Positions 1 through 52,268 of a stretch of 52,268 bases of DNA are shown here, piece by piece (position 1 is the stretch's first letter; each line of letters opens with the position of its first letter). The position numbers were made by a program, and so were the translations under genes. Below the pieces are notes generated by a model. That model was not told where the DNA came from, made no database searches, and saw only the letters and a list, made by a program, of their open reading frames with translations. This DNA is from Candidatus Micrarchaeota archaeon CG10_big_fil_rev_8_21_14_0_10_45_29 (lineage in GTDB: Archaea > Micrarchaeota > Micrarchaeia > Anstonellales > Anstonellaceae): positions 44,635 through 96,902 of the forward strand of contig PFCD01000020.1 in the NCBI GenBank assembly GCA_002778455.1, in the 5' to 3' direction.

Positions 1-1
1 G

Positions 2-418
2 CAGCAAAGATACGGGATTTACGGATTTGCTATTGGGACAAACGCGCAGGGGCAGGAGGGATTTGTGCCAAAATACTGCTTTGCGCAGGAATTCTCTGAC
101 GGCAAAGATGTGCTTCATGCATACAAGCTTGGGGAGACGGACGCCCTTGGGAACCTTGCTCCGCTTCGCGCGGAATGGACCGCATATAACGGCGGGGCAA
201 ACATTGTGCTTACCGCGTTTTATGACAAAAAGAAAAAATGGGTGTCTGAGGGCGGGGAACTTGTGAGCGGATGGGATGAGAGAAGCACTGCTTTCTATGA
301 CTCAAATGTTTATTCAGGGTTCTTTTTGGACGAGCTTGAGGGCTTTGATTTGGTGTATAATACCCCGCAGATTCGCATATACAAGATGAAAGACGAGTAT
401 TGGAACAGTGAGAAGTAA
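2..418 (+). CDS. C-terminal end of a membrane glycosyltransferase, AglB/STT3-like (partial)
   Basis: The frame is open from the first complete codon at position 2 with no stop, so the gene begins before the window; the GTG at 65 is internal, not a start. About 138 residues remain. They are soluble, with a tail reading FDLVYNTPQIRIYKM just before the stop. A closing pattern of 'phe-x-leu-val-tyr ... x-ile-tyr-lys' is usual at the end of the globular domain of archaeal oligosaccharyltransferases (AglB/STT3), which move a lipid-linked glycan to Asn on exported proteins. The catalytic WWDYG region would lie upstream and cannot be seen. The family call is inference; another membrane glycosyltransferase with a C-terminal beta domain is possible. 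Confidence 0.45.
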   Translation, partial: QQRYGIYGFAIGTNAQGQEGFVPKYCFAQEFSDGKDVLHAYKLGETDALGNLAPLRAEWTAYNGGANIVLTAFYDKKKKWVSEGGELVSGWDERSTAFYDSNVYSGFFLDELEGFDLVYNTPQIRIYKMKDEYWNSEK

Positions 419-473
419 TGGAAATGCGAAATGAAAATGGCGGCATGCCGCATATTGGGCAGAGGGTGGTTTC

Positions 474-1040
474 ATGAAGCTAAACCTTACCCCTCAAGTT
501 TCATATCTGGCAGGGCTTTGCAAGCACAAAAAAAGCAAAAACGGAATAGGGGTCGCGGGCTCAACCGCGCTTCAGGCGGCGTTTGCGGCGCATGTTGTTG
601 AGAATATGTATACTGCGCCCCAGAAAATAGTGATAAAGGGAAAACAGGCGTATTTTTTTCACAGCGCGTATGCCGCTCTTCTGAAAAAAACATTACAGAG
701 GCAGGTGGATGCCTTCTGCCACCACAACGAGTATGCCGCCAGCTTTCTTGCAGGGCTTTTTGATTCTGTGGGCGGGATGCATGGGGGAAATGTGTTTTTA
801 TTAAAATGCGACAAGCATGATGAGGCGGTTTTGGAAAAGCTTGGGTTTATTGTTGAGAAAAAGGGCGGAATCTGGTGGGTGGCGCCTGCGGATGTTTTTC
901 TAAAATTTGTGAAAAATTACCGCAAAGTAGACGACTTGCTTCTTTCAGGCAACAAGCTTTTTTTGAAAAAAGAACCTGCAAAAAAAACCGAAAACAGGAG
1001 AATGCCGCCCAAAAAGCAGAGGGCGGGCGGGAGAAGATAG
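474..1040 (+). CDS. Stand-alone LAGLIDADG-like protein, probably catalytically dead
   Basis: A 188-residue protein starting at ATG 474, 55 bp after the preceding stop. Two copies of the LAGLIDADG core helix are visible, YLAGLCKHK at residues 11-19 and FLAGLFDSVGG at 91-101, about 80 residues apart, as in a monomeric two-domain homing endonuclease. The acidic residue that binds metal at the end of each motif is missing: the second copy has Val where the last Asp should be and the first has no acid. The tail (from about 165) is very basic. It lies in no intron or intein that I can see. Likely roles for such domesticated proteins are DNA or RNA binding; the exact function is unknown. Confidence 0.6.
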   Translation: MKLNLTPQVSYLAGLCKHKKSKNGIGVAGSTALQAAFAAHVVENMYTAPQKIVIKGKQAYFFHSAYAALLKKTLQRQVDAFCHHNEYAASFLAGLFDSVGGMHGGNVFLLKCDKHDEAVLEKLGFIVEKKGGIWWVAPADVFLKFVKNYRKVDDLLLSGNKLFLKKEPAKKTENRRMPPKKQRAGGRR

Positions 1041-1093
1041 GCGGGGCAGAATTCTGCATTTTGAAGCCCGGTTTTCCTGCTGGTTTTGAAATT

Positions 1094-2395
1094 TTATTTT
1101 GTGATTATTATTTGCCCTTTTTTTCCCAAAAGAAATACAAGCTCCCCCTTATCGGGAGCATCTCGCTCGCAGTTGTTTAAGAAGTAATCAACATATGCCC
1201 CGCGCAAGGATACCAAATCCCCTGTGCGCAGCCCTTCGGCGCGCTGGGGCTCGATGTAAAGGGGCATGGATGTTTTGCCGTCGGAGAGAAGCAGCCTGGA
1301 GAGCTGCATCTCTTTTTTCTTTCCTTTTGGCAAAGTTAATGTGCGGTGGTCAAGCACTTCCAGCGGGAGAGTTGAGAGCTTTTTCATGCCCGGCTTTAGC
1401 GCACCTATTGATTCTATCCCTTCCTGATGCGCCCTGCTTACAGCAAGCTTGAATGCAAGTGTGATGTTTGCTTTTGCCTCTTTTATGAGCCTGTCCCTCT
1501 CTTTTTTCAAATCGCTTGATTTTACGTCAGGAGTTATTGCAAGCGCATATGCCCATTTGTAATAGTCAAGCCGGCTTAATGGAAGTTTTTCATCCTCTTG
1601 CACAAGCTCTGCCATCAGCTCGTCGCTTAATGCGGGAATAGATGACATTGGGGAGTGAAGCTGGTTATGCAAATGTTCCGGAATCGGGAAATTGGCAGCC
1701 TCTTCCAATTCCGCCTCGCTTGGGGAGGCGCCGGCGATTCTTCTTTTTAATAATTTTGGGTTTTGAAGCCTTGCCGGCACTCCGACGCTCTCCTCCGCAA
1801 ATTCCACCAATGTTCTTGGCTTTTGAATATAATCTATGTGGGAGAGGGCATCCGGAGATTTTGAATCCTGCGCCGGGGCATTTTGGCTGGAAGTAGATTG
1901 AATTTCTTCTGAATCTTCATCTTCTTCCGCTTCGTTTTCAGCCTGCTGCGAGTAGAAAAAGAATTTTTCCAATGAGGGCATCAGCTTGTCTCTTGCGCCT
2001 TTTTTGGTGAAAAGCTTCTCGAGGGAGGGCATTAGCCTGCTTTTTGACTGGGGCAAAATGTGCGCGGTGTCTGATGCCTGCCTTGCCTCCTCGAAGAATT
2101 TTTCCAAAGAAGTGAGCGCCTCCTCATCCTCTTTTTTAAAAGAGCCTAAGCCCTCTTTTGCTATTTTGCTTATATGCGCATCCTTGTCAGAGGACAATTC
2201 AAGCAACGCAAGAAGCGCCCGCGGGTCATCGGGATATTTTGCAAGGTCTTCTGCAACCTTTTTTCTTACCTTCGGGCTTTCGTCAAAAGTGAGGGAAACA
2301 AGCTTGTCTATCTCGTCGCCGCCTTCTGCAAAAGAGAGCTTTTTTTGAGACATCTCATCTTTGGAAAAAAATTTTGCAGAATGGCGGGCAGACAT
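1094..2395 (-). CDS. HEAT-repeat protein with C-terminal OB-fold-like domain, unknown function
   Basis: A 433-residue soluble protein. Residues ~25-105 form paired helices with the HEAT pattern (SPKVRKKVAEDLAKYPDDPR, then a second unit DAHISKIAKEGLGSF). A low-complexity acidic Glu/Asp/Ser stretch follows at ~150-190, then a helical middle. The last ~80 residues carry a beta-rich segment (LRTGDLVSLRGAYV, ELVFLLGKKGQIIITK) that resembles an OB fold of the RPA/aaRS kind. No catalytic motif is seen. A TATA-like stretch at about 2429-2438 lies ~37 bp upstream of the ATG at 2395, which supports that start; the ATG at 2353 is an alternative. Scaffold or nucleic-acid-binding role is a guess. Confidence 0.55.
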   Translation of the reverse strand: MSARHSAKFFSKDEMSQKKLSFAEGGDEIDKLVSLTFDESPKVRKKVAEDLAKYPDDPRALLALLELSSDKDAHISKIAKEGLGSFKKEDEEALTSLEKFFEEARQASDTAHILPQSKSRLMPSLEKLFTKKGARDKLMPSLEKFFFYSQQAENEAEEDEDSEEIQSTSSQNAPAQDSKSPDALSHIDYIQKPRTLVEFAEESVGVPARLQNPKLLKRRIAGASPSEAELEEAANFPIPEHLHNQLHSPMSSIPALSDELMAELVQEDEKLPLSRLDYYKWAYALAITPDVKSSDLKKERDRLIKEAKANITLAFKLAVSRAHQEGIESIGALKPGMKKLSTLPLEVLDHRTLTLPKGKKKEMQLSRLLLSDGKTSMPLYIEPQRAEGLRTGDLVSLRGAYVDYFLNNCERDAPDKGELVFLLGKKGQIIITK

Positions 2396-2569
2396 AGAAA
2401 ATACCTTAAGAGAAATAGGCGCGCAACATATTTAAAACCGAAACGCGCCCAGGGGTGCGCGGGAGGGAGATGAGAAAATCCATCTGTTTTTATAGAGGAA
2501 ACCCTCAGGGGACAGCTGAAAAGCGGGTGTTCCCCATATGGGAGGGATGTTTATAAATAGAATTTTTCA

Positions 2570-2576
2570 ATATATA
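2570..2576 (+). promoter_or_regulatory. TATA box for tRNA-Ala
   Basis: The sequence ATATATA lies about 33 bp upstream of the first base of tRNA-Ala, a usual distance for an archaeal TATA box. Another TATA-like run, TTTATAAAT, lies about 20 bp further upstream. Confidence 0.5.
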
Positions 2577-2605
2577 GCCTGCCTGTTTTTACGAATGCGT
2601 AATGT

Positions 2606-2721
2606 GGGCTCGTGGCGCAGCGGTAGCGCGCCTGCTTTGCAAGAACCTTTTTCCCGCTTTCGGCGGCAAAAAGCTTCACCAAAAAAGCAGGAGGTCGAGG
2701 GTTCGAATCCCCCCGAGTCCA
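2606..2721 (+). tRNA. tRNA-Ala (UGC) with a canonical 37/38 intron
   Basis: Acceptor stem GGGCTCG pairs with CGAGTCC (one G-U), discriminator A at 2721. The anticodon stem CCTGC/GCAGG encloses loop TTTGCAA after splicing, giving anticodon UGC. The intron is 2642-2685. Splice sites fit a strict bulge-helix-bulge: the 4-bp helix is TTTG (2636-2639) with CAAA (2680-2683), and each cut falls after the second base of a three-base bulge. The T stem holds one A-C mismatch. CCA is not encoded. An open frame reads straight through this gene into the next CDS and should not be used to extend that CDS. Confidence 0.95.
2642..2685 (+). other. 44-nt BHB intron in tRNA-Ala
   Basis: The intron folds into its own hairpin: CTTTTT pairs with AAAAAG, then one C-C mismatch, then CCGC with GCGG, closed by a short loop. 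It sits between positions 37 and 38, the canonical archaeal site, and would be removed by the splicing endonuclease. Confidence 0.9.
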
Positions 2722-2759
2722 AATACTACTTTATATATATTAACATCAATAATAACAAT

Positions 2760-3623
2760 ATGGAAATAGTATTAGGGTATCCCACCAGCAAATATAAAAT
2801 TACCATGATAACCCCTGCCTACAATGAGGCGGAAAATATTGAAGTGGTAGTAAAATCCGCACTGGAACTTGTGCGCGGCGGGCATATAAGCAATTTTTAT
2901 GTTATTGACGACTGCTCTGCAGACGGCACTGCGAAAGTAGCGCGGGAAATGGGGGCAGAAGTTCACTCCCTTGAGAAAAATTCCGGAAAAGCAGAGGCGG
3001 TTTTTTACGGGATGCTTCTTGCCGCAAGAAACGGCTCTGACATAATGATAATAATAGATGCAGACCTGCTAAATCCGCTAAAGCCGGACCATGTAAGAAA
3101 TTTTGTTGAGACGCTGGAGGGAAAGAATTACAGCAAAAGAAAAACTGATGTCGCAGTGTACCCCGTGATTGAGAATAAATGGGAAGTTGGTTGGGAAAAA
3201 TACCTTGAGAAGGATTTGCATATCGGGAATTTTACAAATCCTGATTCCGGAATGCGCGCTTTCAGAATGGAGAGATTCAATTTCTTGTTTAGAAGGGATA
3301 ATGGTTCTGTTGAATTTTCTTCCTCACGGACGGCATTGAGATTCCGCAAGATGGCTTTTGGATACGGGCTTGAGGACATGCTGAACAGCTCTGTGGACTG
3401 CTGCAGGGTTGAGAAGTATGTGAAAGACATAATGGTTTTTCAAAAGCCGTACCGCAAAGGAAAAGAAAAGCAGGTTATGGAGCTTGCGAAGGCTCAGGAT
3501 GGCATAGTTGAGAGAAGAAGAAAATACAGGATTCTTATGGAAAAAAGAATGATGGGCCGCGGATACAAGCTGGGGAAATATGAGATATTTGCGCCGCCCA
3601 GAATATGCTTTGGCAAGCAATAG
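2760..3623 (+). CDS. GT2-family glycosyltransferase
   Basis: 287 residues from ATG 2760, 38 bp after tRNA-Ala. The fold is GT-A: ITMITPAYNEAENIEVVV at ~16-33, YVIDDCSADGT as the nucleotide-binding loop, and IIIDADLLNP as the DxD metal/nucleotide-sugar motif. This is the layout of dolichol-phosphate mannose/glucose synthases and related UDP-sugar transferases, which put a sugar on a polyprenyl phosphate or on a growing glycan. There is no C-terminal membrane pair, so it is a cytosolic or peripheral enzyme. The exact donor and acceptor cannot be read. With the AglB-like fragment upstream it may serve surface glycosylation (inference). The much longer open frame starting at 2538 includes the tRNA and is not real. 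Confidence 0.85.
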   Translation: MEIVLGYPTSKYKITMITPAYNEAENIEVVVKSALELVRGGHISNFYVIDDCSADGTAKVAREMGAEVHSLEKNSGKAEAVFYGMLLAARNGSDIMIIIDADLLNPLKPDHVRNFVETLEGKNYSKRKTDVAVYPVIENKWEVGWEKYLEKDLHIGNFTNPDSGMRAFRMERFNFLFRRDNGSVEFSSSRTALRFRKMAFGYGLEDMLNSSVDCCRVEKYVKDIMVFQKPYRKGKEKQVMELAKAQDGIVERRRKYRILMEKRMMGRGYKLGKYEIFAPPRICFGKQ

Positions 3624-3653
3624 CGTTTTATTCCCCAAAATGCAAATATTCCC

Positions 3654-4985
3654 ATGGGCTTTGATGAATTTCTCTCCCGCGCAAAAGAGTGCAGGGAAGA
3701 AGTATTGAAAATGAAAAATCCGCTTCTTGTAAACCATTATGACTGCGACGGATTGTCTGCAGGCTCTATAGTCGTGAAATTTTTGGAAGGCAATGGCATA
3801 AAGCACAGGGTAAAGACAATAAGAAAATTAAATGATGCTTTTTTAGATGAAATAAAGGATGAGAAAGAGGTAATTTTTGCGGATTTGGGAGGGGGGCATG
3901 AAGGAGTAAACGAGCTTGATGAAGTTGTTATTTTTGACCATCACCAGACGAAGGGAGTGCAGAAATTGCAGCTAAACCCGCACCTCTTTTCCCTTGACGG
4001 AGGGGATTGCATGAGCGGCTCCACATGCGCGTATTGGGCGCTTGAGTGCCTCCCCGAAGTTGCGATAGTGGGCGCTGTTGGAGACATGCAATACCCGCTA
4101 AAGGGGGAGAATAGGCTTTTGCTTGAAAAATTTATTGAAAATGGATGGGTTGAGGCGCCTATTGATTTGCGCTTTTACGGCAAAATTAGCAGGCCTTTGC
4201 CGCAATTGCTTGCATATGCTGACGAGCCGTTTTTGCCCGGGCTTGGCGGCTCGGAGGAGAGGTGCGCCAAATTTTTGGAAAATCTTGGAATAGGCAAAGA
4301 GGGGGAGAGATGGAAAAAATATGTTGAGCTAAATAAGGAAGAGAGAGAAAAGCTCATAGGCGCGCTGGCGGTTTATATGGCGGAAGGGAAAGGGGGGAAA
4401 TATGATGCCAAGCAGCTTGTCGGGGAAGTTTATCTTTTCCCCAGATTTAAGCATATATCTGAATTGTATGACGCAGGGGAATTTTCCACCATGCTAAATG
4501 CGTGCGGAAGGCATAATGAGGCGCAAATAGGAATGGATGTATGTTTGCAAAGGGAAGGGGCAATTGAGAAGGGAAGGAAGATGCTTGAGATGCATAAAAG
4601 AATGCTGAGGGAGGGAATAGAATTCGCGTACAAAAATGTGAAGGATTGGGGCCCTTTTCTTTTGCTTGACGGGCGCGGAGTAATTGATGACGGGATTATC
4701 GGGGTTGTTGCTGGAATGGTTTTTCCTGGAAACCGCAAAAAGCCAATTATTGCACTCTCTTTGGATGAGAAAAAAGACATAAAATTATCAGGGCGCGGGA
4801 CGCGGGAGCTTATTGCGCGCGGGCTTAATTTGGGGCTGGGCTTGCGAGAGGCGTGCGCGTCGGTGGGAGGGCAGGGGGGAGGGCATGCTATTGCCGCCGG
4901 CGCAACTGTGCCCCCCGAGAGGCTTGATGAGTTTTTGAAAAATTTTGCGCAAATTATTGCAAAGCAAATAAAGGAGAAAAATTAA
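3654..4985 (+). CDS. RecJ-like DHH phosphoesterase (single-strand exonuclease / GAN type)
   Basis: 443 residues. Motif I is NHYDCDGLSAGS (27-38), motif III is the DHH of IFDHHQTKG (95-97), GAVGDMQYP follows, and the DHHA1 domain ends with GGQGGGHAIAAGATVP near 405-420. These mark the archaeal RecJ/Cdc45 superfamily, metal-dependent 5'-3' nucleases; some members bind GINS in the replisome, others take part in repair or RNA turnover. All metal ligands look intact, so activity is expected. It starts 30 bp after the glycosyltransferase. Its stop codon overlaps by two bases that of the convergent gene on the other strand. Confidence 0.88.
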   Translation: MGFDEFLSRAKECREEVLKMKNPLLVNHYDCDGLSAGSIVVKFLEGNGIKHRVKTIRKLNDAFLDEIKDEKEVIFADLGGGHEGVNELDEVVIFDHHQTKGVQKLQLNPHLFSLDGGDCMSGSTCAYWALECLPEVAIVGAVGDMQYPLKGENRLLLEKFIENGWVEAPIDLRFYGKISRPLPQLLAYADEPFLPGLGGSEERCAKFLENLGIGKEGERWKKYVELNKEEREKLIGALAVYMAEGKGGKYDAKQLVGEVYLFPRFKHISELYDAGEFSTMLNACGRHNEAQIGMDVCLQREGAIEKGRKMLEMHKRMLREGIEFAYKNVKDWGPFLLLDGRGVIDDGIIGVVAGMVFPGNRKKPIIALSLDEKKDIKLSGRGTRELIARGLNLGLGLREACASVGGQGGGHAIAAGATVPPERLDEFLKNFAQIIAKQIKEKN

Positions 4986-6325
4986 TTTTTTAACGAGAAA
5001 AACCCTAACCCTAATAAGGCGGCAACAAAAATTGCCAAAGCGCCTGTTAAATCAGGCAAAGAAATTTCTTTTTTGAAAAATTCCCGTGAGGGGCGCGGAA
5101 TTTGCTTTGTTTGAAGCAAAAATGCTTTCTTATGCAGATTGTTAAAATCATCCTCAAATGTTATTGCAAGTTGTGACCCCCCCTGCGGAAGCGGTGCTTT
5201 TATTAAGGAATAAAGCTGCCATGCAGAAGGCTTTGCGCCCAAATGCGAGGCATTTAGAAAAGAATTTGAAGAGTTTGTGAAAAGCAGGGAATCGTTTTCT
5301 TCTGATAAAATCGGCTGGAGCCTCTTGATTCTTTTAATTTGCAAAAATTTGAATTCATCCTCTATTATTTCATAATCTGTAAATTGCGCGGTTATTGTTT
5401 TGTTGTTTATTGAAAATGAGATATTTGAGGGGGCAGAATTTGAGAGAATTATTGCCTGCGCCTTTTCATTTAATTGCAATTGCTCCCCGTCAATTGGCTG
5501 GAGGAGAAAAAATTCCGGCTCCGAGTGCTGCACAAGCCATTCTTTTTCGTCTTTGAGAGGGATTTGAAATGTTTGCAAATATTGCGAGGCGGCTGGCTGG
5601 CAGGAGGAGGAGCAAAAGCCGCCCGAGCATGAATTTATTCTCTCATAATAAATGCGCTTTGTGTTATATGGAATTGAGAGAATTCCGATAAAGTTTGCGG
5701 TTAATTTTGGCAAGCTGGCGGTGTTGTTTTCGCCTTTTGTTGAGAGGGAAGAATATTCTTCTTTGCTAAATGGGGGGAAAATTGGAAGCTTCGCATTTGC
5801 GTCAAATGATATTTCTTTTTGCATTCCATCAAGAGAGAAGAGGAATTTCCCTTCCAGAGTTGATTCGCCCGCCGCCTCAAATTCATATAAATCCTGAGGG
5901 CAGAGGGGGCTTGATTCTTTTTTTATGCTGAATTTGCTTGGGTGAAATTCGCCCCATGCATAATAAATTTCTGGGGGGGAGAGGGCCGAGATATATATTT
6001 TTTCATCTGCAAGGGTAAGCGGGCTTGGGGAAGATGAATTTTGCGCTGGAGGAGAAGGGCTGTTTTTGCTGGCGGGGGCAGATGCAGACAAAATGGAGGG
6101 TGAGGCAGGGCCGATGTGAAAATAGGCGTATTCTGTCGGGTTGGAAATTGATGGCGCCTGCGCGCTTATTTCTTTTGGTAATATTTTTGAGGGGGAATTT
6201 TGAGCCAGTGTTTTTTCATTGTGAGAGGCTATTTCCTTGTGCGGGATAGATGAGAATAAAGCAGGCGTTAGAAAAAGCAGAAAAAGAAGAAGCGGCAAAG
6301 CCTTTGCAAAAAATTTTGAGCCCAT
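4982..6325 (-). CDS. Secreted, C-terminally membrane-anchored protein, unknown
   Basis: 447 residues. The N terminus (residues 5-27) is a signal peptide or first anchor: Lys-rich start then Leu/Phe core. A Ser/Pro/Asn-rich low-complexity linker spans ~30-105. The middle is beta-rich with a Cys cluster near residue 245 (SCSGGFCSSSCQ). The last ~25 residues form one transmembrane helix (TGALAIFVAALLGLGFF) followed by Lys-Asn. So most of the chain faces outside, held by one or two helices. No family is recognised. Many potential Asn-x-Ser/Thr sites could be glycosylated. The Ser/Pro/Thr/Asn bias partly follows from the A/C-rich coding strand here. Confidence 0.6.
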   Translation of the reverse strand: MGSKFFAKALPLLLFLLFLTPALFSSIPHKEIASHNEKTLAQNSPSKILPKEISAQAPSISNPTEYAYFHIGPASPSILSASAPASKNSPSPPAQNSSSPSPLTLADEKIYISALSPPEIYYAWGEFHPSKFSIKKESSPLCPQDLYEFEAAGESTLEGKFLFSLDGMQKEISFDANAKLPIFPPFSKEEYSSLSTKGENNTASLPKLTANFIGILSIPYNTKRIYYERINSCSGGFCSSSCQPAASQYLQTFQIPLKDEKEWLVQHSEPEFFLLQPIDGEQLQLNEKAQAIILSNSAPSNISFSINNKTITAQFTDYEIIEDEFKFLQIKRIKRLQPILSEENDSLLFTNSSNSFLNASHLGAKPSAWQLYSLIKAPLPQGGSQLAITFEDDFNNLHKKAFLLQTKQIPRPSREFFKKEISLPDLTGALAIFVAALLGLGFFSLKN

Positions 6326-6365
6326 AAAAATTAATTTTTAGGATAAGCGTTTTTCAGCTTAAAAT

Positions 6366-7265
6366 TTATTTTGTGAGGCAGTCATGCAATATTGCCATTC
6401 TTACAGGCACCCCGTTTTTTGCCTGCTCAAAATATTTCGCATGCGGCGAGGAATCAATTTCTGCCGGGATTTCATCAAGGCGTGGGAGGGGGTGCAGTAT
6501 TATCATTTCTTTTTTGGCGTTTTCAAGCATTTGCGCATTTAATTGGTATGAGCCGCGCAATGCGCTTGCCTCCTCTTTTGAGGGGAAACGCTCCTCCTGT
6601 ATTCGGGTCATGTAAATAACGTCCGAATTTGAAGTGTCTATTGAATCTGCATAAGAGATTTGCGCGCCAAGCTCTTTTTTTAGTGAATCAAGCATTTTTT
6701 TCTCAAGATGCAATTGCGGCGGGGAGACAAGTGTTATGTTCGCTCCAAATAATACAAGCGGGCGCAGCAGGGAGTGGATGGTGCGCCCGTATTTTAGGTC
6801 GCCCACAAGGCAGACGTTTAGCCCTTCTAATTTTTTTAGCTCTTTTTTTATTGTGTATAAGTCTATTAGCGCCTGCGTTGGATGCTCGTTTGCGCCGTCT
6901 CCGGCGTTTATTACGGGGATATTGCAAATTTCTGACGCCATTTTTGCGGCGCCTTCCTTTGAATGGCGCATTATTATTATGTCGGAGTAGTTTGCAACTA
7001 TTTTTATTGTGTCTTGCAAAGATTCTCCTTTTTTTGAAGAGGAAGTAGTGTGCGAATAATCAAGAGTGCCCATGCCAAGGCGCTGGGCGGCGGCCTGAAA
7101 TGAGAGGTTTGTGCGGGTTGATGGCTCGAAGAAAAGTGTTGAGGCTATTTTTCCCTCATGGATGTTGAATTTGGAGCATAAGTTTTTCTCCATTTCCTGC
7201 GCAAGTGAGAGGTAATGCCCTATATCTTTTTTTTCAAGTGTGTTTAGTGAAATTAGCCCGTGCAT
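6366..7265 (-). CDS. pyrB: Aspartate carbamoyltransferase catalytic subunit
   Basis: 299 residues from ATG 7265, chosen because AGGTG stands 6 bp before it; a GTG at 7274 is the alternative. It joins carbamoyl phosphate and L-aspartate to give carbamoyl-aspartate, the first committed step of pyrimidine synthesis. The carbamoyl-phosphate loop FEPSTRTNLSF is at ~46-56; HPTQALIDLYTI and GDLKYGRTIHSL are the aspartate-side and interdomain motifs; HPLPRLDEI closes the active site. All expected residues are present and the length is normal. The regulatory subunit PyrI, usually the next gene in archaea, is absent here, so allosteric control by CTP is not supported by this locus. No other pyr gene is nearby. 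Confidence 0.96.
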   Translation of the reverse strand: MHGLISLNTLEKKDIGHYLSLAQEMEKNLCSKFNIHEGKIASTLFFEPSTRTNLSFQAAAQRLGMGTLDYSHTTSSSKKGESLQDTIKIVANYSDIIIMRHSKEGAAKMASEICNIPVINAGDGANEHPTQALIDLYTIKKELKKLEGLNVCLVGDLKYGRTIHSLLRPLVLFGANITLVSPPQLHLEKKMLDSLKKELGAQISYADSIDTSNSDVIYMTRIQEERFPSKEEASALRGSYQLNAQMLENAKKEMIILHPLPRLDEIPAEIDSSPHAKYFEQAKNGVPVRMAILHDCLTK

Positions 7266-7398
7266 AACTAGCACCTAAAGATAATGGAAAATGGGTAATA
7301 AAAACAAATGGGTAAGGCTTTCTCGCAATTTTATAAACTTCTATGTGCCAATATAAAACGGGCCCGTAGCTCAGCCCGGTCAGAGCGGCAGTCTTATA

Positions 7399-7437
7399 TG
7401 CGGACTTATCAGAATTGCCTGATATTTGCTCTAGGAG
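7399..7437 (+). other. 39-nt BHB intron 1 of tRNA-Ile
   Basis: Canonical 37/38 site. The core folds as TATCAG with CTGATA closed by AATTGC. Confidence 0.88.
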
Positions 7438-7458
7438 AGCTGTAGGTCGGGGGTCCAA

Positions 7459-7494
7459 TTTTTATTCTGCTTACAGGGCAGAGTAATAGGACAC
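7459..7494 (+). other. 36-nt BHB intron 2 of tRNA-Ile, in the T loop
   Basis: Inserted after T-loop base 58. The intron forms a 9-bp stem (7462-7470 with 7478-7486, one G-U) with loop TTACAGG. Non-canonical site. Confidence 0.88.
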
Positions 7495-7588
7495 ATCCCC
7501 CCGGGCCCATACAACTTATTTTGAGATTAAGGCAGGGTTAATATACTCTAATGACTAATTATTAACACAATATTAGATGTGATTGCCA

Positions 7589-8176
7589 ATGCAAACAAAG
7601 CATATGATACGCGAGGCGAAATTCAAAGACATCCCTGCCATGCAAAAAATCCTTCAGGCAAACCTTCTCTCACGCCTCTTGCCCAAACTTAATCAGAAAG
7701 AGCTGGGCAAAAGGGGATTTCTTGTTGATTTGATACCTGAGGAAAAATTTGTGCGTGCCATCCATGTCCCGGAAGGAATGGTTCTTGTTTCAGACAGGGG
7801 CGGCGGGGTGAGCGGGTATGCGCTTGCATATGATTCCTGCATGCTGCTTGAGGAAAACATAAACCTTTTTGAGGGCATGCTCATAACACCGTTTGTAAAA
7901 AGAATTTTGGAGGGGAGGAAAATCCTTTATCTTGACCAGATTGTTGCCGGAGAGAGGGGGGACGGACATGAGTTGCTGAAGATGCTGATGAAGCTTGCCG
8001 CCTCCCAGAGTTATGAGGTTGTGCTTGACCATGTGCTGCAAAAGCCTGTGCTTAACACTTGCTCAGTGAAATTTCACAGGCGCAATGGGTTTTCGCAGGT
8101 TGGAGAGCAGAACATACACGGGCAGGAATGGATTGTTTTTGCACAGCCTGCAGGAGAGAGTGTTTTTCTGGAATAA
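7589..8176 (+). CDS. GNAT-family N-acetyltransferase
   Basis: 195 residues from ATG 7589; ATG 7604 (MIREAKFKDI) is the alternative and gives the usual GNAT opening. The N-terminal IREAKFKDIPAMQKIL is the first strand/helix, ILYLDQIVAGERGDGHELL is the acetyl-CoA motif A with a degenerate Q/RxxGxG/A loop (ERGDGH), and SVKFHRRNGF is motif B near the C terminus. It would transfer an acetyl group from acetyl-CoA to an amine; substrate unknown. TTAATATAC at 7538-7546 is a likely TATA box, so it has its own promoter after tRNA-Ile. The next gene, rnp4, starts 19 bp later. Confidence 0.75.
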   Translation: MQTKHMIREAKFKDIPAMQKILQANLLSRLLPKLNQKELGKRGFLVDLIPEEKFVRAIHVPEGMVLVSDRGGGVSGYALAYDSCMLLEENINLFEGMLITPFVKRILEGRKILYLDQIVAGERGDGHELLKMLMKLAASQSYEVVLDHVLQKPVLNTCSVKFHRRNGFSQVGEQNIHGQEWIVFAQPAGESVFLE

Positions 8177-8195
8177 ACAGATTTAAGAGATTAAT

Positions 8196-8531
8196 ATGGA
8201 GAAAATGCATATGGAAAGAAAAAAGGCAGGCGGAAAGAGCATGCGCCAAAAAGTTGAGGAAAGAGTTGAAATTCTTCTTGCAAAGGCTTGCGAGGTTGTT
8301 AAAGAGCGCCCTTCTGACGCCATCAAATATGTTAAGACGGCAAGAAAGCTTTGCATGCGCCACCGCATACCTATGGGAAGGGCGAGAAAGAGGAAGTTTT
8401 GCAAAAAATGCTCAACTCCTTTTGTGCCTGGCTATAATGTGAAGGTAAGAAGCGATGCCAAAAATAAGAGGATGCTTTACATTTGCAAATGCGGGGAAGT
8501 GAGAAGTTTTTCTTATATGAAAAGAGGATAG
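8196..8531 (+). CDS. rnp4: Ribonuclease P protein component 4 (Rpp21/Rpr2)
   Basis: 111 residues from ATG 8196; ATG 8211 is possible. It is a protein subunit of archaeal RNase P, which removes the 5' leader of pre-tRNAs, and pairs with Rnp1 (Rpp29) to bind the specificity domain of the RNA. The N-terminal helices carry ARKLCMRHRIPMG, a conserved family signature. The zinc ribbon has CKKC (132-style knuckle at residues ~71-74) and CKCG near residue 98, giving four Cys ligands. It heads the S19e-ftsY gene block, where it often lies in archaea, separated from S19e by 240 bp that hold a promoter and hairpins. Confidence 0.93.
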   Translation: MEKMHMERKKAGGKSMRQKVEERVEILLAKACEVVKERPSDAIKYVKTARKLCMRHRIPMGRARKRKFCKKCSTPFVPGYNVKVRSDAKNKRMLYICKCGEVRSFSYMKRG

Positions 8532-8599
8532 CGGGTTTGCTTGGGCAGAATGCGGATTTGGCGGTGTTTTTTGGAGGAGAAAGTTGGTTGCCCTATTCA

Positions 8600-8719
8600 T
8601 TTATAAACATAAAAACCCATAGAAACCTATTAGTTTAGAGGGCTTTTTAGAAAAAAGAAACCCGACCGGCAGAAGCTTGGTTGCCACGCGGGCAACGTTT
8701 TTTCCTAAAAAAAGGAAAA
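8600..8719 (+). promoter_or_regulatory. Promoter plus structured leader (or small RNA) before S19e
   Basis: In the 240-bp gap 8532-8771 a TATA box TTTATAAAC lies at 8600-8608. Downstream are a 6-bp hairpin GTTGCC-ACGCG-GGCAAC (8680-8696) followed at once by six T, and a second hairpin TTTTCCT/AGGAAAA (8700-8706 with 8713-8719). A start near 8628 would give either a ~140-nt leader for the S19e operon or a ~75-nt RNA ending at the T run. The sequence alone does not say which. Confidence 0.45.
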
Positions 8720-8771
8720 TATGCCGAGGGAAAAAGCCTTGAAAATTAGAATAATTTAGGAGGATGAGATA

Positions 8772-9194
8772 ATGGTTAGCGTATATGATGTGGACGCACT
8801 AAAGCTTGTGAGGGCAACCGCCATCAAGCTTGAGGAAATGAAGCTGGAGGCCCCAAAATGGGTTGGCAATGTAAAATCCGGGGCGCACAGGCAGAGGCTG
8901 CCTCAGGACGATAAATTCTGGTATATGAGATGCGCCTCCATATTAAGAAAAGCATACTTAAACCCGCAGATAGGAGTCTCGCGCCTGCGAACCCATTATG
9001 GGGGAAGAAAAGAGAGGGGCGTAAAGCCTGAAAAGCATGCAAGGGCGGGCGGAAACATGATTAGAAAGGCGATGCAAACGCTTGAGAAGGCGGGGCTTTT
9101 GTCAAAATCAAAGAAGGGCAGGGAAATAACAGGCAAAGGAAAGTCGTTGCTTGATATGGCTGCAATGGAGGTTTCCAAGGCGCAGGTGGCTTAA
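8772..9194 (+). CDS. rps19e: Small ribosomal subunit protein S19e
   Basis: 140 residues. S19e is an archaeal/eukaryotic protein of the 30S head, needed for late 30S assembly. Winged-helix family features are visible: VYDVDALKLVRATAIKLEE, then APKWV, FWYMRCASILRKAYL, VSRLRTHYGGRKERGVKP, and the C-terminal RKAMQTLEKAGLL recognition-type helix. Length is normal. TAGGAGGATG sits 8-14 bp before ATG 8772, one of the strongest Shine-Dalgarno sites in the window. It is the first cistron of the compact translation cluster; the next gene starts after 3 bp. Confidence 0.97.
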   Translation: MVSVYDVDALKLVRATAIKLEEMKLEAPKWVGNVKSGAHRQRLPQDDKFWYMRCASILRKAYLNPQIGVSRLRTHYGGRKERGVKPEKHARAGGNMIRKAMQTLEKAGLLSKSKKGREITGKGKSLLDMAAMEVSKAQVA

Positions 9195-9197
9195 ACT

Positions 9198-9527
9198 ATG
9201 GACGAGCTTGAGCGGTTGCGCGGGAAAAAGCGCGCAAAAATAACTGCGGATGCGGAGAAAAAAGCGCAAAATGAAGAGCAGGTGAGGGGCGCGCTGGTGC
9301 AATTGCTTGAGCCGGACGCGTATTCGCGCCTGATGTTTATACGCGCGCAAAATTCGCAGTTATTTTCAAAGGCCGTGCAGGTGATAATGTATTTGGCGCA
9401 GTCCGGGCAGATGAAGGGGAGAATAGGGGACGCGCAGATGCGCGCCCTGCTTGCGAAAATGGCGGGCGGCGCGCGTGAGACAAGCATCACATTCAAAAGA
9501 AAAGGAGGAGCAGAAGAAAAATTATAG
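9198..9527 (+). CDS. PDCD5-family DNA-binding protein
   Basis: 109 residues, 3 bp after S19e, so translationally coupled. A long charged N-terminal helix (DELERLRGKKRAKI) leads into the three-helix bundle; LLEPDAYSRLMFIRAQNSQL is the hallmark of PDCD5/TFAR19 proteins (MTH1615 family), followed by AVQVIMYLAQSGQM. Archaeal members bind double-stranded DNA in vitro, and the eukaryotic one binds the CCT chaperonin, so a nascent-chain or chaperone role is equally possible given the prefoldin gene in the same block. The gene order S19e-PDCD5 is conserved across archaea. Confidence 0.95.
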   Translation: MDELERLRGKKRAKITADAEKKAQNEEQVRGALVQLLEPDAYSRLMFIRAQNSQLFSKAVQVIMYLAQSGQMKGRIGDAQMRALLAKMAGGARETSITFKRKGGAEEKL

Positions 9528-9574
9528 AAGAAAGCCGCAAGCAAAGAGGCTTGAGAAAAATATGGGGGGTTTGT

Positions 9575-9922
9575 ATGTATCATCCTGGAAAAGTTATTGA
9601 AGTGATAAGGCCGAGCGAGAAAGAAGTCACCTCCTCGGACACGAGCGTGCAGGCAGTGCTTGACATGTGGGATGAGAACATCATTACCCTTGAGGTAAGC
9701 GCAAAAATAGCGGCAAAAATAAAGGAGGGGCAGGTGGTGCTTGTCGACTACCGCCCTGACGAGAAATTCGAGGCTCCGGTGCCGAGGCATTTGGTTGCAA
9801 AAATATTGGAGGGAAAGAAAGCAAAAAAAGTATGGGAGGCATATTCGCAGATGCAGGAGAGAAAAAAGAGGCGGGTTGCGGTAAAGGCGCAGCCCTCTCC
9901 GGCGCAAAGCTATATTCAATAG
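9575..9922 (+). CDS. Conserved unknown protein in the ribosomal cluster
   Basis: 115 residues from ATG 9575; a TTG at 9551 would add 8 residues but the ATG follows a G-rich site (GGGGGG, 9564-9569). The N-terminal two thirds look like a small alpha/beta or beta-barrel domain ([35 protein letters not shown]), followed by a charged helix and a short Gln/Ser/Pro tail. I do not recognise the family. Its place between PDCD5 and L39e, in a block of translation genes with very short gaps, suggests a role in ribosome function or assembly (inference only). Confidence 0.7.
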
Positions 9923-9930
9923 GTGTTATT

Positions 9931-10089
9931 ATGAGCAAAAAATCATCAAAAAAGAAATCAATGCTTGGCAAGGCAATGAAGCAGAATCGCAGGATTCCGC
10001 TTTTTGTTATTGCAAAGACAAACAGGAGAGTAACCACCAACAACAAGCGAAGGGCGTGGAGAAACTCTAAAATGAAAATTAAGGAGTGA
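9931..10089 (+). CDS. rpl39e: Large ribosomal subunit protein L39e
   Basis: 52 residues, very basic, ATG 9931. L39e lines the nascent-chain exit tunnel in archaea and eukaryotes. The family core [15 protein letters not shown] and [13 protein letters not shown] are both complete. It starts 8 bp after the preceding stop and ends 5 bp before the L31e ATG. The longer open frame that begins at 9832 is only the read-in of this one. Confidence 0.97.
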
Positions 10090-10094
10090 GAAAC

Positions 10095-10496
10095 ATGGCA
10101 GAAAAAAAAGAAAACAAGGTTGAGCGGATATATACGGTTAACCTCTCAAAAGCATACGATTATGTGAGGACAAAGAGAGCCGGGCGCGCGGTGAAAATAT
10201 TGCGCGATTATTTGGCGCGCCATTTCAAGGTGGCGGGCGCGGATGTTTCCCTCTCCGAGGGAGTTAACAGCCGCGTGTGGCGGGACTCTATCCAAAAGCC
10301 CCCAAGAAAGCTCAAGGTGAGGGCAGTAAAAGAGGAAGGCGTTGTAAAAGTTTTTATAGCGGGCGTTGAGGAGAAAGTTGCAAAGCCTCCGGCGATGCAA
10401 AAGAAGGGCGGCAAAGACGCGAAGAAAGAGGGGAGAAAGCCTGAAGAAAAGAAAAAAGAAAAAGAGCCTGAGGCAAAAAAAGAGGAGAAAAAGTAA
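10095..10496 (+). CDS. rpl31e: Large ribosomal subunit protein L31e with long Lys/Glu tail
   Basis: 133 residues from ATG 10095; AAGGAG at 10081-10086 supports it. L31e lies at the tunnel exit rim near L23/L29, where SRP and the translocon dock. Core signatures are ERIYTVNLSKAYDYVRTKRA, AVKILRDYLARHF, and VNSRVWRDSIQKPPRKLKV. The family core is about 85-90 residues; here ~40 more follow, made almost only of Lys, Glu, Pro and Ala. This low-complexity tail is unusual and could be a flexible extension reaching out from the exit site. Next gene starts 1 bp after the stop. Confidence 0.96.
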   Translation: MAEKKENKVERIYTVNLSKAYDYVRTKRAGRAVKILRDYLARHFKVAGADVSLSEGVNSRVWRDSIQKPPRKLKVRAVKEEGVVKVFIAGVEEKVAKPPAMQKKGGKDAKKEGRKPEEKKKEKEPEAKKEEKK

Positions 10497-10497
10497 A

Positions 10498-11166
10498 ATG
10501 GAAGTTTGCAAAAGCGCTTATGCGGGAAATGAGTATGTAGGGCTTTATGCAAAGGCAAGCGATTCCTTTGCATTAATACCCAAGAGCTCGCCGCAAAAGT
10601 TTGAGGAGAGGGCAAAATGCCTTAATGCAAAAATTGTGAAAGCATCGGTGTGCGGCTCCGCTTATTTGGGTGTGTATACGGCGGCAAACTCTAAAGGAGT
10701 GCTTGCCTCCCCGCTTTGCGATGAGAAGGAGGTTAAGGAAATAAAAGAGGAAGGAATTGAAATTAATGTGCTGCAGGACACCCGGTTTTGCGCGGTTGGA
10801 AACAATGTTGCATGCAACTCAAATGGCGCGATTGCAAATCCGGACATGCCAAGGGAGGCGGTAAAGGAGATAGAGCATGCCCTTGGAGTCGAGGTTGTGC
10901 AGATGGAGGTTGCCGGATACCGCGCGGTTGGAATGATGGTTGTTCCCACAGACGGCGGCTGGATTGCGCACAATAGGATAACCGATGAGGAAGCTGAAAA
11001 ATTCGAGCAGATATTCAAGGTAAAGGGGGGAAACGGAACCGTGAATTCCGGCACCCCTTTTGTAGGCATAGGAATGGTGGCAAATTCGAAGGCGGCCATT
11101 GTAGGCGAGGAGACAAGCGGGTTTGAATTGGGAAGAATTGAGCAGGCGCTCAATTTGATAGATTGA
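10498..11166 (+). CDS. eif6: Translation initiation factor aIF6
   Basis: 222 residues, normal for the family, ATG 10498 immediately after the L31e stop. aIF6 binds the 50S subunit at L14/L24e and blocks joining with 30S (anti-association). The fold is a five-fold pseudo-symmetric pentein; repeated units are visible: VGLYAKASDSFALIP, LGVYTAANSKGVLAS, CAVGNNVACNSNGAIANP, RAVGMMVVPTDGGWIAH, VGIGMVANSKAAIVG. Genes for L31e, aIF6 and L18Ae run together here as in most archaea. Confidence 0.97.
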   Translation: MEVCKSAYAGNEYVGLYAKASDSFALIPKSSPQKFEERAKCLNAKIVKASVCGSAYLGVYTAANSKGVLASPLCDEKEVKEIKEEGIEINVLQDTRFCAVGNNVACNSNGAIANPDMPREAVKEIEHALGVEVVQMEVAGYRAVGMMVVPTDGGWIAHNRITDEEAEKFEQIFKVKGGNGTVNSGTPFVGIGMVANSKAAIVGEETSGFELGRIEQALNLID

Positions 11167-11185
11167 AATTAATGAGGTAGATTGC

Positions 11186-11365
11186 ATGAAATTTGTTGTT
11201 GAAGGAGAGATGCGAATTTCCGGAGAAGGAAGGAAATTTGTAAAAGAGATAGAGGCTGCCAGCAAAGAGAGGGCTGGTGAGATTGCGCTTAAAAAAATTG
11301 GCGCAGACCATAAATTAAAAAGGACCCAGATAAAGATTGATAGCGTGAATGAGTGGAAAGATTAA
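11186..11365 (+). CDS. rpl18a: Large ribosomal subunit protein L18Ae (LX/L20a)
   Basis: 59 residues, too short for ordinary ORF cut-offs, ATG 11186. It begins MKFVVEGEMRISGEGRKF and ends with KKIGADHKLKRTQIKI; this matches the small archaeal L18Ae (earlier LX or L20a), a 50S protein near the central protuberance and 5S rRNA. Archaeal members are 55-80 residues long, so the length is normal. Position between aif6 and pfdA is the conserved archaeal order and strengthens the call. Confidence 0.93.
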   Translation: MKFVVEGEMRISGEGRKFVKEIEAASKERAGEIALKKIGADHKLKRTQIKIDSVNEWKD

Positions 11366-11386
11366 ACAGGGTGCGGGGTGGATGAT

Positions 11387-11815
11387 ATGGCGGATGAGAG
11401 GGAAGAGCTTAACAGGCTGGCAATACAGGCACAGCTTCTGCAGCGGGAGGGGCAGGCGCTTGAGGGGCAGCTTGATGTCATGCGCACTACCATAAGCGAC
11501 CTTAATGCCACCATAGACACGCTAAACAACCTCTCAAAAGCAAAAGATGCGGGGCTGCTTCCGGTGGGCTCCGGCGCGTACATAACATGCAAAGAAGTTG
11601 ACCCTGACTCGGTGCTTATATCGGTTGGAGCCGGGCTTATTGTAAAAAAGAAAGTAAAAGAAGCGGTGGAGGTGCTTGAGGGGCGGCTGAAAAATGTCTC
11701 CGGCGCGTTTGAGAAGTCGCAGAAAAACCTTCTTAGCATAAACCAGCACCTGCAGGACGTGAACGCAAAAGCGAACGCACTTATGGAAAGGGCGCAAGAT
11801 GTTCGGTCTACTTAA
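11387..11815 (+). CDS. pfdA: Prefoldin alpha subunit
   Basis: 142 residues from ATG 11387, preceded by GGGGTGG. Prefoldin is a hexamer (two alpha, four beta) that holds unfolded chains and passes them to the thermosome. The subunit is a coiled coil at both ends (EREELNRLAIQAQLLQREGQ; FEKSQKNLLSINQHLQDVNA) around a beta hairpin pair containing LPVGSGAYI, the family signature. The last 17 bp overlap the start of ftsY, so the two are translationally coupled. Confidence 0.95.
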   Translation: MADEREELNRLAIQAQLLQREGQALEGQLDVMRTTISDLNATIDTLNNLSKAKDAGLLPVGSGAYITCKEVDPDSVLISVGAGLIVKKKVKEAVEVLEGRLKNVSGAFEKSQKNLLSINQHLQDVNAKANALMERAQDVRST

Positions 11816-13259
11816 GAAAAAACTTGCCGGTTTTGTTGAGAAAATCTCCGGAGGCGGGAAGGAAAGCGAGAAGCCTCCAGAAAAAAAAGTTCGCGTGGAG
11901 AAAGCTGAAAAAAAGGAAAAAGTTTTAGAAAGAGAACCTGAGCCAAAAATTGAAACCGCCAAAAAACCGGATTTTAAAAAAGAAAAGCGAATTTTGCAAA
12001 AAAAAGAGAAACCGCCTGAGAAAATTAGAATTGCTGAAAAAACGCAAATGAGTGCGGAAGTTTTTGAAAAAAAAGAAGAGCCAAAAACAGATTCTATTTT
12101 TGAGAAGATAACAAAAACAATAGCCGGGGAGGAAAAAGCAGAGCCTGCGCCGAAAAAAGAAAGGGGGATTGGGCGAAATTACGCGGAAGGTGAGCTGCTG
12201 GAAGCAATAGAAAAAGAAAAGCCTGCTCAGGCAAAAAAGGAAAAACCGGCACTGGAGGAAAAAAAGAAGGAGTTGGAGGGAAAAGCCGATATTGAGTTGG
12301 CAGAAATTGATGTTGAAAAGATGGAGCGGCTTGAGAGGGCGGCACTTTCGGGAAAAGAGAGGGAAATGAAGGCAAAGGTGGGAATAGGAAAAAGCGTGGG
12401 AAGCATATTCTCGCCAACCATAACGATTGAGGAGGCGGACGTGAAGCAGATGCTCGATGAGCTTGAGCTCTCGCTTCTTGAGTCAGATGTTGCATATGAT
12501 GTCTCGCTTGAGGTGTGTGAGAGGCTTGGCAAAAAGCTCTCGGGGCTTAAAGTGAAAAAAAACAGGGTGCAGGAGGAAATAGGAGAGAGTGTGGAGAAGG
12601 TGCTTGTTGATATTATGAGCCCTGTTGGCGGGTTTGATTTTTATGAAAAAGTTGGCGGGCTAAAAAGGCCTGTAAAAATACTTCTTGTAGGGCCCAACGG
12701 GGCGGGAAAGACAACCACTATCGCAAAGCTCGCGCACGGGCTTAAAGAGAGAGAAATGAGTTGCGTGCTTGCGGCAGGAGATACTTTCAGGGCCGCGGCA
12801 ATTGAACAGCTTCAGGAGCATGGCAGGCGGCTTGGGATAGAAGTGATAAAAAGCAAATACGGAGCAGACCCAGCATCGGTTGCGTATGATGCGATAAAGC
12901 ATGCGCACTCAAATAAAGTTGATGTTGTGCTTATTGATTCTGCAGGAAGGCAGGATACCAATGCAAATTTGATTGATGAGATGAAAAAAATAAACAGGGT
13001 TGTTTCCCCCGACTTGAAAATTTATATTGGCGAGAGCATTGGCGGCAGCGCGCTCATAGAGCAGATAAAGGGATTTCATGAGGCGATAGGAATTGACGGG
13101 GCAATACTTACAAAAGTGGATTGCGACGCGAAGGGGGGAACTGCCATTTCCCTCTCTTATTCTACGGGAGTGCCCATACTGTTTTTGGGAGTTGGGCAAA
13201 AATATGAGGATTTGAAAAAGTTTGATGCGCAGGAAGTTGCGCGGCAGATAATCGGCTAA
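11799..13259 (+). CDS. ftsY: Signal recognition particle receptor FtsY
   Basis: 486 residues. FtsY takes SRP-ribosome complexes at the membrane and, with SRP54, hydrolyses GTP to release the signal sequence to SecYEG. The N-terminal ~200 residues are highly charged (Lys/Glu-rich) with an amphipathic first helix FGLLKKKLAGFVEKI for membrane contact. The NG domain follows: G1 GPNGAGKTTTIAKL (~299-312), AGDTFRAAAIEQL, G3 DSAGRQDTNANLIDEM, G4 TKVDCDAKGG. The A domain is longer than usual for archaea. Its partner SRP54 is at 50851-52191. The stop overlaps that of the convergent gene downstream by two bases. Confidence 0.97.
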   Translation: MFGLLKKKLAGFVEKISGGGKESEKPPEKKVRVEKAEKKEKVLEREPEPKIETAKKPDFKKEKRILQKKEKPPEKIRIAEKTQMSAEVFEKKEEPKTDSIFEKITKTIAGEEKAEPAPKKERGIGRNYAEGELLEAIEKEKPAQAKKEKPALEEKKKELEGKADIELAEIDVEKMERLERAALSGKEREMKAKVGIGKSVGSIFSPTITIEEADVKQMLDELELSLLESDVAYDVSLEVCERLGKKLSGLKVKKNRVQEEIGESVEKVLVDIMSPVGGFDFYEKVGGLKRPVKILLVGPNGAGKTTTIAKLAHGLKEREMSCVLAAGDTFRAAAIEQLQEHGRRLGIEVIKSKYGADPASVAYDAIKHAHSNKVDVVLIDSAGRQDTNANLIDEMKKINRVVSPDLKIYIGESIGGSALIEQIKGFHEAIGIDGAILTKVDCDAKGGTAISLSYSTGVPILFLGVGQKYEDLKKFDAQEVARQIIG

Positions 13260-14278
13260 GATTGCCCGGTATTTGATTTGTTGAATTCGGGGAGTGGGGA
13301 TGGATATGCCCTAACCCATATAATCGCCTCAGCCCCGGGTCCTTTTGGAAAAAGATTTATACCCAGAGCAGAGGATGTTTTTTTAAGAAACTCTAGCTGT
13401 TCGTCAAGCCCGTGGTTTTTTGCTATCATGGCGGCTGCCTGAAAATCATGATTTTGCACCAGCTGCCCATATGCTTTTAGGGCCGCTTCTTTTTCCAGAT
13501 TAGCAAGCCCAAAGTTTTTTGCAAGAGTTGCGGCAACTGCAAATTTCCCTGATGAAAGTTCATTTTGGTACGCCTTGAACTCCGCGCCTTTTAAGTCGAC
13601 GGAAAGGTTGTTCTCTTTCGCGATATAGATGGCCAGCAGATAATCCCCGTTTTCGCATAAGTGATGAAATGCCCGCAGAGCCGGCGCCGCCTTCTCCGAG
13701 GCAGTAAGCGCCGAGGGCGTGTCGCATTCATATACCGGATACGATTTTGAAACAAGCTTGGCATGCCAATGCTCCCCTATTTTAAGAAGATGCTCATACG
13801 CCTCAATTCGCATTTTTCGGGTTTCTTCTTGTGTGAGACCCTCACGCTTCTCAAGCGCATCTGCATCGTTAAGTTCCGTGCGCTTAAGAAGCTGCCCGTA
13901 CAGGTTAACTGCTGATTCTCTCCTCTCCCCCTGCATTTTATGGATGCACGCCACATCGTAGGCACGATCATAATTGCCCCTCTTGAAAAAATAACTATAA
14001 AGAAGCTTCGGGCGCTCATATGCCCCCATTAGATCAAATACTTTCTTTTGCAGCATCAGATTAGTTTCGTGGCTGGCGGAGCGATATACGGGGCCGTGTA
14101 TGTCAGAATATAACTCAAACGCATTGCAGAGCTTGTTAATGTATGCAGTTTCATAACCCATCTGCGAGCATAACTCTGCCTTTAGAATAAGCTTCTGCCC
14201 TAGGGGGAGTTTGTTGATAATGCTTGTGCCGCCATAGTTGTTGATGACTTCTTTTGCTTTTGTAAAAGAAACAGCCAT
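13256..14278 (-). CDS. Alpha-helical repeat protein, unknown function
   Basis: 340 residues, soluble, nearly all helix. Units of roughly 35 residues recur with a 'Phe-x-x-Ala-x-x-Ile-Ala-x-x-x-Gly-Leu' core: GDYLLAIYIAKENNLSV, GKFAVAATLAKNFGLAN, HDFQAAAMIAKNHGLDE, and earlier GNYDRAYDVACIHKMQG. This is like TPR or clathrin-heavy-chain type solenoids that bind protein partners. AGGTG lies 12-16 bp before ATG 14278 and supports the start. No catalytic motif. The short protein at 24428-24769 has a similar last unit and may be related. Function unknown. Confidence 0.65.
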   Translation of the reverse strand: MAVSFTKAKEVINNYGGTSIINKLPLGQKLILKAELCSQMGYETAYINKLCNAFELYSDIHGPVYRSASHETNLMLQKKVFDLMGAYERPKLLYSYFFKRGNYDRAYDVACIHKMQGERRESAVNLYGQLLKRTELNDADALEKREGLTQEETRKMRIEAYEHLLKIGEHWHAKLVSKSYPVYECDTPSALTASEKAAPALRAFHHLCENGDYLLAIYIAKENNLSVDLKGAEFKAYQNELSSGKFAVAATLAKNFGLANLEKEAALKAYGQLVQNHDFQAAAMIAKNHGLDEQLEFLKKTSSALGINLFPKGPGAEAIIWVRAYPSPLPEFNKSNTGQS

Positions 14279-14387
14279 ATGAATTTCACCTGTAGTGTAT
14301 AATGGCTAGACATGTTTAAGAAACTGACGATGAGGAGATACGGCTTGTTTGTTTGGGGCAAGGCAGAGTTGGCGGCTCGCTGGCGGG

Positions 14388-14397
14388 TTTTTATAAG
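14388..14397 (+). promoter_or_regulatory. TATA box for the gene at 14425
   Basis: TTTTTATAAG is centred about 32 bp before ATG 14425, so transcription would start a few bases before the codon, giving a nearly leaderless message. Confidence 0.5.
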
Positions 14398-14424
14398 TTG
14401 GCGCAAAAGCCTATTTTGAGAAAA

Positions 14425-15393
14425 ATGGAAGAAAAGATTAAAAGAAAAATTTTCAAAAAAGAATGGGGCGAGCCGCTTGGGGCGCCAAGAATGCCCGGAA
14501 TTGAGCAGTTTACTATTTTTGAGGTTGGAAACCCTGCGCTAAGGGGCGAAAATGCAGATATGGAGGCAGTTGCGCTTTTGAGAAAAAAGATAAATGATGA
14601 AATATCGGCGCCGCATACAACAAGCATGAGGAGAAAGCTAAAGCAGAGGTATTTGCGCTTAAAATGGGGGATTGCCTCAGTTGCAAAAACAGACCAATTC
14701 GGAAACGTGAGCATGCAGGCGCAGGCGATTGCGCAGGAGGAGATGGTGGATGTTGTTGCGATGCTTCTTGTGGACGAGCTTATGCGCGTCTGCGCAGAGG
14801 ACTTGTCGCTTGCATACACCACAATAGACAGGTTTTGGGCAAGGATGGAGCAGGAAGAATACAAGGCGCCCGAGCTTATGAGCACATTGTTGATGGTTGC
14901 GCAGGAAGTTAGGATGGAACAGAAAAAGCCGCCGGAAGTGATTTCTGCCAAGCCGCACGGATATCCGCAGCTGCGCTTTGAAGTGCCTAAAAAAATCGGG
15001 CAGGGGGGAGAAGTGGAGCCGCTGGAAATACGCCTTGTGTCAATAAGGCAGATGCTAAGATATTATTTTGAGAGGTATCCGCACGAATACTCGCAGGCGA
15101 TTGAGGCGGTTTTGGGAAAGGATTTGACGGGGTTGAGCGAAGGAGAAATTGAGGCGCTTATAGAGGAGGAGATAGAAAAAATAGGGGTTTTGGAATTTGC
15201 GCACAGGATTTGGGAGGGGATGTCCAAGCAAGTCTGGCAAAAAAGAAAAGAGGACGCGGTTGCGTTTGGGGTAAAAGAGCCTGCGGGAGAGAGGGAATTT
15301 TGGGATGTGTGCCCGGCATGGAATAAGGAGAGAGGGTTGGAGTTTGCGGTTATTGCAAAAATAATTGCAAAACAGCTAAAAGAGAGGAGCTAG
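14425..15393 (+). CDS. Unknown soluble helical protein
   Basis: 322 residues from ATG 14425, chosen because a TATA box lies ~32 bp upstream; the open frame extends to 14353 but the extra residues would lie in the promoter. The chain is mostly helical and charged, with an N-terminal basic segment (EEKIKRKIFKKEWGEPLG), a helical middle rich in Met/Gln/Glu, an acidic helix (EGEIEALIEEEIEKIGV) and a C-terminal basic helix. No signal peptide, membrane helix or known catalytic motif. I do not recognise the family. The stop codon is part of an 11-bp hairpin. Confidence 0.6.
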   Translation: MEEKIKRKIFKKEWGEPLGAPRMPGIEQFTIFEVGNPALRGENADMEAVALLRKKINDEISAPHTTSMRRKLKQRYLRLKWGIASVAKTDQFGNVSMQAQAIAQEEMVDVVAMLLVDELMRVCAEDLSLAYTTIDRFWARMEQEEYKAPELMSTLLMVAQEVRMEQKKPPEVISAKPHGYPQLRFEVPKKIGQGGEVEPLEIRLVSIRQMLRYYFERYPHEYSQAIEAVLGKDLTGLSEGEIEALIEEEIEKIGVLEFAHRIWEGMSKQVWQKRKEDAVAFGVKEPAGEREFWDVCPAWNKERGLEFAVIAKIIAKQLKERS

Positions 15394-15417
15394 CAAATTT
15401 TCAAAAAAAATTTGCTA
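15391..15417. terminator. Hairpin between convergent genes
   Basis: TAGCAAATTTT (15391-15401) and AAAATTTGCTA (15407-15417) form a perfect 11-bp stem with loop CAAAA. It lies between the end of the unknown gene (+) and the end of pheT (-), and has A/T runs on both sides of the loop, so it could end transcription from either side. Confidence 0.5.
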
Positions 15418-15447
15418 AGGCGGGCGAAAATAATTTGGGCGTGCAGG

Positions 15448-17028
15448 TTAAATTGTTGACGCGTCTATTTCAAAAAGCGCCACAGGCTGCTCAATTGAGA
15501 AGCCCTCAAGAACTTCGGGGTGAATCTCTCCGGCTATTCCGGCATCCTTGCCGCCTATTTTTATTTTGGCGCATCTTCCGAGGATAAAGCCCGGCGCGTC
15601 ATGCCCGCTTAATGTGAGGGGAGGGGCGCCTGCTGCCTGCAAAAATCCTTTTAGATGGGAGAGAATCTGGGTGAATGAGGCTTTTGGCTGGGCGGTTGCC
15701 ATGCAAAAATTGGTTTTTTGCGAATTTGTTTTTCCGGATGCGAGAATAACAGGCCCTAATTCATAAAGGCACTGGGGCATTGGCTGAGATTTTGAATTTG
15801 CAAATATTTGCAAAAGGTTTGGGTAAAGCGCCGGGCGCATTGTTGTGAATTCCTCTGTTAATGGATTTTTTACCTTGAGGGAGCCTTTTTGCGCCTGCGC
15901 CTTTTTTAGCACGTCCGCGCTTGTGAGAATCCAGCTTAATGCCTCAAAATAGCCAAGCCCTATTGCCGCCTCATGGATGTGGGAGAAGCTTTGTGTTTTT
16001 CCGGTTGTGCTAAATGAAGGAAGGGTTGGCTTGAAATTGTTGTAGCCAAATGAGATTGCGATATCCTCGCTCAAATCAACAGGGTGCATTATGTCGGCGC
16101 GAAATGCGGGGGATAGGACAGTGTTGCCTGAAATTGAATGCCCCATTCGCGCAAGGTGGCGTGCCGCTGCCTTTTTATCCAGGTTAAGCCCAAGAAGAGA
16201 GTTCGCCTCTTTTAGCGCGAGCGTGGTTTTTATGGGCTCAAAAAGAGGATATTCTTTGCCGTTTATTTTCACTGTTGATATTTTTGCGCCCATGTCCGCG
16301 AATGCTGCGCACAAAATATTTACAGTGCAGCGCACAACACCCTCGTGGGTGCCGGTGCAGTCAAGGAGAATGGTTTTTGTTTTTTTGCCAACCCGCGTAA
16401 GCTCCCCGTTTATTATCGGGGGGAATGAGAGGATTTTTTTGTTTTTGTCAATTATGAGAGGGCACTTTCCCTTTACAAGGTGGGAGAATTTTATTCCTTT
16501 TTCGTGGTTTTTTAGCATTTGCGCGCAGGTAGAGGGAGAGGAATCCCCGAGCGCCACAAAGCTTGCGGAATCGGGAGGCACTGCCTTGTAGGTAAACGGG
16601 GGAGAAATTTGCGATGCATCGTGCAATCCTATTGCCATCCTTTTTCTTCCCCTCCCCAAAGTGTCATGAAGCTTTTCCTGCAATTGTATGATTGAGCCTA
16701 AAAATTCATCGTCAAGGCGCACATTCTCGATTAAAGCCGAGCCGATATGCGGGCGGATGGATTTTACAGATGAATCCGCCGTAAAATTTATTTTTGATTT
16801 TTTGCAGGCATAGTACGGGGCTTTTGCGCTTATGTAGCTTTTGCATGAGCGCGCCACACCCTCGACGGATAGCCAGTCCGGGCGGTTTGGGGTTATTTCA
16901 AGGCTTAGCGAGTCCCCGTCGGATGCGTCTATGGGTATCCCGAGTTCTGTTAGCACCTGCTCCACTTTTGCCGGTTGCATGCCGGATAGGGAGCAGAGGG
17001 TTTTTTGCGAAATTTTTATTATTGCCAA
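15448..17028 (-). CDS. pheT: Phenylalanine-tRNA ligase beta subunit
   Basis: 526 residues, archaeal/eukaryotic-size beta subunit (the bacterial one is ~800). It forms the (alpha-beta)2 PheRS with PheS (41908-43371), carrying the B3/B4 editing domain that clears Tyr-tRNA(Phe) and the B5 domain. Visible: the N-terminal ISQKTLCSLSGM and LEITPNRPDWLSVEGVAR, GRGRKRMAIGLHD in the B3/B4 region, and DIMHPVDLSEDIAISFGYNN followed by KVKNPLTEEFTTMRPALYP in the catalytic-like module. The two subunit genes are about 25 kb apart, not an operon. Confidence 0.95.
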   Translation of the reverse strand: MAIIKISQKTLCSLSGMQPAKVEQVLTELGIPIDASDGDSLSLEITPNRPDWLSVEGVARSCKSYISAKAPYYACKKSKINFTADSSVKSIRPHIGSALIENVRLDDEFLGSIIQLQEKLHDTLGRGRKRMAIGLHDASQISPPFTYKAVPPDSASFVALGDSSPSTCAQMLKNHEKGIKFSHLVKGKCPLIIDKNKKILSFPPIINGELTRVGKKTKTILLDCTGTHEGVVRCTVNILCAAFADMGAKISTVKINGKEYPLFEPIKTTLALKEANSLLGLNLDKKAAARHLARMGHSISGNTVLSPAFRADIMHPVDLSEDIAISFGYNNFKPTLPSFSTTGKTQSFSHIHEAAIGLGYFEALSWILTSADVLKKAQAQKGSLKVKNPLTEEFTTMRPALYPNLLQIFANSKSQPMPQCLYELGPVILASGKTNSQKTNFCMATAQPKASFTQILSHLKGFLQAAGAPPLTLSGHDAPGFILGRCAKIKIGGKDAGIAGEIHPEVLEGFSIEQPVALFEIDASTI

Positions 17029-17152
17029 ATTTTCACCTTAGTGAGTTTTTGAAGCTTTTGCAGCAGATTTTGCGCCATGCCGTTGCGGCGCAAAACAACA
17101 AAATGCCTGCATAAAGGTTTTGCATCCATAATTTTAAAGTGATAGCTGCCCC

Positions 17153-17911
17153 TCATTTTTGCACCCTTGCGATTTTTCCTGTTTTGCAAAGCCGGTCAAG
17201 GCTCTCTTCCGCCCTTGCAGGAGCCACCTTATGCGCAGAGCAGAATTCGCTTATTGAGATTTGCCCCCCGTGCGAGAGAAGCCATTCAAGCGCCGCCTCA
17301 TCAATAAATGAATCCGGCAGATGCAGGAGGGAATCCAGCCTTGAGGAGATAGATTGCAGCCGCCTTGCCTCCTCTAGAGAGCGGCGCGCCATTTTTTCGC
17401 GCTCGTCGTGCAGGGCGCGGATGCGCTCCTCCTGTGCGGCAACTGCCGACTCAAGTTCTTCGTTTTTTGCGCTAAGCTCTGCAACAGATTTTGGAATAAG
17501 GGAAATGGCGGATTGCAGGGAATTTGATGTTGCCGCCGAGAGCTGGGGGGTGAGCGTGGATTGCCCCATTGCGCAGAGGCATAAAAATATGAGGCGCAAA
17601 GCCTCAATCTCGCGCAACGCGGCGCTGTTTGGAGAGGGGAGGGAATAGGTTGCCTCTATGCTGTTTTTTGAGAAAATGAGGTTGATGTAATCGTGCGGGT
17701 TTTTTTGCAAATCAAGGGATTTTATATATGAGGCATGAAGGGCAGATTTTCTTATGCTTAATTTGCCAAACCCGGTGCCAGAGAGGGAGGTTGCCCATTT
17801 TTTAGGGGTGCCTGATAGCTTTGCTTTTATTCGCAAAACCCCCTCCCGCGGGCAGGAAGGGGGCAAGACGCGGGAGAGGATTTTTTTGGGCTCAATTTCC
17901 TCACTCATCAT
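17153..17911 (-). CDS. Coiled-coil/winged-helix partner of the VirB4-like ATPase, unknown
   Basis: 253 residues from ATG 17911 (ATGATGAG, overlapping the end of the upstream ATPase gene); the frame runs further upstream but only inside that gene. The N-terminal ~110 residues are globular. A coiled coil spans ~130-185 (SAKNEELESAVAAQEERI, LHDEREKMARRSLEEARR). The last ~55 residues look like a winged helix (DEAALEWLLSHGGQISISEF, HKVAPARAEESLDRLCKTGK). No membrane helix. The overlap with the ATPase gene implies the two are made together; a regulator or cytosolic coupling protein of that ATPase is a reasonable guess, not shown by sequence. Confidence 0.6.
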   Translation of the reverse strand: MMSEEIEPKKILSRVLPPSCPREGVLRIKAKLSGTPKKWATSLSGTGFGKLSIRKSALHASYIKSLDLQKNPHDYINLIFSKNSIEATYSLPSPNSAALREIEALRLIFLCLCAMGQSTLTPQLSAATSNSLQSAISLIPKSVAELSAKNEELESAVAAQEERIRALHDEREKMARRSLEEARRLQSISSRLDSLLHLPDSFIDEAALEWLLSHGGQISISEFCSAHKVAPARAEESLDRLCKTGKIARVQK

Positions 17912-19439
17912 AAACCACCAAATCAGAGAGGCTGCCTGCGCTAACCCCCAATGTGCGGGCGTGCATTTGCGAGAAGATTTCCAGAATTGCGGCATCCGGG
18001 ACATTTATTGAGCGCAAAAGGGAGAGCGTGGATGAGCGGCTAAGCCCGAATGCGCAGAGCTGAATCGCAAGCTCTGCGGCTTTTAGCGAGCAGTCGTTTT
18101 TCTCAAAAAGATGCGCCACCTGCGAAATTTGGGAGCTTGTGCAGCCAAGCCGCCAAAGCCTTTTTTTTAGCTCGTCCCGCCCTATTTTAATATTCATTTT
18201 ACCAGCCTCCAAAGACCATGGTTTTGAGGGAACCTCCCCATCTATCCTTGAGATTATAAACGGGCCGTCATACGCCCCGGGGCGGCGCAAAGCTATGCGA
18301 AAGAGCGCCTGCCCCACCGCGAATTTTTCCATTTGTATAGTGATGCTCTCGGGGCAATTAAGAGATTTTGAGAGCTGCTGGCGAAAATCCGCGAAAATAG
18401 TCCTGAATATTGCCAGAGTTGCCGAGTTTGAGAGAATTGCGGGTGAGATATCCGCCGGAGTTTGGGACGCGGTTATGAGGGAAAAGGAATATTTTCTCCC
18501 CTCCCGCAAAATTTGCACTATGTCCGAGCGCTCATCCTGCATTATTTTCCATGCCTCATCCACCACAATAATCTGGCGCATGCCGGCGCCCTCGCTTTGC
18601 CCCTCCTCGCGCATTCTCTCTTTTATAAATTGCATCAAAACAAGGGCGGCAAGCGAGCGGTGGGCATCTGTTTCAAGCCCTGAGAGGTTGATTGAGACAA
18701 GCCCGCTGCCAAGCATGCTGCCGATGCGCAGGGGGCCTTTTGAAAAATAAGGGGTGCAAAAAGGCTCAAGCGCCAGCCACGCCTCCTCTGCGTGGATATT
18801 GCGGGATTTTTTTGCCTTGTTTTTCAAAATTTTGAGGGCATCGGCAAGAGTGGGCATATTTTTTCCGCTTTTTGCAGGGCGATGCAAAGAAATTTTTTTT
18901 CTTTTGTACGCTGATTCAAGAGCCTCTTTTGCAAGCCGCAGTGAATGCGGGTTGGGCGCGCCGGACACCAAAGAGAGGGCATTGAGGATGCGGGAGACGT
19001 GCACCTCTGGAGCCGCCCCTGCATGCGGCTTGCGGCTTTTCCTTTCGGAAGCGGTTGCATGGCTGCAATCAAGCAAATTAAATCCCCCGTTTTTGGAAAA
19101 GGTTGCCACTTTTCCTCCGAAATTTAGCACCCATGGGGAATATTCCCCCGACCAGTCAAGTATGAGGGCACTTGTTTTCCATTGGGAAAACGCGCGCGTT
19201 ATAAAAGTTTTTATAAAAAAAGATTTCCCGCTTCCGGTCATCCCTATTGCGCAAATGTGCGGGTTTGCAAGAGAGCGCCAGTCCCAGTAAAAAGGAACAT
19301 TGAGGGTTTTTGTGCGCCCTATGTAAACCCCTTGGCAGTTGCCCATAAGGTCCTGTGGGGAGGGCTCTGCCGGGCGAAGAAGAATTCTTCTTCGCGCTAT
19401 TGTGGAGGAGAGGCATGTTTGCAGTTTCAGAACCCCCAT
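17901..19439 (-). CDS. VirB4/HerA-type ATPase of a type IV secretion-like system
   Basis: 512 residues. The RecA-like ATPase of conjugation/type IV secretion: Walker A GMTGSGKS (66-73), LILDWSGEY (92-100), Walker B QIIVVDEAWKIM (289-300), the LITASQTPAD sensor segment (321-330), then a ~110-residue C-terminal helical extension. VirB4 proteins power pilus assembly and substrate transfer; in archaea the same family includes CedB of the Ced DNA-import system. The usual VirB4 N-terminal domain is missing here and appears to be a separate gene just upstream (19449-20231), 9 bp away. All nucleotide-binding residues look intact. Confidence 0.88.
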   Translation of the reverse strand: MGVLKLQTCLSSTIARRRILLRPAEPSPQDLMGNCQGVYIGRTKTLNVPFYWDWRSLANPHICAIGMTGSGKSFFIKTFITRAFSQWKTSALILDWSGEYSPWVLNFGGKVATFSKNGGFNLLDCSHATASERKSRKPHAGAAPEVHVSRILNALSLVSGAPNPHSLRLAKEALESAYKRKKISLHRPAKSGKNMPTLADALKILKNKAKKSRNIHAEEAWLALEPFCTPYFSKGPLRIGSMLGSGLVSINLSGLETDAHRSLAALVLMQFIKERMREEGQSEGAGMRQIIVVDEAWKIMQDERSDIVQILREGRKYSFSLITASQTPADISPAILSNSATLAIFRTIFADFRQQLSKSLNCPESITIQMEKFAVGQALFRIALRRPGAYDGPFIISRIDGEVPSKPWSLEAGKMNIKIGRDELKKRLWRLGCTSSQISQVAHLFEKNDCSLKAAELAIQLCAFGLSRSSTLSLLRSINVPDAAILEIFSQMHARTLGVSAGSLSDLVVYDE

Positions 19440-19448
19440 AAAAACAAC

Positions 19449-20231
19449 CTAAACCAGTTCGTCTTCTATTTGCGATTTTGAAGCCGGAGAGATTTTTTCC
19501 CATTCCACGCACCTTAGAAGCTCCTCGCCCAGAAGGGTTTGGACAGGGCATGATAGAGAGCTTGAGAGAATTGCCGCGGATTCGCGCGCCTGTGAGCGCA
19601 CCCTTTGCAAAACTTCCTCCCGCGTCAGCCCGAATGCGGTTGTTTGCGCAAACGCCATCACCTGCATTGGCTTCTCTCCCCCGCCAATTCTGCGTATTTG
19701 GGACGAGTAGGCGCTAATTTCCCTCTCAAGCTGGTGCAAAGAGGCAGAATTTTTCTTTAGCTGGGATTTTCTCTGCTCTGCCAAGGAGCGGCGCGCTGTG
19801 AGCGAATCCAGATAATCATTCATGTCAAGCCCGCATAGCACAAGCGAAATTTTGATAGTGTGCCGCAGAGAGGAGATTGCCCGCTCAAACATCTGCATAA
19901 GCTCTGCGCGCTGCTCCGCACTTTTAAAATCCGAGGAGTCGCGAAGCTGCAATGATAAAAACATGGACGCGTAATAACCGCCGGAGGAGCGCTTTAGCAG
20001 GGCATCCTGGGATGGCACAAGCTCAAAGTTCCCCTCCCTAAGCGACGCTTTTGAGAATTTTGCTATCATCGGCCCTAAAAAGTAGCCCCAGCGAAATATT
20101 ATTATTGATAGAAGAAAAGCCGCGGATGAGATTGCAAAGAGCGCGGAATTTGACGAATAATAGCCTGCAAGAAGGGAAGCCGCGCCCCCTGAGAGCGAAA
20201 GATACACCAATGCCCTGTTTCTTAACTGCAT
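19449..20231 (-). CDS. Membrane partner of VirB4-like ATPase (split VirB4 N-domain)
   Basis: 260 residues. Two membrane helices lie close together at ~8-25 and ~30-52, with little loop between. The remaining ~200 residues are soluble: a helical stretch (LRHTIKISLVLCGLDMNDYL), a coiled coil with SLAEQRKSQLKKNSASLHQL, then an end segment AAILSSSLSCPVQTLLGEEL. The last resembles the end of the VirB4 N-terminal domain, where '...L-x-G-x-E-L' leads into the ATPase. With the ATPase starting 9 bp later this looks like VirB4 split in two, the N part membrane-bound like VirB3-VirB4 fusions. The family link is inference. Confidence 0.6.
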   Translation of the reverse strand: MQLRNRALVYLSLSGGAASLLAGYYSSNSALFAISSAAFLLSIIIFRWGYFLGPMIAKFSKASLREGNFELVPSQDALLKRSSGGYYASMFLSLQLRDSSDFKSAEQRAELMQMFERAISSLRHTIKISLVLCGLDMNDYLDSLTARRSLAEQRKSQLKKNSASLHQLEREISAYSSQIRRIGGGEKPMQVMAFAQTTAFGLTREEVLQRVRSQARESAAILSSSLSCPVQTLLGEELLRCVEWEKISPASKSQIEDELV

Positions 20232-20238
20232 AAAAATT

Positions 20239-20871
20239 CTAAGGAGTCAGGATGCGCACCTCTGTTGCGGGCGCAAGAGTTTTTGCCATTGTAAAAAACG
20301 CGTTAGGGTCGGCCTTCGTGTCTTCAAGGTAGTTGTAATGGCATGGGATTGCCGCCTTTGGCTTTAATATCGCAAGCGCCTGCGCCGCCTCATCTGCGTT
20401 CATTGTGTAGGTGCCGCCGATCGGAAGGATTGCCACATCGCATTTGAAATCATGCATTTCGGGTATAAGGTCGGTGTCGCCTGCAATGTAAATTCTCACA
20501 GGCGCTTTTGGGGTTGGAAATGAGAGGATGTATCCTGCGCCGAAATCTTTCGGGTGAAACGGCTTGTTTATGTTGTATGCATGCACGGCTTCAATTCCTA
20601 TTCCGGAAATTTTTATTTTTTCCCCTATTTTCATCTCCATTCCGGGGAATTTTCCGCCCCTTGAGATGATTTGGGTTTTATTTGAGAGGATTGCGGATGG
20701 CACCACGCAATGGTCATGGTGGGAGTGGGTATGAAGTATTATATCCGCCTTTCTGCACATGCGCCCTATAACAAAAGGGTCAACATATATTTGCATGCCA
20801 TTGTATTCAAGAAGGATTGACGCGTGCCCGAAATATGTTATTTTCACGGGCCCGAAAACGGTGCAGTTCAT
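20239..20871 (-). CDS. MBL-fold metal-dependent hydrolase (UPF0173/UlaG-like)
   Basis: 210 residues. Metallo-beta-lactamase fold: KITYFGHASILLEYNGMQIY, IYVDPFVI, the metal motif HTHSHHDHC (residues ~48-56), AGDTDLIPEM supplying the next Asp ligand, and the late His of IPCHYNY. This is the UPF0173 group, with the UlaG lactonases as nearest characterised relatives; substrate unknown. It lies 7 bp upstream of the split VirB4 gene on the same strand, so it is co-transcribed with it, though a functional link is not evident. Length and metal ligands are normal. Confidence 0.88.
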   Translation of the reverse strand: MNCTVFGPVKITYFGHASILLEYNGMQIYVDPFVIGRMCRKADIILHTHSHHDHCVVPSAILSNKTQIISRGGKFPGMEMKIGEKIKISGIGIEAVHAYNINKPFHPKDFGAGYILSFPTPKAPVRIYIAGDTDLIPEMHDFKCDVAILPIGGTYTMNADEAAQALAILKPKAAIPCHYNYLEDTKADPNAFFTMAKTLAPATEVRILTP

Positions 20872-20911
20872 AACAAGAATTTGGGGAATGAAGTATAAGA
20901 AGATAACGGCT

Positions 20912-21553
20912 TTAGGGGAAATGGATTACTTCTGTGCGCCCTCCCCTGCGAAGGATATGGGTCGCGCTTTTCCCGTCTGTTATGTGCATTGAGGTGAAAT
21001 CTTTACCTTGCGCAAGCTGCGCCTCTTTTTTGCCTAATTTTGTTATAAGCGTCTGGTTGCCTCCCCCGTCCGAGCGCATTGTGAGCGAAGTGGCGGATTC
21101 AAAGTTTAGGGCAGAGAGAGCCGCTTTTGCAAGGGAATTTTTTTCAACCTCGGGGTTTTTTTCAAATATTCGCGCGATTTCCTGAAAATGAAACATAAAT
21201 TGCTCGAAATTCGGGTGGGAGAGGTTTATTCTTCTGTCAAAAAATTCTGCCTTGCATGAAGAAGATGATTCTTGGGGGATTTTTAGGGGCGCTTCAGGCG
21301 TCAGAGGGATTTTTATTTTGGCTTGCGGCTGGTGCGAGCCCTTTAGCTTTTGAAGCCTTTCTTTTGTTTTTTGCGCGGAATTTGCTTGGGGGGAATTTTT
21401 TGTTTTGGGCCGGCTTGCTTTGGCTGCTTTTTTGGAAAATGCTGGTGTAAGGGAATTTTTATTGGAAGGCTGCCCGGTTTTTTTGGAATTGGCGGCTGTT
21501 GTTTTGCCTGCCGGGAGCTTTGTTTTTCCTTTTACGTATATGCGCGTCGCCAT
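20912..21553 (-). CDS. Unknown protein with disordered Lys-rich N terminus
   Basis: 213 residues. Residues 1-~90 are low complexity (Lys, Ser, Ala, Pro, Gln) and likely disordered, with a nucleic-acid-binding charge pattern. The C-terminal ~110 residues form a compact domain starting with INLSHPNFEQFMFHFQEIAR and ending with THILRRGGRTEVIHFP. No signal peptide or membrane helix. Not recognised. It is the first gene of the minus-strand run leading through the MBL hydrolase to the VirB4-like genes (40-bp gap). Confidence 0.55.
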   Translation of the reverse strand: MATRIYVKGKTKLPAGKTTAANSKKTGQPSNKNSLTPAFSKKAAKASRPKTKNSPQANSAQKTKERLQKLKGSHQPQAKIKIPLTPEAPLKIPQESSSSCKAEFFDRRINLSHPNFEQFMFHFQEIARIFEKNPEVEKNSLAKAALSALNFESATSLTMRSDGGGNQTLITKLGKKEAQLAQGKDFTSMHITDGKSATHILRRGGRTEVIHFP

Positions 21554-21618
21554 AGCATATGAAAATGCAGGATTTATTATAAAGCTGAGCCAAAACAGGC
21601 GCGCAGGCTTTTAATTTT

Positions 21619-22239
21619 ATGAAAGAAAACCGATTTATGGAAAAGAAAGTTTCCAGAATAATAAAAAAAGGAAAAATTGACGCTCCAATATGCGAGCCGT
21701 GCGCATCCTGCGGAGTAAAATGCTGCAACAGGTTTGCGGTGCCTCTTACCGGCTTTGATGTTGCGCGCATTGCGGAGGCAACCGGATTTGAGGCGCAGGA
21801 GTTTTGCAGGCTTGAGAAGGCTGAGCTTATAGGAGAGGCGCCGCACTCAAAAATATTTATTGTTGAAGGGGGAAAAATAGAGGAGCGGCTTTTGGCATTA
21901 AAGAGAAGGAAAAACGAGTATTGTGTTTTTTCGCTGCATTCGAGCGGATGCGCAATATGGGGGGCGCACCCATATGCATGCATTGTGTATCCGTTTGAGC
22001 TTGGAGAGGACGGAAAAATCAGGTATGGGAATAATTTTGTCTGCCCGCGAAAATGGGCAGATGGGGAGTTTGACGCAAAAAAGACGGGAGAGGCAATAAG
22101 GAAGATGAGGGAGGAAATTGAGGGGTATAATAAAATTGTGAGAAAATGGAATGCGCAATTTGCAAAAGAAGGGGATGAGAAAAAGTTTTTTGCTTATTTG
22201 TTAAAAGAGAGTAGGGAAAAAGCTGTTGAAAAAAAATAA
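21619..22239 (+). CDS. YkgJ-type CxxCxxCC cluster protein
   Basis: 206 residues; ATG 21619 used, ATG 21637 also possible. The Cys motif CEPCASCGVKCCNRF near residues 25-39, the later YCVF...GCAIWGAHPYACIVYPFEL and FVCPRKW give the eight or so Cys of the zinc/iron-chelating 'YkgJ' family (formerly UPF0153). Members bind a metal or Fe-S cluster; their reaction is unknown. TTATTATAAAG at about 21573-21583 is a good TATA box ~35-40 bp upstream. Transcribed away from the minus-strand run. Confidence 0.8.
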   Translation: MKENRFMEKKVSRIIKKGKIDAPICEPCASCGVKCCNRFAVPLTGFDVARIAEATGFEAQEFCRLEKAELIGEAPHSKIFIVEGGKIEERLLALKRRKNEYCVFSLHSSGCAIWGAHPYACIVYPFELGEDGKIRYGNNFVCPRKWADGEFDAKKTGEAIRKMREEIEGYNKIVRKWNAQFAKEGDEKKFFAYLLKESREKAVEKK

Positions 22240-22253
22240 AAATAAGAAAAACT

Positions 22254-22508
22254 TTACCGGGTTTGTATGTTTTCGGCAAGAGGCTGGGTGTTTGTGATTT
22301 CTTTTGTTGCTGCCCCGTTTCCGTTTGCGAACAGGGGGGTTGATTTAATTGTTTTGCCATTTTCCACAAGCGCCAGTTCGTTTCCAATCTGTTTTGTGGT
22401 TATGCCCCAACCCAAACCCAGCCTTCCGGTTGGACCTGTGAGGCGGCGGAAGGCAGTGTTAAATTCTGCCATTGTGGGCATTCTGGCGGCTTGTTTGACA
22501 GTGGACAT
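22254..22508 (-). CDS. Small unknown protein
   Basis: 84 residues. AGGTG stands 6 bp before ATG 22508, and a TATA box (rev. strand GGTATATATT, 22541-22550) lies upstream, so this is a real transcription unit. The protein has an N-terminal helix with Arg residues, a Gly-rich middle (TGPTGRLGLGWGITTKQIG) and a Thr/Asn-rich end. No family recognised. It converges with the YkgJ-type gene, 14 bp apart. Confidence 0.55.
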   Translation of the reverse strand: MSTVKQAARMPTMAEFNTAFRRLTGPTGRLGLGWGITTKQIGNELALVENGKTIKSTPLFANGNGAATKEITNTQPLAENIQTR

Positions 22509-22540
22509 AATTGCACCTAAAGAAAAAGTGCAAAAAGCAG

Positions 22541-22550
22541 AATATATACC
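22541..22550 (-). promoter_or_regulatory. TATA box for the small gene ending at 22254
   Basis: On the minus strand GGTATATATT is centred about 37 bp before the start codon at 22508, with an AGGTG ribosome site between. Confidence 0.5.
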
Positions 22551-22568
22551 AGATGTTACAAATATAAC

Positions 22569-23648
22569 TTATTTTTTAAACACCTGTATAGTATCCCCGT
22601 CCTGCAACACGTGAGAAAGCCCTACTTTTTGCCCCGGAAATTTTGCGGAGGGGCCCCATACAAATGCGTATTTAAAGAGCATTAGCAAATCGCGGTGAAG
22701 CTTGGGGCACGCATCCGCTATTGTCTCGCCCTCGCGCATCATTAGCGGGACATCATCTGCCAATTCCCCTTTTCTTTTTGTAAATACGCGGATAAGCTTT
22801 AGCTTTTTGAAAATTTGCTCGCGCAAAGCATCCACACCTTCCCCGGTTTCCGCGCTTACGGGCACAAAGCCGTATTCTATGTTTTTTAGAAATTCTGCTT
22901 TTACCAGGTCGGTTTTTGTGAGTACGGTAAGGGAAGTGGCATATTTTCGGTTTCCTACAACAACGTCAATAAGCTCATCCACAGTTGCGTTTTGGCGGAT
23001 GGTGACATCTGCATTGTGTATGCCGTATTCGTTTAGCACCCCGGTGATTATGCGCTTGTTCAGGTGCGTTTGTTTTGTAGTATAATTGATATTGAGCCCG
23101 CCGCGCGAGGTAACCTGTATGAAAATTTTCGGGGGGGCGGTATCAAGGCGCATGCCTATTCCTTCAAGCTCTTCCACCAATTTTGGGCGGTAGTTGGGGT
23201 CAAACACGTCAAGAACCAAGAGAACAAGGTCCGCGTTTCTTGCAACAGAGAGCACCTCTTTGCCCCTGCCACTCCCCTCTTTTGCGCCCGCAATTATTCC
23301 GGGCAAATCAAGAAGCTGGATTTGCGCGCCCTTGTAATGCATAGTGCCTGGAATGCAGGTGAGAGTGGTGAATGCGTATGAGGCGATTTTGCTTTTTGCG
23401 CCGGTGAGAGCGTTAAGAAGCGTGGATTTTCCGGTTGAGGGGAGCCCTATGAAAACAACTGTGGAGTCGCCGGATTTTTTTACGTCAAAGCCGCCTGTTT
23501 TTTTGCCGGATTTTTTTGGGGCCTGCAACTCCTTTTTTAATTTGGCAATTTTGCTTTTGAGGATTCCGATATGAAATTCGGTTGCCTTGTTTTTTTGAGT
23601 GCGCCCCATCTCTTCTTCGAGCTCTTTTAATTTGTCTGCGACTCCCAT
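22569..23648 (-). CDS. DRG-family GTPase (Obg-like with TGS domain)
   Basis: 359 residues from ATG 23648; the frame is open further upstream but MGVADKLKELEEEMGRTQ is the normal DRG opening, and an AT-rich TTAAATA promoter element lies before it. Order: N-terminal helix pair, G1 IGLPSTGKSTLLNALTGA (~68-85), IASYAFTTLTCIPG switch, G3 LLDLPGIIAGAKEGSGRG, G4 LTKTDL, then a TGS domain (MMREGETIADACPKLHRDLL; HVLQDGDTIQVFKK). DRG proteins bind translating ribosomes, in eukaryotes with a DFRP partner. The call is firm; archaeal function is still unclear. Confidence 0.95.
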   Translation of the reverse strand: MGVADKLKELEEEMGRTQKNKATEFHIGILKSKIAKLKKELQAPKKSGKKTGGFDVKKSGDSTVVFIGLPSTGKSTLLNALTGAKSKIASYAFTTLTCIPGTMHYKGAQIQLLDLPGIIAGAKEGSGRGKEVLSVARNADLVLLVLDVFDPNYRPKLVEELEGIGMRLDTAPPKIFIQVTSRGGLNINYTTKQTHLNKRIITGVLNEYGIHNADVTIRQNATVDELIDVVVGNRKYATSLTVLTKTDLVKAEFLKNIEYGFVPVSAETGEGVDALREQIFKKLKLIRVFTKRKGELADDVPLMMREGETIADACPKLHRDLLMLFKYAFVWGPSAKFPGQKVGLSHVLQDGDTIQVFKK

Positions 23649-23821
23649 GGAAAAGATTAGGGGCGGCTGGGTATTTAAGCAAATGCAAATTGATTTTTGA
23701 AAAATTCTTGCCGGCAGAAGGGCAGTAGGGCAGGGCGGATTGTTTGGGGGGATTTGGGGCGGCAGGGCAGGCATTTAAAGAGTTTGGTGTTAAATGATAG
23801 AATAACAAGTAGCGTGAGAAT

Positions 23822-24394
23822 ATGATTACAACAATGTGCAAAATATGCAAAACAAGCCCCAACAGGCAGGTGTGCGAGCAATTTTCAAAATATTTCTCTA
23901 ACAGCCCGTTTCTGGTTGAATCGGGGGCGGTGAGGCAGATGGGAGAGGCATGGAGCCAGTGCGCCGGAGGGGATTGGGGGTTTTCCCTCTCTGCTTGCAA
24001 AGCCGTTGAAGAGCGGATAAGCCGTGAGATTGAGGTTGTTGGGGGAAAACGGGATAGATTAGGAGGCATGGGCAGAGAAGTGTGGAGCAGAATGCAGGGT
24101 ATGAGCACATATGGGTGTGTATTAGAGGATTTGAAATGCCGCAAAAAAGTTATGGAAGGAGTTATTGAAAATTTTTATGACAACAGCCCGGTGATGCATC
24201 TTGCTTTTGCGGCGGACGGCTACCAGAAGCTTTTTGTAAATATAAATAATATGCTAAAAGAGGCGGAAGGGAAAAATGGCGAATTGAAATGGGGGCAAAA
24301 AAAGATTTTTGATTATTTGAAAGGTTGCGCCGCCTCGGCAAAAGAATGCGCGGACGCGATCGGGAATTTTGCAATTGAAATGATGGAGCATTAG
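23822..24394 (+). CDS. Unknown soluble Cys-containing protein
   Basis: 190 residues. It opens with MCKICKTSPNRQVCEQF, a CxxC-x(9)-C arrangement that could hold a metal, and has further Cys at ~47, ~59, ~102, ~108 and in the C-terminal DYLKGCAASAKECADAIG. The rest is helical. No signal peptide. I do not recognise it. The upstream gap (about 170 bp to the DRG start) contains AT-rich sequence but no clear TATA box. A ferritin-like or helical-bundle fold is only a thought from helix content. Confidence 0.5.
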   Translation: MITTMCKICKTSPNRQVCEQFSKYFSNSPFLVESGAVRQMGEAWSQCAGGDWGFSLSACKAVEERISREIEVVGGKRDRLGGMGREVWSRMQGMSTYGCVLEDLKCRKKVMEGVIENFYDNSPVMHLAFAADGYQKLFVNINNMLKEAEGKNGELKWGQKKIFDYLKGCAASAKECADAIGNFAIEMMEH

Positions 24395-24427
24395 TGTTTT
24401 TTGCAAAATAAGATATTTGCCTGTGGA

Positions 24428-24769
24428 TTAGTTTTTTGAGCCGCGCATGTTGAGGGATACTGCGCGCTGCACCCCTGCCTGATGAGCCTGCTCAGGCATA
24501 TTGTTTTGGGCGGCAAATGATTCTGCCATGTTAAAATTTTTCTCTTTCATGTATGAGTTGAAGAGCCGGAGGCGGTAATCTTTTGCGATTGAGGGCTTGC
24601 CTTTTTCTTCCGCCGCCAAGGCAAGAAAATAAAATTTTGTTGCTGCCGGGCATGCAAGGGGGTCTATTCCGAAATTTTTCATCAATGAGCTTGCGGCTGA
24701 AGTTATGCTTATAAGAAGGTTTTTTGCCCGCTTGCTTTGTGAAGAATTAAGGCATGCCGCAGAATTCAT
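24428..24769 (-). CDS. Small alpha-helical protein, unknown
   Basis: 113 residues from ATG 24769, preceded by GGTGAT; the frame upstream to 24823 would overlap the promoter of the divergent regulator gene. All helix, with a unit NFNMAESFAAQNNMPEQAHQ near the end that resembles the helical repeats of the protein at 13256-14278 (aromatic-x-x-Ala-x-x-x-Ala-x-x-x-x-x). Could be a single-unit relative of that family. Function unknown. Confidence 0.5.
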   Translation of the reverse strand: MNSAACLNSSQSKRAKNLLISITSAASSLMKNFGIDPLACPAATKFYFLALAAEEKGKPSIAKDYRLRLFNSYMKEKNFNMAESFAAQNNMPEQAHQAGVQRAVSLNMRGSKN

Positions 24770-24801
24770 TTTATCACCGTTTAATATTTGGTGGCTTTTT
24801 T

Positions 24802-24811
24802 GAGTATAAAA
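24802..24811 (+). promoter_or_regulatory. TATA box for the Lrp-type regulator
   Basis: AGTATAAAAA in a short divergent spacer. It would start transcription near 24830, just before the ATG at 24838 and upstream of ATG 24883. Confidence 0.5.
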
Positions 24812-24882
24812 ACTTTTTTTCAAAAAAAAGGAAAAAAATGCAAAAAAGGCAGGGATATAAGCTTTTTTTGGAAAATAATTCC

Positions 24883-25323
24883 ATGAAAATAGATGAGAAA
24901 GATATTGAGCTTCTTGAAATTTTGCGCAAGGACTGCTCGCTTACAAAGAAAAAAATGGCGCGAAAAACTGGCTTGCCGCTTACCACGGTGCATAACAGGG
25001 TGGCAAGGCTTGAGAGGGATGGGTATTTGCAGGGGTATCGCGCGAGGATAGGATGGAAAAAGCTGGGGTATGGCATTAGCGCCATAATAAGCATGAGCGT
25101 TGATTATAAAACAAAAAATTATTCGCAGGAGGAGACGGCTAAAAGGATAATGGGGCTGGAGGGTGCGGATTCTGTTTCTATTGTTGCCGGCGGAACTGAT
25201 ATTATTGCAAGGGTGAGGGCAAAAGATACGGATGAATTAAATGATTTTATCACAAAAAAATTAAGAAAAATCGAAGGGATAGACAAAACCACTACATTTG
25301 TTATTTTGAAGGAATTTGAATAG
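24883..25323 (+). CDS. Lrp/AsnC-family transcription regulator
   Basis: 146 residues from ATG 24883, where the family sequence begins (MKIDEKDIELLEILRKDCSL); an in-frame ATG at 24838 nearer the TATA box would add 15 residues. The N-terminal HTH is KKKMARKTGLPLTTVHNRVA, and the wing RDGYLQGYRARIGWKKLG. The RAM domain follows: IISMSV..., VSIVAGGTDIIARVRAKD, LRKIEGIDKTTTFVILKEF. Such proteins form dimers/octamers and often sense amino acids; target genes are unknown. It is divergent from the small helical gene at 24428-24769, which it may control (inference). Confidence 0.9.
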   Translation: MKIDEKDIELLEILRKDCSLTKKKMARKTGLPLTTVHNRVARLERDGYLQGYRARIGWKKLGYGISAIISMSVDYKTKNYSQEETAKRIMGLEGADSVSIVAGGTDIIARVRAKDTDELNDFITKKLRKIEGIDKTTTFVILKEFE

Positions 25324-25353
25324 AAAAAAGGTTTATTCTTTTGATAAAAAAGA

Positions 25354-27780
25354 TTAGTTGTCCTCTTCTGCCCATTGGGAGTCGTCCATTGTAAAATCGG
25401 GCGCAGATGAAACTTCGCTGTTTTGAGGCGCGGCTGATTTTTGCGATATTTTTTTCTGGCGGGCGGCGGAAGGGAGGGATTTTTTCTGCCCTGGCTTTTG
25501 CTTTTGCCCTGTTTTTATTTCGGTAAGCTCCCAGTCGGCAAGCTCTTTTGCAAGAAGCTCTTCAAATTTTGAGCAAAGCAATTTGTCATATTGCGCCCAG
25601 TCGGGAGTTTTGGATGCGTTTGTTTTGAGAATGTAATTGGAAGATTCAAGGCATTTTAGCACAAAGTCAATTTCAAGCAGGGCGGGCGCATTGTGTTTTA
25701 TTGAGGCATGGTAAATCATATCATATAATTTGCCTTTGTAAAATGCCTCCATAACATAATCTTCGGGGGGAAGCCCGCTCTCCTCAGAGCGGCGGGCAAG
25801 AGCAGGGGGGATGAAATTTAATTTTAGTTTTTTTGCTATTGCGCCCAGGTCAGCATTGTAAAGCTCTTTTGCGCTGGCTTCGGGCAAAGAGCAGAAGTCG
25901 CAGTTTAATTTTGTGGAATTGATGCCGCTGCCGCGCTGGAGGGTGAATACCGGGATAAACTGGCGCTTGTCCAAATCAGATTCAAACTGGGAGCCAAGCA
26001 GGCGATACATGCGGCTTGCGCGCCCAAAGCGCATCTTGCGCAAAAATGAATACCTGTCTGTGGAATACATTGAGGCCGCGGGCATTCCGAAAACAAGCTC
26101 AAGCCGGTCTTGAATGTCTTTGAGGGATTGGGCATGAAGGTTGTAGAGCATGAAAATGCCGGGCTGGGTGTTAAGCAGGTTTATCACCCCCTGAATTGCT
26201 GTGCGGGAGCGAATTTCATTTATTATTACGCAGGCGTCTCCCATGCGCAGAGAGGCGTTTGTCATTGAAACCAAATCAAGCTCGTTTGTGGGGGAATAGT
26301 CGTCCCGGTCAGAGGCGGCTACGCGCACCGCGCCGATGTGAAAGCCGCGCTTGCGGTACGCTTTTACAGGAATTTCCTCTATGTCCTGCAAAGGAAGAAT
26401 TCTTTTTTTCAGGCCGATGGCGGCGATTTTTGCCGAAGTGAAAGCGGTTTTTCCCACCCCTTTTAATCCCAATACCGCCTCAGAGCAGCCGAGCCCCACC
26501 AAAACATCGTCATAGCCTGCAAAGAAGGGAGTGAAGGAATTGTATTTTAGGTATTCCGCGTACGTGAACGGCTCTGCCTTCATTATGCGCAACGCAGCCT
26601 GCAAATCCCCGAATGTTGCTGGCGGGCGCTGCAAGTGGCATCTCATCGCAAGCCGGGTTAGCACAACATCGATTATCGGGTTTTTATCATCAAATTTTCT
26701 TGTTCCTTTCTGGGTTGCGACAATGTTCCTAAAAGCGCGCTCAAGCATCTGCTGATTATATTGCCAGAGAGTATGGCATAGCCCGAATTTTTGGTGCTCT
26801 ATGTAGAGGGCGGCGTTTTGCGCGTCGATGTAAATGTCTGTTATGTTTTTGGAGTCAAGTGCGATGTTCTCTATGGGGGCGCCAAGCCCGACAGACCATG
26901 CGGCCGCCTCCCTACCCATTGCAAGCGCCCGGCTTGGGGGCAGTGAAATGCCCTGCACCTGCGCAGAATCCATAAAATGCTGGCGGAACTGGCGCATCTT
27001 CTCCTCAAAAATTGTTGTGTAGTCTGCGCCCTCTTTTGTTGTTTTTAGCTCTGCGTTTACCTGCTCTTTTAGCATTTGCGAGAGGGCGTCCGAGAGGCTT
27101 TCGATTGGCGGATTTTTTTGCACATATAGTAAAGAATCCTGCCCGGCTACCTTGTAAACTTGCGCGCTTACCCCGTATTGGAGAGAATACTCGCCGTCGG
27201 GCACAAGCTGCGCCCCTTCCGGCACCGCCTTTATGTATGACTGGGCGTATGGGGTGCTTTTGAGGTTAAGGATTGAGAGAAATGTTTTTCGCAGGTCGGA
27301 ATATTTTTTTGAGAGGGTGAAAAGCCGTGTTTTCTCGTATGCGTCAAGGATTCCGTTTACCCATGATTGGAAATCATGATAGCCTTGCACAAACGCGGAT
27401 TTTTGCGGAATCGGCTCGGAATAGTCGTGCAATAATTGCGCTGCGCGCAGGGGGTTTTGAAATATTGTTTCATAAAATTCGCGCAAGAGCGCCTTTCTGT
27501 TTACATATTGGTCGTCCTGCGGGTGCCCGTATACTTCTTTTTTTAGCATTATTGCCTCTATTTGGCGGATAAGCCCAACATATTCGCAGAAGATTTGGGA
27601 TTTGTCCTCGCTTAACTCTATTATTGCCTCCTCCTCGTAGCGCATGGTTTTCCAGTTTTTTTCCAGTGTGGAAATGGTGTGAAGGTGGGAGTCAAGGCAT
27701 GCGTTTGTGCCAAGCCCCAGCCCGCAGGTGAGGCAGTCCATTGAGAGGCGGGTTCCGTGGTATGATGGGCGGCATGCCAT
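25354..27780 (-). CDS. Divergent type II/IV secretion ATPase (GspE/TadA/FlaI-like)
   Basis: 808 residues from ATG 27780, chosen because a TATA box at 27801-27810 places transcription right there; ATG 27795 would add 5 residues. The N-terminal 30 residues carry a Cys group (CRP, CLTCGLGL, NACL) that may bind zinc. The classical N2 domain is clear (LGAPIENIALDSKNITDIYI, ~300-320). The ATPase has Walker A GLKGVGKT (~438-445), a Walker B VIINEIRSRTA in which Asn replaces the usual Gly before Glu, and a His box reading NLHAQS instead of TxHA. The tail is Lys/Gln/Ser-rich and acidic at the end. It would power assembly of archaeal type IV pili or a related filament; the pseudopilin operon at 30.6-32.4 kb is a likely client. 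Confidence 0.85.
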   Translation of the reverse strand: MACRPSYHGTRLSMDCLTCGLGLGTNACLDSHLHTISTLEKNWKTMRYEEEAIIELSEDKSQIFCEYVGLIRQIEAIMLKKEVYGHPQDDQYVNRKALLREFYETIFQNPLRAAQLLHDYSEPIPQKSAFVQGYHDFQSWVNGILDAYEKTRLFTLSKKYSDLRKTFLSILNLKSTPYAQSYIKAVPEGAQLVPDGEYSLQYGVSAQVYKVAGQDSLLYVQKNPPIESLSDALSQMLKEQVNAELKTTKEGADYTTIFEEKMRQFRQHFMDSAQVQGISLPPSRALAMGREAAAWSVGLGAPIENIALDSKNITDIYIDAQNAALYIEHQKFGLCHTLWQYNQQMLERAFRNIVATQKGTRKFDDKNPIIDVVLTRLAMRCHLQRPPATFGDLQAALRIMKAEPFTYAEYLKYNSFTPFFAGYDDVLVGLGCSEAVLGLKGVGKTAFTSAKIAAIGLKKRILPLQDIEEIPVKAYRKRGFHIGAVRVAASDRDDYSPTNELDLVSMTNASLRMGDACVIINEIRSRTAIQGVINLLNTQPGIFMLYNLHAQSLKDIQDRLELVFGMPAASMYSTDRYSFLRKMRFGRASRMYRLLGSQFESDLDKRQFIPVFTLQRGSGINSTKLNCDFCSLPEASAKELYNADLGAIAKKLKLNFIPPALARRSEESGLPPEDYVMEAFYKGKLYDMIYHASIKHNAPALLEIDFVLKCLESSNYILKTNASKTPDWAQYDKLLCSKFEELLAKELADWELTEIKTGQKQKPGQKKSLPSAARQKKISQKSAAPQNSEVSSAPDFTMDDSQWAEEDN

Positions 27781-27800
27781 AGTGATGGCACTCATAGTGC

Positions 27801-27810
27801 ATTTTTATAC
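27801..27810 (-). promoter_or_regulatory. TATA box for the secretion ATPase
   Basis: On the minus strand GTATAAAAAT, centred ~26 bp before ATG 27780: a leaderless arrangement. Confidence 0.55.
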
Positions 27811-28005
27811 ATAACTGCGCGCAAAATTCTGCAAAAAAATAAACAAATAAAAAACAAATAGGATGCGGCGGGTTTGGGGCATGAAACTTGCACTTGATAT
27901 TTTTTGATTTTGCGGGCCGGCTCGGCTATTGTGAACGGATTTGGCATTGAGTTGGTTTTGGCGGGGGCTGAAGTGTTTTTATAATAAGAAGGATAAATGA
28001 AATGC

Positions 28006-28944
28006 ATGGACCTGCCGGTTTTGTTTGAGGAATTTTTCATCGCCCCAATAATGCAAAAAAGCGGGTATAATATTGTAAATACTTTTGCATACGCACTTGC
28101 GGCGCTTTGCGCCCTTTTTGCTGTTTGGAAAATTCTTGAGTGGAAAAAAATAAATATCGGAAAAGAATTTTGGGCGGGGGCAGTTGGCTTTACTTTTTTT
28201 GGCTCTTCTTTGCGCGTTGTTATAGACGCGGTGGATTCGGGCGCGATGGCAAATGCGCTGTTGGTATATTCTGCCTCCGGGGCGCAGGGAGGGAACGCCG
28301 GCGCGTATTTGGGAAGCGGATGCGCCTGGTTTTTTGGAGGGATTGCGCGATGGCTTTATCCCGAAATTTTAAATTCAGGGATTTTTGCCTATTCTTTTCT
28401 TACCGTAAGCCCGGGGATGTATTTGGCGGTTGCGGGAATGTTTTTTGCTGCAATGTATTTGGAAAAAAAGATGGGGGCAAGATATTTCGCGGGGGCTTGC
28501 GGGGCGGCGCTTTGCGCGGGGTGCGTTGCTGCCCTTCTGCCTCTGATGCAATACTTTGATTACGGGGCGATTATTGTTTTGGGCGCCGCCGCGGTCGCCG
28601 CGCTGATGGCTTTTATTTTCAAGTTGGATAGAATCGAATATGTTTTGCCTGTTTTTGCGCACGCGCTTGACGGGGCGGCGACGTGGGTGTCCATCGACAT
28701 ATTCGGACCGGCGCATTCTATCGCATATTTTGAGCAGCATGTGTTTCCAAGCGCGATTGGCGAGGGGACTCCTTTCGGGTATTTTGCGTTTTTTGCAATT
28801 AAAGCGGTTTTTGCCGCCGTTGTGGTGAGCGTGATACGGCGGGAGGAGGACAGGCGGCTTGTGCTGTATTTGCTGCTGGTGATCTTGATAATAGGGCTTG
28901 CGCCGGGATTGCGCGACGTGCTGCGAATGGTTGCCGGGACATGA
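28006..28944 (+). CDS. DUF63 family polytopic membrane protein
   Basis: 312 residues; ATG 28006 used because TTTTTATAATAA lies ~26 bp upstream, ATG 27997 gives 3 more residues. About eight membrane helices. The archaeal DUF63 marks are GYNIVNTFAYALAALCALFA after the first loop and FAHALDGAATWVSID in the sixth helix, with His-x-x-Asp-Gly conserved. Function unknown; the buried acid/His residues suggest transport or an intramembrane reaction. It stands alone between the secretion ATPase and prs. Confidence 0.85.
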   Translation: MDLPVLFEEFFIAPIMQKSGYNIVNTFAYALAALCALFAVWKILEWKKINIGKEFWAGAVGFTFFGSSLRVVIDAVDSGAMANALLVYSASGAQGGNAGAYLGSGCAWFFGGIARWLYPEILNSGIFAYSFLTVSPGMYLAVAGMFFAAMYLEKKMGARYFAGACGAALCAGCVAALLPLMQYFDYGAIIVLGAAAVAALMAFIFKLDRIEYVLPVFAHALDGAATWVSIDIFGPAHSIAYFEQHVFPSAIGEGTPFGYFAFFAIKAVFAAVVVSVIRREEDRRLVLYLLLVILIIGLAPGLRDVLRMVAGT

Positions 28945-29019
28945 GATAATTTGCCGGAAATAAGTTAAGCTTAAAATGGGCGGTTGTGAAACTTAATTAT
29001 ACAGTTTTTGGTGTGTAAA

Positions 29020-29904
29020 ATGGCTAAAGATAATGTTGGCGCGAAAAAAGAAATTGTTTCCATAATATCCCCAAATTGCGCGGATATTGCGCCCCCTTCT
29101 GTTATTACAAAAAGGTTTCCCGACGGAGAGAGCTATTGCCGGCTTGAGGGAGTGGACAATTTATCTGGGAAAACCGTGAGAATTTTGCACCGGCTTTTCC
29201 CAAACCCTGATGAGAACCTTATCACGCTTTTGCAGATTATGTATGGGGCAAAGGAGAGCGGGGCAAAAAGGATTGAGCTTATTATCCCTTATTTGCCATA
29301 TGCCCGCTCGGACAAAGTGTGGCTTACCGGCGAGGTTGTGAGCGCAAAGCTTCTTGTGCAGCTTCTAAAGAGCAGCGGTGCAAAAAGGATTTACACCTGG
29401 GACTGCCATTTTCTAAAAAAGCCGGGAAAGTTTGATTACCACGGGCTTAGCATTGTGAATAGATGCATGGGAGAGCACCTTGTGGCATATTTGCGAAAGA
29501 CGCAGCCGGACGCGGTGGTGGTGAGCCCGGACGCGGGCGCAAAATATTTGGTTGGTGACAGCGGGCTGTTTATGAGAAAAGAGAGGGGAAAGTATGCGGA
29601 AGGGGAAGAGGCGTTTCGCCCTGTTGAGAAGATGGAGGCGGATTTTGAGCTTAAGGGGAAGAATGTGATACTTGTTGATGATATGATTGCAGGCGGAGGG
29701 ACAATGGTGAAGGCGGTGCAAAAATGCCTTGAGATGGGGGCAAAGGGGGTTTGCTGCGCCGCCACACACGGCATGTTTCTTGGAGGGGCGCTAAAGCGCC
29801 TGCTTGCCGCGGGGGCGGGGCGGGTTGTGACAAGCGATTCTGTGCCAAACCCGGCAGCCGGAGTGAGCCTTAAGCCTGAGATTGAAATTCTTTTGAAAAA
29901 ATAA
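29020..29904 (+). CDS. prs: Ribose-phosphate diphosphokinase (PRPP synthetase)
   Basis: 294 residues from ATG 29020 (a GTG at 29008 is in frame but less likely). Makes PRPP from ribose 5-phosphate and ATP for nucleotide, His and Trp synthesis. Motifs: TKRFPDGESYCRL, IELIIPYLPYARSDKV (flexible/ATP loop), YTWDCHFLK, VVVSPDAGAKYL, and the PRPP-binding loop VILVDDMIAGGGTMV, followed by CCAATHGMFLGGAL. All complete. ATTATACAG upstream (~29000) is a TATA-like element. With pyrB it supports de novo pyrimidine synthesis. Confidence 0.95.
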   Translation: MAKDNVGAKKEIVSIISPNCADIAPPSVITKRFPDGESYCRLEGVDNLSGKTVRILHRLFPNPDENLITLLQIMYGAKESGAKRIELIIPYLPYARSDKVWLTGEVVSAKLLVQLLKSSGAKRIYTWDCHFLKKPGKFDYHGLSIVNRCMGEHLVAYLRKTQPDAVVVSPDAGAKYLVGDSGLFMRKERGKYAEGEEAFRPVEKMEADFELKGKNVILVDDMIAGGGTMVKAVQKCLEMGAKGVCCAATHGMFLGGALKRLLAAGAGRVVTSDSVPNPAAGVSLKPEIEILLKK

Positions 29905-30068
29905 AAGGCATGATTGGCAGTTGTGAAGTTTAACCTTATTTTCACTTGCGGCAGCCATTGCTGAAATTTTTTGTTTTGCGGGATGCGGCTTGTTTTTTGT
30001 TTGGAAAGCGGGGTGGTGTTGGCGCGGCCAAGATAAAACCTTTTAATAACCCTATGTGAATTGTTGGC

Positions 30069-30617
30069 ATGGCAGCATGGAATACTTACACGGCTTTCAC
30101 GGTTTTTGTTGGGGCGATGCTTTTTCTCCAGGGATGCGTCGGCAGTGGGGCGGCCGGAAGGTGCGCAGAATTTAGCGACAGCCTGCAAAAAGGGGAATGC
30201 CTGAAGTATATGGCGGTTTGGTATCAGGACCCATACACTTGCTATGACATCGGGGACAAATTTACGCGTGAGGAATGTTTGGAGCAGGCTATTGACCCGA
30301 AGGAGGCAAAACGCCTGCAAACAAAAAGCGTTGAGGTTGAGGGACCCCCGATAATAATTGAAGAGAAACAAAATACGGTTTTGGAAGAGGAAGATGCCGT
30401 CTCAAAATGCATGAATGAGAAGGTGATGGGGAGGGACGCCTGTGTGCGCGAGATTGCCCTTGCACAAGGGGATTTGCTGATGTGTGATGAAATAGGCGCC
30501 GCAGAGCTTCGCCGCTCATGCGTCTCAAACATTGCAATAAGCAAAAAAGATATGCAAAAATGCGAGAAGCTTCTGCGAAATGACGACGTGCAGCTTTGCA
30601 AATATTATTCTGGCTGA
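30069..30617 (+). CDS. Secreted lipoprotein-like protein with Cys repeats
   Basis: 182 residues. Residues 8-22 are a hydrophobic signal segment ending LQGCVGSG, a lipobox-like site with Cys 23. After it come two blocks of a repeat in which Cys residues recur as C-x(9-11)-C-x(3)-[AI]...D-x(3)-C: RCAEFSDSLQKGECLKYMAV, YTCYDIGDKFTREECLEQAI, SKCMNEKVMGRDACVREIAL, LMCDEIGAAELRRSCVSNIA, KCEKLLRNDDVQLC. The same pattern closes the membrane protein at 35396-36571. Probably disulfide-bonded helical hairpins outside the cell. CTTTTAATAAC at ~30038 is a TATA candidate. Function unknown. Confidence 0.65.
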   Translation: MAAWNTYTAFTVFVGAMLFLQGCVGSGAAGRCAEFSDSLQKGECLKYMAVWYQDPYTCYDIGDKFTREECLEQAIDPKEAKRLQTKSVEVEGPPIIIEEKQNTVLEEEDAVSKCMNEKVMGRDACVREIALAQGDLLMCDEIGAAELRRSCVSNIAISKKDMQKCEKLLRNDDVQLCKYYSG

Positions 30618-30958
30618 TTTTTTTCAAATTTTGAAAGGGTTAAGTATTGAAGCTGCCCGGAGGCGAAAATAGGGCGGGAAATTGTTATTTTTGTTTCTGG
30701 GCTGCACTCTTTTGGGATGGGAGGAAGGGCTTTTTTTTGGGAAATTGCGCATGTGATGCAAAAATTCGGGTTTTCCTGCGCAAGAGAGACGCATTGGGGG
30801 CAGGTGAGATTTTTTTCTGCGCAGATTGCGGCAAAATCCTCAAGGGATTGATATTGGTAAAAATCAATAAGGTTGCTGCCGAATGTTGGGGCGCTTGCGC
30901 TAAGAAGCAGCGCCGCAAGCGCAAGTGTTGAGGAAAGAATGGCTTCTGCCGACATCAT
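30605..30958 (-). CDS. Pilin-like small secreted protein (operon gene 4)
   Basis: 118 residues from ATG 30958 (next ATG 30955). It starts MMSAEAILSSTLALAALLLS, a short leader with a Glu near the start of the hydrophobic segment, as in type IV pilin-like proteins. A Cys-containing soluble part follows with CPQCVSLAQENPNFCITC, a CxxC...CxxC arrangement that could bind metal. Start is 1 bp past the preceding gene's stop (TGACATG). Last gene of the pseudopilin operon; its 3' end overlaps the convergent lipoprotein gene by 13 bp. Confidence 0.6.
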   Translation of the reverse strand: MMSAEAILSSTLALAALLLSASAPTFGSNLIDFYQYQSLEDFAAICAEKNLTCPQCVSLAQENPNFCITCAISQKKALPPIPKECSPETKITISRPIFASGQLQYLTLSKFEKNQPE

Positions 30959-30959
30959 G

Positions 30960-31487
30960 TCAATACCCACACGCCCAAAACGAAATTGGGTTTGTTGCCG
31001 AATCCAGCATCTTTCGCTTGATGCACATTTGGTTTTTTTGCAGGATTTGAGGGGGGGAGGAAATATAGTAAGCGATTGCGCGCAATGAGAGATTTGCGCC
31101 CCTCTCTTTCAGGTATTGCGCAGAGGGTGAGAAATCCTCGGATAAAAAACCTATTTTTGCAAAATTTCCTTGTGAGCTTGGCGGGTGAATTATTAGTGTA
31201 TTATTTTTCATGGCGGCAGAATAAACATAAGCAAACGTGGACTCTTGCGCCATGGCGGATAATTTTTGCGCGTTATTTGCATTATATGATGCGGGGGTTT
31301 GCGCATATAGCAGATGATTTAGGGTTGGGATTGTAATGGTAAGGATTATGAAAAATGTTAGCGCTAAATCCGCGCTTGCCAATATTGCGCGCCTCTTAAC
31401 ATGTTGGTGCGGGGCAGTGTTCGCACTGGCGCATGCGCCTGTTATCGTTCGCGCGCCCTTAATGAAGGGTTGCTTGAAGGCTTTCAT
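30960..31487 (-). CDS. Pilin-like membrane-anchored protein (operon gene 3)
   Basis: 175 residues from ATG 31487, overlapping the preceding gene by 29 bp. A ~37-residue basic leader ends in KRRAILASADLALTFFIIL, after which a single hydrophobic segment runs (to ~62): the shape of a class III (type IV pilin) signal peptide with an Asp in place of Glu+5. The soluble part is helix then beta with the end CIKRKMLDSATNPISFWACG. I cannot assign it more closely than 'pseudopilin-like'. Confidence 0.55.
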   Translation of the reverse strand: MKAFKQPFIKGARTITGACASANTAPHQHVKRRAILASADLALTFFIILTITIPTLNHLLYAQTPASYNANNAQKLSAMAQESTFAYVYSAAMKNNTLIIHPPSSQGNFAKIGFLSEDFSPSAQYLKERGANLSLRAIAYYISSPPQILQKNQMCIKRKMLDSATNPISFWACGY

Positions 31488-31785
31488 ATTCTGATGCACC
31501 CGGATTTATTGTTGGGGCGCGGGAGGCGCCATCGGCTATTATGTTTCTTGCTCCTGCGGCATATGGAATTGCCAGGTTTTTTCCCAATATTGTCCCTTGC
31601 GAGGCGCAATAAATAATTCCTGAGTTTAGTGAGGAGTGGGAGAGGGAGAGCGCATCGCGCGCCTGTGAGGCAGAGGCATGCGCGGTTGAGGATATTTTTA
31701 GAAGCGGGGATAAGAGGGCGCTGAGCATTAGCAGAAGAAGCAGAACGCCCAGAAGAATATCAAAAGTTGCCTGCGCGCGCGCCAT
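31459..31785 (-). CDS. Class III signal peptide pilin-like protein (operon gene 2)
   Basis: 108 residues from ATG 31785, whose A is the last base of the upstream stop (TGATG). The N terminus MARAQATFDILLGVLLLLLM is a clear archaeal prepilin signal: short basic leader, Gln-Ala/Ser-Thr, an acidic residue close to +5, then a 20-residue hydrophobic segment. The soluble part is short, rich in Ser/Ala. Likely a minor pilin or pseudopilin processed by a prepilin peptidase (PibD/EppA type), which is not in this window. Confidence 0.68.
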   Translation of the reverse strand: MARAQATFDILLGVLLLLLMLSALLSPLLKISSTAHASASQARDALSLSHSSLNSGIIYCASQGTILGKNLAIPYAAGARNIIADGASRAPTINPGASEYESLQATLH

Positions 31786-32390
31786 CAATTCAACTCCGCC
31801 GGAAAAAACTCGCCTTGGGAAGATGTTCCTGTCGGGAGGTGGGTTGCTTTTGTGAAAATTCCCGTGTCCAGCTTCACTATTGTTTTGTTTGTTAATTTGT
31901 CCTCGTAAAATGTGATGTGGGACGCGCATTTTTCCCAAAGAGCCGGTGCGGGCGAGGTTGTTGGGGGCGGAGGGGGCTCAAACCCTTCACTATAATCTTT
32001 GCAATAAATTTCAAAAGAGAAATCATTTGTGTTGGCATCAATTAGGTTTTTTTGCCATTGGGAGAGAATTGCCGCGCGTATTATTTCTTTTTTTGCCTCA
32101 TTTTTTGCAGCCTGCGCCGCAATGCTAAAAGAGGAGGAGGCGAATGTAAATTTTATTGGCTGCGCTGTTGATGGCGCGGCGGAGTCGATTGCTTCCAGAT
32201 ATGGCTTTAGAAAATCATAGGCATATTGCGCGGAGGGAAGAATGGTGCGTTTGAATGCTATTTGCTGGCTTAATGCCGAATGCGCCGAATAAGCCGGGGA
32301 AAGTGAATTATTTTTTGGTGGGAGGGTGTGAGGCAGAAGAAGCATTGTGGAGAGAAGAAAGAATAATATGAAGGTTGCATAACCCTTCAA
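31785..32390 (-). CDS. Pilin-like membrane-anchored protein (operon gene 1)
   Basis: 201 residues. N-terminal MKGYATFILFFLLSTMLLLP is a one-helix anchor resembling a pilin signal. The soluble domain begins with a helix (SALSQQIAFKRTILPSAQYA), then a region with KFTFASSSFSIAAQAAKNEA, IYCKDYSEGFEPPPPP and a beta-rich end (HITFYEDKLTNKTIVKLDTG). The layout of anchor helix and mixed domain is that of larger minor pilins. First gene of a four-gene overlapping run. Confidence 0.55.
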   Translation of the reverse strand: MKGYATFILFFLLSTMLLLPHTLPPKNNSLSPAYSAHSALSQQIAFKRTILPSAQYAYDFLKPYLEAIDSAAPSTAQPIKFTFASSSFSIAAQAAKNEAKKEIIRAAILSQWQKNLIDANTNDFSFEIYCKDYSEGFEPPPPPTTSPAPALWEKCASHITFYEDKLTNKTIVKLDTGIFTKATHLPTGTSSQGEFFPAELN

Positions 32391-32554
32391 AAAACCACCC
32401 GAAATTTTTTGGATGGAAACAATAAAAAATACACATGCACCTGATGAGAAAAATTAGCTAACATATGAGTTTACTGTGTTGGGGGCGGGTTTGAGATATG
32501 GGATGGGGCTTGGGGTTGGTTGCGGAAATAATAGTTTGGTGGGGGGGCTGAAAA

Positions 32555-32911
32555 TTAACAGTCGCATGTGATGCAGGTGCCAAGGCCGGCTATCTGCCCT
32601 AGGACGCAGGGGGCGACTTGGGAGATTATTATCCCTATGATTGCGCCTGTGAGGCAGGAGGTTGCCCATACGTTTGCGCGCGCGCGAGTCTCTGCTCCAA
32701 ACATCTGCCCTGCAGAATATATTACCCCCGCCGCGATTACAAGAAGCATGGCAGAAACTGGGATAAGGTTTTGCAAATCACAGCAAAGCTGGTTTAGCGC
32801 CCCTTCGAGGTATTCGGTGCCTGTGCTGGCTGCAAACAGGAAGGAAAGTGCGACGTTTGCACATACTAGCATGAAAAATGTTTTTTGTTTTAAAATGTTG
32901 GATAGCGCCAT
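32555..32911 (-). CDS. VirB2/CedA1-like conjugative pilin
   Basis: 118 residues with a signal-like first hydrophobic stretch (11-28) and two further membrane helices (49-68, 82-101) joined by a short polar turn FGAETRARANVWA. A small protein with a signal and two helices linked by a basic loop is the architecture of VirB2/TrbC pilins, which archaeal CedA1 and TedC share. Cys at 43-44, 101, 113, 116 and 118 are unusual. It is on the same strand as the pseudopilins but 164 bp apart, and 13 kb from the VirB4-like ATPase. The family call rests on topology, not on motifs. Confidence 0.55.
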   Translation of the reverse strand: MALSNILKQKTFFMLVCANVALSFLFAASTGTEYLEGALNQLCCDLQNLIPVSAMLLVIAAGVIYSAGQMFGAETRARANVWATSCLTGAIIGIIISQVAPCVLGQIAGLGTCITCDC

Positions 32912-33011
32912 GGTTGCGACCTTTTGTAATGAATGTATTGAGAGAGAAGTATTTTAAACAATTTTGCCATAAAGTAGTGTGTGCTAAAACAGCAGCGGCC
33001 AGGGTGAGAAT

Positions 33012-33266
33012 ATGGGTATGAAGGTTTCAAAAATATATGGGATGGACATTTACACAGATGCTGGGAAGTTTTTGGGAAGTGTCCAAGATGTGCTCATCGA
33101 CTTGGAATTGGGCAAAGTAATAAGGCTTGTGATGGAGCCATTGACAAATATCTCGCGAGAGGAGGCAAAAAAAGTGCTTCGTGAGAGAAGCGTTCTCTTC
33201 AACTCTGTAAAAAATGTTGAGGATGTTGTGGTTGTCGGGCGCCAGAGCGGGCTTGGCTCTGAATAA
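33012..33266 (+). CDS. PRC-barrel domain protein
   Basis: 84 residues; AGGGTGA at 33000-33006 precedes ATG 33012. A single PRC barrel: SKIYGMDIYTDAGKFLGSVQ, DVLIDLELGKVIRLVMEP, then VVVVGRQ. Stand-alone archaeal PRC-barrel proteins are small partners in RNA metabolism or division (CdpB types); nothing here decides between them. Divergent from the VirB2-like gene. Confidence 0.85.
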   Translation: MGMKVSKIYGMDIYTDAGKFLGSVQDVLIDLELGKVIRLVMEPLTNISREEAKKVLRERSVLFNSVKNVEDVVVVGRQSGLGSE

Positions 33267-33349
33267 ATTTTTACTTATTTTTCTTTTTTTTACCCCAATA
33301 TAAATTGTTTTTAGTTGAAAAAGAGCTTCTTTTAAAATAATATAGGGGG

Positions 33350-33368
33350 ACCCCATAATTCCGCTATT
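33350..33368 (+). repeat. Left 19-bp inverted repeat; overlaps a 28-bp dif-like palindrome
   Basis: Extending this copy to 33352-33379 gives arms CCCATAATTCC and GATAATATGGG around the 6-bp centre GCTATT. The arms agree at 8 of 11 positions as inverted repeats: the 11-6-11 layout of a Xer/dif site. Confidence 0.45.
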
Positions 33369-33480
33369 GATAATATGGGCTGGGTGCCGGATTTCTAGAT
33401 TTTGGTTTTATGGGTAGGAGAGAAGAAATTTTAGTTATTTTTATACATAAAAAAGTAATAATAATAACTATTATACAATA

Positions 33481-33509
33481 ATATATAAATAATATGTAAC
33501 TATAGTTAC
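33481..33509 (+). promoter_or_regulatory. TATA box and 14-bp perfect palindrome before the small ORF
   Basis: ATATATAAATAA lies at 33481-33492. GTAACTATAGTTAC (33496-33509) is a perfect palindrome ending 3 bp before ATG 33513. A repressor bound there would cover the transcription start and ribosome entry, as expected for autoregulation. Confidence 0.5.
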
Positions 33510-33512
33510 AAT

Positions 33513-33749
33513 ATGATAATATATTGCTTTGATTTGAAAACAAAGGACTTAGAGAGCTACAATCGCATAAAAAGGCGTTTTTACTATGATTTGGCAAAAC
33601 TTAGCAAACACAATTTTTTATGGAACACCAAATCAGTAATCTGCATTGATGAGGCGCAGGAGGCGTTATTTGACCTCTTTTTTTTAAAATACAGGGAAAA
33701 CCTGGCACTTTTCAAAGCAAGGGCAAGTAGCATGGAACAGGTTTATTAA
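33513..33749 (+). CDS. Small Cas2/VapD-like protein inside the inverted-repeat unit
   Basis: 78 residues, basic. The opening strand IIYCFDLKTKD places Asp at residue 7, where Cas2 and VapD have their conserved Asp; a basic helix RIKRRFYYDLAKL follows, then a strand KSVICID and a helix EAQEALFDLFFLKY, giving a beta-alpha-beta... ferredoxin-like order. This resembles the N-terminal core of Cas2/VapD endoribonuclease-fold proteins, but the last strands are short and no cas1 or CRISPR array is present. The AT-rich composition and flanking inverted repeats suggest transfer. Family assignment is tentative; a toxin or a small DNA-integration factor are possible. Confidence 0.45.
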   Translation: MIIYCFDLKTKDLESYNRIKRRFYYDLAKLSKHNFLWNTKSVICIDEAQEALFDLFFLKYRENLALFKARASSMEQVY

Positions 33750-33769
33750 ACAGATTTCTTAGAATATAT

Positions 33770-33788
33770 AATAGCGGAATTATGGGGT
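33770..33788 (-). repeat. Right 19-bp inverted repeat
   Basis: Exact reverse complement of the left copy. Its inner flank (read on the minus strand) is ATATATTCTAA, different from the left copy. Confidence 0.8.
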
Positions 33789-33803
33789 GTGGGAGAAGAA
33801 AAA

Positions 33804-33898
33804 TAGTGGGAAGTGGATTTGAACCACTGATCTCTGGGTCACTCATTTCCAAAGGAAATTATGAGCCCAGCGGGCACTCCAAGCTACCCCATCCCACT
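33804..33898 (-). tRNA. Initiator tRNA-Met (CAU) with a 20-nt intron
   Basis: Acceptor AGTGGGA/TCCCACT has the A1-U72 pair typical of archaeal initiators, and the anticodon stem CTGGG/CCCAG has the three G-C pairs (29-31/39-41) that mark initiators; T arm AGTGG-TTCAAAT-CCACT; discriminator A. The intron 33840-33859 sits at 37/38: helix CTCA with TGAG, exact BHB bulges, and a TTTCC/GGAAA hairpin. A TATA box (minus-strand TTTATAAATA) lies near 33930-33940. This is among the shortest introns that can still form the splicing fold. Confidence 0.95.
33840..33859 (-). other. 20-nt BHB intron in initiator tRNA-Met
   Basis: Read on the minus strand, ATTTCCTTTGGAAATGAGTG. Hairpin TTTCC-TTT-GGAAA inside the bulge-helix-bulge. 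Confidence 0.9.
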
Positions 33899-33946
33899 GC
33901 AAAAACAGGCATTCCTCTTATTCTCTCAAATATTTATAAAACACCC

Positions 33947-34606
33947 TTATTCAAGATAATGCAGCATGCTGCCACAAGAGGGGCACCTGAAATTATAATC
34001 TCTTGCAAGCTCAAACAAATATTTTTTGCTTTTCCCCTCTTTTGAGCAATAATAATATTCTGCCCCCTCAACATCCGCCGCTTCGGCGGGCTTGCCAACC
34101 TCAATCTTTTTCATGCCCTCTGCAAGCTCTTTTGCGTGCGGGTTGTCAAGCTTCCACATATAAGAATACCAGCCGCTGTTTTTGTCCCTGTTTCGCGAAT
34201 AATTCGCAAGCCCCTGCGAGTGAAGCCTGTTTAAAACAACTCGTACATCACTTGCCCTCAACGCGGTCTTTTTCGATATCTCCTCATCCGAGAGCTCACA
34301 GGTAAACTCACGGATAACATGAATCGCATGCTCTCCCACAGTTTGAATAAGCCATTTCCTCACTCTCGCGTCCCCTAAAAGCTCATCCAGCCAAATCTTA
34401 TTCATCGGCTCGCCGCCGCGCCGCCTTTTAGGCTTTTCTTCAGATTTTATTTTTACTCGTTTTAGTATCTGCACGCCTTTTCCTGCATTTTTTTGCTTTG
34501 GATTTTTGGCAGCCTTTAGCCTCGCAGTTTTTAGTTTTGGTTTTTTTAGTTTTGACATTTTTCTACCGCCTTTTCCCAAGCCGCGCGTTCTCTTCTTTTT
34601 GGGCAT
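33947..34606 (-). CDS. tfe: Transcription factor E alpha (TFE) with basic N-terminal extension
   Basis: 219 residues. TFE helps melt promoter DNA with RNA polymerase, TBP and TFB. The eukaryotic-type winged helix is at ~70-150 (LDELLGDARVRKWLIQTVGE, DEEISKKTALRASDVRVVLN, RLHSQGLANYSRNRDKNSGW), the C-terminal zinc ribbon at ~185-219. Its first knuckle is CSKE where CxxC is normal, so only one Cys remains there; the second knuckle CPSCG is intact. About 65 residues of Lys/Arg-rich low complexity precede the winged helix, absent in most TFEs; an internal Met just before NKIWLDELLG (around 34405) would give the usual size. Which start is used is not certain. Confidence 0.9.
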   Translation of the reverse strand: MPKKKRTRGLGKGGRKMSKLKKPKLKTARLKAAKNPKQKNAGKGVQILKRVKIKSEEKPKRRRGGEPMNKIWLDELLGDARVRKWLIQTVGEHAIHVIREFTCELSDEEISKKTALRASDVRVVLNRLHSQGLANYSRNRDKNSGWYSYMWKLDNPHAKELAEGMKKIEVGKPAEAADVEGAEYYYCSKEGKSKKYLFELARDYNFRCPSCGSMLHYLE

Positions 34607-34648
34607 GTTATCTATTATGGCTTCGGAAGTTTATATAGGTTGCTGTTT

Positions 34649-35152
34649 TTACACACATTTACTTTTTTTGCCATGTGAAAATTCAGGCCGGCCCGCCAAC
34701 TCCTCTCCCCCGTAATAATGGTCCAGAAAAACCGCCAAGGCCGCGATTTCCGAATGCGGCTGGGCTGTTACAGATACATTAAAATCCGCCAGCTCATAGC
34801 ATTCTGGCGGCACTTTTTGCGAGCCCACCATCACAATACAGTCTTTGCCAGCATCCCTTAATTTTTCCACACTCTCCTGCAAACCCTTCCCATACATTGT
34901 AAGATGCACGAAGCATCCTCCTTTTTCTTTAAACTCTTTTACAAATTTTTCCCAATCCTCGATATATTTTGCCTCGAAATTTCCTCCCCATTCTTTTACA
35001 ACTTTTTTTACCCTCGCAATAAGCTGCCCGTCCTTCTCTCCGCTAAAAATTATCCCTTCGGCGCCAAACGCCCTTGCCACAAGCGCAACATGCATGCTCG
35101 CCCGGTTGTCGCGAAACTTTCGATGCCCGTAGCGCAAAACCCACAAAACCAT
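34649..35152 (-). CDS. tRNA (cytidine(56)-2'-O)-methyltransferase aTrm56
   Basis: 167 residues from ATG 35152; the frame is open to 35272 but the family begins MVLWVLRYGHRKFRDNR. A SPOUT-class enzyme that methylates the ribose of C56 in the T loop of archaeal tRNAs. Motifs: VLRYGHRKFRDNRASMHVAL, AEGIIFSGEKDG, CFVHLTMYGKGLQ, IVMVGSQKVPPECYELADFN and NVSVTAQPHSEIAALAVFLD form the knot. Its target T loop is where tRNA-Ile(UAU) carries an intron, so splicing should come first for that tRNA (inference). Confidence 0.94.
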   Translation of the reverse strand: MVLWVLRYGHRKFRDNRASMHVALVARAFGAEGIIFSGEKDGQLIARVKKVVKEWGGNFEAKYIEDWEKFVKEFKEKGGCFVHLTMYGKGLQESVEKLRDAGKDCIVMVGSQKVPPECYELADFNVSVTAQPHSEIAALAVFLDHYYGGEELAGRPEFSHGKKSKCV

Positions 35153-35279
35153 AAAACATCTCTTTATTTTCAATAAACATTTGTTTGCGCCACTCCTCCC
35201 TCCGGCAAAAAAATTCAAAGCACTGCGCCCGCATCTATTTTCAGGCAAGATGCCTTCCGGCAAGCCTGCCAATTAAAAT

Positions 35280-35354
35280 CGGGCCCGGTGGGATTTGAAC
35301 CCACGACCTATTGGTTAAGAGCCAACCGCTCTGGCCAAGCTGAGCTACGAGCCC
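35280..35354 (-). tRNA. tRNA-Lys (CUU), uninterrupted
   Basis: Acceptor GGGCTCG/CGGGCCC (one U-G), anticodon arm GTTGG-CTCTTAA-CCAAT, T arm GTGGG-TTCAAAT-CCCAC, discriminator G. The only tRNA in the window without an intron; CCA is not encoded. Confidence 0.97.
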
Positions 35355-35395
35355 AAAATACAAGGATAAGATTTGCTATCCACTAATATAAAAGC

Positions 35396-36571
35396 CTAAT
35401 TTCCTTCTGCGGCAACCGGGGGCGGCGCCTCTATTGCCCCAACACATTCCTCGCGCATGCTGGAGTTTGTGATAACGGTGCAATAGCTTCTGTCTTTTTT
35501 TGCATAAGCATATTCAAGATAGCAATTATCTTTTCCTGCCTCCGCCCTTGCGCAATATTCCGGCGTTCCGGTTGCCACGACGAGGCGGGTTATGCATGAT
35601 TGCATCCCCTGTTCATCTTTTGACGCCATGCATATGCGCGCATCCTTTGCATCAAACGCAACCCTGAATATGCATTTGTCATAAGCCCCCGCATCCCCCA
35701 CGTCTCCGATGCATTGGGCTGCCTGCATCGAAACACTGTTCCCGGACGCAAGAAGCTCTCCCACCCGCGCCTCATCGGAGTTTTCCTCAGGCATGTTTAT
35801 CACAAGCTCTTGCGGAACCTCAAAAAACGAGTATTGCGCGGAGTAAGTCGCGCTCTCCCCGCCAACCAAATAAGTGTCAGAGCTCCTAAGGGCTATCCCA
35901 AACTCATCATCAAAACATCGCTCTATCTTTACAACATACCCCGCATCCACATATTCATATGATATGTTTGTGCAAGCCCTTCCCGCAACCACGGCGCCGG
36001 TGGCATTTTTCTTAAAAACAATTTTTCCGCCCTTTATGAGCCTGCGCATGTCCTCAGCCGCCCCTTCGGGCGCAAAGAGAAATTCCTGCCTTAACTGTGT
36101 TGTGCGGTTTTTGAGTTCCCCGCCCGGGCTCACCCCTGTGCATTTTTGCCCCTCGCCCGGAAAATTCACGCAAAGAAATTCCGACCCTTCCTCAAAATAA
36201 TATCTTTCATCATAAATGCTTCCCTTATGCAGCACCATCCCGCTATCCCCGTTTCTCTCTATTCTCACCATCGTGCCATATCCATAAAGGTCATCAAGCG
36301 AAAACTCCAACACATATTTTTGTGAAACATTCTGCTGTTTTTCCAGCGCGCCAAGAAGAGCAACCGCCTGCGGGCTTTGCAAAGAATCAACCGCTTCCCC
36401 CCCATTCCCCTCCGGGAAGGGCGCAAGCCCCATCCAATAGCTTCCTGCCCCCACCACTATTATTATAAGGGCAAAAACAACTACAAGCAGGGCATTTCTT
36501 CCCCCCGGCACGTTATCTTTAGTTTTTTCATTCTGCACACATAACACCTTCTGCACATTATTTGGAAGCAT
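35396..36571 (-). CDS. Membrane-anchored extracellular protein with C-terminal Cys repeats
   Basis: 391 residues. One membrane helix (~27-46, NALLVVVFALIIIVVGAGSY) puts the rest outside. A beta-rich domain (~75-280) follows. The last ~110 residues hold Cys repeats of the same kind as in the lipoprotein at 30069-30617: QCIGDVGDAGAYDKCIFRVA, ICMASKDEQGMQSCITRLVV, YCARAEAGKDNCYLEYAYAK, YCTVITNSSMREECVGAI. The gene overlaps the upstream GTPase by 14 bp. Gly/Glu-rich composition agrees with the G-rich strand it is coded on. Function unknown. Confidence 0.65.
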   Translation of the reverse strand: MLPNNVQKVLCVQNEKTKDNVPGGRNALLVVVFALIIIVVGAGSYWMGLAPFPEGNGGEAVDSLQSPQAVALLGALEKQQNVSQKYVLEFSLDDLYGYGTMVRIERNGDSGMVLHKGSIYDERYYFEEGSEFLCVNFPGEGQKCTGVSPGGELKNRTTQLRQEFLFAPEGAAEDMRRLIKGGKIVFKKNATGAVVAGRACTNISYEYVDAGYVVKIERCFDDEFGIALRSSDTYLVGGESATYSAQYSFFEVPQELVINMPEENSDEARVGELLASGNSVSMQAAQCIGDVGDAGAYDKCIFRVAFDAKDARICMASKDEQGMQSCITRLVVATGTPEYCARAEAGKDNCYLEYAYAKKDRSYCTVITNSSMREECVGAIEAPPPVAAEGN

Positions 36572-37712
36572 GAATTTTAATTATATCATTATGCTTTAGC
36601 GCATAATCTTTTGAAATCTTTCTTTTTGTGCGGGCATCCACCGCCCCAACATATTTATCCGCAATCCCGGTGTGTATTTTCCCGGCCAATTCAAACGCGC
36701 TCGCCCCTTTTTTCATCAAAACAACATCAGGCAAAACATTTCCCTTCGAGTCCGAGAATTTTCCCTCATCCTCGACAGGATAAACCGCAATCATCCCCAG
36801 CTTCTCAAACACAAGGCTATGAAGAATTTTATGCACTCCTGTCCCCCCGCCCTTTTTCATAAACTCCCTTATTTTCCCAAGCCCCTGCAGCTGCCTCTCC
36901 TCAGGCTTTCCAACAACTGCAAAATCATCCTCACACGGCAAATACCTCACAATTCCCGCAGCAGCCGCCCTCTGCAGCGCAAGCTCATAATTTGCAGAGC
37001 ATGCAAAAATCCCGGCCTCTTCCCCGCCCGCCGCGCCGACGCGCGCAAGCGCACCGGGCAAGTCTGCTTTGTTGGCCGCCCAAATTATTTTTTTCCCCTC
37101 CTCACACAATATTTTTGCAAGCGCGCACAATTCTCCCTCCCCCCCGGAAATTCTGCGCACATCCATTCCGGCATTTTTTGCAGCCTGCAAAAGCGCGCTT
37201 CTCTCAAAACGCAGTCCCGAGAGCGCCTCCGCAAGGGATGAAAATTCGCGCATTTTGTATTTTGGCAAATTTCTCCAAAGTATTGAAAATATCCACTCTT
37301 CCATCTCTTTTTTCAAAAACCCCTTATCCTCCTCCAGCGGGAAATCCTGCGCAGGCTTTCCTTCCAAATCCGTGCCGCCAGAGGCATCTATTATGTGCAC
37401 AAACCCCTCAGCGCCCGACAAATCATCAAGAAATTTGTTTCCCATCCCCCGCCCTTCGTGCGCCCCCGGCACAAGCCCTGCAACATCAAGAAGCTGAACA
37501 GGAATTTTTCGCATTCCATCCGCGCATCCCCCGCGCGCGCCGCATTTTAGCCCAAGCTCTTTGCAGGGGCAGGGGGAATAAATAAACGCAACGCCTTTAT
37601 TCGGGTCTATTGTGGTAAAAGGGTAATCCGCTATCTCCACCTGCGCCTGCGTAACTGAGGCAAAGAAAGTGCTTTTTCCCTTGTTCGGCGCCCCGACAAT
37701 TCCTATCTGCAT
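36558..37712 (-). CDS. YchF/Obg-type GTPase or ATPase, archaeal, with TGS domain
   Basis: 384 residues. G1 IGIVGAPNKGKSTFFASVT (3-21), switch ADYPFTTIDPNKGVAFI, an archaeal Cys-rich insert CPCKELGLKCGARGG, G3 LLDVAGLVPGAHEGRGMG, WAANKADLPGA as the G4 region, and a C-terminal TGS domain ending KDYALKHNDIIKIHASK. The Cys insert and the AGLVPGAHEG loop are usual in archaeal YchF-like proteins, which associate with ribosomes. NKAD fits nucleotide specificity for GTP more than the NxxE of YchF-ATPases. The gene after it overlaps by 14 bp; rfcL is divergent 53 bp away. Confidence 0.92.
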   Translation of the reverse strand: MQIGIVGAPNKGKSTFFASVTQAQVEIADYPFTTIDPNKGVAFIYSPCPCKELGLKCGARGGCADGMRKIPVQLLDVAGLVPGAHEGRGMGNKFLDDLSGAEGFVHIIDASGGTDLEGKPAQDFPLEEDKGFLKKEMEEWIFSILWRNLPKYKMREFSSLAEALSGLRFERSALLQAAKNAGMDVRRISGGEGELCALAKILCEEGKKIIWAANKADLPGALARVGAAGGEEAGIFACSANYELALQRAAAAGIVRYLPCEDDFAVVGKPEERQLQGLGKIREFMKKGGGTGVHKILHSLVFEKLGMIAVYPVEDEGKFSDSKGNVLPDVVLMKKGASAFELAGKIHTGIADKYVGAVDARTKRKISKDYALKHNDIIKIHASK

Positions 37713-37765
37713 ATATTTTTATTTGCTTAAAAAGAAGTTTAAACCTGCCTGCCCAAATATATAAC

Positions 37766-39001
37766 ATGCTCTTTAGCGAAAAGTATGCCCCAAAAAAACT
37801 CTCGGCCGTGGCGGGAAATAAAGAAACCGTTTCCCGCATGCGGCAATGGGCGCTGCAATTTTCCTTGGGAAAAAAACAAAAGCCCCTTCTTCTCTTCGGG
37901 CCGCAGGGCAGCGGCAAATCCGCCGCCGCGCAGGCGCTCTCAAGCGAGCTTGGGCTGCAGATAACACAAATTCTTCCCCCACAAAAAGAGGAAGTTTCCC
38001 GTTGGGAGAGGCGCACGGCGGAACTTTTTGCAGGCTCGGCGCTGTTCGCCTCCTCCGCGCTTGCAATCGCGGATGATGTGGACACATGGCATCTCTCAAA
38101 GGTGCGCGGCATAGGCGCAAAGCTTGCCGCCCTGATAAAAGACTGCAGAATCCCCCTCATACTTACCGCGAAGGATAGGTATGACAGGCGCCTCTCGCCT
38201 TTTCGCGCATATTGCGAACCATTGCAGTTTAAGGCAATAAATGACGCAGACATCTCAAGCGCCCTCTCCGAAATTTCCGGAAAAGAGGGCATGGGCTATG
38301 ACACAAACTCCATAAAACAAATAGCCTTCTCCTGCAAAGGCGACCTTCGCGCCGCGATAAATGATTTGCAGGCGCGCAACTTCTCCTCCTCGCGCGATAG
38401 TGAAAAAAAACAATTTGAAATTGTAAAGCTGTGCTTTCGCTCCCCCACATACAAATCAACAAAAGGATTATCCCTCGGCTCTCTCGCCGAGCGCGGCACC
38501 CTGAAATTATATGTGTGCGAAAACACGCCCGCAGAGCTTTCCAACAAGGAAGACCTTTCCCGCGCCCTCTCCCGCCTCTCGCGCGCAGACATATTTGACG
38601 GGCGCATAATGCGGCGCCAATACTGGGGCTTTTTGCGCTATTCCTCAGACCTTCTTATATGGGGCGTCTCATCAGAGCGGCGCCATCCAAAGGCAGGCTT
38701 TGTTTCTTACGGCTTTCCCACATATATCGCAAAAATGGGGGCATCAAAATCCATGCGCGCGGCATACAAGCACGCCGCAAAAAAAATCTCCCCCCTAACC
38801 CACACCACAACAAAAACAGCACGCTCCTACATCCCGCTCATACGGATGCAGGCAGCAGTTGAAGGGGGCGCGAAGTTTCTTATGGACTTTTACAAATTCG
38901 GAGAGGACGAGCTTTCAGGCATCCTGGGAATTTCGCCAGATTCTCTAAAAAACGGGAAAACAGGAAAAAAGCCAACCACAAAAAAGAAAAAAGAAGCCTA
39001 A
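37766..39001 (+). CDS. rfcL: Replication factor C large subunit
   Basis: 411 residues. RFC loads the PCNA clamp on primed DNA; RfcL works with four small subunits. Walker A FGPQGSGKSAAAQAL (44-58), Walker B ALAIADDVDTWHL (99-111) with DDVD in place of the DEVD seen in many family members, ILTAKDRYDRRLSPFR as sensor 1 region, and CKGDLRAAINDLQA as sensor 2. The C-terminal half is the RFC collar. The tail is Lys-rich (KTGKKPTTKKKKEA) but without an obvious PCNA-binding box. The small subunit gene is not in the window. Confidence 0.93.
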   Translation: MLFSEKYAPKKLSAVAGNKETVSRMRQWALQFSLGKKQKPLLLFGPQGSGKSAAAQALSSELGLQITQILPPQKEEVSRWERRTAELFAGSALFASSALAIADDVDTWHLSKVRGIGAKLAALIKDCRIPLILTAKDRYDRRLSPFRAYCEPLQFKAINDADISSALSEISGKEGMGYDTNSIKQIAFSCKGDLRAAINDLQARNFSSSRDSEKKQFEIVKLCFRSPTYKSTKGLSLGSLAERGTLKLYVCENTPAELSNKEDLSRALSRLSRADIFDGRIMRRQYWGFLRYSSDLLIWGVSSERRHPKAGFVSYGFPTYIAKMGASKSMRAAYKHAAKKISPLTHTTTKTARSYIPLIRMQAAVEGGAKFLMDFYKFGEDELSGILGISPDSLKNGKTGKKPTTKKKKEA

Positions 39002-39114
39002 TATTTTCTGCACAAGCGCGCGCCTGCAAAAAATTTAAATTATCACTTCTCCCCCGTGCCCCTTTATAAACAAATCAAGTTTTCCCTCGGTTTTCACCCG
39101 TTTTTCCTCGATAG

Positions 39115-39160
39115 CTTTATAAATAACCCCTTCTTATTCTTCGTCGTTAGAACGGAGGTG
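39115..39160 (+). promoter_or_regulatory. TATA box and Shine-Dalgarno site for the duplicated small protein
   Basis: CTTTATAAAT at 39115-39124, then GGAGGTG at 39154-39160, 5 bp before ATG 39166. A second TATA-like element CTTTATAAAC lies at 39062-39071. Confidence 0.6.
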
Positions 39161-39165
39161 TCCAA

Positions 39166-39381
39166 ATGGGCAGAAAAATTGGAAGCGAAAAAATAAAGCG
39201 AGAAGACGGCTATCTTTACTACATAGGAAAAGACGGCCATGTATGGCGTGCCCCCATGAAGCACAATAAAAGGGGCAAGAAGAAGAAAATCGGCATGGAG
39301 AAAATCCAGAAAAAGAAGGGCTTCATGTACTACCTTGGCAAGGACGGATACGTCTATGAGGCCAAGCTGAAAAACTCTTAA
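39166..39381 (+). CDS. Small basic protein made of two repeats, unknown
   Basis: 71 residues. Two copies of one ~26-residue unit: IGSEKIKREDGYLYYIGKDG (5-24) then HVW, and IGMEKIQKKKGFMYYLGKDG (42-61) then YVY, joined by KHNKRGKKKK. Each unit looks like a beta hairpin with 'aromatic-Tyr-x-Gly-Lys-Asp-Gly', resembling beta-hairpin repeats in bacterial and archaeal small proteins. No signal peptide, high positive charge: nucleic-acid binding is a guess. A strong promoter and ribosome site suggest high expression. Confidence 0.7.
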   Translation: MGRKIGSEKIKREDGYLYYIGKDGHVWRAPMKHNKRGKKKKIGMEKIQKKKGFMYYLGKDGYVYEAKLKNS

Positions 39382-39553
39382 GAGTCTTTTCAGGATTTTT
39401 CCTCGGAAAAAAACTTTTGGGGCGTTTGCCCCGCACTTATTTTTTAAAAACAAAAATTTTTTTTCGCGGCCCGCGCCCGCCCCGCTATTTTGCGTTTTGC
39501 GCGTATTTTGTTGCATGCACCGCCTCTAAAAATCTTCTTATTCAAATCTTTTT

Positions 39554-40456
39554 ATGATGGATATAACGGTTCTCGGCTCTTCGGCGTCCGCCCCTACCCC
39601 CCAACGAAGCCTTCCCTCAATAGCCGTGCAAATAAACGGGGATATAATTTTGCTTGACTGTGGGGAAGGCGCGCAAAGGCAGATGATGCTGCATGGCGCA
39701 AGCTACGCAAAAGTAAAAGCAGCGCTAATTTCCCATTTGCATCTTGACCACTTTCTAGGGCTTTTCGGGCTTGGCGAAACCTTGCGCCTCTCCGGAAGAG
39801 TTGAGCCAATAAAAGTATTCGGCCCCCCAGGCACAAGAAAATTTCTCTACTCTTTTGGGCACCGCGAAATTTTTGATGTGCATGAAATCACAAAAGCCGA
39901 TTGCTCGAAAAAAAAGCCTTTGCATATAATGCAAAACCACCAAATTTTCTGCTTTCCCGCATCGCACGGCAAGCGCACAAACGCCTTTGGCTACATTATA
40001 GCTGAAAACGCGCGCCTGCGCTTTCATGAAAAAAAGGCAAAATCCCTCGGGCTTGCGGGCCCGCTCTTTTCCCAAATACAAAAAAAGGGAAAATTAAAAA
40101 TAGGGAAAAGAATTATCCGCCTAAAAGACATCACTTATTTGCAAAAAGGGCTTCGCCTTGCATACAGCGGCGACAGCCTCCCATGCGCCGCAACAACAAC
40201 CGCCGCAAAAAACGCGGATTTGCTTATACATGACTGCACCTTTGACGATTCGCGCGCCGATTTGGCAAAAGAAAAATTCCACACCACTGCCTCACAGGCG
40301 GCAAAAATAGCAAAAATAGCAAAAGCAAAATCCCTGCTTCTCACCCACATAGGCGGTAAATATTCAAAAGACGCGTCTATTCTTCTTGAGCAGGCAAAAA
40401 AAATCTTCCCAAACTCCCAAATCGCGCAGGACGGGATGAAAATAACATTAAAATAA
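39554..40456 (+). CDS. rnz: Ribonuclease Z
   Basis: 300 residues. tRNase Z cuts the 3' trailer of pre-tRNAs so that CCA can be added; all tRNAs in this window lack encoded CCA, so it is needed. MBL-fold motifs in order: TVLGSSASAPTPQRSLPSIA, LLDCGEGAQRQMM, SHLHLDHFLG (60-69, the metal motif HxHxDH), PASHGKRTNAFGYI, LAYSGDSLPCAATT, HDCTFDDSRADLA, KFHTTASQAAKIA and LLTHIG. Normal length for the short bacterial/archaeal form. ATG 39557 is a near-equal start. Confidence 0.95.
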   Translation: MMDITVLGSSASAPTPQRSLPSIAVQINGDIILLDCGEGAQRQMMLHGASYAKVKAALISHLHLDHFLGLFGLGETLRLSGRVEPIKVFGPPGTRKFLYSFGHREIFDVHEITKADCSKKKPLHIMQNHQIFCFPASHGKRTNAFGYIIAENARLRFHEKKAKSLGLAGPLFSQIQKKGKLKIGKRIIRLKDITYLQKGLRLAYSGDSLPCAATTTAAKNADLLIHDCTFDDSRADLAKEKFHTTASQAAKIAKIAKAKSLLLTHIGGKYSKDASILLEQAKKIFPNSQIAQDGMKITLK

Positions 40457-40537
40457 GCCAAACTTCTTAAAAAAATTAGAAGAATCAAAACAAGCTATAA
40501 AAAACAAGAAAAATAAAAATTTAAAATAAAAAACAAG

Positions 40538-40942
40538 CTATTTCTTTTTCTCCGCAGCTTCAGTCTGCCTCAGCTGAATCCTTGGCGGAATCATGGGCGG
40601 CGCCAAATTAACCGGCCTTACCACAAGCACTCCGTTTGTGCCGCATGTGAAATTCACGGCATTTAGCACCATCTCAGAGAAAGCATCCGGCAATTTTTTG
40701 TCCTTTTTCCAGCTTGCCTCTATCTCTTTGGAGGTTTTCTCATCCTCGTGCGCAAGAAGCGCCCCGTTCATTTTCAAAACTCCGACGCCCTCTTGGTATG
40801 TGGCGGTGTATGTGAATTTTATCTCTGCTTCCTGCCCCGTCATTTTCACGTCGTCAATTCCGATGTTCACATCAAGGCCCTTAACGTCTTCGTTTTTGTC
40901 CCTTGATGCCTCAACCTTGTCAATCCTTATGCCTGTAATCAT
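40538..40942 (-). CDS. Conserved archaeal small beta-rich protein (SecB-like fold possible)
   Basis: 134 residues from ATG 40942, with GAGGTG upstream and a TATA box (minus-strand TTTATAAAG, ~40987-40995). Beta strands (GLDVNIGIDDVKM, EIKFTYTATYQEG, GVLKMNGALLAHE) then a helix (FSEMVLNAVNFTCGTNGV) and a Pro-rich end VRPVNLAPPMIPPRIQL. This order - strands, helix, then Pro-rich hydrophobic end - resembles archaeal SecB-like proteins. Assignment is tentative. It might hold nascent or exported chains; nothing proves it. Confidence 0.55.
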   Translation of the reverse strand: MITGIRIDKVEASRDKNEDVKGLDVNIGIDDVKMTGQEAEIKFTYTATYQEGVGVLKMNGALLAHEDEKTSKEIEASWKKDKKLPDAFSEMVLNAVNFTCGTNGVLVVRPVNLAPPMIPPRIQLRQTEAAEKKK

Positions 40943-41057
40943 TTCAAAACACCTCAAAATAGAATATTACCCTATACTGCGCCTCACTTTATAAAATTGC
41001 CTTTCCTGCCCAAAGGGCAACTAAAACTATAAAAGCTACCACGTGCAAGCTTCATTT

Positions 41058-41903
41058 ATGCACTTGCGCGCATTCGGCATTCTTGCAACCTTTCTCCTTG
41101 TCTCCAGCGCATGCTTTGCCTCTTTCGAGCTTCGCTCGCTTAACATCACAATAACCCTAAACTCGGACGGCACCGCGCACGCGGTGGAGCAGGCGCGCCT
41201 TTTTATAACCGGAAACAATTCCATCCATTTATACGAGCAATCCAAAGTGTTCAACGACCTCTCTTCCTGGACCTCGCGCACAGGCATCTCTGATATCCGC
41301 ACCCACGTAAGCCGCCTCTATGTAGAGCTTGAGGATTTGCAGGTGCGCCCGGCATCGGTTGAGAGGTGCAACAATCTTGCGCAAACATGCTATGCAACCC
41401 TCACAATAGACTATAATATTTACCCTATAACCGAAAATTCCTCCGGCATTTTGCAGGCTGAAAATTACAAGCCCCGCACCACAAAATATTCCCTAAGAAG
41501 CGAGGCATTCACGTTCGAGCGCTCAAAAACCGACGATTTGATACTTCCAAAAGGAACCGCCATAAAAATACTTGTCCCGCAAAAAGCCCAGCAAATAACT
41601 TTTGCCAAAGTGCCTGACAACCTTGATAAGGATTCCCCCTTTTTCGTGTTTGCTCCTGATACCGGCAACACATACTACCTCGGGCAGGCAAGGGAATTTA
41701 TGTGGTCCAGCCAGTCGCCGTTCAAATTCGCGCTAAGCTATGAAATAGAGCTCTCGCTCGAGGAGGAAATCGTAGGCTTTTTCTCCCAGCTGCAGGCAGC
41801 AATATTCACACGCCTTCTCTCTGCGGAAGGGCTTGCATATATTTTGGCAGCATGCACAATCCTTCTCTCAATAGTATGGCTTCATTCCCTGGAGCCAAAG
41901 TGA
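41058..41903 (+). CDS. Secreted protein with C-terminal membrane anchor, unknown
   Basis: 281 residues from ATG 41058; a GTG at 41043 is also in frame. Signal peptide at 5-22 (FGILATFLLVSSACFASFEL). The outside domain is all beta (SLNITITLNSDGTAHAVEQA, ATLTIDYNIY, FALSYEIELSLEEE), like an N-terminal sandwich in DPANN and euryarchaeal surface proteins (DUF4897/2207-like N-domain look). One transmembrane helix closes (LAYILAACTILLSIVWLH). It ends 4 bp before pheS. Function unknown. Confidence 0.6.
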   Translation: MHLRAFGILATFLLVSSACFASFELRSLNITITLNSDGTAHAVEQARLFITGNNSIHLYEQSKVFNDLSSWTSRTGISDIRTHVSRLYVELEDLQVRPASVERCNNLAQTCYATLTIDYNIYPITENSSGILQAENYKPRTTKYSLRSEAFTFERSKTDDLILPKGTAIKILVPQKAQQITFAKVPDNLDKDSPFFVFAPDTGNTYYLGQAREFMWSSQSPFKFALSYEIELSLEEEIVGFFSQLQAAIFTRLLSAEGLAYILAACTILLSIVWLHSLEPK

Positions 41904-41907
41904 TTTT

Positions 41908-43371
41908 ATGAAATTCTCCCCGGACGAGGCAAAGCTTTTGGCGTTTCTTCTTGCGCGCGCGGGAGAATCATCCGTGCTTGAGGCGGCGCAGGATAACTCG
42001 CTTGAAATAAAAAACGCGGATTCAATAAGAATAGCCGCCCAGCGGCTGGCGCAGGCAGGGCTTCTTGAAACAGAAAACAGCATCTCCACAGAGGTTAAAT
42101 ACACCCGCGAAGGGCAGGAATTTTCCGCCGCCGGCTTGCCCGAAGTGCGGCTTCTAAAAGCGCTCGCAGAAAAGTCCCCGCTTCCCATCTCCACAATCGA
42201 GGGGGCTGCCCGGCGATTTGGAATTCCGGCCGCAAAAAAGGCCGGCTGGATAGAAATAAAATCCGGCAGCCTGCTTCTTACGCCAAAAGGAAAAAACGAT
42301 TTTGAGAAAAAAAATTATCCCGCCCTGCCTGAAGAGGAAGGCGCGCTCGCCTCCCTTTCCCCGGAAATTCTGCAATCTCTTGAGAGGCGCGGCATAATAA
42401 CAACAAGCACAGGCGTGCTCGATACCGCGCTGCAGCTTAGCGCAAAAGGAAAAAAGGAGGCCCTTGCCATCCCAAAGAGTTCCTCTTCCGGAGAGATTGG
42501 CGCTTTAAGCAGGCAAACCCTTCTCTCAGGCTCATGGAAAGGAAAAACATTTAGAAAATACGGCATAGGCGGCGATTTCCCATCCACTCCCGCCGCAAGG
42601 CGCCACCCCATCTCCCGCCTCCGCGAAAAAATTTGCCAAATATTTTCCCAAATGGGCTTTGAGCAGATGGAAGGCCCCTTAATAGAATCCGCGTTCTGGA
42701 ATTTTGACGCGCTTTTTCAGCCCCAGGACCATCCTGCGCGCGATTTGGCAGACACGTTCTACATTGATGCCCCCTCCCCTCTTCCAAATCCGGCGCTTGT
42801 AAAAAAAGTTGCCGAAGCCCACAAAGGCGGCTGGGGTTATGAATGGGAAAGCTCTGCCGCGCAGGAGAGCGTGCTTCGCACCCATACTACCGCGGTAAGC
42901 GCAAGAACTTTGCATGATTTGCAAAAAGACCCCGCGCCAAAAAAATTCTTCTCCATCGGAAAAGTGTTTCGCAATGAAGCAACAGATTACAAGCATTTGG
43001 CAGAATTTTTTCAGGTTGAGGGAATAATCTCATGGGAAGGCGCGCAATTTCCCCACCTTCTTGGCACATTAAAAGCATTTTACCAAAAGCTCGGCTTTGA
43101 GAAAATCCGCTTCCGCCCCTCTTTCTTTCCTTACACTGAGCCTTCTTTGGAAATAGAAGTGTTTCATCCGGCGCGAAAAGAGTGGATAGAGCTTGGCGGC
43201 GCAGGAATATTGCGCCCTGAAGTAACCCTTCCCCTCTGCTCAAAATACCCTGTGCTTGCATGGGGGCTCTCGCTCGAGCGCCCGCTGATGCTCTCGGGAA
43301 AAATAAGCGACATTCGCACCCTTTACAGAAACGACCTCTCATGGCTTCGCGATTTTAGCGCAAAGCAATAA
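41908..43371 (+). CDS. pheS: Phenylalanine-tRNA ligase alpha subunit
   Basis: 487 residues, archaeal/eukaryotic type with an N-terminal ~190-residue winged-helix region (three small DNA/tRNA-binding-like modules: EAKLLAFLLARAGESSVLEA; EVRLLKALAEKSPLPISTIE) before the class II catalytic core. Motif 1 region RRHPISRLREKICQIFSQMG, motif 2 KKFFSIGKVFRNEATDYKHL with the FRxE, substrate segment LAEFFQVEGII, and motif 3 GLSLERPLML. HPARDLADTFY is the family's PheS signature. The beta subunit gene is at 15448-17028 on the other strand, so expression is not coupled. Confidence 0.96.
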   Translation: MKFSPDEAKLLAFLLARAGESSVLEAAQDNSLEIKNADSIRIAAQRLAQAGLLETENSISTEVKYTREGQEFSAAGLPEVRLLKALAEKSPLPISTIEGAARRFGIPAAKKAGWIEIKSGSLLLTPKGKNDFEKKNYPALPEEEGALASLSPEILQSLERRGIITTSTGVLDTALQLSAKGKKEALAIPKSSSSGEIGALSRQTLLSGSWKGKTFRKYGIGGDFPSTPAARRHPISRLREKICQIFSQMGFEQMEGPLIESAFWNFDALFQPQDHPARDLADTFYIDAPSPLPNPALVKKVAEAHKGGWGYEWESSAAQESVLRTHTTAVSARTLHDLQKDPAPKKFFSIGKVFRNEATDYKHLAEFFQVEGIISWEGAQFPHLLGTLKAFYQKLGFEKIRFRPSFFPYTEPSLEIEVFHPARKEWIELGGAGILRPEVTLPLCSKYPVLAWGLSLERPLMLSGKISDIRTLYRNDLSWLRDFSAKQ

Positions 43372-43415
43372 TGCCCCCGAAGTTTTTCTAAAAAACGCTT
43401 GCCGCCAAACCCGGA

Positions 43416-43439
43416 CGCGGAAAAAGAAATTTTTCCGCG
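43416..43439. terminator. Strong hairpin after pheS
   Basis: CGCGGAAAAA (43416-43425) pairs perfectly with TTTTTCCGCG (43430-43439) around a GAAA tetraloop. In the 150-bp gap between pheS and the next gene; followed by GCGCC, not by T, so it could be an RNA-end stabiliser as well as a terminator. Confidence 0.45.
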
Positions 43440-43528
43440 CGCCAAAACCTTATATTTTTTCAAAAATGGCGCTGGCATACGTATTTATTCTTTAGCAGGC
43501 ATCAGAGAATCACACGAAGGTGTTTTAC

Positions 43529-43960
43529 ATGGGCTTTCTGGACGACATAATGAAAAAAGCAGGCCTTTCCGGCTCGCCAAGCCAAAAGGGCGACGGGGGC
43601 GCAAACCCGTTTAAGCTTATCACTTCATTCCGCCCCGTGCGGCTAAAATCAAGAAACGAAAATTTCACAGAACTCATAATACGCCTGCGAAACATGAGCG
43701 GAGAGGAGAAGCTTTGCTCTGTTTCAATACAGCTTCCAAACCAACTGGGCTTTGACTCTGTAGGCTTGCACAAAACAAAAGAGCTTCGCATGGGCAAGCT
43801 TCCCGCAGGCTCGCAGAAGGAAGCCTATGTTTCCATATGGGCAAACAGCCAGACCCCAGCAGGCACCTATCGGATAAATGCCACCGCATACACCCATTAC
43901 AGGGATTACACTCATGTAATAAATTCTGCAAGAAAGCCGCTGGAGCTTCGTGTTGTATAA
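43529..43960 (+). CDS. Small beta-sandwich protein, unknown
   Basis: 143 residues from ATG 43529, after AAGGTG. A short amphipathic helix (GFLDDIMKKAGL) opens; then NPFKLITSFRPVRLKSRNEN and a beta sandwich with repeated strands (FTELIIRLRNMSGEEKL, VSIQLPNQLGFD, EAYVSIWANSQTPAGTYRIN, LELRVV). This has the character of an Ig-like/CARDB or NEW3 domain but without a signal peptide, so the protein is cytosolic unless exported otherwise. Function unknown. Confidence 0.6.
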   Translation: MGFLDDIMKKAGLSGSPSQKGDGGANPFKLITSFRPVRLKSRNENFTELIIRLRNMSGEEKLCSVSIQLPNQLGFDSVGLHKTKELRMGKLPAGSQKEAYVSIWANSQTPAGTYRINATAYTHYRDYTHVINSARKPLELRVV

Positions 43961-43973
43961 CTCCCAAATCCTG

Positions 43974-44285
43974 CTAATTCCGCCCTTCCGCATCCACTTT
44001 CTTCTCTTCGGGCTTTTTTTCCGTCTGCATTTTTTTAACAAGCTCGTCAAGAAGGGAGGCAATAACCCTTCCCTGCTCTGTTAATGAAACCGACTTGAGC
44101 CTCCCCTTTTTTTCAAACTTAACCCAGCCTGCCTTCTCAAGCTCTGCAAGCCATCCTGTAACATAAACATATGAGCACCCGGAATATTTTGCAAGCTTTG
44201 AGGGATACCACTGCTCCTGCGCCTCTTTGAGGCACAAGATAACCGCAACCGGCTTTTGCTTTAAAACAAATCTTTTCATCACCAT
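43974..44285 (-). CDS. Winged-helix DNA-binding protein
   Basis: 103 residues from ATG 44285; a TATA box at 44309-44318 would start transcription at about this base, making it leaderless. ATG 44279 is next. The helix-turn-helix is WYPSKLAKYSGCSYVYVTGW with helix LAELEKAGWVKFEKKGR as wing, LKSVSLTEQGRVIASLL as the dimer helix: the MarR/PadR/ArnR-like winged fold. Tail Lys/Glu-rich. A regulator; targets unknown. Confidence 0.8.
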   Translation of the reverse strand: MVMKRFVLKQKPVAVILCLKEAQEQWYPSKLAKYSGCSYVYVTGWLAELEKAGWVKFEKKGRLKSVSLTEQGRVIASLLDELVKKMQTEKKPEEKKVDAEGRN

Positions 44286-44308
44286 ATGTTTTACCTGCAT
44301 TTGCATTC

Positions 44309-44318
44309 TTTAAATACC
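44309..44318 (-). promoter_or_regulatory. TATA box of the winged-helix gene
   Basis: Minus-strand GGTATTTAAAG region; centre ~27 bp before ATG 44285. Confidence 0.5.
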
Positions 44319-44420
44319 ATCCACCTCAATCAAAAGCCAAATCCCTGGGCCTTTTTTGCGCATCATGCCCCCGCCCAAAAGCGTTTGCAGTAAAAATCCT
44401 CAAGCATTAATGCCCTCGCA

Positions 44421-46439
44421 TCAAACCTCTCCTATGCACGCCAGCCTGAGCCTTTTTCCCCCAATAGCCAGCTTCAGCCGTGCCGCCGCCCTTCCCCCGT
44501 CCATGCTTAGCATTTTCTCAAATTTTTCCTTAGCCGCCTTCCCCTCAAACACCAGCACATCGGAAATTCTTCCGCTACCCAATTCCACGATACTTTGCCC
44601 GCAATACACTTGCCACAAACTCCCCGCGCCCCCGGCAAACCTTTTTCCCTCTTTGCGCAAGGCAACCCCTCTCACCATAAGCCTGCCGCACAACTCTCTC
44701 TCCATCCCCTTGCGCACAATCTCTTTTTGCGTGCATTTTTTTGCAGGGGCGCAATATTGCCCGAATTTTACAAGCTCCCCCCTCTCAACAAGGCTTGCAA
44801 GAGCAGCCTCCAGGCTGTCCGGGCTTATATGCCCCCGCCCCGCGCAAACCTTTTGCATTATATTCTCAAAATCGGCAAAATCACCAACACAGCCGAGCAG
44901 CTCCTGCCTGCTAATTCTAATCTCTTTTCCTTTCATGGCAGGAATCTCCCCCACCCTTATTTCATATCTTTCTCCCCTTCCGGGCTTTAGCGCAAAATAT
45001 ACGACCAGCATCAGCGCAAGCGAGGGCAACCCCCAGTCAACAACCTTTTGCCATGCGCCAAACCTCTCCTGCACCCAGCTGTGGGAGAACACAACATCCC
45101 CTGCCATAAAATAAACAGTATTCTCACCCTCGTCCCAGTGGGACGCCACCACCACTTCCCCCTCATGCACCGGCAAGCGCGCCCATTCTCCGCCCTCTTT
45201 TTTCGCAAGCACAAATTCATCCGGAATTTTTTTGGAATTAACAGTAAGCAAATACTTTTTTTGCATCCCTTGCGCAGGAGCCGCGGTTGCCTCATACTTT
45301 TGCATCCGCACTATTGCTGCAGCATATTCGCGCCCATATTGGTCTTGCACAGATATTATTGAATATCCTCCGCCACCCCATTTATCCATTATAAAAGAGC
45401 CAACCCAAAGGTTTCCCTTCCCTCCAAACCTCCCTCCCTCATCCCCGCCTATTTTTTTGAAGGCAACAATTTCGCCTTCCTCATCAAGGCAATATGCAAA
45501 ATACTGCAACCCTTCTCCCTCTTCTTTTCGCATTCTCACCTGAAAAGCGGCCCTGGAAGACGGAGAGGCGCTTTTCGCGCCCTCAACATCCCCCTGCAGG
45601 CGCGCCAGCCCGACATCCCAAACCCGAAGAAGCCTCTCTTTATCAATAATGCTGATTCTTGCCCATTTTTGCCCCTCTTCAGGCACCTGCAAAATAATGC
45701 TTGCGCCGCCAGCATACTCCCCCTCATACTTTTCTGCCGCCCCTTTCCCCGGCAAAATTGCCATCACTATTTTTCGCGCCAAAAATCGCAAATCCTCAAA
45801 CTCATCCAAAGTGCGCCCATTTGCCCTCACATCCGCCCCCGGGCAACCCAAATCCAAAAACACATATCTATCCGAGGATTTTTTCCCCGTCACAACGCAT
45901 CCGGGCGCCCCCCCGTCCGCAAGCGCCCCGCCTTTTCCAACGCTTGCGTTTTGAAAAATTCCCAAATACAAAATCAAATCCCTCTCTCCAAAGCGCATCT
46001 CCTCTTTTTCCCCAAAGCCCGCCGGCCATGCGCCGGAGGGGATAATAATAATTCTCCCCTGCATTGAAGGCGAAAGCTCCTGCCAATCCTGCAGTGCAAA
46101 CTGCCACCCCGCCTCTCCGGCAGCCTCCTGTAGGTTGGCGGCAAACTCATCAAACTTTCCTGCACCTGCCCAAGGGCCTTTTAGCAAAACAATTTTTCCC
46201 GCCTGCTCTTGCTCATATATTCTTATGCTGATGTTTGCCTCCCCTCCCCCCTCAAGCGCAATCCAGGCAACCCTGCTATCTCCGTAATTTAATTCTTTTG
46301 CCTGCTTTAGCGCGAAAACACTTTCCCCTTCCGCCGCCGCCACGCCCTCTCCGCCCCCTCCAAACACGGCAAGCGCAATAAAGCTGGCGGCAAAACAGGC
46401 AAAAATCCCAAAAACAACGTATTTTGGCAGAATCTGCAT
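44421..46439 (-). CDS. Large membrane protein with extracellular and cytosolic domains, unknown
   Basis: 672 residues. N-terminal membrane helix/signal at ~8-26 (VFGIFACFAASFIALAVFGG). Residues ~45-490 form a large outside region, beta-rich, with SRVAWIALEGGGEANISIRI near its start. A second membrane helix lies at ~497-513 (VVDWGLPSLALMLVVYFALK). The C-terminal ~155 residues are cytosolic, with a winged-helix look (ISRQELLGCVGDFADFENIM; PDSLEAALASLVERGELVKF). This outside-sensor, inside-wHTH plan suits a transmembrane regulator. AATTATATAATT at 46461-46472 sits ~27 bp upstream: leaderless start. Not recognised as a named family. Confidence 0.6.
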   Translation of the reverse strand: MQILPKYVVFGIFACFAASFIALAVFGGGGEGVAAAEGESVFALKQAKELNYGDSRVAWIALEGGGEANISIRIYEQEQAGKIVLLKGPWAGAGKFDEFAANLQEAAGEAGWQFALQDWQELSPSMQGRIIIIPSGAWPAGFGEKEEMRFGERDLILYLGIFQNASVGKGGALADGGAPGCVVTGKKSSDRYVFLDLGCPGADVRANGRTLDEFEDLRFLARKIVMAILPGKGAAEKYEGEYAGGASIILQVPEEGQKWARISIIDKERLLRVWDVGLARLQGDVEGAKSASPSSRAAFQVRMRKEEGEGLQYFAYCLDEEGEIVAFKKIGGDEGGRFGGKGNLWVGSFIMDKWGGGGYSIISVQDQYGREYAAAIVRMQKYEATAAPAQGMQKKYLLTVNSKKIPDEFVLAKKEGGEWARLPVHEGEVVVASHWDEGENTVYFMAGDVVFSHSWVQERFGAWQKVVDWGLPSLALMLVVYFALKPGRGERYEIRVGEIPAMKGKEIRISRQELLGCVGDFADFENIMQKVCAGRGHISPDSLEAALASLVERGELVKFGQYCAPAKKCTQKEIVRKGMERELCGRLMVRGVALRKEGKRFAGGAGSLWQVYCGQSIVELGSGRISDVLVFEGKAAKEKFEKMLSMDGGRAAARLKLAIGGKRLRLACIGEV

Positions 46440-46460
46440 CTACTCTCCCTCTCTGCCAGA

Positions 46461-46472
46461 AATTATATAATT
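46461..46472 (-). promoter_or_regulatory. TATA box of the large membrane protein
   Basis: AATTATATAATT, itself palindromic, is centred ~27 bp before ATG 46439. Confidence 0.5.
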
Positions 46473-46520
46473 GCGGGGGGCATGATTTGCCTTTTATTTA
46501 TATGCATGCCATATTTTTTC

Positions 46521-47504
46521 ATGTTTCTTGAACATTTTTACTCCAGAAAGCCTATTGTGGAAAAAGAAATTTACGGCGTTGTCGGAAAACACACAAAGCC
46601 GGATGAGGTCTATGGCATCATCCGTGAATTTCTAAAGCGGGGAGGCAAGCGCTTTCGCCCCCTGCTCTGCCTCTCATGCGCGGGGGCAGTAGGCGGCAAC
46701 ATAAAAGACGCCCTCAACGCCGCCGCGGCAATAGAGCTTTTTCACAATTTCACCCTAATACATGATGACATAGAAGACAATTCCCAAATGAGGCGGGCAG
46801 AGCCGTGCCTTCACATAAAATACGGCATGCCTCTTGCAATAAACGCCGGAGACGGGCTTTTTATGCTTGTATGGAAAACGGCTCTTGGGAAAGGGGGGAA
46901 AGACAGCGCCGAATCCCAAAAAATTCTTCTCTCTGCATTCACCTCCGTGCTTGAGGGGCAGGCAATGGAGCTCTCCTGGCACAGGGAAAACCGCTGGGAC
47001 ATCACAAAAGAGGATTATTTGAAAATGGCAGGGGGGAAAACAGCCTCCCTCATAAGCGCCTCATGCCACGCAGGCGCGCTTCTTGGGGGCGCGGACGCTT
47101 CTATTTGCAAGCGCTTGTCAACATTTGGCTACAAGCTGGGGCTGGCTTTTCAAATTCAGGATGATTTGCTAAACCTTGTTGGGGACGAGAAAAAATACAA
47201 AAAAGAAATCGGCGGGGATATCCGCGAAGGAAAGCGCACCCTGATGGTGCTTGACTGCCTGAAAAAGCTCTCAGCAGCAGACGCAAAAAAAATGCGCAAA
47301 ATACTCGGGGAAGAGGGGGCAACAAATGATGAGATAAGCTGGTGCATAGAAAAAATGCGCTCAACAGGCTCACTGGGCGCCGCTTCAAAATATGCAACTT
47401 CCCTTGTGGAAGAGGCAAAAAAGGAAATTTCCCCCCTAAAAGAGAGCGAAGACAAAACCGATTTGCTCTCGGTCGCCCGCTATATAATAAGCAGGGAAGA
47501 ATAA
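46521..47504 (+). CDS. idsA: Geranylgeranyl/polyprenyl diphosphate synthase
   Basis: 327 residues from ATG 46521, since TTTATTTATA at 46493-46502 fits a leaderless start there; ATG 46506 is the other option. Trans-prenyltransferase that builds the C20 (or longer) chain of archaeal ether lipids from DMAPP and IPP. First Asp-rich motif LIHDDIEDNSQMRR, second FQIQDDLLNLVGD; GGKRFRPLLCL binds IPP; MAGGKTASLISASCHAGALL sits between. Residues five before the first motif are FHNFT, with Phe at the chain-length gate, so the length class cannot be set from this alone. Confidence 0.92.
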   Translation: MFLEHFYSRKPIVEKEIYGVVGKHTKPDEVYGIIREFLKRGGKRFRPLLCLSCAGAVGGNIKDALNAAAAIELFHNFTLIHDDIEDNSQMRRAEPCLHIKYGMPLAINAGDGLFMLVWKTALGKGGKDSAESQKILLSAFTSVLEGQAMELSWHRENRWDITKEDYLKMAGGKTASLISASCHAGALLGGADASICKRLSTFGYKLGLAFQIQDDLLNLVGDEKKYKKEIGGDIREGKRTLMVLDCLKKLSAADAKKMRKILGEEGATNDEISWCIEKMRSTGSLGAASKYATSLVEEAKKEISPLKESEDKTDLLSVARYIISREE

Positions 47505-47543
47505 TTTTTTGCAAAACTCAAATATTTACGCAAAAGAATTTTT

Positions 47544-48404
47544 CTAATGCTTTTTCTTTAAATGCTTTTTCGAATGTGTTTTTTGAGCGGGTTTTTTTCC
47601 GGCAGCTCTCTCCCCCGCGCTTATTTTTTTCTCCGCATCCATTTGTTTTTGCACGGTTTCCCCCCCTGCCGCCTCAAAATATATTGCAGATATCACAGAT
47701 GCAAAAGGCGCGAACACAAAAAGAAAGTATAATGGGTATAGCACCGCGGATATTGCAGGCGCAAGAAGCATCGCGGCCAAAATGCAAAAGAGCACAAACG
47801 AGGCAAGCGGAGATGCAAAATTTGCCTTAAGCGCATTTTTTATGCTGGAAATTACCCCGTTTCCCGCGGCGCTTGCCGCAAAAACAAGCCATAATGGATA
47901 CTGCAAAACAACCGCAACTATTAACGCCGCAATTGCGCCCGCCCCGGCAAGCAAAGAATTTACCTGCAACAGGTATACTCCCGCGCCAAGCACCAAAAGC
48001 GCGGGCACCGCCCACACAAGCGTGTATATTAAAAATAATGCAAAATATTTTAGCGCCCCGTTCGCCATCTCATCAAAATATGCAAGAGCCGAAAATTTCT
48101 CGTTGGCGGCAACCCTCGCGCACGAGTGCACATATGCACCTGCGGCCGCAAACAAAAAAACAAAAAACACAAGCACTCCTACAAGTGTGCTTAGCGCGAT
48201 TGCCCCGATTGCATAAGGGTTCTGAATCCATGCCCCTCCCTCTCCTGCATAAAGCGCGATAAGCCCGTCGGCTATCAGCGATATTAGCGATATTCCAAAT
48301 CCTGCAATAACGGCGATGCTAAGCAAAAGAGAGAGCGCAACATATGCTCCCAGGCGTGAGGTGTATGCCCTCATCCCCAATATTAATATCTCAAGCAGGT
48401 TCAT
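47544..48404 (-). CDS. Polytopic membrane protein with Lys-rich tail, unknown
   Basis: 286 residues with five or six membrane helices (~18-45, 65-92, 115-140, 147-170, 196-220 and a re-entrant one near 225-245). Loops are short. The tail (from ~250) is very basic and ends KTHSKKHLKKKH. The start MNLLEILILGMRAYTSRLGA is a short amphipathic helix. This resembles DUF4013-like or glycerophosphoryl-type membrane proteins of small archaea but I cannot name a family. Convergent with the prenyl synthase (39-bp gap); its start faces the triple-repeat gene. Confidence 0.6.
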   Translation of the reverse strand: MNLLEILILGMRAYTSRLGAYVALSLLLSIAVIAGFGISLISLIADGLIALYAGEGGAWIQNPYAIGAIALSTLVGVLVFFVFLFAAAGAYVHSCARVAANEKFSALAYFDEMANGALKYFALFLIYTLVWAVPALLVLGAGVYLLQVNSLLAGAGAIAALIVAVVLQYPLWLVFAASAAGNGVISSIKNALKANFASPLASFVLFCILAAMLLAPAISAVLYPLYFLFVFAPFASVISAIYFEAAGGETVQKQMDAEKKISAGERAAGKKPAQKTHSKKHLKKKH

Positions 48405-48492
48405 TCCAGTTTTGGGTGAAGCGTGAAATTTTTAAATATGCTCTAATTTGTTTATTATGCCATAATGGAGGTGTTTGTGGCAAAAAGGGAAC

Positions 48493-48581
48493 CTATATAA
48501 ATGGTAGTTGTGTATAATAGTATATGGTAAATCGTGGTTTTGACTTTTCTGCAAGGCGAAAAAGCAAAGCTTCTAAAGGTG
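48493..48581 (+). promoter_or_regulatory. Promoter and ribosome site of the triple-repeat gene
   Basis: CTATATAAAT at 48493-48502 and a second AT-rich element TATAATAGTATATGG (48512-48526) precede AAGGTG (48576-48581) and ATG 48588. The first would give a ~60-nt leader, the second a ~35-50-nt one. Confidence 0.5.
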
Positions 48582-48587
48582 AATTTC

Positions 48588-49334
48588 ATGCCCCGTGGTA
48601 AAAGAGTTGTAATTGAAAGAAATAACAAGGACCCTGTAGTTCACAAGCTGAAAAATTACAAGGTAAGCGAGCTCAAAACAAAGCGCAAAAAAACAGAAGG
48701 CGAGCTCACCTCGACAATTTCGGAGATTGTGCGCAACGCGCAATTTATGTATGGGCAGGACAAGCTTGACAAGGCGCGGCTTCGCGCAATGGGCCTGCTT
48801 AGCGTCGATGAAGCATTTGATGAGGTAAGGCGCGCAGGAATTCCAATCTCAGCGCGCGCATTCGGCGGGCGCGTGGAGAGGCGCTCAATACGCTCCGAGA
48901 AAATCGGCAAAAAGCGGGTTATTCCAAAACCGATAATTCATGACTGGATTTCTCTTCACAAGGATTTTTACTCTGTAAAAGAGGCATTTGAAATACTCAA
49001 GCAAAGCGAGGATGAGCTCAATTTGCGCGCATTTATCGGGCGTGTTGAGAAGAATGCCATCCCTTCCATAAAAATAAACACCCAGCGCTGGATTCCAAAA
49101 GATGTGGTAGACCACTACACCCACGTCTCAAAGAATTATTATGACGTCTCGCAGGCAATCTCATTTTTGCAGGGCAAGGGATTGAAGATACGCAGAAACG
49201 CATTTGAGAGGCGCCTTGACAGGAACAGAATTCCACATGAGAAAATCGGCGGAAGGCGCGTAATAGCGCGCGACGTCATAGAAGAGCTTGCCTCAAAAGA
49301 GCTTGCTTTAGCCGCAAGAAAGGGCAGAATGTAA
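48588..49334 (+). CDS. Triple-repeat MerR/excisionase-like DNA-binding protein
   Basis: 248 residues from ATG 48588 (the open frame from 48534 begins in the leader). After a basic N terminus and a helix, three ~55-residue units follow, each of the form '(Y)x-V-x-E-A-(F/I) ... AF-x-x-R-(V/L)-x-(R/K)-x-x-I-(P)...KI...R-x-I-x-K/R-D-V-I': VDEAFDEVRRAGIPISARAF, VKEAFEILKQSEDELNLRAF, VSQAISFLQGKGLKIRRNAF, each followed by a segment such as HEKIGGRRVIARDVIEEL. This is the pattern of MerR/excisionase winged helices ('DNA-binding, helix-turn-helix 17'). Three in one chain could bind a long DNA site or multiple sites. Not a known named protein to me. Confidence 0.7.
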   Translation: MPRGKRVVIERNNKDPVVHKLKNYKVSELKTKRKKTEGELTSTISEIVRNAQFMYGQDKLDKARLRAMGLLSVDEAFDEVRRAGIPISARAFGGRVERRSIRSEKIGKKRVIPKPIIHDWISLHKDFYSVKEAFEILKQSEDELNLRAFIGRVEKNAIPSIKINTQRWIPKDVVDHYTHVSKNYYDVSQAISFLQGKGLKIRRNAFERRLDRNRIPHEKIGGRRVIARDVIEELASKELALAARKGRM

Positions 49335-49352
49335 TTGCCCTTCCCATTTTCT

Positions 49353-49359
49353 TTTATAT
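49353..49359 (+). promoter_or_regulatory. TATA box for lysS
   Basis: TTTATAT ~37 bp before ATG 49393; the AAGGT near 49380 may be the ribosome site. Confidence 0.45.
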
Positions 49360-49392
49360 CTTCTTATCCCTATTTCTTTCAAGGTAATTTGA

Positions 49393-50829
49393 ATGGATGA
49401 GGAGAGGCTCTCAAAACTTGAGAATTTGCAAAAAAAAGGCATAAACCCTTATCCTTATTCTTATCCCTACACTCTCTACTCCTCGCAAATAATATCTGAT
49501 TATTCCAAATTAGAGGGAAGCGCCCAAAAAGTCGCAGGCAGAATAGTGCAAAAGCGCGACTTTGGCAAATTAGCTTTCTGCCGCCTGCAGGATAATGGGG
49601 GGCAAATTCAAATAATGGCGCGCGCGGATATCCTCGGGGAAGAAATGAAATTTTTCGCATCCCTTGATTTGGGCGACATAATCGGTGTTGAGGGGGAAGT
49701 GTGCAAAACAAAAAAAGGCGAAATTTCTATCAACGCAAAAAAAATAACTCTTCTCTCAAAATCATTGCGCCCCCTCCCGGATAAATTCAAAGGGCTCTTA
49801 GATACCGAGCTTCGCTACCGCAAGCGCCACCTTGACTTAATTGCAAACAAAAACGTGCGCGAATTTTTCATCACCCGCACAAAAATAATCGATGCCATGC
49901 GCTCATTTCTCAACTCGCGCGGCTATTTGGAAGTGGACACGCCTATTTTGCAAAAAGTATACGGCGGAGCCGCCGCAAAGCCCTTTACCACAACCCACAA
50001 CGCGCTGGATGAAAAACTATATTTGCGCATCTCAAACGAGCTTTACTTAAAGCGCCTCATAATCGGCGGAATGGATAAAGTATATGAATTCTCAAAAGAC
50101 TTTCGCAACGAGGCAATCGACTCTACCCACAACCCGGAATTCACGCAAATTGAATTTTACGAGGCATACAAGGATTACAACGACTTTATGAAACTCACGC
50201 AGGAGATGTTTTTGCACATCTTAAATTCCATAGGCAAAAACCCCTCTTTTGAATGCCAGGGCAAGCAAGTGGATTTCTCCAAATTCTCAACTATAAGCTT
50301 ATATGATGAGATAAAAAAACATTCAAAAATAGACATTCTCTCCTGGAATGACGAGCATGAGGCATATGCCCAATGCGAAAAAGCCGGCGCCAAGCCCTCC
50401 TCGCGCACTTTTGCAAAATGCGTGGATGCCCTCTTTGACAAATTCGTGGCGCCCTCCCTTTTCAACCCAACATTTGTAATCGACTTTCCTTATTACATGT
50501 GCCCGCTTACAAAGAAAAAGCGCGACAACCCCGCCCTTGCCGAGCGCTTTGAGCTTTTTATTGCCGGCTTTGAGTGCGGCAACTGCTATTCTGAGATGAC
50601 AAACCCCTTGGAGCAGAGAAAAAAATTAGAAGAGCAGGCAAAAGCTTTAGCTGCGGGGGATGAGGAATCCAACCCAATAGATGAGGAATTTTTGCAGGCA
50701 ATGGAATATGGCATGCCCCCAACCGCCGGCATGGGAATAGGAATAGACAGGATAGCCATGATTTTGACAGATAATGTTTCCATAAAAGAAGTAATTTTAT
50801 TTCCCACCGTGCGCGAAAAATCAGAATAA
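49393..50829 (+). CDS. lysS: Lysine-tRNA ligase, class II
   Basis: 478 residues. Anticodon-binding OB fold first (VAGRIVQKRDFGKLAFCRLQ, GEEMKFFASLDLGDIIGVEG), then class II core: RYRKRHLDLIANKNVREFFI, motif 1 region FLNSRGYLEVDTPILQKVYG with GGAAAKPFTT, motif 2 FSKDFRNEAIDSTHNPEFTQ, and motif 3 GMGIGIDRIAMILT. It charges tRNA-Lys, one of which is at 35280-35354. Many archaea use a class I LysRS instead, so the class II enzyme here is informative. Length is ordinary. Convergent with srp54 (21-bp gap). Confidence 0.96.
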   Translation: MDEERLSKLENLQKKGINPYPYSYPYTLYSSQIISDYSKLEGSAQKVAGRIVQKRDFGKLAFCRLQDNGGQIQIMARADILGEEMKFFASLDLGDIIGVEGEVCKTKKGEISINAKKITLLSKSLRPLPDKFKGLLDTELRYRKRHLDLIANKNVREFFITRTKIIDAMRSFLNSRGYLEVDTPILQKVYGGAAAKPFTTTHNALDEKLYLRISNELYLKRLIIGGMDKVYEFSKDFRNEAIDSTHNPEFTQIEFYEAYKDYNDFMKLTQEMFLHILNSIGKNPSFECQGKQVDFSKFSTISLYDEIKKHSKIDILSWNDEHEAYAQCEKAGAKPSSRTFAKCVDALFDKFVAPSLFNPTFVIDFPYYMCPLTKKKRDNPALAERFELFIAGFECGNCYSEMTNPLEQRKKLEEQAKALAAGDEESNPIDEEFLQAMEYGMPPTAGMGIGIDRIAMILTDNVSIKEVILFPTVREKSE

Positions 50830-50850
50830 TTATTTTTAAAAAGTAATTTC

Positions 50851-52191
50851 TCACTGTTTTCCCATCATGCTTCCAAGCGAATCCATATCTATATTTTTGC
50901 CTTTCATAAACTTTTCCATTTTCTTTCTAAGCCCTCTGTTTTTCTTAAATCCGCCCATCATATTTGAAATCTTCTCAAAATGATTTAGCAATTCCCTCAC
51001 GTCTTTCTCCGAAGTACCCGAGCCCTTTGCAACTCTCAATATTCTCCCTTTTCCTTTTTTGAGAAGCTTTGCGTCTTTTCTCTCGGCCGCGCTCATGGAG
51101 GAAATAATTGCCTCATATTTTTTGAGCTTCTCCTCGCTTGTCTTTAGCGCGTCCTTTGGCAAATCACTAACTCCCATCATCCCAAGCACAGAGTCAAGCG
51201 GCCCCATCTTTTTAGCCGCCTTTAGCTGCTTGTAAAAAGAATCCAAGGTAAGCTCCTCAATCCCCTCTGCCTCAAGCTTTTCCTCTGTTGCAACTTTTTT
51301 AATTTTCTCAATAAGCCCCTCAAAATCCGCAAAACCCAGAAGTTCCCCTACAAATTTCTTTGAATTAAACGGCTTTAGCGCATCCATGCTCTCGCCAAGC
51401 CCGACAAACAATACCGGCACGCCCGCCTCGTGGCATGCAGCCAGCGCCCCTCCTCCTTTTCCGGAGCCGTCCATTTTTGTAAGTATTACTCCGCTAAGCC
51501 CTACTGCGTCATTAAACTGCTTTGCCTGCCTTCCCGCAACCTGTCCGATATCTCCCGACATTACCAGAATTTTCTCATCAGGGGCAAATTTGTCTGCAAT
51601 AAGCTTTAGCTGTTTTACCAGTTCCTCATCAAAGCCGGAGCGCCCGGCAGAATCAACAATTATCAAATCCTCTTTTGCGTTTGGCAGCTGGCTCTCAATA
51701 ATTTTGCCAACGTCTTTCTCCCCCTTAATTCCATAAAAGTCGCTTCCTGATTTTTGCGCCAATTGCTGCAGTTGCTCAAATGCAGCCGGCCTGTCGGTAT
51801 CGCAGGCAATCAGCCCCACAGAGAGCCCGCGCGACTTGTAAAAATGGGCAATTTTTCCCGCAGTAGTGGTTTTTCCGCTTCCATAAAGCCCTAATAAAAG
51901 GATTTTTCTTGCCTTAAGAGGGGGCACATACTCCTCTCCCAAAAGTGCAACAAGCTCCTCATACACCACTCTTACAACCTGCTCCCGCAAAGAAAGCCCT
52001 TTGGCAGCATTCTCATTCAGTACTTTTTTCTCAATATTTTTAGTAAGCGCAAAAACAAGCTTCACAGGCACATCATTTGCTATTAGCACTCTCTGTATCT
52101 GGCGCAAAAAGTCCTTCACAGCCGCACCGTCAACTATCGCCTGCCCTGTAAGCTTTCTAAAAGCGTCTCTTAATCCTTTTCCCAAATCCAC
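50851..52191 (-). CDS. srp54: Signal recognition particle 54 kDa protein
   Basis: 446 residues. Binds signal peptides and 7S RNA, and docks on FtsY. N domain (DLGKGLRDAFRKLTGQAIVD), G domain with G1 LLGLYGSGKTTTAGKIAHFY (~104-123), CDTDRPAAFEQLQQLA, G3 DSAGRSGFDEELVKQL, G4 TKMDGSGKGGG; then the M domain from ~300, with the RNA-binding GKGRILRVAKGSGTSEKDVR and Met-rich hydrophobic groove segments (SNMMGGFKKNRGL, SLGSMMGKQ). All intact. GGTGAAAATG gives the start. The remaining 77 bp to the window end contain no visible gene. Confidence 0.97.
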   Translation of the reverse strand: MDLGKGLRDAFRKLTGQAIVDGAAVKDFLRQIQRVLIANDVPVKLVFALTKNIEKKVLNENAAKGLSLREQVVRVVYEELVALLGEEYVPPLKARKILLLGLYGSGKTTTAGKIAHFYKSRGLSVGLIACDTDRPAAFEQLQQLAQKSGSDFYGIKGEKDVGKIIESQLPNAKEDLIIVDSAGRSGFDEELVKQLKLIADKFAPDEKILVMSGDIGQVAGRQAKQFNDAVGLSGVILTKMDGSGKGGGALAACHEAGVPVLFVGLGESMDALKPFNSKKFVGELLGFADFEGLIEKIKKVATEEKLEAEGIEELTLDSFYKQLKAAKKMGPLDSVLGMMGVSDLPKDALKTSEEKLKKYEAIISSMSAAERKDAKLLKKGKGRILRVAKGSGTSEKDVRELLNHFEKISNMMGGFKKNRGLRKKMEKFMKGKNIDMDSLGSMMGKQ

Positions 52192-52268
52192 ATTTTCACC
52201 AAAAACACTTCATCACCATTCAACACCAAACATTTCCATGCAATGAAAAAATGGCGAAGTTGAGCGCT

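Follow-up and report, generated by a model that had tools for sequence, protein, structure and literature searches.

Within the window, the whole stretch of 52,268 nucleotides analysed here, an isoleucine tRNA gene with the anticodon UAU is interrupted in both its anticodon loop and its T loop. The locus raises the question of whether such a gene can supply a working tRNA, how an insert in the T loop would be removed, and whether the product takes over the reading of AUA codons. Very probably, it is a functional single-copy tRNA-Ile(UAU) gene, its product most likely being the sole AUA reader of the cell, with a precursor carrying bulge-helix-bulge (BHB) introns at positions 37/38 and 58/59. 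This reading is drawn from sequence: the gene anatomy, the BHB cores, their conservation and covariation, the type of splicing endonuclease, the lack of a match to TiaS and the usage of AUA. From these we infer that the gene would be transcribed, that its precursor would be cleaved and ligated in the order of steps set out below, and that the tRNA would be charged and decode AUA.

Gene anatomy and splicing signals

The features on which the argument draws are as follows (window coordinates; strand in brackets):

7330–7338 (+): candidate TATA-like box TTTATAAAC, 22–30 nt 5′ of the tRNA, read from the sequence
7360–7509 (+): tRNA-Ile(UAU) gene with two introns, from all cloverleaf pairs, the spliced fold and orthologues
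7360–7398 (+): exon 1, tRNA positions 1–37, with the anticodon TAT at 7395–7397
7393–7396 with 7432–7435 (+): core of intron 1, with bulges at 7397–7399 and 7436–7438
7399–7437 (+): intron 1, 39 nt, site 37/38, from its pairing and the same site in many parsed relatives
7438–7458 (+): exon 2, tRNA positions 38–58
7453–7456 with 7489–7492 (+): core of intron 2, with bulges at 7457–7459 and 7493–7495
7455 (+): C at tRNA position 55 (normally U), pairing with G7490 of the intron core
7459–7494 (+): intron 2, 36 nt, in the T loop, site 58/59, from pairing, fold and relatives
7462–7486 (+): inner hairpin of intron 2, 11 bp
7495–7509 (+): exon 3, tRNA positions 59–73
34649–35152 (−): aTrm56, 2′-O-methyltransferase of tRNA C56, a family assignment only (PF01994, E=7.1e-40)

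Removal of 7399–7437 and 7459–7494 gives a 75-nt tRNA, the minimum-energy fold of which is a perfect cloverleaf (−34.2 kcal/mol). All mature pairs form (acceptor stem 7/7, D stem 4/4, anticodon stem 5/5 with two G-U, T stem 5/5), and the anticodon loop (CUUAUAA) and the T loop (UCCAAAU) are each restored to seven nucleotides, so that the identity of the tRNA, its two introns with their splice sites and the restored loops, all proposed in an earlier note on this DNA, are borne out. The anticodon sits on an isoleucine-type tRNA body, with orthologues across the phylum; the gene ends at the discriminator A73, CCA being absent. Its position in mid-contig (52.0 kb of 96.9 kb) argues against a contig-end artefact. 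The gene adjoins pyrB (aspartate carbamoyltransferase; 6366–7274, −) on the opposite strand, and the relative L049 has a pyrB-like motif immediately 3′ of tRNA-Ile(UAU) on the same strand; the neighbourhood seems to have been kept but rearranged.

ARAGORN makes no call at 7360–7509 and Rfam gives no match there at the gathering score; a relaxed Rfam scan does detect the gene, scoring it at 17.5 bits, but misplaces its T arm. It is the T-loop intron that causes standard tools to miss the gene.

Both introns have the archaeal BHB arrangement of a 4-bp helix between two 3-nt bulges, with the cut after the second bulge base and seven-nucleotide loops on splicing. The core of intron 1 is CTTA/TAGG with bulges TAT and AGA, and that of intron 2 is GTCC/GGAC with bulges AAT and ACA; both are in the canonical register, and eight of the eight core pairs form. 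The earlier note held that both introns obey the strict BHB rule, which stands for the exact cores and bulges but not for the inner helices. A continuous inner helix next to the bulge (the strict hBHBh′ form) is found in neither intron: intron 1 has a single pair (G7400–C7431) and then mismatches, and intron 2 a single pair (T7460–A7488) and a T-T mismatch before its 11-bp helix. As neither inner helix stacks cleanly on its bulge, 'strict' is a slight overstatement; relaxed forms also occur in the BHB family, so the imperfection bears on that word and not on membership.

The host is a micrarchaeote; in the same-family genomes G002, G014 and G012 this tRNA matches without a difference that of records named 'Candidatus Micrarchaeota archaeon' WY3.bin72, WY5.bin156 and A14_bin-2075. 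The main splicing endonuclease of the host, a protein of 407 residues encoded outside the window, is by its sequence a full-length epsilon-2 enzyme of the ARMAN-2 type. Residues 17–407 align with the ARMAN-2 epsilon-2 enzyme 4FZ2 (E=2.2e-122, 49% identical), and this three-unit single chain keeps the catalytic triad Y236/H251/K282 and the specificity-loop (ASL) residues Y160/K161, as well as K228, R275 and W384 (for the key epsilon-2 residues see PMC12397907). Among archaeal splicing endonucleases it is the epsilon-2 and (alpha-beta)2 types that accept relaxed BHB forms and cut them efficiently at various positions (PMC6379350), and the ARMAN-2 endonuclease cuts its own pre-tRNA-Ile(UAU) in vitro (PMC12397907). 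A second endonuclease-like protein of 202 residues, weakly similar to splicing endonucleases, is encoded at L209:644–1252 (−) on contig C20 of genome G000, and short second copies of this kind are present in many relatives.

T-loop introns among relatives

For a single gene, a few per cent of inserts would show a 4-bp core in a fixed register by chance, which makes it weak evidence on its own; the decision falls to comparison. Outside the window, the sequence covered consisted of stretches around tRNA hits, UAU genes and endonuclease genes. tRNA-Ile(UAU) genes were gathered from relatives and 83 distinct sequences were parsed: the T loop is of the normal seven nucleotides in 50 and holds an intron in 30; L110 and L192, which were mis-parsed, and L088, which has a further variable-region intron, were left out of the 30. 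Since the mismatches allowed in the pattern searches also let in tRNAs such as Arg, Lys and Ile(GAU), UAU and CAU genes were not counted from the search tallies; the matched letters were read instead.

A perfect core at 58/59 or 59/60 is present in 21 of the 30 T-loop-intron genes, against a mean of 1.5 and a maximum of 6 of 30 when the intron interiors were shuffled. The T loop of the window's tRNA (TCCAAAT) has C in place of the near-universal U at position 55, and this exon base covaries with its partner in the intron: C55 faces G in 4/4 genes, the window's included, whilst U55 faces A in 20 genes (one of them, L110, a mis-parse) and G in five (Fisher p=0.005, relatedness not corrected). 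Read from these sequences, the T-loop insert would be a BHB intron, and the comparative set is decisive. C55 also occurs in the tRNA-Ile(UAU) of L169, L179 and L185, and the T loop TCCAAAT in L036, a tRNA-Trp of the window's genome, which thus has this loop in two tRNAs.

T-loop introns in tRNA-Ile(UAU) are spread over about ten families of the Micrarchaeota phylum, and are also found on Woesearchaeota-labelled contigs (L085, L087, L094, L105, L118). About ten other distinct genes have an intron with perfect cores at the position of intron 2; an intron at 58/59 is seen in L051, L077, L078, L144, L153, L155, L082, L173 and L184. The site of intron 1 is common to many parsed relatives, for example L050 and L051. 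Among orthologues of the same family, L049 and L050 have intron 1 and an uninterrupted T loop, and the identical 58/59 site of L051 holds an insert of unrelated sequence, so that on sequence comparison these genes appear to bracket the insertion; close relatives including L067 and L070 also lack the T-loop intron. Further interruptions include apparently two T-arm introns in L065 and L063 (read by eye), an apparent variable-region intron in L088 and L109, two introns in the same-family genome G001, and three (anticodon stem, 37/38 and T loop) in the same-family G005, G007 and G013.

In part of the window's family (L250, L285, L286, L287) an intron lies near 30/31, on the 5′ side of the anticodon stem, which brings the gene to two or three introns and hides tRNA-Ile(UAU) from pattern searches. 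An apparent absence of the UAU tRNA from genus g2, including the 100%-complete G001, was wrong: the gene is there, but its D loop is shorter and a further intron interrupts it near 30/31.

Other tRNAs of the same family have T-loop introns with a GTTC/GAAC core, namely Arg(CCU) and Leu(GAG) and probably Leu(UAA), Tyr and Ser; introns of this type in other isotypes lie at L234, L274, L277, L279 and L280. The expectation that a T-loop intron would be unusual in a DPANN-like genome therefore does not hold, given 30 distinct tRNA-Ile(UAU) genes and other isotypes with one, and given that the broad-specificity epsilon-2 endonuclease is known from the micrarchaeote ARMAN-2 (PMC6379350, PMC12397907). 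Judged by these sequences, the window's gene is typical of its clade and not an oddity. T-loop intron sites known in archaea include 53/54, 56/57 and 59/60 (PMC4090602).

Some introns in this group have a further sequence pattern. The tRNA introns at L035, L042, L043 and L228 in this genome, and at L178 and L230 in relatives, contain a pyrimidine/purine hairpin followed by a short linker and an exact mirror of the purine strand (for example TTTTCTTTTCTT..AAGAAAAGAAAA CCTCGG AAAAGAAAAGAA). Seven such mirrors are perfect over 9–12 nt, and no such site of 9–12 nt was found elsewhere in the window. An intramolecular triple helix of the purine motif would need just such a mirror repeat, yet this is only a lead, since in such simple sequence a direct-repeat match is nearly as good; a literature search found nothing on triple helices in archaeal tRNA introns. 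A looser motif (CCTTTTT..AAAAAG..CCAAAAAAG) is present in the 37/38 intron of tRNA-Ala(UGC) (2606–2721, +), and CTTTT..AAAAG..CCAAAA-like segments in the T-loop introns of L066, L078, L118 and L185 suggest the spread of one intron type.

Decoding of AUA codons

The UAU tRNA would take the place of tRNA-Ile2(CAU) and TiaS, the pair on which archaea usually rely. TiaS (PF08489) is unmatched in all 295 genomes searched in the phylum, of which 96 are at least 90% complete, and controls for the search were positive in four archaea. No tRNA-Ile2(CAU), sought as a GGGC-type acceptor with CTCATAA, was found in 59 relatives by a pattern that misses genes interrupted upstream of the anticodon, and among the Rfam-recovered tRNAs of the window's genome the one with a CAU anticodon appears to be the initiator. 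The search for tiaS and tRNA-Ile(CAU) that the earlier note had proposed thus found neither, in agreement with its inference concerning TiaS. The genome itself (1.146 Mb) is 84.65% complete, so that an absence there is no proof and it is the phylum-wide absence that carries the argument. AUA is the commonest isoleucine codon in the window (439/987, against 347 AUU and 201 AUC), as counted in non-overlapping long mechanical ORFs, some possibly spurious. Taken together, the unmatched TiaS, the lack of tRNA-Ile2(CAU) and the AUA usage indicate that tRNA-Ile(UAU) is probably the sole AUA reader. Elp3 is present in 57/59 relatives, the window's genome included. The rarity of UAU anticodons in archaea, as claimed at the outset, is supported by an earlier survey (2/167 genomes; PMC6000648) but does not extend to this phylum.

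Two other accounts of the locus were weighed, and both appear highly improbable. According to one, the gene is a decaying tRNA-Ile pseudogene that has taken up insertions by chance, and an unseen tRNA-Ile2(CAU) reads AUA; the replacement of U55 and the incompleteness of the genome are compatible with this, but no mature pair is broken, the intron base facing C55 has become the matching G, orthologous UAU genes persist across the phylum, and the searches over 295 genomes for TiaS and 59 for tRNA-Ile2(CAU) were negative. The other accepts the T-loop insertion as real but not as a BHB intron, for example as an expansion that the T arm tolerates or as an error of assembly. The chance level for a single gene and the mismatch beside the bulge of intron 2 would allow it, but the gene is in mid-contig, in the independent relative L051 this site holds another insert, and neither the recurrence of perfect cores at one position (about ten distinct genes; 21/30 against 1.5 shuffled) nor the covariation of base 55 with the intron would be expected. 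We therefore retain the reading of a functional tRNA-Ile(UAU) gene with two BHB introns.

Splicing and maturation of the T arm

Exons of archaeal tRNAs are joined by a ligase, presumably RtcB. For the window's precursor, the broad-specificity epsilon-2 endonuclease would cut both introns, at 37/38 and 58/59, and the ligase would join the exons. Before splicing, GGAC of intron 2 is paired with G53, T54, C55 and C56; the 3′ strand of the T stem would be free to pair one register off the mature stem, an outer helix of G49–G52 with T60 and C61–C63 being possible. With G53 and T-loop bases 54–56 held by the intron, the mature T arm cannot form before intron 2 is removed: intron core and mature T stem are mutually exclusive, and the T stem and the D-loop/T-loop elbow are predicted to form only after excision.

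The earlier note argued that T-loop modification needs the spliced loop, and its placing of aTrm56 at 34649–35152 agrees with the PF01994 match there. In the red alga Cyanidioschyzon merolae, Pus4 is inactive on U55 of pre-tRNA-Ile(UAU) that retains the T-arm intron (PMC9602550). As base 55 of the window's tRNA is C, psi55 is impossible on it, and the ordering could concern Cm56. From the pairing analysis it is plausible, and likely, that splicing would come first and T-loop modification after. A stronger proposal is that the T-loop intron acts as a regulatory checkpoint, in which the BHB form lacks an elbow and modification of the T loop, and perhaps of the wobble base, has to come after splicing in a fixed order. 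The use of G53 and T54–C56 in the precursor core, the failure of Pus4 in C. merolae and the presence of aTrm56 in the window are in its favour, but the intron is dispensable, given the close relatives that lack it (L049, L050, L067, L070 and others), which makes ordered maturation more likely a consequence of the intron than its function; we consider a checkpoint distinctly unlikely. Also tentative, and on balance unlikely, is the more general view in which introns recur, in Micrarchaeota and also in Woesearchaeota, in the T loop of the one tRNA that reads AUA, with splicing gating T-arm folding, C56 methylation and perhaps wobble-U modification.

Highly disrupted tRNAs have been reported for ARMAN-2 (Ca. 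Micrarchaeum acidiphilum). This member of the same phylum has a tRNA-Ile(UAU) with a BHB intron, like the window's (PMC12397907), and the same endonuclease architecture with all key residues; unlike the window's, its pre-tRNA-Ile(UAU) is described with one intron, the available part of that source making no mention of one in the T loop. Replacement of CAU by UAU is already known from Nanoarchaeum equitans and Korarchaeum cryptofilum, where tRNA-Ile2(CAU) is lost and tRNA-Ile3(UAU), intron-bearing in K. cryptofilum, is present, whereas a T-loop intron is not described in the available parts of these sources (PMC8450103, PMC6000648). In the multi-intron tRNAs of Thermoproteales, too, a single tRNA holds several BHB introns, with T-loop sites among them, including 56/57 in Pyrobaculum tRNA-Pro (PMC4090602), but these belong to an unrelated lineage with an (alpha-beta)2 endonuclease. 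The tRNA-Ile(UAU) of C. merolae, the same isoacceptor, has BHB-type introns in the D, anticodon and T arms (PMC9602550), although this is a eukaryote and its T-arm intron is at 53/54, the window's being at 58/59.

Because standard tools miss such genes, the numbers of tRNAs recorded as 'missing' from DPANN genomes are likely wrong, and, with T-loop introns in other isotypes, tRNA gene tallies for the window's family are probably too low. The agmatidine-modified CAU anticodon appears to have been replaced for AUA by an encoded UAU throughout the sampled DPANN phylum (295 genomes), which would make the discrimination of AUA from AUG by a U34 tRNA testable there.
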